This document shows positions 1-64,000 of a DNA stretch of 64,000 nt, one piece after another. The DNA is from Zhongshania sp. (GTDB taxonomy: Bacteria > Pseudomonadota > Gammaproteobacteria > Pseudomonadales > Spongiibacteraceae), in the NCBI RefSeq assembly GCF_029212375.1, contig NZ_JARGNU010000005.1:1-64000 (forward strand). Direction: 5' to 3'. The position numbers and the translations under genes were made by a program. Numbering within the stretch: position 1 is the stretch's first letter; each line of letters begins with the position of its first letter. The notes beneath the pieces were generated by a model. The model was not told where the DNA came from. It ran no database searches and saw nothing but the letters and a program-made list of their open reading frames with translations.

Positions 1-85
1 GACGGGAGACGGTGAACGCAAAAGATAAAACCAAAACCTAGCAGCAGTCATCTGCTGACGTCTCCCGTCAAGCGTCTCCCAAGCG
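1..85. repeat. Heptad intergenic repeat, copy 1 (cut by window start)
   Basis: A perfect 11-bp inverted repeat, GACGGGAGACG at 1-11 and CGTCTCCCGTC at 59-69, followed by a further GCGTCTCCC at 72-80. It belongs to the dispersed family also seen at about 22.06, 26.5, 34.4, 38.5, 39.1 and 40.3 kb. The left boundary may lie outside the window. Confidence 0.75.
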
Positions 86-163
86 CCTCGATTAAAATCT
101 ATGATGCCGAGAAGTACGTAAAACCCATTTAACTCTCCACCTAGTTTCAGTGACAATTAAACT

Positions 164-982
164 ATGAAATTTTTAATTATTATTTTAGCGATCTTCTTTG
201 TCGTCGCCTGTGCGGGAATAAAAGCGCGTTCCGGCGAAGCGTATTCATTAATCCAAAATGTAGTTTATAAAACTATCGACTCCCAGCCTTTAGCGGGGGA
301 TATGTACAGCCCTGAATCAACCGGTCTAAGGCCTGCGGTGGTGGTCGTTCATGGCGGCGGCTGGACTAATCGTAGTGGCGATATGGCCGGTATTAGTAAG
401 CGGCTGGCCAAGGGCGGCTTTGTGGTGTTCAACATTACTTATCGCCTAGCTCCCCAAGATCGGCACCCAGCTCAAGTAGAGGACGTATCTGCGGCGCTAG
501 AATGGCTTTACACGAATGCAGAAAAATATCAGATAGACCCCAAGCGTATTTCGGGTTGGGGCTACTCGGCGGGGGCTCATTTAATTCTGCTGGCGGGCTT
601 AGATCGCCAGAGGCCACCCTATCTCAACAGTATAGTGGCTGGTGGCACGCCGGCAGACCTCACCGCGTGGCCCAACTCGCCACTTGTATTGAAATTAATA
701 GGAAAGCCCTTGGTAGACGCGCGGGCAGAGTGGCAAGAGGCCTCGCCAGTCAATCATGTTACTCGCCAATCGCCGCCGGTATTCCTATATCATGGGCAGT
801 GGGACGCACTTGTTGAACCTGAACAAATGGCAATGATGAAAGCAGCCTTAGACGCAAAAGGCGTTCTAGCTACGACTTATACCGTTAAATTTCTTGGTCA
901 TATTGCCACCTATGCATTGGCTTCTGAGGCCGAGCAGCGAGGTGTACAGTTCATATCTGAGCAATCCAAAGAAGAGTTTTGA
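164..982 (+). CDS. Alpha/beta-hydrolase fold lipoprotein esterase (BD-FAE/HSL-like)
   Basis: A 272-aa secreted hydrolase, probably a carboxylesterase. The N-terminus is a lipoprotein signal: a hydrophobic stretch ending in VVAC with the lipid-modified Cys at residue 16. The oxyanion motif HGGG is at 63-66 and the nucleophile elbow GYSAG at 133-137 (Ser135). Candidate acid and base are Asp214 (GQWD) and His246 (LGH). Substrate cannot be inferred. The ATG is taken because it gives a complete lipobox; the ribosome-binding site is weak. It lies alone between the repeat at the window start and the next gene, separated from the latter by 246 bp. Confidence 0.85.
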   Translation: MKFLIIILAIFFVVACAGIKARSGEAYSLIQNVVYKTIDSQPLAGDMYSPESTGLRPAVVVVHGGGWTNRSGDMAGISKRLAKGGFVVFNITYRLAPQDRHPAQVEDVSAALEWLYTNAEKYQIDPKRISGWGYSAGAHLILLAGLDRQRPPYLNSIVAGGTPADLTAWPNSPLVLKLIGKPLVDARAEWQEASPVNHVTRQSPPVFLYHGQWDALVEPEQMAMMKAALDAKGVLATTYTVKFLGHIATYALASEAEQRGVQFISEQSKEEF

Positions 983-1228
983 CAGCTGGGCTTAGAGCCC
1001 CTACTTGCTGTATGGCGAGTACTAATCACACTTCAAATATTTTTGATTAGGCTTCTGCGTCGTGCGTTCACCATGTAAGTATTTCGCACAATACATTCTT
1101 ACAGATAGTTATGATAATAATAGGGAGCTAATTTGTACTGATGTTAAGTGGGCGCCATCCTCTAATTGTTGTGTAACGGGATAATGCCTCATAAAACAGG
1201 TACTAGAACCAAAAAGGTGGCAATTTAG

Positions 1229-1984
1229 TTGATATTATTGGAGTTAAGCCGGTACCTACTAAAACAACTGTTAGCTCGAGTCGCTGTGCTAGTGCTTTTC
1301 CTTTCTAGCTGCTTATTGCATGCTGATATAAATTCTAAGACAGTCAATGTTTGGGCATTGTCTATATATGGCGTTGAGATCACTCAAAATTATTTAAGGC
1401 CCTTTTTTGAAGATATGTTTCAAAGCTTGGGCAGTTCCTACAGTATTGCGTATGGTAACGATGTAAGTGTGCTCAAGTCAGGGTGTGATATTGAACGTAA
1501 TGACCTTGTATTAGGCAGCTACAACCGTGACATGCAAAATTTTGAACATAGCTGCGGTTATCGGCTTATTGCCATGACCGATCAATCCATCAATATGTAT
1601 GTGCGCTCAGGTACTAGCCTAAACGACGTTAAATCTTTGGCTCTTATTCAAGGTGTTAGAGCTGGCGATATTCCAATAGCTGATGATAAGTCTGTGGTGT
1701 ATTACACAAATCATGTCTTGGCAATTCTTGCTTTATATCGCGGTGAGATAGACGGAGTTGTGAGTAGTGAGACTGGTGTTAAGCCACTATTGCCGTCTTT
1801 GGGTAAAAAAATAGAAATAGCGTACACGTTTAAAGAAAAAGGCCACGCAGTGGCGTTAATGTCGCCAAGCTATTTTGCTAGCGCTGAGGGTAAACGACTT
1901 CGCTCGCTACTACTCAGTAACCGCGAAAAAAGTGTCGAGGTATTTGTTGACGGCATGGGTTTGGGGCGGTGGCGCGAACCGTAA
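1229..1984 (+). CDS. PhnD/PBP2-like periplasmic binding protein, orphan
   Basis: A 251-aa exported protein. The start is TTG, supported by AGGTGG at 1215-1220 with 8-nt spacing; no better ATG gives the signal peptide. Residues about 12-32 are hydrophobic and end near LLHA, a likely signal peptidase site. The rest resembles the phosphonate-type periplasmic binding fold: a short lobe, the segment RAGDIPIADDKSVVYYTNH in the middle, and a C-terminal return to the first lobe. No permease or ATPase is next to it, so a sensor or stand-alone role is possible. Function is not assigned. Confidence 0.65.
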   Translation: MILLELSRYLLKQLLARVAVLVLFLSSCLLHADINSKTVNVWALSIYGVEITQNYLRPFFEDMFQSLGSSYSIAYGNDVSVLKSGCDIERNDLVLGSYNRDMQNFEHSCGYRLIAMTDQSINMYVRSGTSLNDVKSLALIQGVRAGDIPIADDKSVVYYTNHVLAILALYRGEIDGVVSSETGVKPLLPSLGKKIEIAYTFKEKGHAVALMSPSYFASAEGKRLRSLLLSNREKSVEVFVDGMGLGRWREP

Positions 1985-2108
1985 ATTAAGCGCGGTATGC
2001 GGTGGGGAATTGCCTAGCCTAGCTTGTGTAAAAAAACTACGCTTTGCCTGTATAGTGCTCTTAGGTTTCAATGAAAATTTCTCAAATGAAAAGGGCAGAG
2101 GCTACGGA

Positions 2109-2714
2109 ATGTGTGGTGTATTTGAACAGCATGGCTTAGCAATGCACCAATGGGCAGCTTTGTTGCGCGAATGGCCAGCTAATCAGGTAAGTAGAATAAA
2201 TATCCGCCCGACAGACATGGCCGCAACGATTGATGCTCAAGGCTATACACTCCGCAAATGGTCGCTTATCCCACGCTGGTCAAAAGACCCAAAATTAAAG
2301 TTCGCGACGTTTAATGCGCGTTCTGAATCGCTTACTGAAAAGCCGAGCTTTCGCGACGCTTGGCGTCGATCCCAACGTTGTATCATCCCTGCCTCCGCTT
2401 ACTTCGAATGGCCAGTGGTTGATGGCAAAAAGCAATGTCACCGCCTTGCTCGCCAAGATGGCAGCGCAATCCTCTTTGGCGGACTGTGGGAAACTTGGCA
2501 ACAGGGCGAACTGGATCTCGACACTTTTACAATTATCACCACCGCTGCGGCAAGCGACATCGCTTGGGTGCATTCGCGAACCCCATTGCTAATAGACCCA
2601 GAATACATTGAACAGTGGTTACAGGGCTCAGCCGAAGTGGCTGGCCAATTGCTGGGGGCCAGAGGGACGTCGGCGTTACTGGCTAACGTAGTCACTAGCC
2701 CTAAAGAATGTTAA
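2109..2714 (+). CDS. SRAP/YedK (HMCES-like) abasic-site DNA-protein crosslink protein
   Basis: A 201-aa protein of the SOS-response-associated peptidase family, which shields abasic sites in single-stranded DNA by a covalent bond to its Cys2. The start is ATG at 2109 because the family needs Met-Cys at the N-terminus (MCGVFEQHG); the open frame runs further upstream but that part is not expected to be translated. Conserved family blocks are visible: NIRPT near residue 35, the FNARSE segment near 72, ASAYFEW near 100 (with the conserved Glu), and HSRTPLLID near 155 (His). It converges on the YaaW-like gene with 17 bp between them. Confidence 0.9.
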   Translation: MCGVFEQHGLAMHQWAALLREWPANQVSRINIRPTDMAATIDAQGYTLRKWSLIPRWSKDPKLKFATFNARSESLTEKPSFRDAWRRSQRCIIPASAYFEWPVVDGKKQCHRLARQDGSAILFGGLWETWQQGELDLDTFTIITTAAASDIAWVHSRTPLLIDPEYIEQWLQGSAEVAGQLLGARGTSALLANVVTSPKEC

Positions 2715-2731
2715 TGCGCAGCGGTGTTGTT

Positions 2732-3484
2732 TTACGATCCGTTTGAGTGTTGCTGGTGGTGATGAGTCAAAATTTCATGCCGGTGCTTGGTGGCGATAAT
2801 GGTTAACAGTACCGGCATTAATTTATTCCAATCAGTTCCCGTTACTTTAAAAAATCCATAGGTCGCCAGCACAAGCCAGCCTGGTGGGCCGATAAGCTGG
2901 GCGATTGTGGCCGATAAGCCGGTGTAGGCGGCGTAGGGCAAGGTGATACCTACCGCGTGAGTGGCAAAGCCGAGTGCCGTGGTGGCGCCGGCATACACCG
3001 CATAGCCAGATGCATTGGCCAGTGCTAATACACTCGCCGCCGTGCGCAGGCCGCCAATCTCGCGGCTTTTGATGCCTGCTGCATCCCACATGGGAGTCGC
3101 ATTAAACTCTTCAGTAAAAAAGCGGTCTCTTTGCGGCGGGTTCATTTTTGCTAATGCGGCGACGATAACGGCCTGGGGGATGTAGCGCTCGTAGTCGTCT
3201 ACAGATGTACAGTGCTTGTGGATGCCGAGCTTTTTCGCGGCGCCTGCCAATAACGCCTCGTAAGTCGGGCAGGGCATGTCTTTACTCGTGTCTTGCCGTA
3301 TTACACGCTTGAAATTGCGTTTAATGCTGTGCCTAGTGCGGGAGTTGTAAAGCCAGCGTATTTGTTCGCTGATGACATCCGCAGTGGTGACGCCTTCGTC
3401 TAGGTCACAGAGAATAGCCAAAATAATTTTGTCGCGTTCGTCCCAGTCTGCGATTAAGCTCTTAAGCTCAGTTTGCTTTGTCAC
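2732..3484 (-). CDS. YaaW/UPF0174-like membrane-associated protein
   Basis: A protein of about 250 aa with a soluble helical N-terminal half and a Gly/Ala-rich hydrophobic C-terminal part (GFATHAVGITLPYAAYTG, then AQLIGPPGWLVLATYGFF), the pattern of UPF0174/YaaW-type proteins. Their role is unknown. I choose GTG at 3484, preceded by CGGA six bases upstream and overlapping the end of the upstream gene; GTG at 3514 would add 10 residues. It is last in a three-gene minus-strand operon with two small proteins. Confidence 0.7.
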   Translation of the reverse strand: MTKQTELKSLIADWDERDKIILAILCDLDEGVTTADVISEQIRWLYNSRTRHSIKRNFKRVIRQDTSKDMPCPTYEALLAGAAKKLGIHKHCTSVDDYERYIPQAVIVAALAKMNPPQRDRFFTEEFNATPMWDAAGIKSREIGGLRTAASVLALANASGYAVYAGATTALGFATHAVGITLPYAAYTGLSATIAQLIGPPGWLVLATYGFFKVTGTDWNKLMPVLLTIIATKHRHEILTHHHQQHSNGS

Positions 3485-3902
3485 GTTTTTTCCGTTCCAA
3501 CATAAGTTCGGCACGGGAGCGCAGCGGTGCGTTGTGGCGTAGGGCGTCGAAGCCGTCGTGCTGCTCCACTGGCTTGCTCGGCGTAGGTTTAACGGGTGAG
3601 CGCGGCGCCTTGCCCAAACGGTCTTTCTCGCCGCGGGCCGCGCTACCGGCTCTAATGATTTTGCGTTCTACAAACCACAGATAAGCAATGCCCGCCGTTA
3701 GCCAGCCCAGCCAACGGAAATAAAAGGCCAGTGGTGTTAAATCGAGTCTCTCCGTCGCTTTAAAAAATGCTACGGCTTCTGAATGAATTAAATTCACCGC
3801 TAAAACCATTAACACCGTAACAATTATACCGAGTGCGCGCTGCCTAATGTGGCGTCGCCATATCATATACAGCACGCCGCTGCGCAATAGAGGAATCAAC
3901 AT
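3468..3902 (-). CDS. Small membrane protein with basic tail, unknown function
   Basis: A 144-aa protein not matching a family I know. Two hydrophobic helices are visible (about 25-43 and 58-80, the latter with YFRWLGWLTAGIAYLWFVER). A charged, Pro/Lys-rich cytosolic tail follows. The start ATG overlaps the stop of the upstream 76-aa gene as TAATG, and the 3' end overlaps the YaaW-like gene, so the three are translationally coupled. Confidence 0.6.
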   Translation of the reverse strand: MLIPLLRSGVLYMIWRRHIRQRALGIIVTVLMVLAVNLIHSEAVAFFKATERLDLTPLAFYFRWLGWLTAGIAYLWFVERKIIRAGSAARGEKDRLGKAPRSPVKPTPSKPVEQHDGFDALRHNAPLRSRAELMLERKKRDKAN

Positions 3903-4132
3903 TAAAAGTTACCCAATGTTAGCGCGGCAATGAGTGCGGCAAGGCTGTAGTTCTTGAGCTTGCCCCGCAGTTTTACCTCTTCATCGTAGACCAGAATCTC
4001 AAGCTCTTCTGCACCTAATTCGCCTGGTGCAATGCCTTTTAGTGCCAGTTGTTTCTTGGCGTTGGCAATGGCGCCTTCACGAATACGCGCGCGGTATTTG
4101 GCAATGAGTTTTTCTTTGGCTTGGCTAATCAT
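3902..4132 (-). CDS. 76-aa protein with C-terminal hydrophobic segment, unknown function
   Basis: First gene of the three-gene cluster. The N-terminal two thirds is a charged helix (AKEKLIAKYRARIREGAIANA), and the C-terminus ends in a short hydrophobic anchor (YSLAALIAALTLGNF). No family recognised. Coupling with the next gene (TAATG) supports that it is real. Confidence 0.6.
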   Translation of the reverse strand: MISQAKEKLIAKYRARIREGAIANAKKQLALKGIAPGELGAEELEILVYDEEVKLRGKLKNYSLAALIAALTLGNF

Positions 4133-4295
4133 GGGCTTTTAGGTCTTACTCGTCTTTGCTAGTGTGTTCCTGCATTCTAGCTCGCTGACGTGGGCTTAGC
4201 GACCAGCAGTACGTAATGGGGGTTTGAAAGGGCTGGGTGCTGCTGTGGAAACCTATGCACGCTGAGTCTAAGTCTTGGTCTAGAGTGGTGAATAT

Positions 4296-4328
4296 AAAAA
4301 GGCGAACTGAGCTCAGTTCGCCTTTTTT
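4296..4328 (-). terminator. Rho-independent terminator of the TonB receptor gene
   Basis: A perfect palindromic stem GGCGAACTGA/GCTCAGTTCGCC flanked by five A and six T, so it can act in both directions. It begins 45 bp after the receptor stop codon and leaves the 76-aa gene cluster as a separate unit. Confidence 0.9.
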
Positions 4329-4372
4329 ACTGCCTTTGCGCCATCGGCGACTGTCGGTAGTTCTGTCAGTCA

Positions 4373-6970
4373 CTAAAAGTCATAAACGACACCGGCAAAG
4401 AAGTACGCGCCATTAAAGCCGAATGGGGCGGAGCGTCGCGAGTACTGGAATACCCCAGGTGAATCAACAAAGACATTGCCATTGCTGTCGGCGATAGTGC
4501 CAGCTCGGCTTTGCCCAATTCTGTTTTGGTCTGGTGTCTCGTCAAAAATATTGTTACCACCGAAGTTAAGCGTTACATCTTCTTGCAGGCGGTAACTTAA
4601 ATTAACGTCGGTAAGCACCTTCGCGCCAAAGGTTTGCCGATTTGATGCGTTGTCGCAGGTCCCTTCGCACACGGTGTATTCACCATAGCGATTAAAGGCG
4701 AGTACTGCGGTGAAGCGCTCTAAGGAATAATTGAAGCTGAGGTTTATACGATCCTTTGGCTGCCACTCTTCAATAATCGATATATCCTGCGGACTAAATA
4801 CATCTGAGGGGTCGAGCGTAGAAAGACCGCCGCCGGCAAATATCTCGGTTACGTCGGTTTCAGTAAAGTTGGCGGCAAATGAAATGGCTAAATCGCCAGC
4901 GCCGGCCGCCATGGTGTAAGTACTAACAATATCCACACCGCTGGTTTCAGTGTCGGCACCATTGAGGAAAAACTGCGCGCTGCTGGCACCCGCGGCGGCT
5001 AGCGCCGCAGTTAAGTTCTGATCGCCCAGCGACGAAGTTAAGCCACCGCTAAGTACGATCCGGTCTTTTATATCAATTTGGTAGGCATCAACAGTGATTG
5101 TCCAGCTGTCGATGGGCTCCAGCACAAAGCCTGCACTCAGGTTAACCGACTCTTCCTCTTTAAGCTCTGGAATACCAATGGCCTTGGCCACTGCACTGTC
5201 GTTACGAAAGGTGCCGCGCTCCTGCGCAGAGAGTCCGCCCATGCCGTCAGATACAAACTGAGTACTAATATTATTGAAGTACTGCTGCTGCATAGACGGC
5301 GCCCGAAAACCGGTACTTACGGCGCCCCTCACGCTCACCCTGTCGGTTACCCGAAAGCTGCTGGCGAGTTTAAAATTAAGGGTGCCACCAAAATCGGCGT
5401 AATCATCGTAGCGCAGCGCACCGCTGGCCAGCCACGCCTCAGAAATTTCGTATTCGGTATCGGCATACAATGACCATACGTCGCGGCTTTCATCTAGTTC
5501 ATTGCCAGGCTGAAAGCCCGGAAAAACCTGTATGCCGGCAGCCGCATCGGCGGTGTACATAGACGCGCCGCTGGCATCGGTGTCGTAGTCATAATAAGAG
5601 TACTTATCACCGGCGGTAATCTCATAATCATCGCGGCGCAACTCGGCGCCCCAGGCTACGCTCCACGCTCCAAGTGATTGAGTGAAGTCGAGATTGATGG
5701 TTTGCAAGCCAAGGCTAAGCTCGCCAGCGTCGGCAGAGCGCGACGCCCGCGCGCGAATATCGGCATCGCTCAGGCCCTGCCCATAGCGCAAGTCATTAAC
5801 GTAAGAGGCATTTACGGAGTTGCTAATAAAAAAGGCAAAGTCGTTCCAGCCTACGGTGTAAGACAGGTCCATTGTTAAGTCATCGGCAAATTCTTGGCGA
5901 TAGCCTAGGCTTGCCGAAAAATCATCAATTTGGGTGTTAATCAGCGGGAGAAAGCCATTGGGTGCAAAGGCTTCGCCATCTGCTAGCGTAGGGTTGTTAT
6001 CGGTTTGATTGGCGCGGCGATAGAAGCCCGCCGAGGTGCTTTCGCGGTCGGAATAGGTAACAAAGCCATAGAGTTCGCCGGACTCCAGCTGATAGGCGGA
6101 GTTAAGTATCACGGCTAATTGCTGCGACTCGGCATCACCAATTCTAAAATTCTGGCGTGGGAAGGTCGCTTCCCGTGGATCAGCGGCTTCGTCAATACCG
6201 TCTGGATCCGCACTGCCAGCGCCGTCATTTAAGGCATCGCAACCGGCTAAATACTGACATTGGCCACTGAGACCGGCGCGGTTGGTCGACGCGCGGTCAC
6301 GAAAATTCAAGGTTGCATTTACAAAGCCGCGATCGCCCAGGGGAAAGCCTTTGGATAGGTCGATATTGTAGGTCTCGCCATCGCCCTCTGAGTACTCGCC
6401 ATAAGAAACGCCAATTCGGCCCGCTTCGGGTTCATCGCTGAGTACAATATTGATTACACCGGCAATTGCGTCTGAGCCATACTGTGCGGCCGCGCCATCG
6501 CGCAGCACTTCAATCCGTTTTATGGCGGCGCCTGGCACTGCATTCATGTCGACACCAGAGGTGCCGCGCCCAACCGAGGTGTTAACGTGAATTAGGGCGC
6601 TGGTGTGTCGGCGCTTGCCGTTTATTAGCACTAGGGTTTGATCTGGCCCTAGGCCGCGTAATGTGGCGGGTCTAAGCGCATCGGTGCCGTCGCTGATCGA
6701 CGAGCTGGAAAAGTTAAATGACGGCGCAACCGACTGGAGCATTCTGCCCACTTCAGTTTGGCCAGTTTGGCGAAGCGTGTCTGCGCCTAAAGAGTCTACC
6801 GGCACCGGCATGTCCACGGCGGTTCGCCCTGGTTTGCGAGACCCGAGTACCACCACCTCTTCTATCTCCAGCTTCTTTTCTGATGTGTTGCTTTGTGCGT
6901 AGATATCACTCGCCGTCAGTGATAACAGGCAGAGCCCAAGCGGCAGTTTTAGCTTTTCGACATAGGACAT
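4373..6970 (-). CDS. TonB-dependent outer-membrane receptor
   Basis: A receptor of about 865 aa with a 22-strand-barrel architecture. After a signal peptide (LPLGLCLLSLTASDIYAQ) comes the region LEIEEVVVLGSRKPGR, typical of the start of the plug, and the plug motifs TLRGLGPDQTLVLINGKRRH and RIEVLRDGAAAQYGSDAIAGVINI. The C-terminus ends in an aromatic residue (GVVYDF), as outer-membrane barrels do. The ATG at 6970 is chosen because GGGGA lies 8 nt upstream; earlier ATGs at 6985 and 7030 lack one. The conserved LINGKRRHTSALIHVN form is common in receptors for large organic ligands; ligand unknown. Two inverted repeats about 200 bp upstream may carry its control. Confidence 0.92.
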   Translation of the reverse strand: MSYVEKLKLPLGLCLLSLTASDIYAQSNTSEKKLEIEEVVVLGSRKPGRTAVDMPVPVDSLGADTLRQTGQTEVGRMLQSVAPSFNFSSSSISDGTDALRPATLRGLGPDQTLVLINGKRRHTSALIHVNTSVGRGTSGVDMNAVPGAAIKRIEVLRDGAAAQYGSDAIAGVINIVLSDEPEAGRIGVSYGEYSEGDGETYNIDLSKGFPLGDRGFVNATLNFRDRASTNRAGLSGQCQYLAGCDALNDGAGSADPDGIDEAADPREATFPRQNFRIGDAESQQLAVILNSAYQLESGELYGFVTYSDRESTSAGFYRRANQTDNNPTLADGEAFAPNGFLPLINTQIDDFSASLGYRQEFADDLTMDLSYTVGWNDFAFFISNSVNASYVNDLRYGQGLSDADIRARASRSADAGELSLGLQTINLDFTQSLGAWSVAWGAELRRDDYEITAGDKYSYYDYDTDASGASMYTADAAAGIQVFPGFQPGNELDESRDVWSLYADTEYEISEAWLASGALRYDDYADFGGTLNFKLASSFRVTDRVSVRGAVSTGFRAPSMQQQYFNNISTQFVSDGMGGLSAQERGTFRNDSAVAKAIGIPELKEEESVNLSAGFVLEPIDSWTITVDAYQIDIKDRIVLSGGLTSSLGDQNLTAALAAAGASSAQFFLNGADTETSGVDIVSTYTMAAGAGDLAISFAANFTETDVTEIFAGGGLSTLDPSDVFSPQDISIIEEWQPKDRINLSFNYSLERFTAVLAFNRYGEYTVCEGTCDNASNRQTFGAKVLTDVNLSYRLQEDVTLNFGGNNIFDETPDQNRIGQSRAGTIADSNGNVFVDSPGVFQYSRRSAPFGFNGAYFFAGVVYDF

Positions 6971-7173
6971 AGATGCATTCCCCATTATGATTATTATTTG
7001 AATTTGGCAAACAGAAGGCTTTGACTGCAAGCGCTCTCTATCGCCTTCTTCTCAATATAGGGCAGATTTCGGCATTCACAAGCCGGGTGTTGGTACTATT
7101 GTCATTTAGCTTGGCAGAGGAAGTGAGGGTAAAATCTCGGTTGTTGTGGGCTATTCGTTTCCGTGTTGGAACC

Positions 7174-7224
7174 ACAAGCTGATGCCTGTCAGCTTGTAGA
7201 TAATGAATTAATTGGGTCATTATC
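7174..7224. promoter_or_regulatory. Two adjacent inverted repeats upstream of the TonB receptor
   Basis: ACAAGCTGA-N6-TCAGCTTGT (7174-7197, arms perfect) is followed one base later by GATAATGA-N10-TCATTATC (7199-7224, arms perfect). The second has Fur-type half sites but with a wider spacer than the classical 19-bp Fur box. They lie about 200 bp before the receptor start and are likely operators. Confidence 0.45.
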
Positions 7225-7648
7225 AATGGCCTGCACAGTCACTCATTTGCGTGATTGATCGGACAATTTCGCCGGATGCCGTCTATGTAACAGATAAAAA
7301 AATGCTTAACACCTTAGCGATTACTTTACGTAAATACATTGCGCGTATCGCTGGTGTGGCAAAGTCAGATTAGCTGGTTATTACTGTGGAGTTAGGTAAA
7401 AAGCGCAATCGGAATTCTAGTGGTAATAACCGCTCTTGGCGCATAGGTAAAGAGTACGTATGGCCGGAGGCTACAATTGCCGCTGTAAATTCAGCTTTTA
7501 TTAGATGCGGGGCAAGGGGCGTGCTGTCTATATGGCGTTGTTAAGTATTAATGAAAAGTAGAAATTTATGGCTGCTCATTTGGAGCGCTATCATCAACGA
7601 GGCTCCAAATGAGTTGAGATTTAAAATCTACATATATGCCCGCTATTG
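7225..7648. other. Intergenic region with a 12-bp inverted repeat, no gene seen
   Basis: I see no convincing ORF on either strand. CTCATTTGGAGC (7575-7586) and GCTCCAAATGAG (7602-7613) form a perfect 12-bp stem with a 15-base loop, 36 bp after the stop of the stress-protein gene. It may be that gene's transcript end, although it lacks a T run. Confidence 0.5.
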
Positions 7649-8521
7649 TTAGGGTCTTATCGTCAGAATGTCAGTATACAGACGACTTAGTATGCCCTCG
7701 GCGGTATTACCAATCAGTTTTCCTTTAATTCCTTTGCGGCCAACGGTGCCGACAATTGTTAAGTCAGCTTTCAGGTCATTAGCAATGCTTGGTATGACCC
7801 GTTCGGGTTCGCCTTGTTTTATATGAACATTCTCTTTGTTCAAACCATGTTGCTCGCAGAACGCATCAATTACAGGCTGCAGACGCTTTCGTTTATCGGC
7901 GAGGTACTTCTTAGCGTTAATTAAATCGAGATCTATTAATGCTTGTGGTGCTGTAAGTGCAAATGCTAGGTGAATAACATCATTACCCAGCGGCCCAGCG
8001 AGGGACTTTGCGTTCTCAATAATTTTGCTGTTGAGTCGCTGTTTTGATTTTTCCTTGGTCGCAAAGTCTATGGTCGCGAGTAATCGAGATTTCTTTTTCC
8101 ACGTTTTTCCGGCAGTGATCATCACCGGAGCATTGGCCTCGCGAATCAATTGCCAATCTGTTGAGGTATGGAACCACGACCCAGTTTTGTGGGCAGACTT
8201 TATAATTAAGTCTGTGCTATTGGCTTTTCCTCGGGCCACCAACTCGCTGGCAATGTCCTTGCTCCAGATAACTTCGGTGGTAATAAGCTCGGCGACTACC
8301 TCAAACTCGCTCACAATCGCACTCAATTCCTTATTGCGCTTCGCTATTAACAGCGCCTTTACCTTGTCGGCGTCATTATTGGAATCACTATCATTAACCG
8401 AGGCGTAGCAAAAACCGAGCAAGGTAATATGACAGCCGGTGCGGCTCTGAATCTGCAGAGCCCGTTTAAGCGCGGTATTTTTGCCGCCTTGAATGTCAGC
8501 TATTACAGTGAGGTTTTCCAT
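7649..8521 (-). CDS. Tandem universal stress protein (UspE-like)
   Basis: A 290-aa cytosolic protein made of two Usp domains, as in UspE. The first runs from residue 1 to about 140 (MENLTVIADIQGG), the second from about 150 (KSRLLATIDFATKEKSKQ) to the end. The second domain keeps a nucleotide-binding-type loop GTVGRKGIKGKLIGNTAEGIL near residues 255-278, close to the classical G-2x-G-9x-G(S/T) pattern. AGGAG lies 11 nt before the ATG. It is a single gene; UspE-type proteins are linked to stress and motility. Confidence 0.9.
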   Translation of the reverse strand: MENLTVIADIQGGKNTALKRALQIQSRTGCHITLLGFCYASVNDSDSNNDADKVKALLIAKRNKELSAIVSEFEVVAELITTEVIWSKDIASELVARGKANSTDLIIKSAHKTGSWFHTSTDWQLIREANAPVMITAGKTWKKKSRLLATIDFATKEKSKQRLNSKIIENAKSLAGPLGNDVIHLAFALTAPQALIDLDLINAKKYLADKRKRLQPVIDAFCEQHGLNKENVHIKQGEPERVIPSIANDLKADLTIVGTVGRKGIKGKLIGNTAEGILSRLYTDILTIRP

Positions 8522-9004
8522 TCTTCTACTTACTCCTAATGATTTTATTATGGCATTAAAGCTATATTATCTAGTCCATTATCGCGATGCCACTACATTC
8601 ACAGCTCGCAGAGCGTTTAAGCTCGCGGCAGCACATTTTGTGCAACTGGCTAAAGTAACTGTAGTCCATTATCTGGTCTATCCGTATAAGCCGAGGCAAA
8701 ATACCAAGGGTTGGGCTAATTTTCAGAAATAATAGCGTTCAAGCGCAAAGATCGGCCCTTTAACGCCTAAGCCGTTGTGCAGTGTGGGAGACAAATTTAA
8801 CGGCTGATGATGACCGTGGTGGTGTATCTATTTTACTGAAATGCACTGCTCTAGTACGGAACGGCAGTGCTTGTCTATTCCATACTCCTTGGCTTGTGGA
8901 AAAACGCGGGTATAAATCAATGGAAATCCCCAAACTTTCCCGCGTTTTGAATTGCGGGCGTAAATGGCTGTGTGCCAGTTCTAAGCCATCTATCTCGTTA
9001 CCAA
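8522..9004. other. Intergenic region, no supported gene
   Basis: Open frames here lack ribosome-binding sites and recognisable protein patterns. An inverted pair GCACTGC (8843-8849) and GCAGTGC (8864-8870) is present. The promoter of the stress-protein gene is expected next to 8522. Confidence 0.4.
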
Positions 9005-9148
9005 TTAAATATGTAGATTCAATACGTCGATTAAGCCAATCGCAATTAAATAGCCGGCAACAATATAGTTAAGCAAGCGCGGCCTGATCAAGATCGCAAC
9101 GCCGGCGGCAATGGATATAATCGGAATGATGTCTAAGGTGATTGTCAT
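9005..9148 (-). CDS. 47-aa DUF3096-like membrane protein
   Basis: A very short gene. The product starts MTITLDIIPIISIAAGVAIL, then a turn IRPRLLNYIV, then a second hydrophobic helix AGYLIAIGLIDVL, the two-helix pattern of DUF3096 proteins (the RPRLLNYIVAxYLIxIG segment is diagnostic as I recall it). The ATG at 9148 has GGGA about 8 nt upstream and the stop TAA is at 9005-9007. Function unknown; likely in the inner membrane. Confidence 0.75.
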   Translation of the reverse strand: MTITLDIIPIISIAAGVAILIRPRLLNYIVAGYLIAIGLIDVLNLHI

Positions 9149-9331
9149 TGTAAGTCCCGTGATGTTAGCGATTGCTTAAGAATTCGATATAGAACCGCTT
9201 GTTGAGTTCAAATCTAATTTTTCTCGAGCAAGATGTCCGCTACTAAAGTAGCACGTTCGTTGTATTTTATCGCTTGCTGTTCGGTGCTGTAATTAGCAAT
9301 AAATACTCAATCAAGCCGCTAAGGATGCGTT

Positions 9332-9766
9332 ATGAATAATTATAACTTTAATGATCAACAACTATCTTGGAACCAGCTTGCGGGTTTTGATCATCTTAAC
9401 TACCTGATTCTCAATGTAGATCGAAAGCGACTTATTGTTGACGTGTTGTTTAAATTCTCGGCCAACCAGAAAATCGCGCTACATCGGCACGTTGCCTTGA
9501 ATCATATGTTTGTTGTTCAAGGTGAACACCGAATTTATAGTGCAGATGGCCGCCTTACCGAAACTCGCCCGACTGGGCGTTACACGGTAAGCCCCGCCAG
9601 CGATGAGCCTCATCAGGAAGGGGGTGGCGATCAAGACGTCATTATATTGTTCAGCATACGAGGAACCAGCGGCACCATGTATGAAATACTGGACGCGCAA
9701 CACAATATCATTGCTACGCTAGGTATAGATGAGTTTGAAAACTTGTACGCAGCGCAAGCCAAGTGA
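9332..9766 (+). CDS. Cupin-fold protein (ChrR/acetylacetone-dioxygenase-like)
   Basis: A 144-aa single-domain beta-barrel protein. Residues about 38-60 show the cupin metal-motif pattern (ALHRHVALNHMFVVQGEHRIY) and the second motif is near 84-92 (SPASDEPHQEGG, His likely a metal ligand), so a metal-binding cupin is likely. AAGGAT precedes the ATG by 6 nt. No neighbour indicates a substrate. It could be an enzyme or a small-molecule sensor. Confidence 0.7.
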   Translation: MNNYNFNDQQLSWNQLAGFDHLNYLILNVDRKRLIVDVLFKFSANQKIALHRHVALNHMFVVQGEHRIYSADGRLTETRPTGRYTVSPASDEPHQEGGGDQDVIILFSIRGTSGTMYEILDAQHNIIATLGIDEFENLYAAQAK

Positions 9767-9776
9767 AATTCTGGCT

Positions 9777-9826
9777 GCTGCTAGCGCCCCGATTTTCTGC
9801 TGGGGCCGCTAACAGCGTTGTTTTAA
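9777..9826 (+). terminator. Probable terminator between convergent cupin and aldehyde dehydrogenase genes
   Basis: Imperfect stem GCTGCTAGCGCCCC (9777-9790) with GGGGCCGCTAACAGC (9802-9816), followed by GTTGTTTTAATT. It starts 10 bp after the cupin stop. Confidence 0.55.
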
Positions 9827-11260
9827 TTAGAGTTTAAATTTCAGCATCAGCTTATACATTTTGTCGAAAGTAGCGCCGTAGGGTGGTGCCATCATGAGCA
9901 GCGCACTCATTGGCCCCTGTTTAAAGATTGGCCGCATTTTTGAAAACTCAATAAAGCCCTCGTGGCCGTGGTAATGGCCCATGCCGCTATTACCTACACC
10001 ACCAAATGGCATGTCGTGCTGCGCGACGTGCACAACGCTGTCATTGATGCACATGCCGCCAGACAGGGTGTTGTAGATGACCTGTTCTTGAACTGCCTTT
10101 TTGTTGCTGTATAAATAGAGTGCTAATGGGCGCTCGTTCGCGTTGATGTATTCAATTACCTCTTCGATCTTGTCGTAGGGCTTAATGGGCAGCAGCGGCC
10201 CAAAAATCTCGTCCTGCATAATCATCATGTCGGAATTAACATCGCACACTAGGTGAGGTGCTAGCTTGCGCAGGGCGTCGTTGTTGGTGGTGTGGTCTAT
10301 CAGATTGACGGCGCGGGCACCTTTACTCGTGGCGTCTTCCAGGGTCTTATTCAGTCGCTGATAGGCCTTTTCGTCAATAATAGATGTGTAGTCGGCGCTG
10401 CTCAGGTTTGGGTAACGCTGCTTGACCACTGTTTTCGCGGCATCAATAAAGGCGCCAACCTTGTGGCGAGGAATAAACACATAGTCTGGCGCTACGCAGG
10501 TCTGCCCAGCGTTCAAAAACTTGCCGTACAAAAGGCGCTCGGCAGCCAGCTTAATATCAAAATCGTCGGCAACTATAGTGGGTGATTTACCGCCCAGTTC
10601 AAGGGTGACCGGCGTCAGGTATTTAGCGGCGGTTTCCATAACGGTTTTCGCAGTGGCTGCTGAGCCAGTGAAAACCAAGTGATCCCAGGGCAGGTGGGTA
10701 AACTCGTGGGCCGAAACTCCCGCCACAACCGCCAGCACGTTTTCGTCAAATTCGGCGCTAATTAATGTCTCCATTAGTCTCGCTAAGGTTTGCGAGTTCG
10801 ACGCCATTTTAATAATGCAGCGATTTCCCGCGGCCAGCGCACTAATCGCAGGACTCAGCGCAAGGAACAGCGGGTAATTCCAAGGGGTAACAATACCGAT
10901 AACGCCTTTAGGCTGCGGAATAACGGTATTTTTTGCGCCGAAGAACGCCAGTCCAACGTGACGCTTCTGGGGCTTCATCCATTTTTTTAGGCGCTTGCGC
11001 GTGTAATTACAGCCGCTGATCAGGCTAAAAATTTCTAGCACCTTAGACTCTTGACTGGGGCGGTTGCCAAAATCAATCGAAATCGCCTCGGCAATCGCGT
11101 CTTGATTTTTTTCCAGCAGTGCAGCGAGTCTATCGAGATGTTGAATTCGTTCCTGCACGCTTGGATAGGGGCTGCGCCGTGACGCCGCGCGCTGGGTATC
11201 GAAAACCTGTGCAATACGTGATTTTTGCTGGATAGGTTGAGCTTCCGCCAAGTTGTTCAT
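9827..11260 (-). CDS. Coniferyl-aldehyde-type NAD(P)-dependent aldehyde dehydrogenase
   Basis: A 477-aa aldehyde dehydrogenase resembling CalB of Pseudomonas. Motifs: VGLAFFGAKNTVIPQPKGVIG in the first part, IGIVTPWNYPLFLALSP (cofactor pocket), VTLELGGKSPTIV with the general-base Glu near residue 217, and LNAGQTCVAPDYV with the catalytic Cys near 251. The start is ATG at 11260 with AGGGGG just upstream; the open frame runs 28 codons further without a ribosome site. The gene stands alone. A C-terminal hydrophobic stretch (MSALLMMAPPYG) is typical of this subfamily. Confidence 0.9.
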   Translation of the reverse strand: MNNLAEAQPIQQKSRIAQVFDTQRAASRRSPYPSVQERIQHLDRLAALLEKNQDAIAEAISIDFGNRPSQESKVLEIFSLISGCNYTRKRLKKWMKPQKRHVGLAFFGAKNTVIPQPKGVIGIVTPWNYPLFLALSPAISALAAGNRCIIKMASNSQTLARLMETLISAEFDENVLAVVAGVSAHEFTHLPWDHLVFTGSAATAKTVMETAAKYLTPVTLELGGKSPTIVADDFDIKLAAERLLYGKFLNAGQTCVAPDYVFIPRHKVGAFIDAAKTVVKQRYPNLSSADYTSIIDEKAYQRLNKTLEDATSKGARAVNLIDHTTNNDALRKLAPHLVCDVNSDMMIMQDEIFGPLLPIKPYDKIEEVIEYINANERPLALYLYSNKKAVQEQVIYNTLSGGMCINDSVVHVAQHDMPFGGVGNSGMGHYHGHEGFIEFSKMRPIFKQGPMSALLMMAPPYGATFDKMYKLMLKFKL

Positions 11261-11591
11261 TGTGCCCCCTATGCTGTAATTGTCTATATAGGTCAGCCGC
11301 TTTCGTAATGAGCGGCCTGCGTACTTTATTAGGTAACTTGCCATCCTATGCCGAATCGCTCAAATAATAAACGCATAGCGGGCATCCGGCGGCAGCGGTG
11401 GCGGGGCGGGCAAACGCGAGGCGGGAGTGGACCTTGGCTGAATGTGAGGCGTCTGCTTAGGGGAGCTTTAAAAATAGGCCCACTACATTTGGGCGCTTTT
11501 ACTCCGGCCGCAAATGTCACGGGTTTTCACCAATAGCGGTGGGCGGTAAATGCATGCCTTCACTTTATTGATAATATATTGATGCTTAAGT
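11261..11591. other. Intergenic region upstream of the aldehyde dehydrogenase gene
   Basis: No gene supported; ORFs on both strands here are GC-rich shadows without ribosome-binding sites. The region marks the left border of the accessory island. Confidence 0.4.
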
Positions 11592-11656
11592 AAAAAAGGC
11601 CGCTAATTAGCGGCCTTTTTTACTGTTTAGAATATTTTCTCTCTAGAGCGAACTGG
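11588..11656. repeat. Island-flanking degenerate direct repeat, left copy (contains a terminator)
   Basis: Starts AAGTAAAA, holds a bidirectional terminator hairpin (GGCCGCTAATTAGCGGCC with A and T runs, 11592-11621), then GAATATTTTCTCTCTA and ends GAACTGG. The same order of elements recurs at 20152-20216 (AAGTAAAA, hairpin ending GGCCTTTTT, GAATATTCTCTCTA, GAACTGG). The two enclose the toxin-antitoxin/defence genes. Confidence 0.6.
11592..11621. terminator. Bidirectional rho-independent terminator
   Basis: Stem GGCCGCTAA/TTAGCGGCC with six A before and six T after. It lies 320 bp downstream of the hipA remnant and about 330 bp upstream of the aldehyde dehydrogenase start. Confidence 0.85.
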
Positions 11657-11940
11657 CGATCGAGCGTTAAGTGACGAACTGTTTAGTCATGAACGGTGTA
11701 AGTTGACAGTTGACGTCTTGCTCCGTGCTAACAAAATCAATGAGTTAGCGGTTTATTGCCAAGCTAAAATCACTATTTATGACACTTGGAAAGCAATATA
11801 TTTGCTAACATACTGTTAAATATAACTTTTTTCCAGTTCTAAAACTGGCTATGATCCGTCAGCTGCAAGCCCTATTGGCCCCCAGGGCATTAAACGAAAA
11901 TGGGGAAACTGCTGAGCGGCGTCAAAGTAGTGGGTATATT
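11657..11940. other. AT-rich intergenic stretch downstream of hipA remnant
   Basis: No gene or clear signal seen; low GC compared with the flanks. Confidence 0.4.
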
Positions 11941-12546
11941 TTATATCGAAAGTAGGCCTTTTATTGCAGAGTAATCTGAATCGCCGACTTTGCACTCTGC
12001 CGCGAAATTTTCCCACTGCTGAATGGCATCCATAATCTGTTCAGCTATGTTTTTTACCGTGGTTTTGTCTAAACCGAATACTTTTCCTTGCTTAATGATC
12101 TCGCTGGGTTTTGGCGGATAAGGCGAGAATTGATAACCAGCAATATGATATGCGCCGGTTGTTAGGCTGGGCACTAAGTCGTATGCGGGTGATAAGCGAT
12201 AACCGCTGCCATCATTGATCATTGAAAAATTGCGCTCGTGATCGCCGGTATTATTGATCGCTCGATTAAACAGCATTTGTCGCAACAGCTGCTCGGCATC
12301 CTCGCGAAAATCGACACTGTGTGATTGCAGTAGCTTATGAACGTCGTCATAACGAAATACACCCGCGTCGTCCCGCTGGTAAGCGTCCTTACGTAAACCG
12401 TTTATAGAAATAAGATGGCGCCGATGTGATTCAGAAATATCAAAGCGTTGCAACAACAGCACATCACGGCCGGTTATATCCTCAACCAGTTCGCCGCCAT
12501 GCACATTAATTCCCGCCGCTTTTGCCATCTTAAGACAGGCTAGCAT
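11941..12546 (-). pseudogene. hipA: HipA-family kinase, N-terminally truncated and missing the catalytic Asp
   Basis: A 201-residue frame covering only the C-terminal half of a HipA-type Ser/Thr kinase (intact proteins are about 400-440 aa). It begins at LACLKMAKAAGINV, the helix that follows the N-lobe, and includes VLLLQRFDIS and HERNFSMINDGSGYRLSPAYDLV. The catalytic loop of the family reads (T/I)D-x-H-x-x-N; here it is TGDHERN, with GGC where GAC would give Asp. Truncation plus loss of the catalytic Asp points to an inactive remnant. It lies 76 bp after the AbiEii-like gene, and no HipB-like antitoxin gene is next to it. Confidence 0.75.
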
Positions 12547-12622
12547 ATTGTCACGACTATTCTATAGTAGGAAAAGATCCAAATGTTTTGCTGCTGCCGT
12601 GCTGGGCGAAAGCGCTACCCGC

Positions 12623-13477
12623 TTATGTGTTGCTGTTGTGTCGAAAAGACTTAATGAACATAGCCAGCAAATCATTGGGTTTACTAAAGCCGTAGCCAGG
12701 CATTTGCTTTATGAGCTGCTTGAGTCGCTCTGGTCGGTCGAATAGCTCCTTGTATAAGTGAGCGCTCGATTTTTTAGTGGCTATCGCAGCCACGTCTCTA
12801 CCAAGTTTTATAGCCGTTGCGAGTGATTCATCATGAGCCGCAGATTCCATGTCACCTTCTTCAAAAAGGGCGCTGTAAATTTCTGGGATTTTTCGATACG
12901 CGTCGAATATGTAATTTATATCGGCAGCATCCTTTTTCTGTTTTACGGGATCGCGCTCTAGCCACGCTATAAGTTTTAATAGCACAATCCCTGCGGGTGA
13001 GGCGACGGTAAGTATTATTTGGGGTTGCTCACTGATTTGTGCTCGTATTGCGTGCTGTTCGACCTGCTCAAATCCTAATACAGACATTACTATGTCGTTG
13101 TTTGGCGGCCAATGAATCTGGTTATTATTCGCGACCTCTCCGAAAGGAATAATATCGACTTCCCACGGCAGTCCGGTGTGGTCGTCGGAAACTAATCGGT
13201 GTGCTATTTGGCGGTCTTCTTTAAGTCCGGCCTGAATCAGCTCACCCTTTAAACGATGGAAATCGTCCCAGCTAGGTACGTTAATAGCGAAATCGACATC
13301 CCTAGTACCACGTTCAATTCTCGCGCCATAGCCGTGCACCAAAATCAAATCCCGCGCCATAGCGCCAACGACTAATAAAGGTATGCCGAGGCCGTCGGCA
13401 ACACGGCAGATCGTCTGGTAAAGCTCTACCAAACCAGCCGGTAGCTTGCCGCTAATGTTAACGAATGTATTGATCAC
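12623..13477 (-). CDS. AbiEii-like nucleotidyltransferase (type IV toxin candidate)
   Basis: A 284-aa protein of the DNA polymerase beta-type nucleotidyltransferase superfamily (COG4849-like). Residues 37-45 (VGAMARDLI) and 58-65 (TRDVDFAI, Asp60 and Asp62) are the Gly/Asp metal-binding core; a third acidic residue is likely in WEVDIIPF near 125-132. In AbiE systems the AbiEii protein is the toxin and transfers nucleotides to RNA targets. Its start overlaps the end of the AbiEi-like gene by 20 bp, so both form one operon under the operator at 14514-14583. Activity not proven by sequence. Confidence 0.82.
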   Translation of the reverse strand: MINTFVNISGKLPAGLVELYQTICRVADGLGIPLLVVGAMARDLILVHGYGARIERGTRDVDFAINVPSWDDFHRLKGELIQAGLKEDRQIAHRLVSDDHTGLPWEVDIIPFGEVANNNQIHWPPNNDIVMSVLGFEQVEQHAIRAQISEQPQIILTVASPAGIVLLKLIAWLERDPVKQKKDAADINYIFDAYRKIPEIYSALFEEGDMESAAHDESLATAIKLGRDVAAIATKKSSAHLYKELFDRPERLKQLIKQMPGYGFSKPNDLLAMFIKSFRHNSNT

Positions 13478-14489
13478 GTAGTTTCTGTGCCGTTTCTATA
13501 TTTCGTGGCTCGTCGCTTGCGATGAGGTCCGCGTAAACCAGCACGGGGTGAGCCATATCACCGTGCGTCTTGTCTTCATAATTCCAGAACGGCTCGAAAA
13601 GGTCGATATTGATGTGTGGTGCTTCAAAAGCATGAATTCGGCGTAAACGAGCCTCTTTTAAAAAAGGATTCATCGCCCCCTTCGGGATATACAGGGTAGC
13701 GTCTTTCGGCGTCAGGTAGTGAGTATACTCAGCCGCCGCTATTTCGCCGCCCCACACTGCGCCATACTTTTGGGGATTTAGCGTCTGCCACCAATGATCA
13801 TTGTCGGTCGTGAAGTTCCCTAAAAATTGCTTCGGCCGTAATTTCTGTGGGTAGGCTTCGGTCCACTCGTCTAAAAGTTGATTGTAATTTGGTAGCTGGC
13901 GTTGTTTGAGTTGCTTATTATCGTCTAGCAGACCTCGTTCCACCAAGTCGCGGATGACCATGCCGACGGCGCCAAGCGCCACGCCTGCCTGCTCTGCGAT
14001 GTCGCGATAGGGCGCGTTAACTAACGCCTTATTGATGAGAAATGCATAGATGATTCTCATGCCGGTCGGCTGAAAAGCTTTTCCACTGGGCTTTTTATTT
14101 GTTGTTTGCGGTGCCGGCTTTTTGCCGTTAATAAAAACGTAAATAGGGGGCTGATTGAGATAGGCGTTGCCCGCAGTATCAAGAAACTGAACCTTCGCCT
14201 CTTTAAGCTTTTCGGCTTTACGGGGATCTATATAATCGGCAATGAGAACGCCGTTGCCAAGTTTAGCAATCTGCTGCATTTTTGCGACTAAATTGCCGGC
14301 GGCTGCGTTCGCAGCCCATTTTTTTACCTCAACCTTAAGCTTCTTACCTGTGTCCAGTAGGTGCAGTACGCCGTCGCCATCTTGATCTGTTACTGGTATT
14401 GGATCAAATGCTAGCCTAAGACCGGTTTCATTCTGAAACTGTTCAATGGCGATCTCGACTATGCGCTGTTCATCAAGTGCGTTATTCAT
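13458..14489 (-). CDS. AbiEi-like antitoxin/transcription regulator
   Basis: A 343-aa protein resembling the AbiEi_2 family (PF09952/COG4861). The N-terminal part has a restriction-nuclease-like strand pattern (LKVEVKKWA, VLIADYIDP), and residues about 160-188 form a winged helix-turn-helix (YRDIAEQAGVALGAVGMVIR). The C-terminal part (WGGEIAAAEYTHYLTP, LYIPKGA) is typical of the family. AbiEi proteins bind their own promoter and counteract AbiEii. It is the first gene of the pair, directly downstream of a cluster of TGTTCA half sites. Confidence 0.82.
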   Translation of the reverse strand: MNNALDEQRIVEIAIEQFQNETGLRLAFDPIPVTDQDGDGVLHLLDTGKKLKVEVKKWAANAAAGNLVAKMQQIAKLGNGVLIADYIDPRKAEKLKEAKVQFLDTAGNAYLNQPPIYVFINGKKPAPQTTNKKPSGKAFQPTGMRIIYAFLINKALVNAPYRDIAEQAGVALGAVGMVIRDLVERGLLDDNKQLKQRQLPNYNQLLDEWTEAYPQKLRPKQFLGNFTTDNDHWWQTLNPQKYGAVWGGEIAAAEYTHYLTPKDATLYIPKGAMNPFLKEARLRRIHAFEAPHINIDLFEPFWNYEDKTHGDMAHPVLVYADLIASDEPRNIETAQKLRDQYIR

Positions 14490-14513
14490 TTCTGTTAACG
14501 TGGCTGAATACGA

Positions 14514-14583
14514 TGTTCATTAATGTATCATGTTCACAATTTGTGAACAATAGCTCATATTGAACAAAGGGGGGTGCTGTTCA
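14514..14583. promoter_or_regulatory. Multi-site operator of the AbiE-like operon
   Basis: A perfect 19-bp palindrome TGTTCACAATTTGTGAACA (14531-14549) with three further half sites around it: TGTTCA at 14514-14519, TGAACA at 14561-14566 and TGTTCA at 14578-14583. It starts 24 bp before the antitoxin ATG. This fits cooperative self-repression by the winged-helix AbiEi protein, as known for other AbiE pairs. Confidence 0.75.
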
Positions 14584-14790
14584 TTTGCGGTGGCTGTTTG
14601 CGTGACGGGGCCCTAGATTCCTAGGGGCGTCGCGTTATTTTAAATCGCCTGTACGGCGACCGCTCACCGAGCTTTGCCATATCGCGGAGCATAATCACAG
14701 CGAGTGATTCTATCGGCTAATGGGGCAGGTGATGCCGAACTGGGAAAGTATAAAATATAGGTCGGATTGGATGGTGCATACTATTTTATT
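14584..14790. other. Intergenic region between the 437-aa gene and the AbiE operator
   Basis: Holds an imperfect GC-rich inverted repeat around 14601-14635 (CCCTAG-ATT-CCTAGGG core) that may end transcription of the upstream gene. No ORF supported. Confidence 0.4.
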
Positions 14791-16104
14791 TTAGCAACCA
14801 CGATAATCGGCCTTTTTAAAATAGGCCCCGCTCCGCGCAGTATCGAGCTGCGGGAAATGGTTTTCTAACTTGTAAGTTGCGACAAGTATTTCCGCGGTAT
14901 CATTTTTTTTCAAGAAGTATAATGATTTAAGTACGTTGCGCGCGAAATTGGTCTTTTCTAACACATGGAAAAAATTGGCTCGAAATTCGTCTTGAGATCT
15001 CTTCAGGCATGCAATATTTTCCCGTAAATGCCCTTCGTAAATTCGAGAGTAATTTTCCGAAAAGTCGTATGTCGGGTCTAGGTAGAATAGAGCTTGGAGT
15101 CCAGCTAGAATATCCGGAGTTAGAATTGGTTCGATCTCTTGCCAAATAACTTTTTGATCTTCGGCATCTTTAATCCAAGCTGGAATCATGTCGTGGGCAC
15201 TAATGTTTTTTTCAGCTATCTTTTTTGGCTTATCCTGGTGCGCTAATGGATGTATTTTTAGCCAATTTCGAAAGGTCTCCATTATATCCTGATCTTTGAG
15301 TCCAAGTAGTTGTGGTGATATTCCAATTAAGGGGGCAAATTCAAAGTGTAACTTAATTATATTGATGCTGGCTGAAAGCTCATTGCTTCCGATATTGAAG
15401 ACCGATTTTATCTGCTCCCTTTGAGTGCTAAACAATGGGTCTTTCCATTGGTTGTGATGAGGTAGCATGCGGGCAATTAAGAATATTTTTTTTCTGGATA
15501 AGTTATTTGTAATCGTTTTTGTTCCATATTCTTCGCATAGATAGTCGTTTAGATGATGAAGTTCATCCAATATGGATTCCAGTGTGGAGAACCGTTGTTT
15601 TAAATTCACGAAATTAATAATCGCTACTTCAACTAGGTGTTTCTGGCTGGCAATGTCAGTCGGGTAGCGGAAGGTCTGGCCTGTGGGGTCGACTTGTGCA
15701 AAGTCATATATCATTGGTTGTAAACGGGCGTTGATGGCTACGTATCGATCGTCAATTGACTCCGATTTTGTCCGGAAAAAGTCCCATATATTTCCTATGT
15801 CATGTGACCCATTAGTGTCAAAGCTAAATTGAGTTCTCCTTAACTTTTCAATTAATGCTAGTTCTGATGTCGCTCCTTTTAAGCGAAGTTCAATTGAATG
15901 TCGCATGTTGAAGCAAACAGGATAGATGATTTCATCTACGGAATATTCTGAATTTTGATCGGTGAGTACAATGTCTATTAGGAGGTTGGCGGCTTGAGAG
16001 TACCCCTTTGCATACTCCCAGTAGCTGGGCTGGCCATTTTCTCCCACGCAAGCATTTGCCCATGTGGGGCTTCCGCCACAGAATGTCTTATTGTCTGTAG
16101 TCAT
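14791..16104 (-). CDS. 437-aa protein with HEPN-like N-terminal motif, unknown function
   Basis: No firm family assignment. Residues about 60-77 read YPVCFNMRHSIELRLKG and residues about 100-110 HDIGNIWDFF. This pairing, RHxIELxLK then HDxxxLWxxF, is what I recall from uncharacterised proteins predicted to have HEPN-like helical folds, a group that includes toxin RNases. The remainder is helical and charged, without signal peptide or membrane segments. The weak ribosome site precedes ATG at 16104. It lies in the defence island between the AbiE-like operon and the 83-aa repeat protein; the terminator at 16132-16163 separates it from the latter, so it should have its own promoter. Confidence 0.6.
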   Translation of the reverse strand: MTTDNKTFCGGSPTWANACVGENGQPSYWEYAKGYSQAANLLIDIVLTDQNSEYSVDEIIYPVCFNMRHSIELRLKGATSELALIEKLRRTQFSFDTNGSHDIGNIWDFFRTKSESIDDRYVAINARLQPMIYDFAQVDPTGQTFRYPTDIASQKHLVEVAIINFVNLKQRFSTLESILDELHHLNDYLCEEYGTKTITNNLSRKKIFLIARMLPHHNQWKDPLFSTQREQIKSVFNIGSNELSASINIIKLHFEFAPLIGISPQLLGLKDQDIMETFRNWLKIHPLAHQDKPKKIAEKNISAHDMIPAWIKDAEDQKVIWQEIEPILTPDILAGLQALFYLDPTYDFSENYSRIYEGHLRENIACLKRSQDEFRANFFHVLEKTNFARNVLKSLYFLKKNDTAEILVATYKLENHFPQLDTARSGAYFKKADYRGC

Positions 16105-16131
16105 TTCTGGACTGTGACGCCTCTTAATGTA

Positions 16132-16163
16132 ATAAAAAAGCCGAAGCTAGATAGCTTCGGCTT
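16132..16163 (-). terminator. Terminator downstream of the 83-aa repeat-protein gene
   Basis: Stem AAGCCGAAGCTA/TAGCTTCGGCTT; read on the minus strand it is followed by TTTTTTATT. It ends about 70 bp after the stop at 16232. Confidence 0.85.
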
Positions 16164-16231
16164 AAGGTAGGTGTTCGTTGGGCTCAACTCTTTAGTGCCT
16201 CTGGTATTGCAATAAGCCACTTTGCTTCGCG

Positions 16232-16483
16232 CTATTTTTTCCTATCGGGTCTTTGGGTAAGCGCAGAGCCAGATGCGGATTTGGCCGCTTTACTTGCTCC
16301 CGGAGATCGTAGTGTTTTTGAGGCTGCTGTACTTGCTTTTGAGCTTGTAACTTTATTTGGGGCTTTTGTTTGGCTTAATGTAGACCCAGCCGCAGACTTT
16401 GCTGCTTTGGATGAGCTTGCGCTCCGCAGCACCGTGGAGGCTGCTGATGCAGCCTTTTTACTAGTGACTTCCTTTTTCGTCAT
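16232..16483 (-). CDS. 83-aa Lys/Ala/Ser-rich protein with two tandem repeats
   Basis: The protein consists almost wholly of two copies of a ~30-residue unit: SKKAASAASTVLRSASSSKA + AKSAAGSTLSQ and SKASTAASKTLRSPGASKA + AKSASGSALTQ. I have seen this motif in small bacterial proteins of unknown function, often near toxin genes. It is very basic and probably cytosolic or nucleic-acid-associated. GGAG lies 9 nt before the ATG and a strong terminator follows. A direct TAGTGA pair lies about 150 bp upstream (16636-16664). Confidence 0.75.
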   Translation of the reverse strand: MTKKEVTSKKAASAASTVLRSASSSKAAKSAAGSTLSQTKAPNKVTSSKASTAASKTLRSPGASKAAKSASGSALTQRPDRKK

Positions 16484-16840
16484 TTTCTAATACTCCAATC
16501 AAGTGAAGAAAATGTATCTAGTCCGGTCTTAAAGTTTCGGCTTGTCCAGCCTCTAAATGTTTCTGATGTCGGTAATTGTCATTAGAGGCGATCCCGTATC
16601 CCCCGGTATACGGGCGTTTCAGTCGTCTGTGTCATTAGTGAAAATCTTGTTTTTTCGCTAGTGAAAATACTCATATAAAAATCAATAAGTTACGTGCGTG
16701 TCGTAAACGGCAAAAAAAGCCAATATCAGCCCAAAGCAATAACCAGAGTCTAATTGCGCGCTGGGTAATGTATGGTGCTTTCGATCTAGGGAGAACACTA
16801 CCAATTCGGCAGTAACGTTGACTACAACTAATTATAGCCG
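16484..16840. promoter_or_regulatory. Promoter region of the 83-aa gene with inverted repeat and TAGTGA pair
   Basis: Contains CCCGTAT-N8-ATACGGG (16593-16614) and two TAGTGA direct repeats 23 bp apart (16636-16641, 16659-16664), the latter similar to a pair at 20735-20761. No gene supported. No clear terminator follows the SIR2 gene stop at 16841. Confidence 0.4.
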
Positions 16841-19800
16841 CTAGACAAACTCAAAATCATTACATTTAAGGCCTGAATAGCTATACCCAACTGTGAATTC
16901 GGCTTCGTCTCCGCTTTCTAATAAAGAAAAATTATCTTCTCCAATATCGCTTTCGTGTAGCATTATTGGCAGTGAAAGTCGATTTATAGTAAAGAACCCG
17001 TAGGAAGCAGCGCGTTTGAGCATTCTGCCTCTTACGCGAACTGGTACCCCGTCTTTTGAGTAATGGTCTCTGATGGTGATTCTTGACGAATGTGAAACTC
17101 GCGCTCGTCGCAGTCCCGGAAATATTCCCTCAGCTTTTTGTATTAGTTTCTGATCGTTGGACTCTAATGCAAATCTTGCGAACCAGAATTGAGCTTCATG
17201 GTTTTGATCTCCTGGACTAAAAGATCTCTGAAAGAAATAGCACAGTTCTTCGTTGTCGGCATTTCCCGAATCCCTTAGGGTCTTAGCCAATGCGAAGTTT
17301 ATTCGATGATCAGATCTGCGTTTTTCTTGAGCGCTTCTTAATATTTTCAGTGCAGAATCGTAATCGCCGCTGTCTTGGTAATGTTTTGCTAGCCGTATTG
17401 CAACGAATGGATCGCGATTGTCTTGCTCAAAAGCGCTTTTTAGGGCTCCGATCGCTCTTGGCTTATCTTTGAGGATTGAGGCGAAATGCGCCTCAAGTGT
17501 AAGTAGCCCGGCTTCAGAAGGAAACCTTCCCTTACTATCGCTTAATAATTTCTCGGCTTCCCTGATTGCATGATCAATTACTCTGTCAGGTATTTTGTCA
17601 TCTGCTAGCAGATCTTCTAAATCATCTAGAGCTAGTTTTACTAAAACTGAATAGATTGCAGTAGTGTAACCATTTCTTTGGGCTAGGTTGGAGAGTATTG
17701 ATCTGGCTTCCCTCCTGTATTTGGCTCGGAGAGCCAGGTCTGTGACGCTATCTGCCCACGAGCGCCACACGACGGCTGTGCTATGTAGAATAGAATTGTC
17801 ATGCGGCGCTTTCGAACGGGCCTCTCCAAGGAGTTCTATTGCTTCGCGATGATTACCATTGTCTCTAATTCGCTCATAATTCGCCATCTGTTGAAGAATG
17901 TAGGGTTCCCTTCCAATCGTCTCTAAGGCCTGGTCGTAAATGCCTTTAATGTCACCGTAGTCACTGAATAGCTCGATAAGACTTTTTGCTCTTATCAGCA
18001 AACGCAGAGATTGCTTATCGGTTTCAAATGCTACATTTAAAGCGCCGATGAGTCTAATGTACTCATGATAACGGTCTAGTTGATTTTTAAATGCGGAGTT
18101 AAAGACGATTTCAGCGATTTCAGGATGGCGCGCAAAGTAGTGGACGTCGTGGTCTGTTTTTCCCGATGAGAGTACGACGTTCTGGAGGGGGAGGAAAAAG
18201 TCATTTTGGAATTTTTCAAAAGTTATGCCTGCGATTCTTGATATAAGTCCTGCACGTACGGGGACGCGAAGTCGATTTAATACACATATTGTGCGATAGA
18301 GCAGTTTTGCGTCGCTTGGTTCAAGTGACTCGTATTCGTCTTGAATTATGTCCTCAAAGCGTTTTCCTAGTGTAACTTCATGAAGAGCTACTAATAGCTG
18401 TCTACCAAACGCTTCCGAGAATTTTTGTTCTCTTTCGGCTTGCGAAAGAGGCTTTAGTGCTGGGCCGAGGCAATCGTATTTTTCGAGCAGTAAAACTAGG
18501 TCTCTTATTTCTCGTTTTCCTAGGTATGGAAGTGTGAATTCATCTGTTAAGAATGGTTCAAGAAGTTCTTCGCATTTAGTGTGCCACTCAGCATATCTTT
18601 CCGCAGATACAATTGTTACTGGGATCTCCGAAGAGCGTAATTTCCTAATTAAGTTTGATATCGCTATTGCATTGTCAGAGGCATTATCCCAAAAGATAAA
18701 TATTCGTTCGCGAGTTCTTTTGTAAAGAATACTTAGGATTTCAAAATTTACGTTGCCGGAAGAGCTGATATATATGCAGAGGCGACCACTTGTTATTGCT
18801 GCGTCATAGCTCAAGCGTCGGAGGAGTATTGTTTTTCCTGAACCGGCTTCGCCTTTGATTAAGTAAAAGTTTACTAACCCGAGGCGATCTTCCTCTGTCG
18901 ACTCAATAATTTCTGAAAGAAGCTTTTTCCCTAGAGTTCTTTTAACATCGAGTTCGTTGGCGATAGGAAACCAATCTAGGCCTGCACCACTATAAAAAGT
19001 TGAAGGTTCTCCGGCGCCTGTATCCATTGATGGATGAATATATTCAGCATCGTTTTCGAAAAACGTTAGGATTTCTGCGTCTGGTTCAGTGCGCTCGACA
19101 AATTTTGATTGAATCGCATGCTCTCGAGGAGGGATGATCATCGACAAGCTTCGTTCTGTTTTTGATACTCTGTTATCTAAAGCATTAATGAACTCGGCGA
19201 GACCACAGTTAATCACCGTCACTCTTTTGGATGCCCAAAAGTCAATCTCAGGTTGTTTTGATCCGGGTTTGACAAGATAGTATCGTGGTCTTCCATGAAG
19301 GCATTCTTTGTCCACCATTGTAATTATTTGACGGATGTTGGCGTCCTTTAAGCTATGCCCTACGAATACCATTGTATTCTCAAATGCCACTTGATATAGG
19401 TAGTTAAACAACCCTTTTCTTTTGTCCATATAGTCATTGTACTGTTCAACTGTAAGGATCAGCGGAAGGTCTTTGTCGCGATGCCTTGTTATACATCCGT
19501 GTAATTTTATTAGTGGAACATGTAGTTCGGTACGACTGCTTTCATCAATGCCGTCGTTTTGGGAGATTATGGGCCGGCACTCCTGTAGTCGAGCGGGCTG
19601 CGCCTTATAGCTATCCTCGATCAGAAGGTCATAATTTGTAGTGAATAAAGCTCTCCATTTAAATAATGGTATTTTTTTGTGAAAATCAGCCGGCTTAATT
19701 CCGATAAACTGATCGGCTACAAACTGTTGGAATTGGATTAATCCAGCTTGAGATATCGCCAGCTCAGAAACAAATTGAAGACTTTCCTCTTTGTATTCAC

Positions 19801-19963
19801 CGCCTAAAAATTGAGCGCATATAATGCTCTTTAGGTCGTCTCCAAGTAGTAATTTTTTATCTGAGGGGAATTCGGCCCCGAATAATGCTCCAGACCCAAA
19901 AAGAAGTGCTACTCGTCCACGCTTTATCTCTTGAACTAAGTGATCATGTTGCACTAGCGGCAT
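16841..19963 (-). CDS. SIR2-STAND NTPase-TPR protein with C-terminal cold-shock-like OB domain (putative antiphage defence)
   Basis: A 1040-aa protein. Residues 1-265 form a SIR2-like NAD+-binding domain: LLFGSGA (20-26), FTTNYD (107-112), IKLHG (152-156) and VGHSLKDANIRQI (201-213). A P-loop NTPase follows: GEAGSGKT at 371-378 and Walker B-like IFIFWDNA at 421-428, then a winged-helix region to about 630. Residues ~680-945 are helical pairs of TPR type. The last ~70 residues (VRVRGRMLKRAASYGFFTI... SDIGEDNFSLLESGDEAEFTV) look like a cold-shock/OB domain. SIR2-STAND proteins (Avs5-like) deplete NAD+ on phage sensing; this role is inferred. GAGG lies 7 nt before the ATG. Monocistronic, AT-richer than the flanks. 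Confidence 0.85.
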   Translation of the reverse strand: MPLVQHDHLVQEIKRGRVALLFGSGALFGAEFPSDKKLLLGDDLKSIICAQFLGGEYKEESLQFVSELAISQAGLIQFQQFVADQFIGIKPADFHKKIPLFKWRALFTTNYDLLIEDSYKAQPARLQECRPIISQNDGIDESSRTELHVPLIKLHGCITRHRDKDLPLILTVEQYNDYMDKRKGLFNYLYQVAFENTMVFVGHSLKDANIRQIITMVDKECLHGRPRYYLVKPGSKQPEIDFWASKRVTVINCGLAEFINALDNRVSKTERSLSMIIPPREHAIQSKFVERTEPDAEILTFFENDAEYIHPSMDTGAGEPSTFYSGAGLDWFPIANELDVKRTLGKKLLSEIIESTEEDRLGLVNFYLIKGEAGSGKTILLRRLSYDAAITSGRLCIYISSSGNVNFEILSILYKRTRERIFIFWDNASDNAIAISNLIRKLRSSEIPVTIVSAERYAEWHTKCEELLEPFLTDEFTLPYLGKREIRDLVLLLEKYDCLGPALKPLSQAEREQKFSEAFGRQLLVALHEVTLGKRFEDIIQDEYESLEPSDAKLLYRTICVLNRLRVPVRAGLISRIAGITFEKFQNDFFLPLQNVVLSSGKTDHDVHYFARHPEIAEIVFNSAFKNQLDRYHEYIRLIGALNVAFETDKQSLRLLIRAKSLIELFSDYGDIKGIYDQALETIGREPYILQQMANYERIRDNGNHREAIELLGEARSKAPHDNSILHSTAVVWRSWADSVTDLALRAKYRREARSILSNLAQRNGYTTAIYSVLVKLALDDLEDLLADDKIPDRVIDHAIREAEKLLSDSKGRFPSEAGLLTLEAHFASILKDKPRAIGALKSAFEQDNRDPFVAIRLAKHYQDSGDYDSALKILRSAQEKRRSDHRINFALAKTLRDSGNADNEELCYFFQRSFSPGDQNHEAQFWFARFALESNDQKLIQKAEGIFPGLRRARVSHSSRITIRDHYSKDGVPVRVRGRMLKRAASYGFFTINRLSLPIMLHESDIGEDNFSLLESGDEAEFTVGYSYSGLKCNDFEFV

Positions 19964-20306
19964 TCTTTGACCTCATCCTAAGGTTGATAATTTCGTATTA
20001 CGATTAACTTGATTTTATTTGCGAAACGGGCCCTATTGTTGCGAAAGAGTTGTAGGGCGCTGTTCCGTGATTATGACTATTTTCTTTAATTTTTAGTTTA
20101 AAAGACTTCTATTCGAAAGTGGCTTTATTTTGTAACTACATGACTATTTATAAGTAAAAGACCACTTTAGGTGGCCTTTTTGACGATCTTGGAATATTCT
20201 CTCTATCGTGAACTGGGGCACCTTAACGCTATAGTATTTAGATTCTTGAAGATTGTCTCCGAGGAATAAGCATTCTCGCAAGAACTCGTTTCCCCACTTA
20301 TCAGTT
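19964..20306. other. Promoter region of the SIR2-STAND gene and right island border
   Basis: AT-rich; no gene supported. It contains the right copy of the island-flanking repeat (20152-20216). Confidence 0.5.
20152..20216. repeat. Island-flanking degenerate direct repeat, right copy
   Basis: AAGTAAAA, a short hairpin CCAC-TTTA-GGTGG followed by CCTTTTT (plus-strand terminator-like), then GAATATTCTCTCTA and GAACTGG. Same order and orientation as 11588-11656, about 8.5 kb away. Confidence 0.6.
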
Positions 20307-20435
20307 TTACTTCTTTGTGGACTTACTAGGTTTTAAGCTAGGAGTATTTCCTGGAGTGGTTTTGTTGTCGCGTCGACGTTGATCGGGTTTTCCAGTCGAT
20401 TTGGCTGTTGGTTTCGGGCCGGGTTTAAGTGCCAT
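20307..20435 (-). CDS. 42-aa very basic protein, unknown function
   Basis: The product starts MALKPGPKPTAKSTGKPDQR and ends PSLKPSKSTKK: rich in Lys, Pro, Thr, no hydrophobic core, likely disordered. AAAGGA lies about 8 nt before the ATG at 20435. The pattern of a well-placed ribosome site and a lysine-rich, in-frame, compact product supports a real small gene. Its composition is like that of the 83-aa protein at 16232-16483, and both have TAGTGA pairs upstream. Confidence 0.5.
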   Translation of the reverse strand: MALKPGPKPTAKSTGKPDQRRRDNKTTPGNTPSLKPSKSTKK

Positions 20436-20784
20436 AATGCTTTTCCTTTAACGTTTAATGGTAAGTCGAACATACATCATGTTGTTGACACTGGTTTGTC
20501 TGTTCATTAGATAGTAATAGGCTGGTATTCACATGCACCTATCTATTCGGTATATGTACTTTGTTCGGCTTATTACCAATCAGCCGACAACCATCATTTC
20601 TTTCATGTGATAGCTCTATATTTCTGGGTACTCAAGAAAAGCACTGCAATACTTTAAGTCTCTCATTGCAATGCTATATCCAGAGCTTAAAATCAATTCT
20701 CTCGCTTTTGTCTAACCCCTTGCGGGATCATCACTAGTGACAAAATGTCGTTCTCTAGTGAGAATTGCCGGATGTCACTTGTAC
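20436..20784. other. Intergenic region downstream of nrdB with TAGTGA pair
   Basis: No gene or clear terminator for nrdB. Two TAGTGA repeats, 21 bp apart (20735-20740 and 20756-20761), lie 300 bp upstream of the 42-aa gene. Confidence 0.4.
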
Positions 20785-22023
20785 CTACCAAGTCAACGCC
20801 CCACCAGTCTGATACTCAATAACCCGCGTCTCAAAGAAGTTTTTCTCTTTACGCAAGTCCATGATTTCGCTCATCCATGGGAATGGGTTTTGCGCGCCGG
20901 GGAATTGTTCTTTTAAGCCGAGCTGGCTTAGGCGGCGGTTGGCGATGAATTGGAGGTATTCTTCCATCATGCCGGAGTTCATGCCGAGTACGCCGCGGGG
21001 CATTGAGTCTTTGGCGTATTCGATTTCGAGCTGCATGCCTTCAACGATCATTTGGGTCACTTCGCCTTGGAATTTTTCGCTCCATAGGTGTGGGTTTTCC
21101 AGTTTGATTTGGTTGATCATGTCGATGCCGAAGTTCAGGTGCATAGACTCGTCGCGGAGTATGTACTGGAACTGTTCGGCGATGCCGGTCATTTTGTTGC
21201 GGCGGCCCATAGACAGAATTTGGGTGAAGCCGCAGTAGAAGAAGATGCCTTCGGTGACGGCGTAGAAGCCAATCAGGTTGCGGAGCAGTTCCTGGTCGGT
21301 TTCTGGGGTGCCGGTGTGGAAGGTGGGGTCGCCCAATGCGTGGGTGTGCTGCAGGCTCCACGCCGCTTTTTTGGCGATGGAGGGCAGTTCGCGATACATA
21401 TTGAACACTTCGGCTTCGTCCATGCCCAGCGACTCTACGCAGTACTGGTAGGCGTGGGTGTGAATGGCTTCTTCAAAGGCTTGGCGCAGCAAGTATTGGC
21501 GGCACTCTGGGTTGGTGATGTGACGGTATACCGCCAGTACCAAGTTGTTGGCAACCAAGGAATCGGCCGTTGAGAAGTAACCCAGTGAGCGCATGATGAT
21601 GCGGCGCTCGTCGTCGGTAAGGCCTTCTGGATTTTTCCACATGGCGATGTCGGCGGTCATGTTTACTTCTTGGGGCATCCAGTGGTTGGCGCAGCCGTCG
21701 AGGTATTTCTGCCATGCCCAGTCGTACTTAAAGGGTACGAGCTGGTTGAGGTCGAGATGGCAGTTGATGATGCGCTTGTCTTCTACCCGCAAACGGGCCG
21801 CGCCCATTTCCAGTTCTTCTAAACCGGCGGCTACGTCTAGGCTTTCGAGAGCAGCGTTGGCTTTGTCGAGAATAGCTTGGTCGACAGCAGCGGCGCTGTC
21901 TTCGCTATTCATGGTGTTCAGTGCAGCCGATACCACAGGCTCCGCTGTTTTAGGGGCTTGGGGTTTGGCAGCTGGCGCTTTGGCAGGTGCTTCTTCTTTA
22001 TCGAACTCATCCCAACTTAACAT
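20785..22023 (-). CDS. nrdB: Ribonucleoside-diphosphate reductase class Ia, beta (radical) subunit
   Basis: A 412-aa NrdB. It holds the diiron centre and tyrosyl radical needed by NrdA to make dNDPs. Residues 1-75 are an Ala/Pro-rich N-terminal extension as in pseudomonads. The metal-ligand and radical region is [18 protein letters not shown] (183-200; radical Tyr probably 192) and the second ligand cluster is [15 protein letters not shown] and [11 protein letters not shown] (Glu and His ligands). The C-terminus ([15 protein letters not shown]) is the tail that docks on NrdA. GAGG lies 7 nt before the ATG. It is downstream of nrdA, separated by 90 bp that carry a heptad repeat. Confidence 0.97.
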
Positions 22024-22057
22024 TTTATAACCTCAATATTCTTTTATATGTGTTTTT

Positions 22058-22087
22058 CGTCAGACGCCTGACGTCGGACGTCAGACG
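22058..22087. repeat. Heptad intergenic repeat, GGACGTC type, inside the nrdA-nrdB gap
   Basis: Units CGTCAGACG, CCTGACGTCGGACGTC and AGACG make a near-palindrome with 7-bp periodicity. It lies between the nrdA stop and the nrdB ribosome-binding site, so it is transcribed with the operon and can fold. Confidence 0.7.
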
Positions 22088-22113
22088 AAGGGGCTCTTTC
22101 GAACCCCGCCGCT

Positions 22114-25011
<2,898 letters not shown>

Positions 25012-25179
25012 GATATCTCCGGCCCTTGCTTAAATGTCGTAAAACCGCTCTGAGTCAGTCTTATTTTGCCTCGTGAATTCCCAGTGCGGGAAGCGAGGGC
25101 TTGATGTGATACCCAAATAACACGACCTCAGAAATGTATTCCGAAAGTGTGAATAATTGTTATAAGGCTTGGGTGAAAA

Positions 25180-25259
25180 ACGCTATATATAGGGTTCGCT
25201 AAAAGCTGGGATACAAGATAATGCGGTTTGCATGTTTTCGCAAGTGCAAGATACTGTGT
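25180..25259 (-). promoter_or_regulatory. NrdR-box candidates upstream of nrdA (three, ~31-33 bp apart)
   Basis: ACGCTATATATAGGGT (25180-25195) closely fits the NrdR consensus ACACWATATATWGTGT. Weaker matches lie at 25211-25226 (ATACAAGATAATGCGG) and 25244-25259 (GTGCAAGATACTGTGT). Start-to-start distances of 31 and 33 bp, about three helical turns, are what paired NrdR boxes show. Confidence 0.75.
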
Positions 25260-25265
25260 GCCTTC

Positions 25266-25296
25266 TGTGGATAAAGTGTGGGTAAGTGGTGGGTAA
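25266..25296. promoter_or_regulatory. DnaA-box cluster upstream of nrdA
   Basis: TGTGGATAA (25266-25274) is a perfect DnaA box (complement TTATCCACA). TGTGGGTAA (25277-25285) has one mismatch and GGTGGGTAA (25288-25296) two. DnaA control of nrdAB is known in E. coli. Confidence 0.65.
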
Positions 25297-25404
25297 AAAA
25301 TGTCAATTAAGCGAGTGCCCGCGTTGTGGGCTTTTCAGCGCGATGTTGCGGGAGTGAATACATTTTTAAGCTTGGTAGACGGATTTCGCATAAAAGAAAA
25401 TATT

Positions 25405-26481
25405 TTAGCTACTTCTGGGTTTATGCTCGCCACTGTGAAGTGCTTCACGGCCAAAGGCAATGAGGTGATCGGCCTCAATATTGATTTTTACAACTTCATT
25501 AAGGGCAAAATCGCGGTGGCTGGGCAAGAGCGCTTCTACGTGGCTGCCAGTAGGCAGGCGTAGGGTGTAAAGGGTTGCACTGCCAGAAAATACTTTCTTT
25601 TTGATGGTGGCGCTAATGCCGCCAAAATCGCTGAGCACAACGTCGTCGGGGCGCAGTAATACTTCGACGGGGGTGCCTTGTGGCCACGCGTAGGCGCGGT
25701 TACCCATTAGGGTGCCAAGCTCCGTGGTAACGGTATTCAGTTCGGCGCCGATCACCCCTGGCAAGAAGCTGCCTTCGCCGATAAAGTCGGCCACCAAGCG
25801 ATTGCTGGGCTCGTGGTAGAGATTAAAGGGCGTGTCCCACTGTTGTAGCTTGCCGTTGTAGAGCAGGCCAATATTGTCGCTGAAGGCAAAAGCCTCGAGC
25901 TGGTCGTGGGTGACGAGTATGGCGCTGATGCCCAGCTCTTTAAGGATGTCGCGCACCTCTAAACTCAGGCGCTTGCGCAGTTCGGCGTCGAGATTGGAAA
26001 AGGGCTCGTCCATTAGCAGCAGGTCTGGGCTGGGAGCAAGGGCGCGAGCAAGTGCCACTCGCTGCTGTTGGCCGCCGGAGAGTTCGTGAGGGTAGCGGTT
26101 TTCTACCCCTTCTAAGCGCACCAACTCTAGCAACTGTTTTACCTTGTGCTGCTGGGCTTGATTACTCTGTTTGCTAAGGCCAAAGCGAATATTGTCAAAC
26201 ACGTTTAAATGGGGAAACAGCGCGTAATCTTGAAACACCATGCCGATGCTGCGCTGCTCGGGAGTAATTATCTTACCCGGTTCGCTCAGGCAATTGCCGC
26301 GCAAATTTACCGTGCCCATAGTGAGTGGCTGAAAACCGGCAATGGCGCGCAAAATAGTGGTTTTGCCGCAGCCGCTGGGGCCGAGCAGGCTGCAAATATC
26401 GCCGTCGTTAACGTGAAAGCTAACATTGTCGACCACGGAGATGCCTTCGTATTGGCATTGGATGTTTTTTACCTGCAACAC
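25405..26481 (-). CDS. Orphan ABC transporter ATPase, FbpC/AfuC-like
   Basis: A 358-aa ATPase subunit of the iron(III)/sulfate/polyamine-type importer class (MOI family). Walker A GPSGCGKT near residue 34, Q-loop VFQDYALFPH, signature LSGGQQQRVALARAL, Walker B LLLMDEP and switch LVTHDQ. The C-terminal ~110 residues form the TOBE-type regulatory domain (VEVLLRPDDVVLSDFGG). No permease or binding protein is adjacent, so partners are elsewhere. The start is GTG with a weak ribosome site. In Pseudomonas an ABC ATPase also sits beside argF, from memory. Confidence 0.85.
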   Translation of the reverse strand: MLQVKNIQCQYEGISVVDNVSFHVNDGDICSLLGPSGCGKTTILRAIAGFQPLTMGTVNLRGNCLSEPGKIITPEQRSIGMVFQDYALFPHLNVFDNIRFGLSKQSNQAQQHKVKQLLELVRLEGVENRYPHELSGGQQQRVALARALAPSPDLLLMDEPFSNLDAELRKRLSLEVRDILKELGISAILVTHDQLEAFAFSDNIGLLYNGKLQQWDTPFNLYHEPSNRLVADFIGEGSFLPGVIGAELNTVTTELGTLMGNRAYAWPQGTPVEVLLRPDDVVLSDFGGISATIKKKVFSGSATLYTLRLPTGSHVEALLPSHRDFALNEVVKINIEADHLIAFGREALHSGEHKPRSS

Positions 26482-26500
26482 GGCTTAGAGGCCGCTGTAT

Positions 26501-26607
26501 GCTAGACGGGAGACGGAAGACGCAAAAGCGGGCGCGGCTTTGCCGCGCAATGCTGAGTCTACGGCGTAGCCGTCAGGCCTTAGCGTCTCCCGTCTCCCGT
26601 CCAGCGT
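26501..26607. repeat. Heptad intergenic repeat, GGGAGAC type, full copy
   Basis: Left arm GCTAGACGGGAGACGGAAGA (26501-26520) continuing into CGC, right arm GCGTCTCCCGTCTCCCGTCC (26583-26602). The core has smaller palindromes (GCGCGGCTTTGCCGCGC and a GGCGTAGCC). Fills the gap between the ABC ATPase and argF. Confidence 0.8.
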
Positions 26608-26618
26608 TAAGCTAAGCA

Positions 26619-27533
26619 TTAGGCCCGCGCCTTAAGCAGCAAAAACTCCATCAAGGCCTTTTGCGCGTGTAGGCGATTCTCCGCCTCGTCCCAAATTACG
26701 GTAGTGGGATCGTCCATTAGCTCGGCGCTAATTTCTTCGCCGCGTTTGGCGGGCAGGCAGTGCATATACAGGGCGTCGGGGTTGGCCAAATCCATCAGGG
26801 TGCGATTGATCTGGTAGCCCGAGAGTTTGCGGCGGCGCTCGGCTTTTTCTTCTTCCTGGCCCATGGATGCCCAGACGTCGGTAACGAGTAGGTCGGAGCC
26901 GCGAGCGGCGTCTACTGGGTCGCGGAATATTTCCACGCGGCCACCTGCTTTGGCAACGATGTCGGCGCGGGGCTCAAAGCCCTCTGGGCAGGCAACTTTC
27001 AGCTTGAAGTCAAACTGCATGGCGGCGTGAATATAGGACTGGCACATATTGTTGCCATCACCTATCCATGCAACTTGTTTGCCCTTGATGCTACCGCGGT
27101 GTTCGATAAAGGTTTGGATGTCGGCTAGCAGCTGGCAGGGGTGGTGGTCGTCGGTTAAGGCATTGATGACCGGCACGCTGGAGTGGGCGGCAAAGCGCTC
27201 AATAATGCTGTGTTCAAAGGTGCGCACCATAATAATGTCGCACATTGATGAGATCACGCGGCCGCTGTCTTCAACCGGTTCGCCTCGGCCCAATTGGGTA
27301 TCGCGGGGCGACAGGAATATAGCGTGGCCACCCAAGTGCGCCATGCCCGCTTCAAAAGAAATGCGGGTGCGAGTTGAGGCTTTCTCAAAAACCATACCCA
27401 ACACGTGGTTAGGGAATTGCACGCTGGTTTTGCGGGCTTTGTGCTCAGCTTTGAGTTGAATGGCGCGCTGCATTAGGGTTTCTAATTCAGCAGGGCTCAA
27501 ATCCATGAGGGTTAAAAAATGTCTTAATGCCAT
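26619..27533 (-). CDS. argF: Ornithine carbamoyltransferase (anabolic)
   Basis: A 304-aa cytosolic enzyme that makes citrulline from ornithine and carbamoyl phosphate in arginine synthesis. Carbamoyl-phosphate motif STRTR (in [14 protein letters not shown]), HPCQ ([13 protein letters not shown]) and the ornithine-binding [10 protein letters not shown] near the C-terminus are intact. Length is normal. It is 27 bp downstream of argD, in the same operon. AAGGTAG precedes the ATG by 5 nt. Confidence 0.97.
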
Positions 27534-27560
27534 GCGGCTACCTTTGTTGCTGAACTGGCT

Positions 27561-28748
27561 TTACGCCGCGCTAGAAGCTGGCCACTGACTAATCAGCGGG
27601 CAGAGAATGGCGAGCAACTCGTCTATTTCTTGCTGGTTAATAATTAGCGGTGGCAGTAAACGCACCACCCGCTCCGAAGTCACGTTGATGAGCAAACCTT
27701 TTTCTAGCGCTTGGGCAACGAGGCCCGCGCAGGGCGTGCTTAGCTCAATACCGATCATCAAACCTTCGCCGCGAACTTGCTTAACGTGGGCTTGATCGGC
27801 CAATTGGGTTTTTAAAGCGGCGAGCATGTAGCGGCCATTCACGGCGACGGTGTTTAGCATATTGTTGGCGCGCAGGGTGTTTACCACCGCGAGGCCAGCC
27901 GCGCAGACCAGCGGATTGCCGCCAAAGGTGGAACCGTGATTGCCGGGCTGAAATAGGCTGGCGGCTTTGCCGTGGGCCAAACAGGCGCCAATCGGTACGC
28001 CATTGCCTAAGCCTTTGGCTGTTACCACAACGTCGGGCATGATGTTGCTGTGCTGATAGGCAAAGTATTTGCCGGTCCGGCCATTGCCGGTTTGCACTTC
28101 ATCTAGCATCAGCAGCCAGTTGTGTTTGTCGCAGAGCGCGCGCAATTGCGAGAGAAAACCAGCAGGCAACATGTTAATGCCACCTTCGCCTTGAATGGGT
28201 TCAATTAGCACTGCGGCTATGCTGTCATTGTGTTCAGCAATGTTTTCTAGCGCGGCCAAGTCGCCAAAGGGCGCGCGAATAAAGCCTTGCACCAGTGGTT
28301 CAAAGCCCGCCTGAATTTTGCGGTTGCCCGAAGCGGTAAGGGTGGCCAAGGTCCGGCCGTGAAAGGCCTGTTCCATAACAATAATATGCGGCACTTCAAT
28401 ATTGCGTTTGTGGCCGTGCATCCGCGCAAGCTTGATGGCGGCTTCATTGCCTTCGGCGCCAGAGTTGCTAAAAAACACATTGTCCATGCCGCTCACTGCG
28501 CACAGCGCTTCGGCGAGTTCTTGCTGCTTTTGCACAGAGTATAAGTTTGAGGTGTGCAGCAACTGGCCAGCCTGCGATTGGATGGCTTCGGTCACGGCGG
28601 GGTGGGCGTGGCCCAAAGCGTTTACGCCAATACCGCTAATGCCGTCTATATAGCTTTTGCCCTGTGTGTCGAACAGTCGCACACCGGCGCCCCGGGTAAA
28701 ACTTACCGGTAGGCGTCCATAGGTGTTCATTAGTGCCGGCTGTGTCAT
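27561..28748 (-). CDS. argD: Acetylornithine aminotransferase
   Basis: A 395-aa PLP-dependent class III aminotransferase. The start ATG at 28748 is chosen for GGAG 8 nt upstream; the frame is open 27 codons further. Motifs: VFFSNSGAEGNEAAIKLAR (cofactor phosphate), AFHGRTLATLTASG, LIEPIQGEGG, LLMLDEVQTGNGRTG (PLP-ring Asp) and VTAKGLGNGVPIGA with the Schiff-base Lys. Context with argF supports the arginine pathway; some homologs also act in succinylornithine breakdown. Confidence 0.95.
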   Translation of the reverse strand: MTQPALMNTYGRLPVSFTRGAGVRLFDTQGKSYIDGISGIGVNALGHAHPAVTEAIQSQAGQLLHTSNLYSVQKQQELAEALCAVSGMDNVFFSNSGAEGNEAAIKLARMHGHKRNIEVPHIIVMEQAFHGRTLATLTASGNRKIQAGFEPLVQGFIRAPFGDLAALENIAEHNDSIAAVLIEPIQGEGGINMLPAGFLSQLRALCDKHNWLLMLDEVQTGNGRTGKYFAYQHSNIMPDVVVTAKGLGNGVPIGACLAHGKAASLFQPGNHGSTFGGNPLVCAAGLAVVNTLRANNMLNTVAVNGRYMLAALKTQLADQAHVKQVRGEGLMIGIELSTPCAGLVAQALEKGLLINVTSERVVRLLPPLIINQQEIDELLAILCPLISQWPASSAA

Positions 28749-28772
28749 CAACAGATCTCCATGCGCCGAATA

Positions 28773-28787
28773 TGCAATAAAATTGCA
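28773..28787. promoter_or_regulatory. Palindrome upstream of argD (possible ArgR-type site)
   Basis: TGCAATAAAATTGCA, with perfect 6-bp arms, 25 bp before the argD ATG. It resembles the layout of an ARG box half-pair but not its exact consensus. Confidence 0.3.
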
Positions 28788-29007
28788 AGTGAGGCGCAAA
28801 TAAAACAGTACAAAGGGTTTAAAACGCAAAAAGGCAGCCAGCGCTGCCCAGTCAGACCCTCAATAGTATAAGGAACGCAGCTGGATTTCTAGGCCTGTGA
28901 GTGTAAATCCGTGGATCTATGCGCAGGCTTAAGTCAGTGTTGGCATACCGCTGAGGCCGCCGCGAGTAGTGGCTGCGGGCACTGGGTGGCGTCAGTGGCT
29001 AAGGTCA

Positions 29008-30180
29008 TTAGTCGCCCCACACTTTTTGGTAGAGTGCGATAATTTCATCGGTGCTAGGCACGAGAGGATTGTTCGCCGGCGAGCCCGAGTCTAGCGCTTG
29101 CTGCGCCATGGTCGGCAGCGACTGCTGCCATTGCTGCGCATTAATACCGAACTGCGCGGGGCTGGGCACGTCGAGATCGCGGCACAGCTGGCGCAGACCA
29201 CTAACGAGTTGTTGATTGGCGAGGTCATCGCTGTCGTCGGGGCTGGCCAGTGCCATGGCGCGTGCGCAGTCGGCGTAGCGGGCGGGCGCGCCGGCAATAG
29301 ACCACGCGGTAATCTCGGGCAGCAGCATGGCATTGCTGAGGCCGTGGGGAACATGAAACAAGGCGCCAATCGGCCGGCTCATGCCGTGAATAAGGGTGAC
29401 CGACGAGTTGGAAAACACAATGCCGCCCTGGGTCGCGGCCAACATCATTGCCTCTCGCGCTTGGCGATTATCGGGTTGCTGGCAGGCCGTGCGAATGTGG
29501 CGGTTGATCGAACTCACCGCGGCAAGGGCCATGGTGTCGGTGAAGGGCGAGGCCTTTTTGCTAACGTAGGCTTCTAGGGCATGACAAAGACTGTCGAGGC
29601 CGGTGTCGGCGGTTAAGCGCCAGGGCATATTCATGGTCAATTCAAAATCGACTAGGGCCGCAATAGGCATTAGGCCAAGGCCCATACACAGCATTTTTTC
29701 TTGGCTTTGGGTGTCGGTAATCACCGCGACGCGGGTGGCTTCTGAGCCTGTGCCGGCGGTGGTGGGAATAGCAATGATTGGCAGGCCGTCGTCAATGGTT
29801 TGCGGCACTTTGTAATGGCGCATGGGGTGTTCGCGATGTGCCATGCAGGCAATGGCTTTGGCGGTGTCGATAGTGCTGCCGCCGCCAAGCGCGACCACAC
29901 AGTCGTGTGCGTTTGGCCCTTGTTTTTGTTTGAGCACCGCCAGCCCAGCGGCAACGGCGTCGGTGGTGGGGTCGGGCACTACGCCGGTAAAGCTACTGTG
30001 TTGAATACCGCAGTCATCAAGCTGGCTTTGCAGCGTGTTCAGCCAGCCGAGGCTAACAATAAAGGCATCGCTCACCAGTAGGGGGTGCTTGAGGTTTAGC
30101 TCCTTTAATACCTCGGGGAGCTGGCGGCTGCAGCCTGCGCCAATGCGTAAAATTCTGGGTAAATTGATATTGGCTGTCAT
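29008..30180 (-). CDS. Iron-containing alcohol dehydrogenase
   Basis: A 390-aa group III dehydrogenase. Cofactor loop VALGGGSTIDTAKAIA near residue 93-110; metal ligands probable in DTGLDSLCHALEAYVS (Asp and His) and in MSRPIGALFHVPHGLSNAML (two His). PTTAGTGSEATRVAVITD is the family signature. Substrate unclear. It is divergent from the TonB receptor gene at 30362, so both may share a control region of 181 bp. Confidence 0.9.
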   Translation of the reverse strand: MTANINLPRILRIGAGCSRQLPEVLKELNLKHPLLVSDAFIVSLGWLNTLQSQLDDCGIQHSSFTGVVPDPTTDAVAAGLAVLKQKQGPNAHDCVVALGGGSTIDTAKAIACMAHREHPMRHYKVPQTIDDGLPIIAIPTTAGTGSEATRVAVITDTQSQEKMLCMGLGLMPIAALVDFELTMNMPWRLTADTGLDSLCHALEAYVSKKASPFTDTMALAAVSSINRHIRTACQQPDNRQAREAMMLAATQGGIVFSNSSVTLIHGMSRPIGALFHVPHGLSNAMLLPEITAWSIAGAPARYADCARAMALASPDDSDDLANQQLVSGLRQLCRDLDVPSPAQFGINAQQWQQSLPTMAQQALDSGSPANNPLVPSTDEIIALYQKVWGD

Positions 30181-30361
30181 ACAGGGCGCTCTTTTTATGT
30201 TGCGGACTATTTAATCCTGAGTGGCTTTGAAACACAAATGCAGTGTAGTCAGTGAAAACTTTTTTGACCCATTTGGGTGCGTTTTCAAATTGCTCTGCTA
30301 TACAAAGAGGGGTGAGCTTTGGCTATTTAATAAGAAATACCTTCAGTACGGGGAGTGCATA

Positions 30362-32767
30362 ATGAAAAATAAACGATCTTCTGGGCATGCCATTCTCGGC
30401 GCCTCAGTAGCGCTGGGCTTTGCTGCTGGCGCGCCGCTGAGCCATGCGGAGTCGACGCGGGTAATCGAGGAGGTACTGGTTACCGCCCGTAAGCAATCCG
30501 AGACATTGCAAGATGTGCCGTTTTCAATTGCGGCGATGACCGAGGGCAAATTACGGCAGAGCGGCGCAACTGATCTGGAGTCGATGGCAAACAATGTTGC
30601 GGGTATCTCTATTCAAAACCTCGGCCCCGGCCAAAGTCAGGTGGCGATTCGGGGGATCTCGGCGGGGCAGATTGTGCGCGACCAACCCGGTGTGAAGGAA
30701 CAGGTTGGGGTGTATATGGATGAATCAGTGATCTCCATGTCGCTGTTTACGCCAGATTTAGATTTTTACGACATCAATCGTGTGGAAGTGTTGCGCGGTC
30801 CGCAGGGTACCTTGTTTGGCTCTGGGTCTTTGTCGGGCACCATTCGCTATATTACCAATCAGCCAGATTTTGAAGCGCAGAGTGGCTCGCTGCAACTGGG
30901 CGGCGAAACAGTAAAAGACGGCAGCGAAGGCGGCAATATCAAGGGCCATTGGAATGTGCCCTTGAGCGATACCGTGGCATTGCGGGCGGTGGGCTATTAC
31001 CAGCAATACGCTGGTTATATTGATGCCCGTCAGCCTGATGGCAGTGTTAAGCAAGATGTAAATGAGGGGAACCGCGAGGGCCTGCGCTTAGCAATGACCT
31101 TTAAGCCTAGCGAGGCCTTAACAATCACACCTAAATTTGTTTACCAGTCTATTGAAATGGACGGCTTTAACCGCGAAGACCAATACAATATTCTCGCTAA
31201 TCCCTATACCGACCCAGGCAGTCGTGCGCCGGTTACGCTTGGCGAATACGAGCAGTTCACCCAACTTCAAGAGAAGTTCGAAGACGACTTTACCCTGTTT
31301 GATTTAACGGTAAATTACGACTTGTCAGACAGCCTAACGCTAACGTCGGTGACCTCTTATACCGATCGCGATGTGCTGGTCTTACGTGATGCCACTACTT
31401 TGAACGCCAGTATTGTTGGCGGTTCCTACGGCGAAGCAGAGCCGATATATACTTTGGATGCGCCGCTATACGACACCACCACTGCCGAGGTCACTACCCA
31501 AGAGCTGCGCCTGAGTTCAGCGGGTGACTCTGCGCTGCAGTGGGTTGGCGGGGTGTTCTATAGCGATGTGCGGCGCGACTACGCGCAGTCCTTGCTGGTC
31601 ACTGGTTTTGAAGCTTCTGGGCCAGTACATGCCGATTTGTCAGGTACCACCGCAGGGGCAAGGGCGAAAACCGACGAGCTGTATTTCTCTGAGGTTCCCT
31701 ACAAGCTTGAGCAGTTTGCAGTGTTTGGTGAATTGTCTTATGACTTTAGTGATAAGACCACCGTCATTGTTGGTGCGCGTTGGTTTGACTACGAAGAGAC
31801 GCGGGAGCTGACCTTTGACGGTATTTACACCGCATCGGTTATCGACAAAAAAGGCAAGGTCTCGTCCGATGGTGTGTCGCCGCGAGTAATGGTGCGCCAC
31901 GACCTGAACGACGATGTGATGATTAACGCGCAGGTGTCGCAGGGCTTCCGCCTTGGCGGTATTAATGACCCACTGAATGCTCCGCTGTGCAGCCCCACTG
32001 ATTTAACGACCTTTGGTGGCAACGATACTTGGGATGATGAAAAGCTAACGAACTATGAAGTGGGGGCCAAATCGACGCTCTTTGGTGGCGCGGCAACCTT
32101 GAACGTGTCGGCGTTCTACAGCGACATCAAGGATCTGCAGGCCACCGTTGTTGCGGGCTCATGCTCGTCGCGACTGGTCTACAACGTTCCCAAGGCGCAC
32201 AGCCAAGGCTTTGAAATGGAGCTGTTTAGCCGTCCCCTTGATAATCTGGAATTTGGTTTGTCGGGTAGTTATGTGCAGGCCGAGTTGGACTCTGAAGTGA
32301 CCTCCACCACGGGTGGCGTGACCAGCGTTGTGGGTGGTATTCGCGATGGTAACGAACTGCCGACCGCGCCAGGTTTTCAGCTAGCGGCAACCGCGACCTA
32401 CTATTTTCCGATTGTTGACGCGTGGGAGGGTTATTTTACTGCCACCTATCAAAATATCGGCGCTCGCTACACCCAAATAGCCGATCAGGAAAATGGCGGT
32501 CAAGGCAGCGCAACACTGTTCTCTGGTGTTGGCGGCCCCTTGTCGCAATCGACCTATGAATACGATCGCGAACTGCCCGCTTACCAAATCGTCAATCTGC
32601 GTTTGGGCGCAAAAACGGATCAGTGGAATACCGCACTGTTCATTAATAATGCAGCCGATGAGAAAGCGATACTATCGCTAGACACCGAGCGCGATGGTCG
32701 CGGCAGAGTTGCCTACCACGTTAATCAGCCGCGCACGATTGGCCTTAGTGCGCGGTATGACTTTTAA
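30362..32767 (+). CDS. TonB-dependent outer-membrane receptor
   Basis: An 801-aa receptor. ATG at 30362 is preferred because GGGGAG lies 7 nt before it and a normal signal peptide follows (LGASVALGFAAGAPLSHA). The N-terminal plug begins at IEEVLVTARKQSETLQDVPFSI and has the LRGPQGTLFGSGSLSGTIRYI motif; the barrel ends in LSARYDF. The DVPFSI form is typical of receptors in the group used for hydrophobic or aromatic compounds and siderophores; ligand not assignable. Divergent from an alcohol dehydrogenase gene, which suggests a catabolic substrate. Confidence 0.92.
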   Translation: MKNKRSSGHAILGASVALGFAAGAPLSHAESTRVIEEVLVTARKQSETLQDVPFSIAAMTEGKLRQSGATDLESMANNVAGISIQNLGPGQSQVAIRGISAGQIVRDQPGVKEQVGVYMDESVISMSLFTPDLDFYDINRVEVLRGPQGTLFGSGSLSGTIRYITNQPDFEAQSGSLQLGGETVKDGSEGGNIKGHWNVPLSDTVALRAVGYYQQYAGYIDARQPDGSVKQDVNEGNREGLRLAMTFKPSEALTITPKFVYQSIEMDGFNREDQYNILANPYTDPGSRAPVTLGEYEQFTQLQEKFEDDFTLFDLTVNYDLSDSLTLTSVTSYTDRDVLVLRDATTLNASIVGGSYGEAEPIYTLDAPLYDTTTAEVTTQELRLSSAGDSALQWVGGVFYSDVRRDYAQSLLVTGFEASGPVHADLSGTTAGARAKTDELYFSEVPYKLEQFAVFGELSYDFSDKTTVIVGARWFDYEETRELTFDGIYTASVIDKKGKVSSDGVSPRVMVRHDLNDDVMINAQVSQGFRLGGINDPLNAPLCSPTDLTTFGGNDTWDDEKLTNYEVGAKSTLFGGAATLNVSAFYSDIKDLQATVVAGSCSSRLVYNVPKAHSQGFEMELFSRPLDNLEFGLSGSYVQAELDSEVTSTTGGVTSVVGGIRDGNELPTAPGFQLAATATYYFPIVDAWEGYFTATYQNIGARYTQIADQENGGQGSATLFSGVGGPLSQSTYEYDRELPAYQIVNLRLGAKTDQWNTALFINNAADEKAILSLDTERDGRGRVAYHVNQPRTIGLSARYDF

Positions 32768-32790
32768 ACTCGCTTTTTTATAGCGTCACT

Positions 32791-32816
32791 TGCGGCCCTT
32801 CGGGGCCGTTTTTATT
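32791..32816 (+). terminator. Terminator of the second TonB receptor gene
   Basis: Stem CGGCCC-TTCG-GGGCCG with UUCG tetraloop followed by TTTTTATTT, 23 bp after the stop. Confidence 0.9.
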
Positions 32817-32883
32817 TCTGCCTCATTGGTATGCCCGCTGATATTCGCGATAATGCTGTTTTCTCAATCTATGGAAATTTGCC

Positions 32884-34446
32884 ATGGCCGCGCCATCTGC
32901 CAAGCTCGACCCCGTTAAGCTCGGCTTGTTTGTTAGTCGCATGGAGTCGGTGTGCGAGGAAATGGGGGCGGTACTGCAGCGCGCCGCATTCTCGCCGAAT
33001 ATAAAAGACCGTCTCGATTTTTCTTGCGCTATTTTTGATGCCGCTGGCCACTTGTGCGCCCAAGCCGCTCATATCCCCGTTCACCTAGGCAGCATGGCCT
33101 ATGCCATGGCCGATATTGTTGGCACCTGCGAGTGGCGACTCGGTGATATGGTAGTGGTAAATGATCCTTTTTTAGGTGGCACTCACTTACCTGATGTGAC
33201 GGTAATTGCGCCGTGTTTTGACTCTGCTGGTGTGTTGCAGGCTTTTATTGCCAACCGTGCCCACCATGCCGACATTGGCGCGTCTGCGCCGGGTTCCATG
33301 CCCTTGTCTAAAACCTTGGACGAGGAGGGCGTGGTGATTCCGCCCACCGTATTGGTGCGTGATGGGGTCTTGGATAAGGGGCTGCTAGATACTTGGTTTG
33401 GCGATGGTCAACACGGTGATTTTATTGCGCAAGTCAGTGCCAACCGCACTGGCTTGTTGCGCTTAAATGAAGTGATGAGTACCTTGCCGGTTGATTTTGC
33501 CGTGGCGGTCGATCAGCTTCAGGACTATGCCGACGGCATTGCGCGGCGGCGCTTGGCCGAGTTGCCCAGCGGCAGCTTCGCGTTTACGGACTATATGGAT
33601 GACGATGGCTTTGGCCACCAACAACTGCCAATCGCGGTAAACATTAAATTAAGCCCCGAGGGGGTTCATGTCGACTTCAGCGGCACTGCGTTGCAGGTTG
33701 AAGGCAATATCAATTGCCCGCTGTCGGTGGCTGCCGCCGCGGTGTATTACGTGTTTCGCTGTTTAATGCCAAATGAGGTGCCAGTGTGCGCCGGACTCTT
33801 TCGGGCTATTTCCTTAAGTGCGCCCGAGGGCTGTTTGCTCAATGCTCAGCGGCCGGCGGCGGTGGCGGCGGGCAATGTGGAAACCTCAATGCGCATCACC
33901 GATGCGGTATTGGGCGCGCTTGCGCAAGCGGCGCCGGAGCTGATTCCTGCCGCCAGTCAGGGCACCATGAATAATGTTGCTATGGGTGGTCGCGGCGTGG
34001 GAGCCAATTGGGACTATTACGAAACCATCGCCGGTGGCATGGGCGCTCACGCGAGTGGTGCAGGGCTGAGCGCGGTGCAAAGCCATATGACCAACACCCT
34101 GAATACCCCAGTAGAGAGTTTGGAAATGCACTACCCTCTGCGAGTGCGCCGCTATGAAATACGCAAAGACTCTGGTGGCGCGGGTCACCATCGCGGCGGC
34201 GAAGGTCTAATTCGCGAGTTTGAGTTTTTAGCGCCAACTCAGTTTACCTTGCTCACCGAGCGCCGCCGACTCGCACCCTGGGGCTTGGCCGGCGGCAGCA
34301 ACGGCGCGGTTGGTCACAATAGTTTTAATAGCCAAAGCTTGCCAGCCAAGGTCAGCATGAGTGCTGCAGCAGGTGATGTACTGAGAATAGAGACCCCTGG
34401 CGGGGGTGGTTGGGGTGGGTTGGGGCGTCTGACGTCGGAAGTCTGA
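32884..34446 (+). CDS. Hydantoinase B/oxoprolinase family protein, without HyuA partner
   Basis: A 520-aa protein of the HyuB / acetone-carboxylase alpha / 5-oxoprolinase-B family. Motifs: VLQRAAFSPNIKDRLDFSCAIFD, ND-P-F-LGGTHLPD, ANRAHHADIGASAPGSM (metal His cluster) and NCPLSVAAAAVYYVFRCL. The usual partner HyuA is not next to it, so a remote partner or a different reaction is likely. The last six codons, including TGA, come from an adjacent heptad repeat (CGTCTGACGTCGGAAGTCTGA), which changes the native C-terminus. GGAAA lies about 8 nt before the ATG. Confidence 0.88.
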   Translation: MAAPSAKLDPVKLGLFVSRMESVCEEMGAVLQRAAFSPNIKDRLDFSCAIFDAAGHLCAQAAHIPVHLGSMAYAMADIVGTCEWRLGDMVVVNDPFLGGTHLPDVTVIAPCFDSAGVLQAFIANRAHHADIGASAPGSMPLSKTLDEEGVVIPPTVLVRDGVLDKGLLDTWFGDGQHGDFIAQVSANRTGLLRLNEVMSTLPVDFAVAVDQLQDYADGIARRRLAELPSGSFAFTDYMDDDGFGHQQLPIAVNIKLSPEGVHVDFSGTALQVEGNINCPLSVAAAAVYYVFRCLMPNEVPVCAGLFRAISLSAPEGCLLNAQRPAAVAAGNVETSMRITDAVLGALAQAAPELIPAASQGTMNNVAMGGRGVGANWDYYETIAGGMGAHASGAGLSAVQSHMTNTLNTPVESLEMHYPLRVRRYEIRKDSGGAGHHRGGEGLIREFEFLAPTQFTLLTERRRLAPWGLAGGSNGAVGHNSFNSQSLPAKVSMSAAAGDVLRIETPGGGGWGGLGRLTSEV

Positions 34447-34662
34447 TGTCTGACGAAGCATCGCGAAATGCTAGACAGGAGATGGAAGACGCTAAGATTA
34501 CAGACAGTGCATAAATTAACGCCGGACAGCGTGCTTAGGTTTCTTCATGCTGAACTTGATCCAACATCTACAATTCATGCTTTCAGCCGCTTTTTCGTTC
34601 GACGCCCGACGTCAATCGCCCGACTTTTTTAGCGTCTCCCATCTCCCGTCTAGCGTCTAGCG
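34425..34662. repeat. Composite heptad repeat, GGACGTC- and GGGAGAC-type
   Basis: GGACGTC-like units at 34425-34455 (GCGTCTGACGTCGGAAGTC) and GGGAGAC-like left arm at 34472-34493, then CGTTCGACGCCCGACGTC near 34597-34613 and right arm GCGTCTCCCATCTCCCGTCT at 34632-34651. It overlaps the end of the hydantoinase-B gene and fills most of the gap before grxD. Confidence 0.75.
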
Positions 34663-34775
34663 CGGCGAGAGCCATTACTTTTGCCCGCGATATTGCTAGA
34701 ATAGTGCGAACTCTCCCCGATAAGCGCCGCAGGTGAATCAGGTCTTATCACTGTTATTCAACAAGTAGGTGGTCC

Positions 34776-35108
34776 ATGGACACAATTGAAGCAATCAAAC
34801 AGCAGATTACAGCCAATCCTATTATCCTTTATATGAAGGGTTCGCCAAACCAGCCTCAGTGTGGTTTCTCGGCACGGGCGTCACAGGCGCTAATGGAATG
34901 TGGCGAGCGTTTTGCGTTTGTGGATATTCTGTCTAACCCTGATATCCGCGCCAAAATGCCAGAGTTTGCTAACTGGCCAACTTTCCCACAGTTGTGGGTT
35001 GCTGGTGAGTTAGTCGGTGGTTGTGACATTATTTGCGAAATGCACGAAAGTGGCGAGCTGAAAACCTTGGTTCAAGAAACTGCCGCGACTAGTACACCTG
35101 CTGAATAA
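34776..35108 (+). CDS. grxD: Monothiol glutaredoxin, Grx4 family
   Basis: A 110-aa cytosolic protein that binds a [2Fe-2S] cluster with glutathione and delivers or senses it. Active site CGFS at 29-32, with the WPTFPQLWVAGELVGGCDI segment typical of the family near 71-89. AGGTGG precedes the ATG. In Pseudomonas the gene is near bfr/bfd as it is here, from memory. A terminator follows. Confidence 0.96.
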   Translation: MDTIEAIKQQITANPIILYMKGSPNQPQCGFSARASQALMECGERFAFVDILSNPDIRAKMPEFANWPTFPQLWVAGELVGGCDIICEMHESGELKTLVQETAATSTPAE

Positions 35109-35132
35109 GCATCGTTTGTAAGTCGTTTCGAG

Positions 35133-35163
35133 AAACCCGGTGATTTAGTCATCGGGTTTTTTT
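35133..35163 (+). terminator. Terminator of grxD
   Basis: Stem AACCCGGTGA-TTTAG-TCATCGGGTT with T run of seven, about 25 bp after the stop. Confidence 0.9.
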
Positions 35164-35183
35164 ATGCGCTCAATATAAATAGT

Positions 35184-35202
35184 AATGGGAATGCTTTGCA
35201 TT
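35184..35202. promoter_or_regulatory. Fur-box-like site before the porin gene
   Basis: AATGGGAATGCTTTGCATT matches 15 of 19 bases of the form AATGAGAATGATTCTCATT. It lies 117 bp before the porin ATG and shares the core AATGRGAATGCTT with the site upstream of bfd (39418-39436). Confidence 0.55.
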
Positions 35203-35318
35203 TAGATTGCGACTTGCTATGCTTTGCCGCGTTTTGTAATGACACGCTGATGTCCTTGAGTGAAATTTAACAAAAAGCGGGCCGCAAGATTCCGCGCTAC
35301 TAGACTGGAGAGTTTTCA

Positions 35319-36494
35319 ATGAAAAAGACCGTATTAGCTGCGGCCATTGCGGCGTTGCCCTTTGCCGTGTACGCGGAAACTGCACCGACCAATGCCGAAA
35401 TGTGGCAGATTATTCAACAGCAGCAGCGTGAAATTGAGCGTTTGACTGCTGAGCAAAAGCAAACCGACAGCAAAATTAATGCAACGGCAGATGCGGTAGA
35501 AAAATCAGCAACCGTTGCTGATTGGGCAAGTCGCACCACGATTGGTGGCTATGGCGAACACCACTTTAATCATTTTAAAGACAAAGACGACAAGGTAGAT
35601 GCTCACCGATTTGTTATTTATGTTGGTCACCAGTTTAGCGATACCGTGCGTTTCTTCTCGGAAGTCGAAATTGAACACGGTTTCGTAGAAGACACCGATG
35701 ACGGTAGCGGCCCTGGCGAGTTGGAGCTAGAGCAGGCTTACATCGCTTGGGACTTTACTCAAGGCCATACTTTGACCATGGGGCAATTCCTTGTGCCAGT
35801 GGGCATCCTAAACGAAACCCACGAGCCGGATACCTTCTACGGAGTTGAGCGCAACAACGTCGAAAAAGAAATTCTGCCCGCAACGTGGTGGGAAACTGGC
35901 GTGATGGCCAGTGGCGAAATCATGCCAGGCCTACGCTATAACGCAGCGCTACACAGTGGCTTAAAAATTGACCCTACCGGCAATGGCGCTATCCGTGGCG
36001 GCCGTCAAAAATCAGCTAATGCGACCGCAGAAGATCTGGCTTACACCGGTCGTTTGGTATTCAACGGTATTAGTGGTTTGGAATTGGCTGCGACCTATCA
36101 GCATCAGCAAGATGTGACCCAGGGCGCAGGCGATGACGGCGAAGCCGATTTGATCGAGCTGCAAGTTCGCTACCAGTGGCAGGCTCTGACTCTGACCGCC
36201 CTGGCCGCCGAGTGGGACATCAACGGCAATGATTTTGTTGCCAACGGCAGCGACAAACAGGAAGGTCAGTACGTTGAGGCTTCTTATATGCTCACGCCAT
36301 CGGTAGGCGTGTTTGTGCGTCAAGGTGAATGGGATAACCGCGCCAACAGCGGCACTGACACCGAGGTTGAGCAGGTCGATGTCGGTGTTAATTACTGGCT
36401 GACTAAGAGCGTGGTTCTTAAAGCCGATATTACTGAGCAAGACGGCGCCAAAGATGATGACGCAATCAATCTTGGCTTAGGCTGGAGTTTCTGA
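35319..36494 (+). CDS. Outer-membrane porin, phosphate-porin-like (OprO/P-type fold)
   Basis: A 391-aa exported protein. Signal peptide MKKTVLAAAIAALPFAVYAE, then a short coiled coil (EMWQIIQQQQREIERLTAEQ) as in trimeric porins, then a beta-barrel of alternating aromatic strands beginning TTIGGYGEHHFNHF and ending LGLGWSF. It is first in a transcript with an FMN-binding protein and a PepSY protein. A Fur-like box upstream suggests iron control. Substrate could be an anion or an iron complex; not resolved. Confidence 0.85.
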   Translation: MKKTVLAAAIAALPFAVYAETAPTNAEMWQIIQQQQREIERLTAEQKQTDSKINATADAVEKSATVADWASRTTIGGYGEHHFNHFKDKDDKVDAHRFVIYVGHQFSDTVRFFSEVEIEHGFVEDTDDGSGPGELELEQAYIAWDFTQGHTLTMGQFLVPVGILNETHEPDTFYGVERNNVEKEILPATWWETGVMASGEIMPGLRYNAALHSGLKIDPTGNGAIRGGRQKSANATAEDLAYTGRLVFNGISGLELAATYQHQQDVTQGAGDDGEADLIELQVRYQWQALTLTALAAEWDINGNDFVANGSDKQEGQYVEASYMLTPSVGVFVRQGEWDNRANSGTDTEVEQVDVGVNYWLTKSVVLKADITEQDGAKDDDAINLGLGWSF

Positions 36495-37103
36495 TTGGCC
36501 ACCTGCTTATTTAGAGCACCAAAAAACCGCAGCGGGCTTATGCCCGCTGTTGTTTTTGGTGTGCTTCTAATTTTGCAGTTGATGGCAATGCCACCGGTAC
36601 AAGCCGCTAGTGTGGGGCAGTACTTAACGGTGGACGAATTTTTGGGCTTGGGTTTTAGCGACAACGCCAAGCCAGAGCCAAAAGTGCTCTGGTTAACGCC
36701 GGAGTTAAAAGCGCAAATAAAATCGATTCGCGGAAAGGACTTCCCGCTGCTGCGGGTTCGGTATTGGCGGCAAGGTCAAAAAACCGCGTGGATACTGGAA
36801 GAGATCGGCAAGGAAATGCCGATTACGATTGGCGTGGTTGTTGATGCTGGCGGCGCAAGTCCAACGGTGGCGCGGGTCGAGATTCTGGCGTTTCGCGAAA
36901 GCCGCGGCTGGGAAGTGCGTCACGATTTTTTCACCGAGCAGTTTCGCGGCGCAGCGCTGACCGATAGCCATTTACTTAGTCAACATATCGACGGTATTAC
37001 CGGCGCGACTTTATCGGTTAGGGCGGTAAAACAGGTCGCGCTTATTGCATTACTCCTTGCGGATGCGGTAAAACCCATGGCTGACCCTAACGCCGCGGAA
37101 TAA
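36495..37103 (+). CDS. Exported FMN-binding-domain protein (covalent flavin site)
   Basis: A 202-aa secreted protein. The FMN-bind domain of RnfG/NqrC type carries the flavinylation motif D-G-I-T-G-A-T at 166-172 (attachment at Thr172), normally used by ApbE. A signal peptide is at about 16-38. TTG at 36495 directly follows the porin stop and has GGAG 7 nt upstream; ATG at 36540 is an alternative but sits inside a hairpin without a ribosome site. The gene overlaps the PepSY gene region by 3 bp spacing, suggesting one electron-transfer unit. Confidence 0.82.
   Translation: MATCLFRAPKNRSGLMPAVVFGVLLILQLMAMPPVQAASVGQYLTVDEFLGLGFSDNAKPEPKVLWLTPELKAQIKSIRGKDFPLLRVRYWRQGQKTAWILEEIGKEMPITIGVVVDAGGASPTVARVEILAFRESRGWEVRHDFFTEQFRGAALTDSHLLSQHIDGITGATLSVRAVKQVALIALLLADAVKPMADPNAAE
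36530..36557 (+). terminator. Terminator-like hairpin at the start of the FMN-protein gene
   Basis: CAGCGGGC-TTAT-GCCCGCTG followed by TTGTTTTT. It lies 35 bp after the porin stop and inside the first codons of the FMN-binding gene, so it may cut down read-through from the porin or sequester an internal ATG. Confidence 0.6.
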
Positions 37104-37106
37104 GCA

Positions 37107-37871
37107 GTGAGCCCCTCTCGTATTTTTAGAATGTTGTTATTGCGTTGGCATCGCCGTATTGGCGTCGTCGTCGCGGTTTTTGTGGTGATGTTGGTGGTGA
37201 CCGGTATCGCCATTAATCACAGCGCAGATTGGGGTTTGGATAAAAAGCCCCTTAAGCAAACCTGGCTACTAAAGCATTACGGCATTCCCTCGCCGGTTTT
37301 GCGCAGCTTTCCTTTAAATGAATCGCTTCCCAGTGGTGCTTGGATAAGCCAGCTTGGCGATGGTCTCTATCTCTCAGAAACCCAAATAGGCAGTTGTGAT
37401 AGCCCGCTGATAGGGGCGGTGGTGTTGTCAGAAACGATCGCGATTTTATGCGCTGGGCGCCTGCAGCTATTTACCGGCGCGGGGGAGCAGCTCGACGATA
37501 TTAGCGAGTCGCTGGGCTTACCGCGTGGCGCAGAGGCCTTGGCGCTTTATGGTGAGGCGGTATTGCTGCGCACTCCCAGCGGCGTGATTGCTTTTGACCC
37601 CCGCAGTTTTATGTTCTCGGCTGTGAATGTTGAGGGCGCGGTGTGGGTTGCCCCTGCGCTGGCGCCGCCCACTGTGCAGCGCAGTCTTTTAGATCAGTAT
37701 CGTGGCAGCGGTTTAAGCTGGGAGCGTCTGCTGCTGGATTTACACAGTGGCCGCCTGTTTGGCTCTGTTGGGGTATTTATTATTGATCTTGCTGGCATTG
37801 CACTATTGCTTATCGCGCTGAGTGGGGTGTGGGTGTGGGTGACTAAGCCAGGCCGCTGGCGGCATTCCTGA
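37107..37871 (+). CDS. PepSY-associated membrane protein
   Basis: A 254-aa inner-membrane protein. It has an N-terminal helix LRWHRRIGVVVAVFVVMLVV then a conserved short TGIAINHS, and a C-terminal helix FIIDLAGIALLLIALSGVWVW; the ~170 residues between face the periplasm. W-H-R and G-I-xN-H are PepSY_TM signature residues, in families linked to heme- or flavin-based electron transfer. The start is GTG three bases after the FMN gene stop, hence coupled. Confidence 0.8.
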   Translation: MSPSRIFRMLLLRWHRRIGVVVAVFVVMLVVTGIAINHSADWGLDKKPLKQTWLLKHYGIPSPVLRSFPLNESLPSGAWISQLGDGLYLSETQIGSCDSPLIGAVVLSETIAILCAGRLQLFTGAGEQLDDISESLGLPRGAEALALYGEAVLLRTPSGVIAFDPRSFMFSAVNVEGAVWVAPALAPPTVQRSLLDQYRGSGLSWERLLLDLHSGRLFGSVGVFIIDLAGIALLLIALSGVWVWVTKPGRWRHS

Positions 37872-37985
37872 GTTAAGGCTGTAGCGAGATGTTGACCGGC
37901 ACTACGCGCTCGTTGCGGTGGGCGGTCAATGGCGCACTGCCCACTTCGTGCTACGGTCTAGCTTGTGATCCTTGGAGCGACCGAA

Positions 37986-38450
37986 ATGAACTCAACCCTA
38001 AAAATGTGGCGCAAGCTGTCGCCGTATCCCGCTGGTAAATGGACGTTTTCTAAAGCGGTTTGCATGAAAGCGCCGTATTTTTCGACGATCAACCCCTGTT
38101 TTGAAGAGCTGGATGTTGGCCATGCCGTGGTCCGTATTAAGGAACACCGCGCGATTCACAACCATATTGGCAGCGTGCATGCGATCGCCATGTGTAATTT
38201 GGCAGAGGTCTGTGCTGGCGTGGTGAGCATGGTGTCGCTGCCGGAGGGTATGCGCTGGATACCGGCCGGTATGACCGTGCGCTACCTAGGGCGCGCCAAA
38301 GGTGTGTTGCGGGGCTACGCCACCATGCGGGAAATTGTCCCCGGCGAAAAAGGCTCAGTGCCGGTGATTGTTGAAGTAAAGAACGAAGCGGGCGAAGTGG
38401 TGTTTGATGCTGAGATTGCGATTCACGTGTCGCCAATGAAAAAGGCTTGA
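37986..38450 (+). CDS. Hotdog-fold DUF4442-type thioesterase-like protein
   Basis: A 154-aa cytosolic protein of the hotdog fold, DUF4442-like. TTGGAG lies about 8 nt before ATG at 37986. Conserved segments: APYFSTINPCFEELDVGHAVVRI, NHIGSVHAIAMCNLAEVCAG (helix with catalytic-type Glu) and WIPAGMTVRYLGRAKG. Such proteins hydrolyse acyl-CoA thioesters; the substrate is not known. Confidence 0.8.
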   Translation: MNSTLKMWRKLSPYPAGKWTFSKAVCMKAPYFSTINPCFEELDVGHAVVRIKEHRAIHNHIGSVHAIAMCNLAEVCAGVVSMVSLPEGMRWIPAGMTVRYLGRAKGVLRGYATMREIVPGEKGSVPVIVEVKNEAGEVVFDAEIAIHVSPMKKA

Positions 38451-38525
38451 TGCTTGATGGGAGACGCTTTGGATCGCCGGACGTCGGACGTCGGACGTCA
38501 GGCGTCTGACGTCCGACGGTGAGCG
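38451..38525. repeat. Heptad intergenic repeat, GGACGTC type (most regular copy)
   Basis: After GATGGGAGACGC come three GGACGTC units in tandem (38479-38499), then AGGCGTC, TGACGTC and CGACGGT, forming 7-bp steps that also read as an inverted repeat. It fills the gap between convergent genes. Confidence 0.85.
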
Positions 38526-38528
38526 CTT

Positions 38529-39005
38529 TTAGCTCAGACTGCCCATCATCGATTGCTGGTAGTTCTGGATACCGACCTTCTCAATTAGGCCTAGCTGGGT
38601 TTCCAGCCAGTCTACGTGCTCTTCTTCTGACTCTAAAATTTCTTCAAACAAGTCACGGCTTACGTAGTCGTTAACGGTCTCGCAGTATTTAATGCCGTCT
38701 TTTAAGTCGGGAATCGCTTTTAGTTCTAGGGCTAAATCGCATTCCAGCATTTCTTTGGTATTTTCGCCAATCATCAGTTTGCCGAGGTCTTGCAGGTTGG
38801 GGAGGCCTTCCAGAAACAAAATCCGCTCAATGAGTTTGTCGGCGTGTTTCATTTCGTCGATGGATTCATGGTACTCGTGGTCGGCTAGCTGCTTTAGGCC
38901 CCAGTCTTTGTACATGCGTGAGTGCAGAAAATACTGGTTTATTGCGACGAGTTCGTTGCCGAGGGCTTTATTAAGATAGGCAATAACTTTGCTGTCACCT
39001 TTCAT
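38529..39005 (-). CDS. bfr: Bacterioferritin
   Basis: A 158-aa iron-storage subunit forming a 24-mer with haem. All ferroxidase ligands are in place: Glu18, Glu51, His54, Glu94, Glu127 and His130; the haem-binding Met52 is conserved. Bfr releases iron by accepting electrons from Bfd, whose gene lies just upstream on the same strand, with a repeat remnant between them. Confidence 0.97.
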
Positions 39006-39082
39006 GGGGCAGATCCTTTATATGGTTGGCAGATTTTCTAAGTGTGGACTGGGCGTGGTGAGTATTCAAGTCTGAGCGCTTC

Positions 39083-39108
39083 GCGGGAGATGGGAGATGC
39101 AAAAGCGC
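39083..39108. repeat. Heptad repeat remnant between bfr and bfd
   Basis: GCGGGAGATGGGAGATGCAA followed by AAGCGC: two GGGAGAT heptads, a left arm without its partner. Confidence 0.65.
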
Positions 39109-39170
39109 TAGCTTCAGGTCAGGTGCTGTGGGGGGTGACGGAAGTTAGAATAAGTCTTAGGAAAAGAAGC

Positions 39171-39368
39171 CTAGGCTGCGGCGTAACAGAGGCTTTCGTC
39201 GTAGCTATTCAAATAGCTATCGTAAATCTCTCTGGCAACAACGCCGCATTTACCGCATTGGCTGGCTAAATCGAGCGCACGACGCACTTCGCGAAAGCTG
39301 CCAGCACCGGCGTCAACGCTGTCGCGAATATGCTTATCTGTAATTCCTTTGCAAAGACAAACGTACAT
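39171..39368 (-). CDS. bfd: Bacterioferritin-associated ferredoxin
   Basis: A 65-aa ferredoxin. The ATG at 39368 begins MYVCLCKGITD; the upstream 13 codons are not needed. Cys4, Cys6, Cys38 and Cys41 are the [2Fe-2S] ligands. It reduces Bfr to release stored iron, usually in iron shortage, in agreement with the Fur-like sites 50 bp upstream. Confidence 0.96.
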   Translation of the reverse strand: MYVCLCKGITDKHIRDSVDAGAGSFREVRRALDLASQCGKCGVVAREIYDSYLNSYDESLCYAAA

Positions 39369-39408
39369 ACTGGTCTCGATCTCGGTCAGCACTTTATTGA
39401 ATGGCAAC

Positions 39409-39436
39409 GATAATGCAAATGAGAATGCTTGTCAAT
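39409..39436. promoter_or_regulatory. Fur-box-like sites before bfd
   Basis: AATGAGAATGCTTGTCAAT (39418-39436) fits AATGAGAATGATTCTCATT in 16 of 19 bases; GATAATG (39409-39415) extends it as a tandem half site. Located 40-70 bp upstream of the bfd start and shared with the divergent peroxiredoxin gene. Confidence 0.7.
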
Positions 39437-39604
39437 TGTATGTGGGCTTATGGTAATAATAGCTAGAGCCTATGGTCACGATTAGAAAATTCAATGGGAT
39501 AGATCGGGGGTGGGGTGTATGATTGCCGGTCTGAATAAAGCTTTTATATCTGTATTTTTCAGGTGTAAAAATCAAATCGAACATAAAACCGGAGGTTTAT
39601 AAAC

Positions 39605-40207
39605 ATGGGTGTTTTAGTAGGTAAGCCAGCTCCAGATTTTACTTGCGCAGCTGTATTGGGTACTGGCGAAATCGTTGACAGTTTCACGCTGAGCGAAGCC
39701 GCAAAAGGCAAATACGCTTTATTGTTCTTCTACCCACTGGATTTCACGTTTGTATGTCCTTCTGAGCTGATCGCATTGGATCACCGCATGGACAAATTCC
39801 GCGAGCTGGGTGTAGAAGTCATCAGTGTTTCTATCGATTCACAGTTCACTCACAACGCATGGCGCAACACCGCTATTAAAGACGGCGGCATTGGTCCTGT
39901 TACTTACACCATGGCTGCTGACGTACGTCACGACATTTGCCGTGCCTACGACGTTGAAGCTGAAGGCGGCGTTGCTTTCCGCGGTGCTTTCTTGATCGAC
40001 AAAGAAGGTCAGGTACGTTCACAGCTAGTTAACGACCTGCCACTGGGTCGTAACATCGACGAGCTAGTGCGTTTGGTTGAAGCCCTGCAGTTCCACGAAG
40101 AGCACGGCGAAGTTTGCCCAGCTGGCTGGAACAAAGGCGACAAAGGTATGAATGCCTCGCCAGACGGCGTTGCTGCTTACTTGGCAGAGAACTCAGGCAA
40201 GCTGTAA
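39605..40207 (+). CDS. Typical 2-Cys peroxiredoxin (AhpC/TSA family)
   Basis: A 200-aa peroxidase. Peroxidatic Cys51 in DFTFVCPSE and resolving Cys171 in EVCPAGW. GGAGG lies 11 nt before the ATG. No AhpF is adjacent, so thioredoxin is the likely reductant. It stands opposite bfd, and in Pseudomonas a peroxidase gene is in the same neighbourhood. Confidence 0.95.
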   Translation: MGVLVGKPAPDFTCAAVLGTGEIVDSFTLSEAAKGKYALLFFYPLDFTFVCPSELIALDHRMDKFRELGVEVISVSIDSQFTHNAWRNTAIKDGGIGPVTYTMAADVRHDICRAYDVEAEGGVAFRGAFLIDKEGQVRSQLVNDLPLGRNIDELVRLVEALQFHEEHGEVCPAGWNKGDKGMNASPDGVAAYLAENSGKL

Positions 40208-40225
40208 GTTGGTCTGAAGTTCTTT

Positions 40226-40263
40226 AAAAGCCCGCTACACCGGAAGGTGTAGCGGGCTTTTTT
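40226..40263 (+). terminator. Terminator of the peroxiredoxin gene
   Basis: Stem AAGCCCGCTACACC-GGAA-GGTGTAGCGGGCTT with a T run of six, 20 bp after the stop. Confidence 0.95.
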
Positions 40264-40273
40264 ATGCCTTGCC

Positions 40274-40526
40274 GGCGGGAGATGCTGGATGGGAGACGGG
40301 AGACGCAAAGGCAGGATGGCACGAGCTTGAATTTATTGTGTTCTAGCGCTGCTCTGGCAATACTTCATACATAGGGCTGCCACTATGCCATCTACCTCGA
40401 TCAGCCAATCTTAGCGTACCGTCTCCCGTCTAGCGTTACCCCGCTAGCAAGGCATAAAAAAACCCCGCCGAAGCGAGGTTCTCGAGTCGGGGGACTTTGC
40501 GTCTCCCATCTCCCGTTCAGCGTTAC
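40274..40526. repeat. Composite heptad intergenic repeat (one left arm region, two right arms)
   Basis: Left arm GCGGGAGATGCTGGATGGGA then GACGGGAGACGC (to 40305). Right arms CGTCTCCCGTCTAGCGTTAC (40420-40439) and GCGTCTCCCATCTCCCGTTC (40499-40518). An additional small palindrome AACCCCGCCGAAGCGAGGTT (40461-40480) sits between. It fills the space between convergent peroxiredoxin and sodB genes. Confidence 0.8.
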
Positions 40527-41107
40527 GCGAAATTCGCCGCTGCAAATTCCCAGTTCACCAAGTTCCAGAAACCTTCTTCCAAATACTTAGGGCGGGCATT
40601 GCGGTAGTCGATGTAGTAAGCGTGTTCCCATACATCGGCAGTGATCAGCGGAGTTTGACCTTCGCGGGCGATCGGGGTGTCGGCGTCGTCGGTGTTAACG
40701 ATTTCGAGGCTGCCGTCGCTGTTTTTAACCAGCCAAGTCCAGCCTGAGCCGAAGTTGCCCATCGCTTTGGCGTTGAATGCAGTTTTGAAGGCATCCAGTG
40801 AACCGAAAGCTTTGTCGATGGCTGCTGCTAGGTCGCCAGTCGGTGCGCCGCCGCCGTTGGGGCTTAGGCTGTTCCAGTAAAAAGTGTGGTTCCAAACCTG
40901 AGCGGCTTGGTTAAACATCACACCGCTAGAAGTTTTGATGATTTCTTCTAGGGTTTTGCCTTCAAACTCGCTGCCGGGCAGCAATTCATTGAGTTTGGTC
41001 ACGTAGGCGTTGTGGTGTTTGCCGTGGTGAAAGTCGAGGGTTTCTGCAGAGATGTGCGGCTGCAGTGCATCTTTGGCATAGGGCAGTGCGGGTAGTTCAA
41101 AAGCCAT
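40523..41107 (-). CDS. sodB: Superoxide dismutase, Fe type
   Basis: A 194-aa cytosolic enzyme that dismutates superoxide. Metal ligands His27, His74, Asp158 and His162 are visible. FNQAAQVWNHTFYWNSL and GSGWTWLV fit iron rather than manganese enzymes. AGGAGA lies 8 nt before the ATG. The last codons overlap the right edge of the repeat. Confidence 0.97.
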   Translation of the reverse strand: MAFELPALPYAKDALQPHISAETLDFHHGKHHNAYVTKLNELLPGSEFEGKTLEEIIKTSSGVMFNQAAQVWNHTFYWNSLSPNGGGAPTGDLAAAIDKAFGSLDAFKTAFNAKAMGNFGSGWTWLVKNSDGSLEIVNTDDADTPIAREGQTPLITADVWEHAYYIDYRNARPKYLEEGFWNLVNWEFAAANFA

Positions 41108-41179
41108 TGGATTCTCTCCTGAGAGTTGTGGGTTGCGCTTGGTAACTTCGGTGTTTAATTTAATACAATTTCTGCAAAA

Positions 41180-41812
41180 TTAGGACCAACGCCAGCCGCC
41201 GAGCTGCTGCCAGCGATTGACGATCTGGCAAAATAATTCAGCGGTCTTCAGCGCATCGTAAGCAGCGCTGTGGGCTTCGTTGTTATCGAAGTCGATGTCT
41301 GCTAGCTGACAGGCTCTCGCCAGCACGGTGTGGCCATAGGCCAGCCCAGAAAGACTGGCGGTATCCATCACCGAAAAAGGGTGGAAGGGGTTGCGTTTAA
41401 TGCTGCTGCGTTCGATAGCGGCTAATACAAAGCCAAGATCAAAGTGCGCATTGTGCCCAACTAGCACCGCTCGGGTGCACCCACTCGCTTTTACCTGTTG
41501 GCGAATTCGCTTCATCAGTTCGCCCATAACAGTCACTTCTTTCTGTGCCTGTCGCAGTGGGTTATGGGGATCGATACCGGTGAATTCAAGGGCGGCGGGT
41601 TCAAGATTTGCCCCCTCAAAGGGTTCGACGTTGTAGCTTACGGTTTCATCTGGCTCGAGTTGACCGGAGTCGTCCATGCGCAGAAACGTCGCAGCAATTT
41701 CCAGTACGGCGTCGGTTTGGCTATTAAAGCCGCCAGTTTCAACATCGATAACGACGGGTAAGAAACCGCGAAACCGTTGCGAGATCATTGATTTTTCATC
41801 ACAAAAGTCCAT
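41180..41812 (-). CDS. rnt: Ribonuclease T (3'-5' exoribonuclease, tRNA end turnover)
   Basis: A 210-aa DEDDh exonuclease. Motifs: [11 protein letters not shown] (DxE), [11 protein letters not shown] and [14 protein letters not shown] (His and Asp). The ATG at 41812 follows the pyrC stop directly; the frame is open 21 codons further inside pyrC. It trims tRNA and other RNA 3' ends. [10 protein letters not shown] at the N-terminus is a family hallmark. Confidence 0.95.
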
Positions 41813-41819
41813 ATGGGTC

Positions 41820-42854
41820 TCAACCAAGCTGCCAGTGGAGTTGTTCACCACCGCGCAGCGGATAAATAGTATCACTACCCAAGGGCAGTTGTTCAGGCGC
41901 TGTCCAAGATTGCTTTAGCAAAACAATGCTGTCGCTATTGCGCTCTAGGCCGTAAAAGTCGGGGCCATAAAAACTGGCAAAGCCTTCGAGCTTGTCAAGG
42001 GCATTAGCAGCCTCAAAGGCTTCGGCGTACATTTCAATCGCGGCGTAGGCAGTATAACAGCCTGCGCAGCCACAGCTGGTTTCTTTGCGGTGCTGGGCGT
42101 GGGGCGCAGAGTCGGTGCCGAGGAAAAACTTGGGGCTGCCCGAGGTCGCGGCGCTAATTAATGCTTGCTGATGAGTATTGCGCTTGAGAATTGGCAGGCA
42201 GTAATAGTGCGGGCGAATACCGCCGGCCAGCATGTGATTGCGGTTGTACAGCAAATGGTGCGCGGTGATGGTGGCGGCAATATTGCTGCTGGCCGCGCTG
42301 ACAAACTCGGCGGCATCGGCGGTGGTAATGTGTTCGAGCACCATTTTTAGGGCTGGAAATTTCTGGGCGATAGGTGCCAAATGGCGCTCGATAAAGCGAG
42401 CTTCGCGGTCGAATATATCAATGTCGGCGTCGGTGACTTCGCCGTGAACTAAAAGCGGCAGGCCATGCTTTTCCATGGCGGCCAAAACCGGATAGAGATT
42501 TTCGATGCTGGTAACGCCAGAATCAGAATTGGTGGTGGCGCCAGCGGGATAGAGTTTGGCGGCAAAAACCGTGTCGGATGCGGCTGCCTCGCTAATGTCG
42601 GCGGCGGTGGTTTTATCGGTGAGGTATAAGACCATTAGCGGTGTTAATTGGTGGCCCGTCGCTGGTAGGGCCTGCACAATGCGCTGGCGATAGGCATTGG
42701 CCTCAGCCAAATTGCGCACTGGTGGGGTTAAATTGGGCATCACAATAACGCGGCCGAAGTAGCGGCTGGCGTCGGCAACGGTGTGGCTTAATACCTCGCC
42801 ATCGCGCAGGTGAATGTGCCAGTCGTCGGGGCGGGTAATCTTTAGGGTTTGCAT
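41820..42854 (-). CDS. pyrC: Dihydroorotase (class II)
   Basis: A 344-aa zinc enzyme of pyrimidine synthesis. The metal motif HIHLRDG is near residue 14-20; other ligands lie in EHITTADA and [15 protein letters not shown] (Asp/His). Length is normal for the class. It is cotranscribed with rnt, 7 bp apart. Confidence 0.97.
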
Positions 42855-42954
42855 GGAAGGCCTTAATCAGTGTCGGCGGGCGCGATGCTGTTTGGCATCG
42901 GACCGGAGGGCAATGGCTCTGGCGCAGAATGCTACAGGAATTCGCGGAGCGTAT

Positions 42955-42984
42955 AAACACCCACCGCACAGGCGGTGGGTGTTT
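42955..42984 (-). terminator. Hairpin between comEA-like gene and pyrC
   Basis: AAACACCCACCGC-ACAG-GCGGTGGGTGTTT, a perfect 13-bp stem ending in short A/T runs. Likely terminator of the comEA-like gene. Confidence 0.75.
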
Positions 42985-43045
42985 GGTGCTTGAAGACCAA
43001 TTAAAACGCAGTGTCTAGCTAATTCAAAACACTGAAATATCAGGT

Positions 43046-43330
43046 TTAATTAGTCGCTTGGTTGGCAAACTCGAGCTCCGCGCTATTGGCGGTAATAATG
43101 CTATTGCCAATGCCGGGCACCTTGAGTAGATCCTCGGTGCTCTTGAAGGGGCCGTGTTCGCTGCGATATTGAATAATCGCAGCGGCGCGTTTTTCGCCAA
43201 TACCTTTGAGGGCCTGCAATTCTTCAGCACTGGCGGTATTTACATCCAGCGCGTGGGCAGAGAGCATGGTTAATAATAGGCTGCAAAATAAGATAAGACT
43301 CGCCGACCAGCGGCGTAGGAAGGTTTTCAT
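43046..43330 (-). CDS. ComEA-type helix-hairpin-helix protein
   Basis: A 94-aa secreted DNA-binding-type protein. Signal peptide MKTFLRRWSASLILFCSLLL with cleavage near AHA, then the HhH pair VNTASAEELQALKGIGEKRA and LLKVPGIGNSII. Such short ComEA-like proteins aid DNA uptake or have unknown roles. GGGA is 8 nt before ATG 43330. It is alone, without comEC beside it. Confidence 0.88.
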   Translation of the reverse strand: MKTFLRRWSASLILFCSLLLTMLSAHALDVNTASAEELQALKGIGEKRAAAIIQYRSEHGPFKSTEDLLKVPGIGNSIITANSAELEFANQATN

Positions 43331-43370
43331 CAGCAAATTCCCTTTTTTGGTAGATGAATGATGTGTACTT

Positions 43371-43404
43371 ATTTCAACCGGCGCAGCTAGGCGCCGGTTG
43401 AAAT
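43371..43404 (-). terminator. Terminator of the polyamine transporter operon
   Basis: ATTTCAACCGGCGC-AGCTAG-GCGCCGGTTGAAAT: 14-bp perfect stem, about 40 bp after the last gene's stop. Confidence 0.85.
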
Positions 43405-43444
43405 AGTAGGACAGTAGAGCAGTTTTGCAAAGCCTTAAAGAGGC

Positions 43445-44503
43445 TTAGCGCACCTTAATCTCTGTCCAGAGCTTGTTGGCGAGGCGGCGTTCTTTGGCGT
43501 TGCGAGCGCTGACAGTTTCCAGCTTTGCTTGCAGCTCCGGGGTTGGGAAGATTGCGGTAATTTTAAGAATGTCTTCATCAATAAAGGGCGTCGCTGCGGC
43601 ATTGGGGTTGCCCGTGCCAACGATGGTGGTCAATTCGGCGGCGTTTTGGGGGTCCATCATAAAGTTGATGAACATATGGGCTAGCTCGGGATCGCGGGCT
43701 TTCTTGGGAATAACCATATTGTCTAGTGCTAGCACTGCACCCTGCTTAGGCAGTACAAAATTAATGCTGAAATCGCGCCCAGCCTCTGCGGCATCGGCCC
43801 GTGCTTGGAACATATCGCTGGAATAGCCGTGCGCTACCCAGATATTGCCAACGGTAAGTTCCTTGATATAGCTCGAGGAGTTAAAGGCCGCCCAATAGGG
43901 TTTGGCTTTGAGGATGACCGCCTGCGCTTCTTTAAGGTGCTTCTCGTTGTTGTCGTTAATGGAGTAGCCAAGGTATTTTAGGGCCGCGCCGAACAGTTCT
44001 TCGGCATCGTCCATTACGGTGACCTTGCCTTTGATTTTAGCTAACACGGCGGGATCAAAAATAATCGACCAGTCGGCGGGGTCAATACCCAGCTCGGCAA
44101 TTTTGTTCTCGTTATAACCTACCAAGGTGGTGGTAAAGGCGTAGGGCAGCGAGTAGACATTGCCTGGATCGTAAGCCTTGTTCATGTAACCGGCTGCGGT
44201 ATTGCCGATATTGCTGAGCTTGGTTTTGTCTAAGGGCAGCAAAAAGCCCTGCTTAATAAGCGCTTCTACCGCATTTTGGGTGGGAATAACCACGTCGTAG
44301 TCACCGCCACCGGCCAGCAGTTTGGCCATCATTTCCTCGGTGGCAGAAAAATAATCCTGCACCACTTTACAGCCGCACTGGGCCTCAAAGCGGGCGACGG
44401 TTTCCTCGGCTATATAGTCGTTCCAGTTGAATAGGTTTAAGGTTTTATCAGCCAAAGCAAATTGCGAAAGGCACAGCACAAAACAGCACAGTAACTTTTT
44501 CAC
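43445..44503 (-). CDS. Polyamine ABC transporter periplasmic binding protein (PotF/PotD-like)
   Basis: A 352-aa periplasmic protein. Signal peptide to about residue 18 (LLCCFVLCLSQFALA), then the characteristic LNLFNWNDYIAEETVARFE and SATEEMMAKLLAGGGDYDVV. It captures spermidine or putrescine; the exact ligand cannot be told. Last gene of potA-potB-potC order on the minus strand. Confidence 0.92.
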   Translation of the reverse strand: MKKLLCCFVLCLSQFALADKTLNLFNWNDYIAEETVARFEAQCGCKVVQDYFSATEEMMAKLLAGGGDYDVVIPTQNAVEALIKQGFLLPLDKTKLSNIGNTAAGYMNKAYDPGNVYSLPYAFTTTLVGYNENKIAELGIDPADWSIIFDPAVLAKIKGKVTVMDDAEELFGAALKYLGYSINDNNEKHLKEAQAVILKAKPYWAAFNSSSYIKELTVGNIWVAHGYSSDMFQARADAAEAGRDFSINFVLPKQGAVLALDNMVIPKKARDPELAHMFINFMMDPQNAAELTTIVGTGNPNAAATPFIDEDILKITAIFPTPELQAKLETVSARNAKERRLANKLWTEIKVR

Positions 44504-44547
44504 GGTAGCGTCCTTTTTAAAGGGGTAGGGTTGCGGGAGTGCAGGGT

Positions 44548-45324
44548 TTATTGCCGCAATACAGTCGGCGATATTTTAGATAGCGCGGTAATCAAGGTCA
44601 GAGTGACCAACATCAACAGGGTTGATACGGCGTTTACTTCAGGAGTCACTGCAATTTTAACCATTGAATAGATCTCCAGTGGCAAGGTTGAGCTGCCTAC
44701 TCCGGCAGTAAAGAAGGTTATGACAAAATCGTCAATAGATAATGTGAAGGCCATCATCGCACCGGCGATAATACCGGGCATCAGCAGTGGCAGGCTGATG
44801 AGTCGAAAACTCTGCCAAGGGCTGGCGCCAAGGTCGCGGGCCGCTTCAATTAAACTTTGATCCATACCCGCCAGCCGCGATTGCACCGCCAGCGCCACAA
44901 AGCCAATACAAAAGCTGACATGGGCGAGGATAATCGACACCATGCCCAAGCTCACATTGAGCAATATAAACATCAGCAGCAGGCTCACGCCAATTAAAAT
45001 ATCGGGCATGGCAATGGGGCCGAGCACTAAGGCTGGCAGCCATTTTTGGCGGCCGCGATGAATGGCCAGTCCCGCCAAGGTGCCAAGCACCGTGGCCATT
45101 GCTGCGCTGATGATGGCTATGATCAGTGAGTTACCCGCCGCCCGCAAAATACTGTCGTTGTGAATGAGCTTTTCATACCACTTCCAAGTAAAACCCACCC
45201 ACTCGGCATTGAGTTTGGAATCGTTAAAGGAAAAGATCACCACCACAGCCAATGGGATATAGAGGAATAGGTACACCAATATTCCGGCGCTGAGCAGGGC
45301 TTTGCTAGGCCGCTTATTTGCCAT
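44548..45324 (-). CDS. potC: Polyamine ABC transporter permease (PotC/PotI-like)
   Basis: A 258-aa inner-membrane permease with six hydrophobic helices. The EAA loop facing the ATPase is EAARDLGASPWQSFRLISLP. I start at ATG 45324 (MANKRPSK), which overlaps the potB end by 11 bp; longer frames would run back through potB. Confidence 0.93.
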   Translation of the reverse strand: MANKRPSKALLSAGILVYLFLYIPLAVVVIFSFNDSKLNAEWVGFTWKWYEKLIHNDSILRAAGNSLIIAIISAAMATVLGTLAGLAIHRGRQKWLPALVLGPIAMPDILIGVSLLLMFILLNVSLGMVSIILAHVSFCIGFVALAVQSRLAGMDQSLIEAARDLGASPWQSFRLISLPLLMPGIIAGAMMAFTLSIDDFVITFFTAGVGSSTLPLEIYSMVKIAVTPEVNAVSTLLMLVTLTLITALSKISPTVLRQ

Positions 45325-46225
45325 TGTCGGTGCCCGCAGTTCTGCCCAGTTTTGCGGCAAGTAATACCAAAAGTAGGGTGATGCCGGTGAGTACCAGTGA
45401 CAGCACGCTGCCGAAGGGCCAGTCCCGCGACTCAACAAACTGCTGTTTAATAACATTGCCAATCATAATGCCATTAGTGCCGCCGAGTAGGTCGGGTATT
45501 GCGAAAATGCCCAACGACGGAATAAAGACCAGAATCGCACCCGCGTAAATGCCGGGCAGCGACTGCGGCCAAGTGATTAGCCAGAAACACTGAAAGCGAT
45601 TGGCGCCAAGGTCTTGGGCAGCGTCGAGCAGGCGGCTGTCGTGCTTCTCTAAATTGGCGTACAACGGCAAAATCATAAACGGTAGATGCACATAAACTAG
45701 GCAAGTGATTACCGCGGTGCTGCTGAACATCAAACTGATTGGTTCAATGCCGAGGGCGGCAGTGACATGATTTAGGCCAATGGTCAGCGCGCCCTGGGGG
45801 CTGAAAATAATCATCCACGCATAAATGCGCACCAAAAAATTGCTCCAAAACGGCAAAATCACCAAGAGCAACAGTAAGTCTCGAAAACGCTTATTGCTGC
45901 GCGCAATCATCAGCGCTAAGGGGTAGGCCATGAGGGTGCAAATAAGGGTGGTGAGCAGCGCATAGCCCAAGGATTTAAAGAGGAGGCCGAGGTAGATACT
46001 CGACTCAAACAGGCGCAGCCAGTTCTCTAGGGTGAAGTCGAGGCTGAATTGCTCATCTTCCACGTAATACCAAGGTGCCAAGCCCCCGTATTCGCCGGGA
46101 TAGCGAAACGAGGCAAACAGCATCATTAGGCTGGGCGCGGCAAAAAACAGCAGTAAATAGAGACCTGGTGGCAGGGCCATCAGATTATTGCGAAGGCGTT
46201 CGGCGCGGTTTATTAAGGTCTGCAC
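45314..46225 (-). CDS. potB: Polyamine ABC transporter permease (PotB/PotH-like)
   Basis: A permease of about 303 aa, with the EAA-loop DAAQDLGANRFQCFWLITWP. The start GTG at 46225 lies 5 bases after the potA stop and gives a normal length. The ATG at 46180 and the far longer open frame (to 46441) are alternatives; the ribosome site is weak, so the start is uncertain. Confidence 0.85.
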   Translation of the reverse strand: MQTLINRAERLRNNLMALPPGLYLLLFFAAPSLMMLFASFRYPGEYGGLAPWYYVEDEQFSLDFTLENWLRLFESSIYLGLLFKSLGYALLTTLICTLMAYPLALMIARSNKRFRDLLLLLVILPFWSNFLVRIYAWMIIFSPQGALTIGLNHVTAALGIEPISLMFSSTAVITCLVYVHLPFMILPLYANLEKHDSRLLDAAQDLGANRFQCFWLITWPQSLPGIYAGAILVFIPSLGIFAIPDLLGGTNGIMIGNVIKQQFVESRDWPFGSVLSLVLTGITLLLVLLAAKLGRTAGTDNGK

Positions 46226-46229
46226 GGGC

Positions 46230-47312
46230 TTATGGAACCAAGTGGCCGGCGTCGATGCGCCAGGCAATCTGTACCGCATCGCCGGTATCGAAGAGTCGAG
46301 TGCGCCCAGGCGCGTCGTTGGCGAGCATGGCCTCAATGAGCACGCCGTTGGCGAGTTCAATAATATAGACGGTGACATCGCCCAAATAGAGCATGTCGTG
46401 AACCTTGCCGCTGAACAGGGCTTCATCAGGCTCGGCTTCAAGACTGGCGGCGAGGCGAATTTTTTCGGGGCGCAAAGTTAAGGCGCAGTTGTCTCCACTT
46501 TTAAACGTGATTTCAGGGTTGGCGGTGGCAGCGATCTCGCCAAGCCCCGCGATGGCAATATTCACTTTTTGCTCATTGCCGCTAAGTACTTTGGCGTCGA
46601 GAATATTGCACTGGCCAATAAAATCCGCCACAAAGCGATTGTCGGGGTAGCTGTAGAGCACCGAGGGTTCGTCGATCTGGCTGATCTCGCCCTTGTTCAT
46701 TACCGCAATGCGGTGCGACAAAGCCAGCGCCTCACCCTGGTCGTGGGTAACATACACAAAGGTGATACCCACCTCCTTTTGCAGGTTAATCAGCTCGATC
46801 TGCATTTGCTCGCGCAATTTGGCGTCTAGTGCCGACAGCGGTTCATCTAACAGCAACAGGCGCGGTCGGTTCACTAGTGCGCGGGCAATGGCAATGCGCT
46901 GCTTTTGGCCGCCAGACAGCGCATCTGGGTAGTGCTTGGCTTTGTCGGGTAGGCGCACATCGTTGAGCACTTCCGTTACGCGGTGGGCAATTTCGGCCTT
47001 GCTCATTTTGGCCATGCGCAGCGGAAAGGCGATGTTCTCGGCCACGGTCATATGTGGAAAGAGCGCATAGCTTTGAAATACAGTGTGTACCGGCCGTTTT
47101 TCGGGTGGCAGGGCGCACAGGGGTTTGCCGTCGAGCAGAATTTGACCGCTGTCGGCTTGGTCAAAGCCGGCAATCAAGCGCAATAAAGTGGTTTTGCCGC
47201 AGCCAGAGGGGCCCAATAGGGTGAAAAACTCCCCCGCTTGGATGTGCAAGCTGACATTATTAAGCGCCACAAAATCGCCGAAGCTACGTGAAACTGCATT
47301 AATCTCTAGCAC
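46230..47312 (-). CDS. potA: Polyamine ABC transporter ATPase
   Basis: A 360-aa ATPase. Walker A LGPSGCGKTTLLRLIAG, signature LSGGQKQRIAIARALVN, Walker B LLLLDEPLSALD, H-loop VTHDQGEAL; a TOBE domain lies in the last ~90 residues. First gene of the pot operon; promoter is in the 230-bp gap opposite argG. Confidence 0.95.
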   Translation of the reverse strand: MLEINAVSRSFGDFVALNNVSLHIQAGEFFTLLGPSGCGKTTLLRLIAGFDQADSGQILLDGKPLCALPPEKRPVHTVFQSYALFPHMTVAENIAFPLRMAKMSKAEIAHRVTEVLNDVRLPDKAKHYPDALSGGQKQRIAIARALVNRPRLLLLDEPLSALDAKLREQMQIELINLQKEVGITFVYVTHDQGEALALSHRIAVMNKGEISQIDEPSVLYSYPDNRFVADFIGQCNILDAKVLSGNEQKVNIAIAGLGEIAATANPEITFKSGDNCALTLRPEKIRLAASLEAEPDEALFSGKVHDMLYLGDVTVYIIELANGVLIEAMLANDAPGRTRLFDTGDAVQIAWRIDAGHLVP

Positions 47313-47428
47313 GGCGTGGGGGGCTTCCCTTGCAATGTGGAATTTGCGCTATTTTTTTCCGGCAATAGCCCCGCCGTCAATAGCTCAGAGGCCACTCATT
47401 TCAATAGTTTTACCGCTTTTGGGTAGAT

Positions 47429-47497
47429 ATGGCAGCCAAAGGCAAGCTGGCATGGCGCAGCGGGGCAAAGACCGCTAAAATGGCGGTCTTTTTTTAA
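47429..47497 (+). CDS. Candidate 22-aa leader ORF overlapping a terminator before argG
   Basis: ATG at 47429, product beginning MAAKGKLAWRSGAKTAK and ending MAVFF, stop TAA at 47495-47497. Its last eleven codons are the terminator hairpin and T tract (47467-47496). Translation to the end would melt the hairpin. It has one Arg codon (CGC), few for an Arg attenuator, and GGGTAG upstream as a weak ribosome site. It may be chance. Confidence 0.25.
   Translation: MAAKGKLAWRSGAKTAKMAVFF
47467..47496 (+). terminator. Rho-independent terminator 45 bp upstream of argG
   Basis: AAAGACCGC-TAAAAT-GGCGGTCTTTTTTT with a T run of seven, oriented toward argG. No gene on the plus strand ends before it, so it may attenuate argG leader transcription. 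Confidence 0.85.
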
Positions 47498-47541
47498 TCC
47501 CGCAGGCACAGCGTTTTGCGGGGGCTTCAGCGGAGTGTTAA

Positions 47542-48762
47542 ATGTCGGATATCAATAAAGTAGTGTTGGCTTATTCAGGTGGCCTAGACACCTCAGTGAT
47601 TGTCAGATGGCTGCAAGATACCTACAAATGTGAAGTGGTCACCTTTACCGCCGATATCGGTCAGGGCGAAGAAGTAGAACCGGCACGCGCTAAAGCCAAA
47701 GCGCTGGGCGTGCAAGAGATTTACATTGACGATCTGCGCGAAGAATACGTGCGCGATTTCGTTTATCCCATGTTCCGCGCCAATGCGATTTACGAAGGCG
47801 AGTATTTGCTGGGCACCTCTATTGCCCGCCCGCTGATCGCCAAGCGCTTAATTGAAATTGCCAATGAAACCGGCGCTGACGCTATCTCTCACGGCGCCAC
47901 TGGCAAGGGCAACGACCAAGTGCGCTTTGAACTGGGCGCTTATTCTCTGAAGCCCGGCATTAAAGTGATTGCGCCATGGCGCGAGTGGGACTTGACCTCC
48001 CGCGAAACCTTGATGGCTTATTGCGCCGAGCGCAATATTCCCGTCGATTTTGCCGGCAAGAAGAAAAAGTCCCCTTACTCCATGGATGCCAACCTGCTGC
48101 ATATCTCCTACGAGGGCGGCAATCTGGAAGACCCATTCTGGGAGCCAGAAGAAGACATGTGGCGCTGGTCAGTTAGCCCCGAAGCGGCACCAGACACCCC
48201 AACCTATATCGAAATTGGCTACGAAAACGGCGACCCAGTCACCTTGAACGGCGAGGCACTCAGCCCAGCTACCATGCTGGCAGCGCTGAATAAAGTTGGT
48301 GGCGACAATGGCATTGGCCGTTTGGATTTGGTCGAAAACCGCTATGTGGGCATGAAGTCGCGGGGCTGCTACGAAACCCCAGGCGGCACCATCATGTTGC
48401 GCGCCCACCGCGCCATTGAGTCGATCACCTTAGACCGCGAAGCGGCTCACCTAAAAGATGAATTAATGCCTCGCTACGCAAAACTCATCTATAACGGCTA
48501 TTGGTTCAGCCCAGAACGCCGTATGCTACAGGCGGCCATAGATGAGTCACAGGGTTTTGTTAACGGCGTGGTACGCTTGAAACTCTATAAAGGAAATGTG
48601 GTCGTAGTGGGTCGCAAGTCTGACAATTCACTCTTTGATGAGAAAATTGCCACCTTTGAAGACGACGCCGGCGCGTATAACCAAAAAGATGCAGAAGGCT
48701 TTATTAAGCTAAATGCCCTGCGCTTGCGTATTGCCGCGAATAAAGGCCGCTCTCAGCTGTAA
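47542..48762 (+). CDS. argG: Argininosuccinate synthase
   Basis: A 406-aa ligase of arginine synthesis (citrulline + aspartate + ATP). ATP pyrophosphatase motif [11 protein letters not shown] at 8-18; further ATP/citrulline segments [14 protein letters not shown] and [15 protein letters not shown]. Complete length. Leader contains a terminator-overlapping ORF. Confidence 0.97.
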
Positions 48763-48774
48763 TTTATTCGTTGT

Positions 48775-48803
48775 AAAAAGGGGCCGTTGCAGCCCCTTTT
48801 TTG
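48775..48803 (+). terminator. Terminator of argG
   Basis: AAAAAGGGGC-CGTTGCA-GCCCCTTTTTT, 13 bp after the stop. Confidence 0.95.
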
Positions 48804-48927
48804 ATTTAAGTGACTTTTGAAGTTAAATGATTTTCGTGATGGTGCCTGGTGTAGAAACTCAGTCGCACTGTCAAAACGCCGGATGCGTGTTGGCGCTGGC
48901 CTGAATTTGTAAATTGGGATGCTATTG

Positions 48928-51867
48928 ATGATTTTTGAACCGCAGATGTACGGACGTAAATTCTGGGCGCTGTCGCTCGCCATCGGCATCATTGCCACTA
49001 CTGCCTGCAGTGGCAGCAGCAATAGCAGCGGATTCAGGGGCACCGAACCCAATTCACGGCAGTTTAATGTTGATGAATCGTTGGCCAACGTAACCTTCAC
49101 TAAAAGCAATGCAGTTGGCAATAGCGTGGCGCTCAAGCTTGCAGTTGGCAGCGGTGCATTTCGGCCGCTGAACGGATCGAATGATGTGTTTTACACCATT
49201 ACTGATCGCGGCCCCACCATTCCCTGCGCTAATAGTGTGAGCGTAACGGGCCTTGCCAATTTTTGCGATGGTAATGACGGTTCTATATTTGCGTTAAAAC
49301 AGTATTCCCCACAAATTATTAAATGGCAGCTTAGTGGCATTGGCGCCAAATTGAAGCTTGAGCAGACAGAGGTGATTACCCTCACCGGCAGCAATGGCAG
49401 CGCCCTAAATGGTCTGCCAAATAATTTCAGCTCGGCGCGCATTGAAAAAGCCTACGATAACGACGGTGTGGAATTGCTGCCCAATGGCAATGGCATAGAC
49501 CCAGAGGCCTTGGTTCAGCTTGGCAATGGCAATTTTTGGGTGGCAGAAGAGAACGGCCCAAGTCTGCTGCTGGTTAGCAGCACCGGTGAAGTATTAGATC
49601 GTCAGCTACCGGCAGGGATGGGTAGTGACTTAGTAAACGACCCCAATGGCGCGGCTACCTACCCAGTAAGCGACAATATTATTCCCGCTATTTTTGGCAA
49701 GCGTAAAGTCGATCGCGGTATTGAGGCATTGGCCCTAAGCCCAGACAGTAAATATTTGTACTTCTTTATGCAAAGCCCTCTGGATAACCCAGACGGCGCT
49801 GCCGCCGACTCGCGCATAGTGCGTGTGGGCAAGCTTGAGTTGAACGACGATGGCAGCGCAAAAGCGATGGCTGGCGAGTATTTGTACCAGTTAGATTCAC
49901 CTTCGCGCTTTGGTATTAAATCGACGGGCGCCGGTGATTTGGCCGCCAATGGCGACTTTGTGGCGCAGAGCGAAGTTACTATCAATGAAGCTATCGCTAT
50001 TGCTGACGACTACTTAATTGTGGTTGAACAAGCTAAAAAAGTGAGTAAGTTTTATCGTTTGAACTTGGCTAATGCCACCAATATTTTAGGTGAAGTTTGG
50101 GATTTTGCGGGGACCACGCCGAGTTTAGAGCAGCAAACTACACTGGCAAATACCAAGTTTATTACCAAGCAGTTAGGCTTTGATTCGCTAACCATGCCGC
50201 TGCCCGCTGGTATTGATCCACTGGCTGAAAACATTGAAGGCTTTGCACTGCTCGATGCTAATTTTGGCGTGGTATTGAACGACAATAACTACGGTATTGG
50301 CGGTGTAAGCAGCGTTGTTAAAGTGCTGCCAGTTGGCGCCTTTGTTGTTACCGCCAGCGCGCCGGTAGAACCTAATTTAGATTACACAAAGTCAGCGTCT
50401 TTTACGGTTAGTGGCGCTACTTACAATATGGGCGCAGCCAAGGTTGTCGCGGCTGATTCCACCAATAAGCGTTTATTTGTAGTGAATGGCCAGAATAAGG
50501 CCGTTGATATATTGGATATCACTACCCCGCTTAGTCCGGTACTGGCCAGCCCCGCGAGCCTCGATCTGAATGCAGCGGCAACAGCGGCGGGCGTCAGTAT
50601 TGGTGAGCCGACTTGGGTCACGATTGGCGGTGCTTACGTTGCCGTAACACTCAATAATATTAACCCCCAAAGCAAGGGTATTGTTGCAGTTTACCTGCTG
50701 TCTGATTTGAGCTTAGTGACCACCTTTGAGGTTGGCGCAGCGCCCAAAATGGCTATTTTCGACTTAGTCCTCAATCGCATCGTGGTTGCTAATGAAGGCG
50801 TGCCTAGCGATGACTACAGTGTTGATCCCGAAGGCAGTGTTTCTATTATTGATATCAGCAGCGGTGTTGAGTCTGGCGTTGTAAACAATATTGGTTTTAG
50901 CGATTTTAATCTTGGTGGTAGCCGCTCTGCAGAATTGCCAGCGGCGGTGCGCATACGCGGCCCCAATGCCAGTGTTGCCCAAGACCTTGAGCCAGAACAT
51001 ATCGCCGTGGGTTTGAGCAATAACAAGTTGTTTGTGAGCCTCCAAGAAAACAATGCGGTGGCGGTTATCAATCTTGCCGACAATACCATCGACCGTATTA
51101 TTGCCTTGGGTCGCAAAGACTTTGGTGTTGCCGGCAATGAGTTGGATGTGAAAAATGACGGCGTTGCCGACCTTCGCAATTGGTCTGGCGTCTATGGTTT
51201 GTATCAGCCAGATGGCATCGCCGCCTATCAATTTGGCAACAAAAACTATTTTGTTACCGCCAACGAAGGTCGTCCGCGCAGCTACTCGGCGTACAGCGAA
51301 CAGGTTAATGCAAGTAACTTACCGGTTGCTAATAGCAACCCAAGTGCAATCGCTGCTTCAGACACCAGTGCACTGGGCAACCTACAAGTGAGTAGCGAAG
51401 ACGGCGATACCGACAATGACGGTGAAATCGAAGAAATTACTGCCTTTGGTGCACGCTCGTTCTCGATTTGGAATGAGCAAGGCCAGCTGATGTTTGATTC
51501 TGGCGCCGAGCTGGCGCAAATCACCAAAACCGCCCTAGGCGCTAATTTTAACGACGTCGATACCGCCAGCATCAGCAACGGTTCAGGACCAAAAAGTCTT
51601 GTATTGGTGTCTAGCCTCAGCCGTATTTATGCCTTTGTAAGTTTGCAGCGCGCTGGTGGTATTGCAATTTACGACATAACCTCACCCTTGGGCGCACAGT
51701 TTGTTCAGTACGTGAACAACCGCAACTTTGGTGCAGGAAGCGGCGATGAGGGTGCCGACGGCATCACCACCTTCTTTATTGATAGTACTGCTTATCTCGG
51801 TGTGGCAAATGCCAAGAGTGGTAACGTGCGTATACTGGAGCTGAACTCCGGTGTAAGCACCGACTAA
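48928..51867 (+). CDS. Phytase-like esterase / choice-of-anchor I lipoprotein (beta-propeller)
   Basis: A secreted protein of 979 aa. Lipoprotein signal LSLAIGIIATTACSGSS with the modified Cys near residue 30. Residues ~60-460 resemble the esterase-like-activity-of-phytase domain (FYTITDRGPTIPC, NGIDPEALVQLGNGNFWVAEENGPSLL). Residues ~480-975 are a beta-propeller with choice-of-anchor I features (DLEPEHIAVGLSNNKLFVSL, YFVTANEGRPRSY, GSGDEGADG). Role probably in phosphate-ester or surface metabolism. ATG 48928 has GGGA 9 nt upstream. Monocistronic between two terminators. Confidence 0.85.
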   Translation: MIFEPQMYGRKFWALSLAIGIIATTACSGSSNSSGFRGTEPNSRQFNVDESLANVTFTKSNAVGNSVALKLAVGSGAFRPLNGSNDVFYTITDRGPTIPCANSVSVTGLANFCDGNDGSIFALKQYSPQIIKWQLSGIGAKLKLEQTEVITLTGSNGSALNGLPNNFSSARIEKAYDNDGVELLPNGNGIDPEALVQLGNGNFWVAEENGPSLLLVSSTGEVLDRQLPAGMGSDLVNDPNGAATYPVSDNIIPAIFGKRKVDRGIEALALSPDSKYLYFFMQSPLDNPDGAAADSRIVRVGKLELNDDGSAKAMAGEYLYQLDSPSRFGIKSTGAGDLAANGDFVAQSEVTINEAIAIADDYLIVVEQAKKVSKFYRLNLANATNILGEVWDFAGTTPSLEQQTTLANTKFITKQLGFDSLTMPLPAGIDPLAENIEGFALLDANFGVVLNDNNYGIGGVSSVVKVLPVGAFVVTASAPVEPNLDYTKSASFTVSGATYNMGAAKVVAADSTNKRLFVVNGQNKAVDILDITTPLSPVLASPASLDLNAAATAAGVSIGEPTWVTIGGAYVAVTLNNINPQSKGIVAVYLLSDLSLVTTFEVGAAPKMAIFDLVLNRIVVANEGVPSDDYSVDPEGSVSIIDISSGVESGVVNNIGFSDFNLGGSRSAELPAAVRIRGPNASVAQDLEPEHIAVGLSNNKLFVSLQENNAVAVINLADNTIDRIIALGRKDFGVAGNELDVKNDGVADLRNWSGVYGLYQPDGIAAYQFGNKNYFVTANEGRPRSYSAYSEQVNASNLPVANSNPSAIAASDTSALGNLQVSSEDGDTDNDGEIEEITAFGARSFSIWNEQGQLMFDSGAELAQITKTALGANFNDVDTASISNGSGPKSLVLVSSLSRIYAFVSLQRAGGIAIYDITSPLGAQFVQYVNNRNFGAGSGDEGADGITTFFIDSTAYLGVANAKSGNVRILELNSGVSTD

Positions 51868-51893
51868 ATCTTGGCTAACAAGTGTCTTGATGA

Positions 51894-51929
51894 GGCCATC
51901 ACCCGCTGCGGGTGATGGCCTTATTTTTT
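51894..51929 (+). terminator. Terminator between the lipoprotein and regA-like genes
   Basis: GGCCATCACCCGC-TGC-GGGTGATGGCC with TTATTTTTT; serves the plus-strand gene and overlaps the stop of the convergent regulator. Confidence 0.9.
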
Positions 51930-52460
51930 GGCGGGTCGTTTTTGTAGTTTGCGTTGCAAGGTGCGGCGGTGCATACCGAGTTGCCGCGCCGTTTCCGAAA
52001 TATTTCCCTCGTTCTCGGTTAGCACGCGCTGAATGTGCTCCCACTCTATACGGTCTAAAGAGGGTGGGCTGAGTTCAGGGGTGCTGGTATTGGTCGAGCT
52101 CGTTTGATCTTCTAAGGCGGCTAGAATCTCGGTGGTGCTTGCCGGCTTTTGTAAATAATTATCCGCCCCCAGTTTGATTGCCTCAACGGTGGTCGCGATG
52201 CTGGAATAGCCGGTGAGCATTAGTATTTTTATCGTGGGGAAGCGCTGGCGCAACACAGGAATCAAATTCAAGCCCGAGCGAGTCTCAAGCTTTAAATCAA
52301 GCACTGCTTTGTTGGGCGTAAATTGTTCGCATAGCGCAATGGCGTCGTCGACGCTGTGGGCTACGCCAACCACATAGCCACGGCGCTCTAAGGAGCGACA
52401 CAGCGAGGCGCAGAAGCTGAGGTCATCATCGACCAGTAATATTTTTTCTACACTGCTCAC
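51921..52460 (-). CDS. RegA/PrrA/RoxR-type response regulator
   Basis: A 179-aa regulator. Receiver domain with LLVDDD at its start and phospho-acceptor Asp55 (AVLDLKLETRSG); conserved Thr/Lys (MLTGYSS, LQKPAS). The C-terminal part has a Fis-type helix-turn-helix NISETARQLGMHRRTLQRKL, diagnostic of RegA-class regulators of redox-controlled respiration. Start: GTG 52460 overlaps the kinase TGA as GTGA, with AAGGT upstream; GTG 52487 is less likely. The RegR/RegA-like site at 53777 may be its own target. Confidence 0.93.
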   Translation of the reverse strand: MSSVEKILLVDDDLSFCASLCRSLERRGYVVGVAHSVDDAIALCEQFTPNKAVLDLKLETRSGLNLIPVLRQRFPTIKILMLTGYSSIATTVEAIKLGADNYLQKPASTTEILAALEDQTSSTNTSTPELSPPSLDRIEWEHIQRVLTENEGNISETARQLGMHRRTLQRKLQKRPAKK

Positions 52461-53707
52461 AGGCGTACCTTGCTGGCGGGTAAACACAATTCCACACGGC
52501 TGCCGCCACCGTCGCGACGGCGCCAGCGCAGCTCGCCACCGTAGCGAATAGCCGTGGCGTTACTCAGAAAAAGCCCTAGGCCACGGCCCTTACCCTTGCT
52601 GCTAACAAAGGCTTTGCTCATCATCGCCGCTTGCTCAGCGCTCAGACCAGGGCCGCGATCGCTGATGGCAAAAATAATACAGTGATCCTGCTCCAGCAGG
52701 TCTAAGCACACGTCGTCGCTGCTGGCATCGGCGGCATTGCTGAGTAAATTTAAAATAGCCTGACTAACCGTGCCGTCGAGCTTTAAGGTGGTATTGCTGA
52801 GTGCTGGGCTGAGCGAGCTGTGCAGTTCGCAGTCTGGGCGCAGCACCTGCCAGCGTTCGCGCAATACCGCCAAATACTGGGCGGCGGGGGTAGTGAGGCT
52901 ATTGTCGGCGCTTAAATCTCTTGCCGTGCAAACAAGGTTGGTGAGTATGTCGCGGCAGTGATCTAACTGTTCGCCGAGGGTGGCAAGGTCGGTACGGGTC
53001 GCGGTGTCAAAGTCTTGTTCTGTTAAATCTTCCAGTATCACTTTCATGGTTGATAGTGGCGTGCCCAGCTCGTGGGCAGTGCCCGCAGCAAGACTGGCCA
53101 CGGCCAGCAGTTGCTCGTCTTGCAGGCGGTGTTCGCGGCTACTGGCTAACTCGGCTTCGCGCTGGCGCAGGCTGTGAGCCATCTTAAAAACAAAATAGGT
53201 AATTAGCACCGTACTCACCAAAAAATTGGCCCACATTCCTAAAATATGGGTGTTTGGCGCGCCGCCGTGTTGGTGTTGGTTGGGCGCGACTGCCTCTAGC
53301 GGAATAAAATTAAACAGCAGCAAGCTGTAGGCGCCAAAACCGATCGCGCCAAGTAACCACGTATAGGCCCAGGGCAGGGTGGCGGCAGAGATACACAATG
53401 GCACCAATAAATATGAGATAAACGGATTGTTCGCGCCACCAGAAAAATACAAAACCGCACTAAAGCCGAGGGTGTCTACGCACAAGTGAATAAATAATTC
53501 GACATCGGTCACCGGCCAGCTTTGATAGCTGCGCCACCAGCTGAACACCGCAAAGCCAGAAATTGCCGTTAATAATAGCTTTAAAGTGATGTAGGGCAGC
53601 ATCCAGCCGAGCTGGCTTTCAGCATACAACACTGCGCCAAATTGGCCGGCAATTACTAGGCTGCGAATAAAGCATAGGCCGCGCAAATTAGCGGTATTGG
53701 GATTCAA
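52457..53707 (-). CDS. RegB/PrrB/RoxS-type redox sensor histidine kinase
   Basis: A 416-aa membrane kinase. Start is TTG 53707 with GGGGAG 6 nt before; the longer upstream frame would run into the promoter. Six hydrophobic segments; the ubiquinone-site motif GGANNPFISYLLVP is at about 91-104. His212 in AGTAHELGTPLSTMK is the phosphorylation site; N-box NLLSNAADASS and G-box GRGLGLFLSNA follow. The kinase responds to quinone-pool redox state in known systems. Here senC is not between regB and regA. Confidence 0.92.
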   Translation of the reverse strand: MNPNTANLRGLCFIRSLVIAGQFGAVLYAESQLGWMLPYITLKLLLTAISGFAVFSWWRSYQSWPVTDVELFIHLCVDTLGFSAVLYFSGGANNPFISYLLVPLCISAATLPWAYTWLLGAIGFGAYSLLLFNFIPLEAVAPNQHQHGGAPNTHILGMWANFLVSTVLITYFVFKMAHSLRQREAELASSREHRLQDEQLLAVASLAAGTAHELGTPLSTMKVILEDLTEQDFDTATRTDLATLGEQLDHCRDILTNLVCTARDLSADNSLTTPAAQYLAVLRERWQVLRPDCELHSSLSPALSNTTLKLDGTVSQAILNLLSNAADASSDDVCLDLLEQDHCIIFAISDRGPGLSAEQAAMMSKAFVSSKGKGRGLGLFLSNATAIRYGGELRWRRRDGGGSRVELCLPASKVRL

Positions 53708-53776
53708 CTTTGCTCCCCACAACAAGAAGATTAAAAACGCCAGTATAGCCCTTACTTGGCAACTGCGGGCAGGCGC

Positions 53777-53793
53777 TGCGACAAAGTGTCGCA
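53777..53793. promoter_or_regulatory. RegA/RegR-like operator between regB and the divergent barrel gene
   Basis: TGCGACAAAGTGTCGCA, a perfect 7-bp inverted repeat around AAG. It fits the published RegA/PrrA form GCGNC-N5-GTCGC exactly (GCGAC-AAAGT-GTCGC). It is 70 bp from the regB start and 81 bp from the ATG at 53874. Confidence 0.7.
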
Positions 53794-53873
53794 GGCCAGC
53801 GCTAGGCTCCCTTGTTAAACTGCGCCTTCGCTGAAATTGCCAAACCACTACCAAATGTAAATAGGACGCTATT

Positions 53874-54905
53874 ATGCGCAAGCTTGTTTTTACTCTGTCG
53901 CTGCTGGCTGCTGCCCCCGTCGTTGCGCATCAACAAGCCGATACACCCACATTGGCTAGCGGCGCAATTCGTCACGCGCCACTCGGCGTGATGGGCGACC
54001 ACCTGCATAACACTGGCGAGTGGATGTTCTCCTACCGTTATATGCGTATGGAAATGGACGGTAATTTAGACGGTAGCGATTCGATTTCTGCTGCCGAAAT
54101 CACCGGTACCATGATGAACCCTGGCCCGTATATGGTGGCGCCACTTAAAATGACCATGGAGATGCATATGCTGGGTGCAATGTATGCGCCTAGCGATACC
54201 CTCACCCTTATGGCGATGCTGCCGCTGCTAAATAAAAGCATGGATCATCGCAGCCGTATGGGCGCAAAGTTTACGACTGAAACCGACGGTGTTGGTGATG
54301 CATCGCTAGCCGCCTTGCTGCGTGTTTACCAAACCGCAGATAAATCAGCTGGCGTGCATTTAAATCTCGGTGTCAGCCTACCGACCGGCTCGATTGATGA
54401 GCGCGACGACACGCCAGCGATGGCCAATGCCAAACTGCCCTACGGCATGCAATTGGGTTCTGGCACCTATGATTTAAAACCGGGCGTAACGTATCAAGCC
54501 TATTCAGCCCAATACAACTGGGGCGCGCAGGCGCTGGCAACTTTGCGCAGCGGTGAAAATGACAATGACTACCGCTTGGGCAATCGCTATGAAGTGAGCG
54601 GCTGGTTGGCGCGTAGTTGGTCGCCAGCGCTGAGTAGCGGCGTGCGCTTAAAGCACAGCAGCTGGGCTGATATTCACGGCGCCGACCCTGACTTAAACCC
54701 CATGATGGTGCCCACCGCCGACACCAGCGCTCAGGGTGGTGAGCGCAGTGAACTGCTGTTTAGCGCCAATTATTTATTCAGCGCCGGTGCGTTAAAAGGC
54801 CACCGCCTAGCATTGGAATATGGCGTGCCGATCTACCAAAAGTTGGATGGCCCACAAATGGAAATGCAGAACACCATGAGCTTGGGCTGGCAGTACGCAC
54901 CTTAA
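53874..54905 (+). CDS. Met/His-rich outer-membrane beta-barrel (transporter family), possibly metal-linked
   Basis: A 343-aa exported protein. Signal peptide MRKLVFTLSLLAAAPVVAHQ; mature protein begins with a His/Gly segment (APLGVMGDHLHNTGEWMFSYRYMRM) and is rich in Met and His (MEMHMLGAMY, MDHRSRMG). The strands and terminal LGWQYAP suit the phenol-degradation/MetA-type barrel family PF13557. The Met/His content hints at copper, but no direct evidence. It may be controlled with regB by the shared operator; PepSY gene follows. Confidence 0.75.
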   Translation: MRKLVFTLSLLAAAPVVAHQQADTPTLASGAIRHAPLGVMGDHLHNTGEWMFSYRYMRMEMDGNLDGSDSISAAEITGTMMNPGPYMVAPLKMTMEMHMLGAMYAPSDTLTLMAMLPLLNKSMDHRSRMGAKFTTETDGVGDASLAALLRVYQTADKSAGVHLNLGVSLPTGSIDERDDTPAMANAKLPYGMQLGSGTYDLKPGVTYQAYSAQYNWGAQALATLRSGENDNDYRLGNRYEVSGWLARSWSPALSSGVRLKHSSWADIHGADPDLNPMMVPTADTSAQGGERSELLFSANYLFSAGALKGHRLALEYGVPIYQKLDGPQMEMQNTMSLGWQYAP

Positions 54906-54989
54906 TGAATATTTAACCGAGGGATAGTAGGCTAAGCTGTGTCTAATACAGATTGACCACAGGGTATTTGCAATTAAAGGATTTAGTAT

Positions 54990-55529
54990 ATGTCTCGCCG
55001 TTTGTTAGTTTCTATTCATTTATATCTCGCCGCTTTTTTTGCGCCCATGGTCATTATTATGGCGGTGTCGGGTGGTTTGCATTTGCTGGGTGTTAAAGAA
55101 GTGATGACCAGTACCGAATTGGGCTATGTGGCTGGTCTTAAGCTCGATGGCGACAGTCCTAGTTTAAACAGTGATGTGCGCACCGCGCTGCAAAGCCTCG
55201 GCGTAGATGCACGTTTTGAATACGTTAAAGGCAAAGGCCGCGAATTTTCTACGCGACCTAGCAACCGTGAACACTATCGTTTAAGTCAGCAAGCCGATGG
55301 TGTGGCGATTACGACGGTATCGCCAAACTGGCAGGCGGCGCTGATGGAATTACACATGGGCCACGGCCCGCGCTGGTATAAGTGGTTTGAAACGGGGTTT
55401 TCACTGGGCCTGATTTTTATCATGATTAGCGGCTTGTATTTAGGCTTAATGAGCGCAGCCTATCGGCGCCAGACCTTGGTGTTGTGCGGTGGTGGTCTGC
55501 TGCTATTTTTAGCCCTCGCGTTTTTGTAA
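54990..55529 (+). CDS. PepSY-associated membrane protein
   Basis: A 179-aa membrane protein with an N-terminal helix (LVSIHLYLAAFFAPMVIIMAVSGGLHLLG) and C-terminal helices (FSLGLIFIMISGLYLGL and QTLVLCGGGLLLFLALAFL). The conserved H-x-Y and SGG-x-H residues fit PepSY_TM. It lies 85 bp after the barrel gene on the same strand and is likely cotranscribed. Confidence 0.75.
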   Translation: MSRRLLVSIHLYLAAFFAPMVIIMAVSGGLHLLGVKEVMTSTELGYVAGLKLDGDSPSLNSDVRTALQSLGVDARFEYVKGKGREFSTRPSNREHYRLSQQADGVAITTVSPNWQAALMELHMGHGPRWYKWFETGFSLGLIFIMISGLYLGLMSAAYRRQTLVLCGGGLLLFLALAFL

Positions 55530-55553
55530 ATCCTGCACTTTAGCGCCATTGAA

Positions 55554-57851
55554 TTACGCTGTTAGTTCAATGGCGCTCGCCGCCGCCTCGTCTCGATAGA
55601 CCCCACCAATAATGCACGCTGCTGGGTAACCAGCCTCGCGCAAGGCCTGTACGCAGGCCGCTGCGCGAGCGTGTGGCACGCTGGCCAACAGACCGCCCGA
55701 GGTTTGGGGGTCGAATAACAATGGGTATACCGTGTGGCTGCGCCAGGCGTCAGCATTTTTGACTGCTGCGCCAAGCCGCTGATTTTGAGTTTGTAAACTG
55801 CTGCTAATGCCATTTGCTAAACACCTTAGTGCGCCATCTAAGGCGGGGATGCAGCCGAGTTTAAGGCGCGCAGACAAGCCGCTGGGCTTTAGCATCTCTA
55901 CTAAATGGCCTAACAAACCAAAGCCGGTAACGTCGGTGCAGGCGCTGGCGCCGTGGGCGTGAAAAATCGCACCGGCGCTGCGATTGCTGCTGAGCATTGC
56001 CGCCAAGGCGCCTTCCAACCATTTGCCCTGAGCCTGCAATTGGCCGTGGGCTGCAAACAAAGTGCCGGTGCCAAGGGCTTGGCTTAGAATTAATACATCG
56101 CCCTCGTGTAAATTAGCTTTGGTGAGTACCGCGTTCTCCGCTGCCAGTCCATTTACCACAAATCCAATGCTGAGTTCGGCGGCTTCGCTGGTGTGGCCGC
56201 CGGTCAGGCTGCAATGATTGTCGTTAAGCACTTTTACCGCGCCACTCATTAATTGCAGTAAATCGCGTTCGGTTATTTTGTCGCCGGCAAAGGGCAGGCT
56301 GGCGATGGCCATTGCGCTTTGGGGCCGGGCGTTCATGGCAAACAAATCACTTAAGGCGTGCTGGGCGGCAATTTGACCGAGTAAATACGGCTCGTCGATA
56401 AAGGCCCGAAAGTGATCAACGCTTTGTAATAGCAATTGCGGGGTCTTGGATTGGTCCTGATTTACCCAGATGGCGGCGGCGTCGTCGGGAGCGTCTAAGC
56501 CCCAGGCAATATCGTCGCGCTGTACAGGGCTTAACTGCTTAATCACCTTGCTGAGCGTGCTGGCGCCGACCTTGGCGCCGCAACCACCGCAGCGCATTGC
56601 CAGTGTATCGCTCGGGGTTTCGTCGCCGCTAATGAAGGGGTCGACAAGTTGCGCCCTAGGCTGATTAGTGCTCATGCTGAGTTCGCTAAACATGGCCATA
56701 AAGCGGCGATCAATGTTGTCTTTCCAGCGCCACACCCAGTCGCCGCTCAGTGTTGGCCATAAGGGCCGGTGGGCAATGGCGGTTTTTCCGCCCAAGGCCA
56801 AAATGCTTAAAAAGTCTTTTTGCGGGCGATGTTGTTTTAAGGGCTGATCCAATAGCTTGCGCTGCAAATTAGCGAATAATACCGGCCCCTGCCGCACCGC
56901 GAACACGCCAGCAGCAGGGCGAGGGTGATTCACTTGTTGGGCGGTGTCGCCAGCGGCAAACACAAAGTCGTGGCTGAGTGATTGCAGGCTGTCGTTAATC
57001 GCGATAAAGCCCTTGGTGTCGCAGGCAAGGCCGGAGCGTTTTGGCCAGTCGGCCGCTTTGGCATTGGTACACCAAAAAATATGCTCGCTGTGCAATGAAT
57101 AGTTTTTATTTTGGCCATCATCTGCCCCAGCAATATCTATGCGCTGGTCGGCGATATTGATGACCTTGGCCGTGGCGTGCAGTTGAATACCCTTGGCCTG
57201 TAAGGCGGCGTTCACGAGCTTGCGGATACGCTGGGGGTAGGCTTTGAGTAACTCGGCGCTGGAGTACAGCAAGTGGTAGTTGGGCGTGACAATCTCTGGG
57301 TATTGGCTAATGGCGTGTTGCATGGCCAGTATTAATTCAACGCCCGCGGCGCCGCCACCGACCACGCTGATGGCTGCGGGTGTGCTTGCTTTGCGCAGCG
57401 TTTCAAGAGTGCGCTGCCAGCGGGGATAAAAATCACTGATCGGTTTCACTGGCGTGGCGAATTGCTCGGCTCCAGCAATACTCAAATCTGGTGTTATACC
57501 GCTATTGATCGACAGCAGATCGAAGCCAATGGGCGGGCGGTCTTTGTCGTTGAGCAGCAGCTGCTTTTGCTCAAGATCAATAGCCACTACGCTGGCCTGA
57601 ATAAAGCGCGCACCGGCAAATTGGCAAAGCCGCATTAAGTCGATATGGGCGTCGTCAAATTGATAGTGACCGCCAACCAGACCCGGCAACATACCCGAGT
57701 AAGGGGTTTGCACCTGCGGCGAGATCACGGTGAGCCGCACGCCAGCCAGCGGCTGCATGCCCCACATTTTTATGACTTGGGCATGGGCGTGGCCGCCGCC
57801 GATAAGCACGAGGTCGCGATAGTTCACTGCGGGGGGTATTGCCATGCTCAT
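55554..57851 (-). CDS. selD: NDH-like flavoprotein fused to selenophosphate synthase (SelD)
   Basis: A 765-aa fusion. Residues 1-390 are an FAD-dependent pyridine-nucleotide-disulfide oxidoreductase: GGGHAHA (18-24), VVGGGAAGVE (163-172) and FAAGDTA (298-304). Residues ~410-765 are SelD, which makes selenophosphate from selenide and ATP. Active-site C-G-G-C-G-A-K at 421-427 keeps the catalytic Cys (424) and Lys427; the second Cys of the E. coli GCGCK motif is Ala. Other SelD blocks: LTGGHTSEAAE and FDPQTSGGLL. It is last in the selU-ABC-selD operon, 30 bp after the permease gene. Such fusions are known in several phyla. Confidence 0.93.
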   Translation of the reverse strand: MSMAIPPAVNYRDLVLIGGGHAHAQVIKMWGMQPLAGVRLTVISPQVQTPYSGMLPGLVGGHYQFDDAHIDLMRLCQFAGARFIQASVVAIDLEQKQLLLNDKDRPPIGFDLLSINSGITPDLSIAGAEQFATPVKPISDFYPRWQRTLETLRKASTPAAISVVGGGAAGVELILAMQHAISQYPEIVTPNYHLLYSSAELLKAYPQRIRKLVNAALQAKGIQLHATAKVINIADQRIDIAGADDGQNKNYSLHSEHIFWCTNAKAADWPKRSGLACDTKGFIAINDSLQSLSHDFVFAAGDTAQQVNHPRPAAGVFAVRQGPVLFANLQRKLLDQPLKQHRPQKDFLSILALGGKTAIAHRPLWPTLSGDWVWRWKDNIDRRFMAMFSELSMSTNQPRAQLVDPFISGDETPSDTLAMRCGGCGAKVGASTLSKVIKQLSPVQRDDIAWGLDAPDDAAAIWVNQDQSKTPQLLLQSVDHFRAFIDEPYLLGQIAAQHALSDLFAMNARPQSAMAIASLPFAGDKITERDLLQLMSGAVKVLNDNHCSLTGGHTSEAAELSIGFVVNGLAAENAVLTKANLHEGDVLILSQALGTGTLFAAHGQLQAQGKWLEGALAAMLSSNRSAGAIFHAHGASACTDVTGFGLLGHLVEMLKPSGLSARLKLGCIPALDGALRCLANGISSSLQTQNQRLGAAVKNADAWRSHTVYPLLFDPQTSGGLLASVPHARAAACVQALREAGYPAACIIGGVYRDEAAASAIELTA

Positions 57852-57881
57852 GTATTGTTATCGGCTTTTATTGGTAATGGA

Positions 57882-59372
57882 TTACAGGGTCTCAGGGGAC
57901 GGTCGCAGATGCAATCGCTGGCGCAAAGTGCGGGCGAGTATATCGGCGATAATGTTCAGTATAGCGGCGCAGAGAATCAAGAGCATTGCGCGGTCAAAAC
58001 GAAATTCTTCAAAGGCCGAGTCTATATAAAAGCCCAAGGTGCCAATGCCGAGCATACCGAGAATGGCTGTCTCGCGCATAATGACCTCCCAGCGGTAGAG
58101 TAAAAAGGCCAGAAACTGGCGATAAACTCGCGGCAGTATTTCATAGCTGTAGCGATTGATGCCGGTGCAGGCATCCTCGCGTAACACTAACTCGCCGCTG
58201 TAGCGCCCCAGCAAATGGGCAATGATCGCTCCGTTGTGAATGCCCAACGCCAGTATGGCGGGCAGCATCGATGGCCCCAATAACAACAGGCCGATAAAGG
58301 CCAGTAAATACTCGGGCAGGGTGCGGGCAATAATTAAAAAGCCATCGCCTAGGCTGCGTTTTAGCGGGCTAAAAAACTGTCGCGAATTAAGCGGGAACCA
58401 CGCCAGGCTGAGTATAGCGGTGAGCAGTAGGGCGATTTGGCTGAGGATTAAGGTACTGGTCACGCCCGGTAAAATTTGTTGTTGCCACAGCATCGCCAAC
58501 CAGTCGAACACGGCAACATAATCAGTATTCGTCTTATTGCGCAGTGGCGCAGGAATAATATCTTCGCTAAGAAAGCGCGCAATATTCGCCCAGCTAAAAT
58601 GCGCGGTGGGCGGCAAGTAAATAAGTGCGGCAATTAAATACCCTGGCAGCAGCGCTTTTTTTAGCCACCAGCGCAGGCTAAGCACAATGGCCAGCAGCAC
58701 ATACAGCAGCGCGGCGGCGTCATTATACTGGCCGTTGCCCAGTGCAGTTTCTAAATGGTAGCCGAGAGTGGGCAGGCCAACAAAACCTAAAACAATACTC
58801 GAGCGAATGGCGCACTCAAAACGGTAGCTGGTGTATTGCAGCAGTGGCCGCCATGCCAGCGGCAGGGTGGTGTAGAAAAAGGCGCTGAGCCCTGCGCTCT
58901 GTAATAGGTTGTTGCGCGGCGCGGCCTCGGTCTCTTCAAATAATTCGCCGTAAATTTTTGCTAGGGTTCCGGCGTAGGGAATGGCAATGGCGAGCAAACC
59001 CGTGAGCGGCGATAGACCAAATAATTGAATAAAAATCAGCGCCCAAAACAATTCGTGAATCGCGCGTATAAAAGCGCAAAAACCGCGCACCAAGGGATGG
59101 CGATACAGCAGCGCCAGTACAAACCCCGCTGCGCTGGCCAGCGCCATACCCTGCAATGCAAAGGCGAGGGTGTTAAAGGCGCTGCTGGCAATTTCGCGAT
59201 AAGACCAAAAATTGGGCGCCATTAGGCCCTGACCCATGCGCAGTAATTCTTGGCTGGGGCTGGCGCGGTGAATGTCGATGTCGGCAAACAGCAGGGCGAT
59301 AAAGCCGGTCAGCGCCAGCCATAAACTTAATTTAAGTCGGGTATTGTTGTGGGGGCGAGTCTTAACGTTCAT
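57882..59372 (-). CDS. Fused PhnE-like ABC permease, probable selenium-compound transporter
   Basis: A 496-aa inner-membrane protein consisting of two permease halves: the first (~1-250) with IRAIHELFWALIFIQLFG and the second (~300-496) with IARTLPEYLLAFIGLLL. Each half holds a PhnE-type coupling loop (GLPTLGYHLETAL and GIGTLGFYIDSAF). Ordinary PhnE is 250-290 aa and works as a dimer; here it is one chain. Position between selU and selD points to transport of selenite, selenate or an organic selenium form (inferred). Confidence 0.85.
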   Translation of the reverse strand: MNVKTRPHNNTRLKLSLWLALTGFIALLFADIDIHRASPSQELLRMGQGLMAPNFWSYREIASSAFNTLAFALQGMALASAAGFVLALLYRHPLVRGFCAFIRAIHELFWALIFIQLFGLSPLTGLLAIAIPYAGTLAKIYGELFEETEAAPRNNLLQSAGLSAFFYTTLPLAWRPLLQYTSYRFECAIRSSIVLGFVGLPTLGYHLETALGNGQYNDAAALLYVLLAIVLSLRWWLKKALLPGYLIAALIYLPPTAHFSWANIARFLSEDIIPAPLRNKTNTDYVAVFDWLAMLWQQQILPGVTSTLILSQIALLLTAILSLAWFPLNSRQFFSPLKRSLGDGFLIIARTLPEYLLAFIGLLLLGPSMLPAILALGIHNGAIIAHLLGRYSGELVLREDACTGINRYSYEILPRVYRQFLAFLLYRWEVIMRETAILGMLGIGTLGFYIDSAFEEFRFDRAMLLILCAAILNIIADILARTLRQRLHLRPSPETL

Positions 59373-60046
59373 TACGCTTGATACAGCGCAGCTAGTTGCT
59401 CGGCTGTTACCTGCGCACTCGGCAAATCAAAGGCAATGGCGCCGTCTTTTAAGCCGATAATCCGCTGGCAAACGCGCAGTGCTTGTTCGGTATCATGTAG
59501 GGCGAGCACAATTGTCTGATGGCGCTGGCTGATCAGACTGAGCATTTTGTCGGCCTGTATGGCGTCGACTGCCGAAACCGGCTCGTCGCCAATAAATATA
59601 GCTTGTTGCTGATACAGGGCGCGGCCAATGGCCACGCGTTGCTGCTGGCCACCAGAGAGTTCGTCTACTCGGCTGTACAGTTCGGCGTCCAGCGCTAGGC
59701 TTTGCGCCAAAGTCTGTAATTCGGCCTTTGGTATAGCGAGGGGGCGCAGCAAATTAGCGAGATTATAGAGCGCGGAGTGGCGGCTGAGGCCGCCCATATA
59801 CATATTGTGATAGGCGCTGAGCATGGGCACCAGCCCCGCATGTTGCGGGCACCAAGCGACCTTGGCCGCTTGCAGGCTGCGCAAATGTTTAAGCAGAGTA
59901 GACTTGCCCGCCCCAGAGGGGCCGACCAGTGCCACGCTTTCGCCTTGGCGAATAGTCAGCGACACGTCTTTGAGTACCGTCTGTTTGCGGTACTTTAAGC
60001 TTATTTTGTGTAGCTCGAACATAGCGGGTTTAGCTCTATTCGGCAT
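59372..60046 (-). CDS. PhnC-like ABC ATPase, probable selenium-compound transporter
   Basis: A 224-aa ATPase. Walker A GPSGAGKST at ~42-50; signature LSGGQQQRVAIGRAL; Walker B IFIGDEP with conserved Glu; switch His in LALHDTEQA. Starts at 60046 and overlaps the SBP gene by 11 bp; ATG at 60022 is an alternative start. Ends TAATG with the permease start. Confidence 0.88.
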   Translation of the reverse strand: MPNRAKPAMFELHKISLKYRKQTVLKDVSLTIRQGESVALVGPSGAGKSTLLKHLRSLQAAKVAWCPQHAGLVPMLSAYHNMYMGGLSRHSALYNLANLLRPLAIPKAELQTLAQSLALDAELYSRVDELSGGQQQRVAIGRALYQQQAIFIGDEPVSAVDAIQADKMLSLISQRHQTIVLALHDTEQALRVCQRIIGLKDGAIAFDLPSAQVTAEQLAALYQA

Positions 60047-60902
60047 CCATCAAGCCAATAGCAATGGCGGTGTCTTTGATCGGCTGATAGTCGTCGTTAG
60101 TGGCTTCTACAAAAGACTGGCGGGGGAACGCAGCCAGAATCTCGGCGTCGCTAATATTCAATAAGGTCTGTTTAACTTTGGCCTTAAAGCCCGCGCCCCA
60201 GCGCGCATCTACGTCACCGCGAATACTCCACTGATAATCGGGGTAGCTGGGGGTTTGCCAAATTACGCTTACCTGACTGGGGTCGATAATACCCGCCGCC
60301 AATTCGTCTTCCCACACTTTGTAATTGACCGCGCCAAGCTCATAGGCGCCAGACTGTACTAGCGCAATGGTGCGGCTGTGATCGTCTGAAAAACCCACCC
60401 GCGTGAACACTTGCTCGGGGGACTTTTTGAAATGCTCGCGAATATAAAATTCTGGCATTAAGCGGCCAGAGGTCGAGCCCTTGGCGCCGAAGGTAAAGGT
60501 TTTGTTGGCGATGTCCGCAGGAAAATCGTTAGACTTGCTCAGGCCGCTGCGCTTATTGGCAATAAGATAAGTAACAAAAAATTGATCTTCATAGCCTTGA
60601 GCAATCGCTTCACTGCCCGACACGAGTTCTCGCGCCTGCACCCCAGACAAACCGCCAAACCAAGCGAGCTGTACTTGGTTGTTGCGAAATGCGGTTACTG
60701 CTGCCGCATAACTTTTTACGGGCACGTATTTTACTTTTACGCCCAGTTCTTTCTCTAAATACGCGGCAACCTTGCCAAAGCGTTCCTGCAGACGCGACTC
60801 GTCCTGATCTGGAATAGCCGTAAAACTAAAGGTCTCAGCAAGGGCGCTAAGACTAATCGAACTTGAGACGAGCAGCGCTGTTAAAACAGTCAATAACCGC
60901 AC
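60036..60902 (-). CDS. PhnD-like substrate-binding protein, putative selenate/selenite ABC transporter
   Basis: A 288-aa periplasmic protein. Signal peptide VLTALLVSSSISLSALA. PhnD family segment VTAFRNNQVQLAWFGGLSGVQ (residues ~67-87) and TFGAKGSTSGRLMPEFY. Proteins annotated as putative selenate transporter subunits are known beside ybbB/selD; the gene order here fits. Ligand not tested. Confidence 0.88.
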   Translation of the reverse strand: MRLLTVLTALLVSSSISLSALAETFSFTAIPDQDESRLQERFGKVAAYLEKELGVKVKYVPVKSYAAAVTAFRNNQVQLAWFGGLSGVQARELVSGSEAIAQGYEDQFFVTYLIANKRSGLSKSNDFPADIANKTFTFGAKGSTSGRLMPEFYIREHFKKSPEQVFTRVGFSDDHSRTIALVQSGAYELGAVNYKVWEDELAAGIIDPSQVSVIWQTPSYPDYQWSIRGDVDARWGAGFKAKVKQTLLNISDAEILAAFPRQSFVEATNDDYQPIKDTAIAIGLMDAE

Positions 60903-60935
60903 GGGATTCTCCTGTAGAGAGTGAGTAACGGGGAA

Positions 60936-62078
60936 TTATGTCGGTGTGTAGCTCTGCGCCCAGGCCACGATCTCATCTTTGTTGCCGCGAAAAATCTCAC
61001 GGCCATCGCGACGGCTTTGTTGATAATCGTACATGGGGTCGTAGTAATTGCTTAGCAGCACCTCAATGCCTGGCCTAAAGCTGTCGGCATTGCCGGTGTT
61101 TTCAAACTCGCTGAGCGCGGCGCTGAATATAGCCATTAGCGCTTGGTGGCGGTCGCCGCCCAAGCGCTTGCGAATACGAGTGAGGTTGCCAAGAATTTGT
61201 TCTCGGAATTTCTCGCTGCCCAGCGCTTCGCCATAGGCTTGGATGTATTCAGGCCGCGCGCTAAGCACATACTCCTCAAGGGCGATGTCGATTCGCTCCT
61301 CTAGCGGGGTTTCCAATACGGCCAGCGGCGCCTGTTGCATGGTGGCCTGCAGCTCAAGTGGCAGGGTCACCGAGCCAATCATATGGCCCTCGTCTTCGGT
61401 GAATAATGGCGACTGAGGGTGGGCGTCGCGCAGCTTTAAAACCGCAATGCTCAAGGTGTTTTCAAAATCGATCTGGGCGGGCTGAGGTTTAAGCTGACGG
61501 CCAAAGGCCGAGCCGCGATGATTGGCGAAGCCCTCTAAATCAAAACTGTGGGCAATGCGCTGAATAAGCCGCGTTTTGCCGCTGCCGGTGCGGCCAGCAA
61601 TCAACACCAGCGGTGATGCCGGCTGACGCAGCGCCAGGCTGTTAGCGTCTAGCTCATCAATTAAAAAGCGGCGCATGGCTTTGTAGCCGCCGGTTATTAA
61701 TGGGTAATCAATACCCGCTTCGGCAATCAGTTTTTTACTGAGATTGGAGCGCAGGCCGCCGCGAAAGCAATATAAATACCCTTCGGGGTGCTGCTTAACG
61801 TGCTGTGTCCAATCGGCGATACGCTGGGCTTGAATGGCGGGGGTGGCAAGCTGCCAACCTAGCGCAATAGCGGCATCTTGGCCCTGCTCTTTATAGCGGG
61901 TGCCAATAACTTGCCGCTGCTCATCGTCGAGCAGTGGAATATTGGTGGCGCAGGGAAAGGCACCTTTATTAAATTCCACCGGCGCACGGACATCCAACAA
62001 GGGAATGTCCCTGAGGAAGAGGCTGCGGAAATCCTCGCTATTGTCGCGCTTGGTCATAGGCTTGGGTTTTATTGCCAC
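60936..62078 (-). CDS. selU: tRNA 2-selenouridine synthase (MnmH/YbbB)
   Basis: A 380-aa enzyme that exchanges sulphur for selenium at U34 of some tRNAs through geranylated intermediates, using SelD product. Rhodanese domain with active Cys104 (YLYCFRGGLRSN); P-loop domain GRTGSGKT at 162-169. Start is GTG 62078; ATG 62057 is an alternative. First in the operon. Confidence 0.95.
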   Translation of the reverse strand: MAIKPKPMTKRDNSEDFRSLFLRDIPLLDVRAPVEFNKGAFPCATNIPLLDDEQRQVIGTRYKEQGQDAAIALGWQLATPAIQAQRIADWTQHVKQHPEGYLYCFRGGLRSNLSKKLIAEAGIDYPLITGGYKAMRRFLIDELDANSLALRQPASPLVLIAGRTGSGKTRLIQRIAHSFDLEGFANHRGSAFGRQLKPQPAQIDFENTLSIAVLKLRDAHPQSPLFTEDEGHMIGSVTLPLELQATMQQAPLAVLETPLEERIDIALEEYVLSARPEYIQAYGEALGSEKFREQILGNLTRIRKRLGGDRHQALMAIFSAALSEFENTGNADSFRPGIEVLLSNYYDPMYDYQQSRRDGREIFRGNKDEIVAWAQSYTPT

Positions 62079-62181
62079 AAGTTCGTGTTTTATTAGGAGG
62101 CCCGCAGTCTACGCTGAATAGCCGGCAGAGAGAAGTTGTGAAACTTTGCGCTGGAGAACAGTTAGGCGTCTAGGCTATGGC

Positions 62182-62373
62182 TTATTTTAGTTTGGTGATA
62201 CCCACTAACACACTGATCACGCCGCCAACCATACCGGCCCAAGCCTCGACAGGCGTGTCGCCATTTAAGGCGCGGCCTATTTGCGCGCTGGCAGAATCAT
62301 AAATGTTATAACCCCACATCGCCAAAGCAACACCGCCAACCACGAGCACAATACCAATAATTTTATTATTCAT
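62182..62373 (-). CDS. DUF3185-like small membrane protein
   Basis: A 63-aa protein with two helices (IIGIVLVVGGVALAMWGYNIY and AGMVGGVISVLVGI) and the segment YDSASAQIGRALNGD between, the pattern of DUF3185. ATG at 62373 is preferred over GTG 62379. Function unknown. Confidence 0.75.
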   Translation of the reverse strand: MNNKIIGIVLVVGGVALAMWGYNIYDSASAQIGRALNGDTPVEAWAGMVGGVISVLVGITKLK

Positions 62374-62514
62374 GTTCACACCACTTTGGGTAGGGCCTAG
62401 CTGAATTAAGCTGTTGCTTACCTAAACACATAATAAGCATTAAAAACACATATAAAAGGCAGATTTGAACAGTGATGAGTTTGCTAGTGGGATCGCCGAG
62501 TGGCTTATAGGATC

Positions 62515-62540
62515 AGCCCCGCACGCTAGCGTGCGGGGCT
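62515..62540 (-). terminator. GC-rich hairpin after the Old Yellow Enzyme gene
   Basis: AGCCCCGCAC-GCTAGC-GTGCGGGGCT, perfect stem 10 bp after the stop, without a T run. Probably terminates or stabilises the transcript end. Confidence 0.55.
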
Positions 62541-62549
62541 TGGTACTGG

Positions 62550-63647
62550 CTAGCTTAGCTGGCCGACATTTTCGATGGTGAAGGGCTTGAGCTGATCGAT
62601 TTGCCCATTTTTAACTTTGTTCACCCAGTCTGGATTGGCGAGCAAGGCGCGGCCAATCGCAATTAAATCAAATTCATTGCGGTCCATTTTTTCGAGCAAA
62701 TTATCGATATTGGCAACACCTGCGCCCTCGCCGCGAAAGGCCGACGTAAACTCTTGGTCTAGGCCCACACTGCCAACACTAATGGTGGGTTTACCGGTAA
62801 TTTTTTTAGTCCAGCCTGCTAAATTCAAGTTAGAACCGTCGAACTCTGGCTCCCAGAACCGGCGTTGGCTGCAGTGAAAAATATCCACGCCAGCATCGCT
62901 TAAGGGTTTTAAAAACTCGGCGAGCTGTTCTGGACTATTGCATAGGCGCGCCGTGTAGTCTTGCTGCTTCCACTGCGACCAGCGGAACAAAATCGGAAAG
63001 TCTTCGCCTACTTTTTCACGTATGGCTTTGACGATCTCAACGGCAAATTGGCTGCGTGCCGCTAAGCTGCCGCCGTATTTGTCGGTGCGCACATTGGTGT
63101 CTGCCCAGAAAAACTGATCAATCAAATAGCCGTGGGCAGCGTGGATTTCAACCCCATCAAATCCGATTTGCTTGGCGTCAAATGCCGCCTGCGCAAAGGC
63201 AGCTACCAATCTTTCAATCTCGTCGGTGGTAAGCGCCTCAAACACTTTCTTGTCTTTAGCAACCAATCCAGAGGGTGACGCACTTGGCGCGCTGGGCACA
63301 GGGCCGGTGCCCGCGGCCCGAGTTGCGCCAACATGCCATATTTGTGGCACAATTTTGCCGCCAACAGAGTGCACGGCATCAACTACTTTTTTCCAGCCGG
63401 CCAGCGCCTCTTCGCCAAAAAATGACGGGTAGCGGGTATTGTCGGTGGCGGCGGGATGATTAATCAACGTGCCTTCGGTAATGATTAAGCCAACACCGCC
63501 TTCGGCGCGCTTGCGGTAGTACTCTGCCACGTCATCGGTGGGTACGCCATTGGGTGAAAAACCGCGGGTCATTGGCGCCATCACTGTGCGGTTGGCGAGT
63601 TTAAGCTGGCCGAGCTCGAATGGCGTGAATAAAGCACTGGTGTTCAT
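62550..63647 (-). CDS. Old Yellow Enzyme-type alkene reductase
   Basis: A 365-aa FMN-dependent oxidoreductase of the OYE/NemA/xenobiotic reductase group. Flavin-barrel motifs: APMTRGFSPNG, IITEGTLI, and the substrate-binding pair of His in EIHAAHGYLIDQFF (residues ~168-171 region), GGSLAARSQF and AIGRALLANPDWV. It reduces activated C=C or nitro compounds; natural substrate unknown. The divergent LysR gene 115 bp away is its likely regulator. Confidence 0.92.
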   Translation of the reverse strand: MNTSALFTPFELGQLKLANRTVMAPMTRGFSPNGVPTDDVAEYYRKRAEGGVGLIITEGTLINHPAATDNTRYPSFFGEEALAGWKKVVDAVHSVGGKIVPQIWHVGATRAAGTGPVPSAPSASPSGLVAKDKKVFEALTTDEIERLVAAFAQAAFDAKQIGFDGVEIHAAHGYLIDQFFWADTNVRTDKYGGSLAARSQFAVEIVKAIREKVGEDFPILFRWSQWKQQDYTARLCNSPEQLAEFLKPLSDAGVDIFHCSQRRFWEPEFDGSNLNLAGWTKKITGKPTISVGSVGLDQEFTSAFRGEGAGVANIDNLLEKMDRNEFDLIAIGRALLANPDWVNKVKNGQIDQLKPFTIENVGQLS

Positions 63648-63762
63648 ATGGCTACCTCAAAGAAGTCGATTAACGCGTTGTATCACAAGTGTCTAGTATA
63701 CTTTCCCAAAAACTGAAGATAATCAGCTAATATTACGAAATACTTTTGCTGGAATCGCAATA

Positions 63763-64000
63763 ATGGACAAGCTAAAAGCCATGCACCACCTCTGCTGCAT
63801 AGCCGAAGTGGGCAGTTTTAGTGCTGCGGCCAAGCTCGCCAATGTGCCGGTCTCCACGGTGTCGCGCAGCATACAAGCGTTGGAGTCTGAGCTGGGCGCA
63901 GCGCTGCTCAAGCGCAGTACCCGCCATGTCGGACTTACTGAAATTGGCAAAATTTATCTCAATGAGTCCAAAGACATACTGGCGGCTATCGACCGCGCAG
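63763..64000 (+). CDS. LysR-type transcription regulator, cut by window end
   Basis: The first ~79 residues are seen. The helix-turn-helix is GSFSAAAKLANVPVSTVSRS followed by IQALESELG, the pattern of LysR proteins. ATG at 63763, with GGA about 9 nt upstream. Divergent from the reductase gene. Confidence 0.9.
   Translation, partial: MDKLKAMHHLCCIAEVGSFSAAAKLANVPVSTVSRSIQALESELGAALLKRSTRHVGLTEIGKIYLNESKDILAAIDRA

What the first reader, a model, noticed from the sequence alone, without database searches (positions are those of the whole stretch)
16841..19963. SIR2-STAND-TPR protein ending in a cold-shock-like OB domain
The sequence shows an N-terminal SIR2 NADase-like domain, a P-loop NTPase, a helical-repeat region and, at 975-1040, a stretch with the alternation of a cold-shock/OB fold (RVRGRMLKRAASYGFF, then LLESGDEAEFTV). 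Known SIR2-STAND defence proteins use the C-terminus to sense a phage product. A nucleic-acid-type OB fold at the end suggests RNA or DNA sensing in this branch. It is a strong candidate for an undescribed variant of the Avs5-like antiphage class, in an island with other TA genes.
Basis: partly seen in the sequence, partly recalled or inferred. Interest (0 to 1): 0.75.

Follow-up and report, generated by a model that had tools for sequence, protein, structure and literature searches.

The report
SIR2-STAND immune protein with cold-shock tail
This bacterial gene encodes a probable phage-triggered suicide protein (NAD-destroying head, switch-like ATPase, repeat region) that ends in a cold-shock-type nucleic-acid-binding domain, the same order of parts as in the core of the human antiviral protein SAMD9; it belongs to a family that I did not find described or tested.

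Summary
The gene at 16841-19963 (minus strand) encodes 1040 aa: SIR2, nSTAND NTPase (PF25199), TPR helices and a C-terminal cold-shock domain (CSD). The window's own CSD is diverged (PF00313 E 0.013, below cut-off), but the family tail profile finds solved CSDs at E 7.5e-11, the E. coli relative passes the Pfam cut-off, and the tail models as a CspA-like barrel (pLDDT 95). All 29 full-length members aligned, the window included, match the tail profile. Asn110, His155 and Walker Lys377 are invariant. Relatives occur in a P4 satellite hotspot, prophages, plasmids and beside restriction genes, which suggests an antiphage role. It is kin to Avs5 but fails that family model. Its domain order equals the SIR2-STAND-TPR-OB core published for SAMD9 in 2017; SAMD9 chains hold Foldseek ranks 2-7. 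Best reading: a one-gene abortive-infection receptor whose TPR-CSD tail is its sensor or lock. Nucleic-acid sensing by the CSD is plausible (RNP aromatics kept in 29-31 of 31 members) but not shown, and the window's copy has lost one of these aromatics. New variant of a known kind.

The parts
16841..19963 (-). whole gene, 1040 aa, SIR2-nSTAND5-TPR-CSD protein
19154..19963 (-). SIR2 NADase-like domain, residues 1-270 (Pfam match 105-251 = 19211-19651); Asn110 at 19634-19636, His155 at 19499-19501
   Evidence: SIR2_2 E 1.2e-21; profile to ThsA 5.9e-17 and DSR2 4.4e-15, His155 opposite DSR2 His171 as counted on the printed alignment; both invariant in A3 and A4
18563..19000 (-). nSTAND_NTPase5 P-loop domain, residues 322-467; Walker A GEAGSGKT 18830-18853, Walker B strand 18686-18703
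   Evidence: PF25199 E 2.2e-27; Lys377 invariant; strand from the model; motif names recalled
18089..18562 (-). NTPase C-terminal part and presumed winged helix, residues 468-625, with invariant Arg612-His613 (18125-18130), read as an MHD-like nucleotide contact (inference)
   Evidence: highest mean pairwise identity of the eight regions compared, 0.44; invariance
17084..18088 (-). helical / TPR region, residues 626-960, including the conserved AQFW.AR repeat just before the CSD
   Evidence: Pfam TPR, helical in AlphaFold2, alignment
16844..17050 (-). C-terminal cold-shock (OB) domain, residues 972-1040; RNP1 Tyr988-Gly989-Phe990 at 16994-17002, RNP2 residues 1000-1004 at 16952-16966
13458..14489 (-). 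AbiEi-type antitoxin/regulator (neighbour, context only)
   Evidence: PF09952 E 3.4e-35
12623..13477 (-). AbiEii-type nucleotidyltransferase toxin (neighbour, context only)
   Evidence: PF08843 E 2.6e-9
11941..12546 (-). HipA C-terminal fragment, 201 aa (neighbour, context only)
   Evidence: PF07804 positions 40-211 of 213
14791..16104 (-). 437-aa protein without a family match; relatives on plasmids (neighbour, not shown to be part of the system)

Best explanation
It is a one-gene STAND immune receptor that kills or stalls the infected cell. At rest the NTPase holds nucleotide and the TPR-CSD tail keeps the SIR2 heads apart (inferred). During infection the C-terminal half is engaged: the TPR solenoid reads a ligand, and the cold-shock barrel, fixed to the last AQFW repeat, contacts single-stranded RNA or DNA or a nucleoprotein (inferred). 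The NTPase exchanges nucleotide and oligomerises (inferred from STAND proteins), the SIR2 heads assemble and NAD+ is degraded (inferred from DSR2, ThsA and Avs5). Shown here: the order and predicted folds of the domains, the conserved catalytic, Walker and RNP residues, the family's mobility, and its place in an antiviral hotspot. Estimates: antiphage role 0.9; NAD+ consumption as effector 0.85; CSD contacts nucleic acid 0.5; CSD is the main trigger-reading element 0.35.
For: Domains. Asn110, His155, Lys377, Arg612 and His613 are invariant in both A3 (14 rows) and A4 (24 rows), together 29 different proteins with the window. His155 aligns with DSR2 His171, the residue changed in PDB entries titled DSR2 H171A (that it is the catalytic one is recalled). 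CSD fold. RNP1 aromatics in 31 and 29 of 31 members, RNP2 aromatic in 30 of 31, Trp/Phe loop position in 26 of 31, while the CSD as a whole has mean pairwise identity 0.27. Locations: psu-gene-int in an E. coli P4-like satellite and int-gene-weak Psu match in L015, which is the published antiphage hotspot (PMC9122126 passages); an origin-nicking (gpA-like) protein and portal/terminase flanks in L011, consistent with the P2 hotspot; of 10 neighbours that I picked from 8 loci, 8 match PADLOC models, among them Hma, HKD-Snf2/DrmD, type IIG RM, PDC-S06/PrrC-like and GajB ones. Low GC, 0.426 against 0.51 for the window. Same domain order as the SAMD9 core (PMC5445408).
Against: No function was measured. 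The window's own CSD is more diverged than the average (mean identity to the others 0.19 against 0.27 over all pairs), is below the PF00313 cut-off, and its RNP2 aromatic is Met1001, the one exception in 31. The last RNP2 Phe typical of cold-shock proteins is mostly lost (aromatic in 4 of 31), the RNP2 His is kept in 13 of 31, and the N-terminal Trp column did not align well enough to judge. The CSD is not basic overall (window copy 7 K+R against 10 D+E). Known Avs proteins and DSR2 sense phage proteins. Relatives without a CSD exist (L125-L128), so the switch does not need it in principle. Some neighbours are ordinary housekeeping genes, and PADLOC models of helicases, methylases and primases also match non-defence proteins.
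Confidence: 0.55

Rival explanations
1. The TPR solenoid alone senses a phage protein, as in Avs and DSR2, and the cold-shock barrel is a structural cap or an autoinhibitory lock that contacts the protein's own NTPase or SIR2 domain; it binds no nucleic acid.
For: TPR 736-900 and CSD are equally variable (mean pairwise identity 0.27 each), as sensors of protein ligands often are; the CSD follows directly on the last repeat; the window copy has lost an RNP2 aromatic; SAMD9/9L gain-of-function mutations cluster in the NTPase and C-terminal half, read as loss of autoinhibition (PMC13245274 passages).
Against: The RNP aromatics, which lie on the surface in cold-shock proteins (recalled), are kept in 29-31 of 31 members although the rest of the domain drifts.
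Confidence: 0.33
2. Integrated decoy: the tail imitates host cold-shock proteins, and a phage protein that binds host Csp trips the receptor, like integrated domains of plant NLRs.
For: The tail profile recognises small cold-shock-like ORFs in many genomes (154 of 398 genomes with a match at E 1e-6); the Foldseek list includes a phage endolysin bound to CspC (8h1i).
Against: The endolysin complex may be a purification artefact (inference); family CSDs drift far from host Csp (own copy not found by PF00313 at E 0.001), which a decoy should not.
Confidence: 0.07
3. Not an immune receptor but a regulator or addiction module of mobile elements; or a decayed copy in this genome.
For: The window's CSD is diverged; some relatives elsewhere are broken (L004, L010, L019, L090, L104).
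Against: The window ORF is intact with the catalytic residues; relatives in an antiviral hotspot and beside defence genes.
Confidence: 0.05

Closest known systems
Avs5 (AVAST type 5, SIR2-STAND; EfAvs5 PDB 9jap, AVAST5 filament 9nc9)
   Same: SIR2 head, STAND NTPase, helical repeats; best sequence match of the NTPase in the PDB (E 1.4e-9) and first Foldseek match (E 4.1e-24)
   Different: The solved Avs5 chains have 769-869 residues; Avs5 has nSTAND3 and TPR/Sel1/PPR repeats, no cold-shock domain mentioned (PMC12931631 passages); the window protein scores 31.4 bits against the Avs5 cut-off of 1000, has nSTAND5 and a CSD tail
SAMD9/SAMD9L family (animals, some bacteria)
   Same: [quoted passage not shown] Foldseek ranks 2-7 with query TM 0.35-0.42 over 1185-1281 columns; tail matches SAMD9 9zjs_B with query TM 0.51 over 172 columns, rank 46
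   Different: No AlbA_2 (tRNase) domain here; Walker A is GKT instead of GGT/S; SIR2 keeps Asn and His of the active site; no SAMD9 chain among the 60 best of 246 PDB sequence matches, the only ones shown
DSR2 (defence-associated sirtuin 2)
   Same: SIR2 domain, His155 opposite His171; NAD+ depletion on a phage trigger (abstract in the listing)
   Different: 39.9 bits against the Dsr2 cut-off of 1400; one matched stretch, in the SIR2 domain; no CSD tail known to me (recalled)
P4-hotspot STAND proteins with SIR2, TIR or nuclease heads (Rousset et al. 2022)
   Same: Same place: between psu and int in an E. coli P4-like satellite; STAND with C-terminal repeats and a SIR2 head is mentioned (PMC9122126 passages)
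   Different: I did not look for a cold-shock domain in that text; whether its table lists this family could not be checked (supplements not available)

Membership tests
Avs5 | scores over the NCBIfam Avs5 equivalog cut-off | tested here: not met
   31.4 bits against 1000; PADLOC Avs5 E 2.7e-5, best stretch 100-206
Avs5 | nSTAND3 NTPase (PF20720) | tested here: not met
   16.7 bits against 27.2, while nSTAND_NTPase5 reaches 96.1 against 34; nSTAND3 matches 16 of 24 A4 members at E<=1, best 2.2e-6
Avs5 | SIR2 head (PF13289) and C-terminal helical repeats | tested here: met
SAMD9 family | SIR2-like, STAND P-loop, TPR, C-terminal cold-shock-like OB in this order | tested here: met
   definition from PMC5445408
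SAMD9 family | AlbA_2 domain before SIR2 (lost in some members) | tested here: not met
   none of the 25 Pfam families listed starts before residue 105, and PADLOC ThsA matches from residue 9
SAMD9 family | GGT/S instead of GKT/S in Walker A | tested here: not met
   GEAGSGKT; Lys377 invariant in A3 and A4
SAMD9 family | significant full-length sequence similarity to SAMD9 | tested here: inconclusive
   profile A4 against PDB sequences: no SAMD9 among the 60 shown of 246; profile A7: none among the 60 shown of 115; fold similarity only
DSR2 | scores over the NCBIfam Dsr2 cut-off | tested here: not met
   39.9 bits against 1400
nSTAND_NTPase5 proteins (PF25199) | over the Pfam gathering score | tested here: met
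   96.1 against 34 bits; a PF25199 match at E<=1 in 14 of 14 and 24 of 24 members scanned
Cold-shock domain (PF00313) | over the Pfam gathering score in the window protein | tested here: not met
   15.8 against 27 bits; met by the E. coli relative, 38.0 bits
Cold-shock domain (PF00313) | cold-shock barrel with RNP1 and RNP2 aromatics | tested here: met
   predicted fold; RNP aromatics 31, 29 and 30 of 31, the window copy lacking the RNP2 one
NAD+-depleting antiphage sirtuins | NAD+ loss on phage challenge | not testable with these tools
   needs a bench test

The most novel reading that the evidence does not exclude
The cold-shock tail is a real nucleic-acid sensor, so that this is a STAND immune receptor set off by phage RNA or single-stranded DNA (or nucleoprotein) rather than by a phage protein alone; and the family is a bacterial form of the SAMD9 core in which SIR2 is still the working effector, so that the unknown trigger and lock of SAMD9 can be studied in E. 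coli.
Probability: 0.3. Interest if true: 0.82.

Novelty: new variant of a known kind. Interest (0 to 1): 0.6.

Why it matters
The exact triggers of SAMD9/9L activation are stated to be unknown (PMC12331169 passages), and a review calls the functions of the bacterial homologues harder to predict (PMC13245274 passages). This family gives the SIR2-STAND-TPR-cold-shock order in one gene with an intact SIR2 active site, one member sitting in the P4 hotspot of an E. coli strain. Phage escape mutants and RNP, SIR2 and Walker mutants would show directly what a cold-shock tail on a STAND receptor senses, and whether it reads nucleic acid.

Tried and rejected
Avs5 membership: rejected on model scores and NTPase type. 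CSD by chance: rejected by the family profile and predicted fold. Tail spread to other effectors: not found. Searching the TPR-CSD tail (A5) in 398 phylum genomes, 154 had a match at E 1e-6; among the matches listed (a capped list) only the own gene covers the whole tail, the others cover the CSD part, mostly in ORFs of cold-shock size plus a few of about 340 aa that I did not study. The 7 of 7 viral loci found with A5 and the 5 of 5 plasmid records found with the tail of L011 were SIR2 proteins already in hand. Hymenobacter L130 as a diverged CSD case: inconclusive (hhalign probability 5%, E 0.0073). Tree: the window gene groups with plasmid, phage, satellite and genome members (98/96), but a single origin of the CSD was not tested; two of the rows without CSD (L125, L129) and L130 sit on very long branches. 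Rfam search of 9000-23000 and tRNA search of the window: nothing. Promoter scan no better than shuffles. A PF25199 search of 398 genomes at E 0.001 hit 394, flooded by ordinary P-loop proteins; 22 passed the cut-off, the own genome among them, and I fetched the surroundings of five. Papers opened that did not bear on it, passages only: PMC12724215, PMC13092281, PMC12169576, PMC11221667.
Full report
What is there. The ORF at 16841-19963 is on the minus strand and encodes 1040 aa. Pfam gives SIR2_2 (105-251, E 1.2e-21), nSTAND_NTPase5 (322-467, E 2.2e-27), TPR (best stretch 836-889, E 1.4e-8) and a weak cold-shock domain (982-1026, E 0.013, 15.8 bits against a cut-off of 27). NCBIfam also gives CspE for 987-1036 at E 0.012. 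A PF00313 search of the own genome lists five other places and not this one, so the window copy alone would not prove the tail.

The tail is a cold-shock domain. The family proves it. A profile of 19 tails (A6) finds solved cold-shock domains as its best PDB matches: UNR E 7.5e-11, CspE 3.8e-10, CspB (1csp) 9e-9 and CspA (1mjc) 1.5e-8. Scanned singly, with the window protein counted, 9 of 14 A3 members and 20 of 24 A4 members match PF00313 at E<=1, best 1.2e-9; the others show no such match. The E. coli relative passes the Pfam cut-off with 38.0 bits. The A6 profile matches 29 of 29 full-length members, including 10 that were not among its rows (worst E 3.6e-12). AlphaFold2 on the 24-sequence alignment gives mean pLDDT 83.3 and pTM 0.52, with a barrel at 976-1039; the pTM means that the placement of the domains against each other is unsure. 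Residues 905-1040 alone give pLDDT 95.2 and pTM 0.86. Foldseek with that tail model ranks CspA first (E 3.3e-4, target TM 0.80) and UNR second, with YB-1 among the first eight; lysyl-tRNA synthetase OB folds are mixed in from rank 3.

A real family. Full-length relatives at 27-45% protein identity come from plasmids (25 records with a match, 14 covering at least 80%), viral contigs (47 loci, of which 9, L011-L019, reach the tail) and genomes (18 loci). Of these 18 loci, 14 are intact ORFs with the tail and were aligned; L090 keeps the tail but its ORF starts near the end of the SIR2 part; L104 is cut short; L101 is a SIR2-CSD protein without the middle; L105 is a distant SIR2 protein. Record titles include gamma-, alpha- and deltaproteobacteria, Ignavibacteriales, Flavobacterium and Melainabacteria. 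It is rare: 3 of 369 genomes of the class at E 1e-20, the own one included, and 1 of 5426 E. coli genomes for a near DNA match to the gene of L013. The 29 proteins of A3 and A4 together were chosen as full-length ORFs, so their all having the tail is no census.

Conserved residues. Asn110, Asp112, His155, Gly374, Gly376, Lys377, Arg612 and His613 are invariant in both A3 (14 rows) and A4 (24 rows). The SIR2 profile aligns His155 with His171 of DSR2, the residue that the PDB titles name as changed (H171A), as counted on the printed alignment; it finds ThsA at 5.9e-17, DSR2 at 4.4e-15, KomC at 9.1e-15 and Avs5 at 4.4e-11 and 1.1e-9, the best match being 7uxt (E 1.5e-20). In the CSD of 31 members, the window included, the first RNP1 position is Tyr or Phe in 30 and His in 1, the second is Phe in 29, the RNP2 aromatic is Phe or Tyr in 30, and a loop position is Trp or Phe in 26. 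The RNP2 His is kept in 13 of 31 and the last RNP2 Phe is mostly lost (aromatic in 4 of 31) (the first 10 or so columns of that alignment, including the cold-shock Trp, are not reliable). The one exception at the RNP2 aromatic is the window protein itself (Met1001). That these aromatics stack on nucleic acid in CspA and CspB is recalled knowledge. Mean pairwise identity is 0.27 for the CSD, 0.27 for residues 736-900, 0.38 for SIR2 and 0.44 for residues 468-625; the window's CSD averages 0.19 to the others. So the domain drifts while its RNP face largely stays, which favours a nucleic-acid surface but does not prove it, least of all for the window's own copy. The CSD is not basic overall.

Where it lives. 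In E. coli N18-04097 the gene lies between psu and int of a P4-like satellite. Relatives L012-L014 sit beside a phage integrase, L013 also with a DNA primase (phrog_2249) further off, and L015 has int on one side and a weak Psu match (E 5.4e-4, below cut-off) on the other. The interval between psu and int is the published P4 reservoir of antiviral systems (PMC9122126, passages). L011 has an origin-nicking (gpA-like) protein on one side and portal and terminase on the other, consistent with the P2 hotspot of the same paper. L017 is one ORF away from a Mu-type portal. L005 is next to type I RM genes. Of 10 neighbours that I picked from 8 loci for PADLOC, 8 match a model: Hma methylase and ATPase (L089), HKD-Snf2/DrmD-like helicase (L091), type IIG RM (L100), PDC-S06/PrrC-like (L092), primase-polymerase and type IV restriction-like (L097), PDC-S19 (L095), GajB-like helicase (L102); two L103 neighbours match none, one of them being Mrr-like by Pfam. 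Such models also match non-defence helicases and methylases. Other neighbours are ordinary genes: hydantoinase and a chemotaxis protein at L088, an AMP-binding enzyme at L098, YchF at L099. In the window the gene stands with AbiEi/AbiEii and a HipA piece, and its GC is 0.426 against 0.51 for the window and 0.55 for nrdA, which suggests import.

What it resembles. By sequence the NTPase profile finds EfAvs5 (E 1.4e-9) and nothing else below 0.0043. By fold the whole model ranks EfAvs5 first (E 4.1e-24, query TM 0.26) and human SAMD9 second to seventh (E 5.6e-21 to 4.5e-18, query TM 0.35-0.42 over 1185-1281 columns), ahead of Avs5 filaments and DSR2. The rmsd values are 21 A or more, so these are domain-by-domain matches and not rigid superpositions; the aligned ranges were not given. 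The tail model also matches SAMD9 9zjs_B with query TM 0.51 over 172 columns, but only at rank 46 (E 3.9e-3). Mekhedov, Makarova and Koonin (PMC5445408, parts 1 and 2 of 4 read) defined the SAMD9 core as AlbA_2, SIR2-like, STAND P-loop, TPR and an OB fold most similar to cold-shock proteins, in animals and some bacteria, with GGT/S in Walker A; they say that AlbA_2 is missing in many bacterial members, which then have a kinase domain, so I cannot exclude that their set holds relatives of this gene. The window protein shares the order from SIR2 to OB, lacks AlbA_2, and has GKT and an intact SIR2 site. No SAMD9 chain was among the matches shown in the sequence searches (60 of 246; 60 of 115), so homology to SAMD9 along the whole length is supported by order and fold, not by sequence.

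Variants nearby. nSTAND5 also occurs with SIR2 and no detected CSD (L126, L127, L128, 818-839 aa) and with a metallophosphatase head and no detected CSD (L125). The SIR2-nSTAND5-CSD proteins are thus one variant of a modular set; in a tree of the NTPase the window gene joins eight others (L005, L011-L014, L019, L088, L090) with support 98/96.

How it most likely works. Shown: the parts, their order, the conserved active-site residues, the mobile and partly defensive settings. Inferred from DSR2, ThsA and Avs5: infection-triggered NAD+ loss. Inferred from STAND proteins: nucleotide-dependent opening and oligomerisation. Open: whether the CSD reads nucleic acid, locks the resting state, or binds a protein. 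I put nucleic-acid contact at 0.5 and its being the main trigger at 0.35.

What is known in print. Searches of the open-access library for SIR2 with STAND and cold shock, for nSTAND with SIR2, for SAMD9 with bacterial OB folds, and for PF25199 and four relatives' accessions gave no description of this family that I could recognise (listings, with passages of the papers named above). Subscription papers and supplements were not searched, and the table of the P4 paper may list a member.

Noticed in passing
L101:119-1102: A MAG contig encodes a 327-aa protein in which SIR2 (69% identical to L097) runs straight into the CSD without NTPase and TPR; natural two-domain form, internal deletion or assembly error.
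   Followed up: partly
   Followed up: no
L004:854-1444: In one relative the C-terminal part is on a separate ORF that keeps the AQFW repeat but then runs into sequence that looks like an Xre-type antitoxin instead of a CSD (antitoxin likeness recalled).
   Followed up: no
L010, L019, L090, L104: Several relatives have the gene split or the SIR2 part outside the ORF; seven Klebsiella plasmid records are listed with two features under the match, of which one was viewed. This might be expected for a costly killer.
   Followed up: no
window 14791-16104: 437-aa protein without any family match; relatives on 100 plasmid records (41 Klebsiella, 22 Escherichia; 72 predicted conjugative).
   Followed up: partly
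window 16232-16483: 83-aa Ala/Ser/Lys-rich ORF with an internal repeat (SKAAKSA.G), histone-tail-like in make-up.
   Followed up: no
window 11941-12546: HipA C-terminal piece of 201 aa that lacks the first part of the family (profile 40-211), perhaps a remnant.
   Followed up: no
CSD of family members, turn before the last strand: The family CSD has a conserved GF(N/S/T)YRGP-like turn with Phe or Tyr in 31 of 31 where CspE has Asn, a family feature of unknown role.
   Followed up: no
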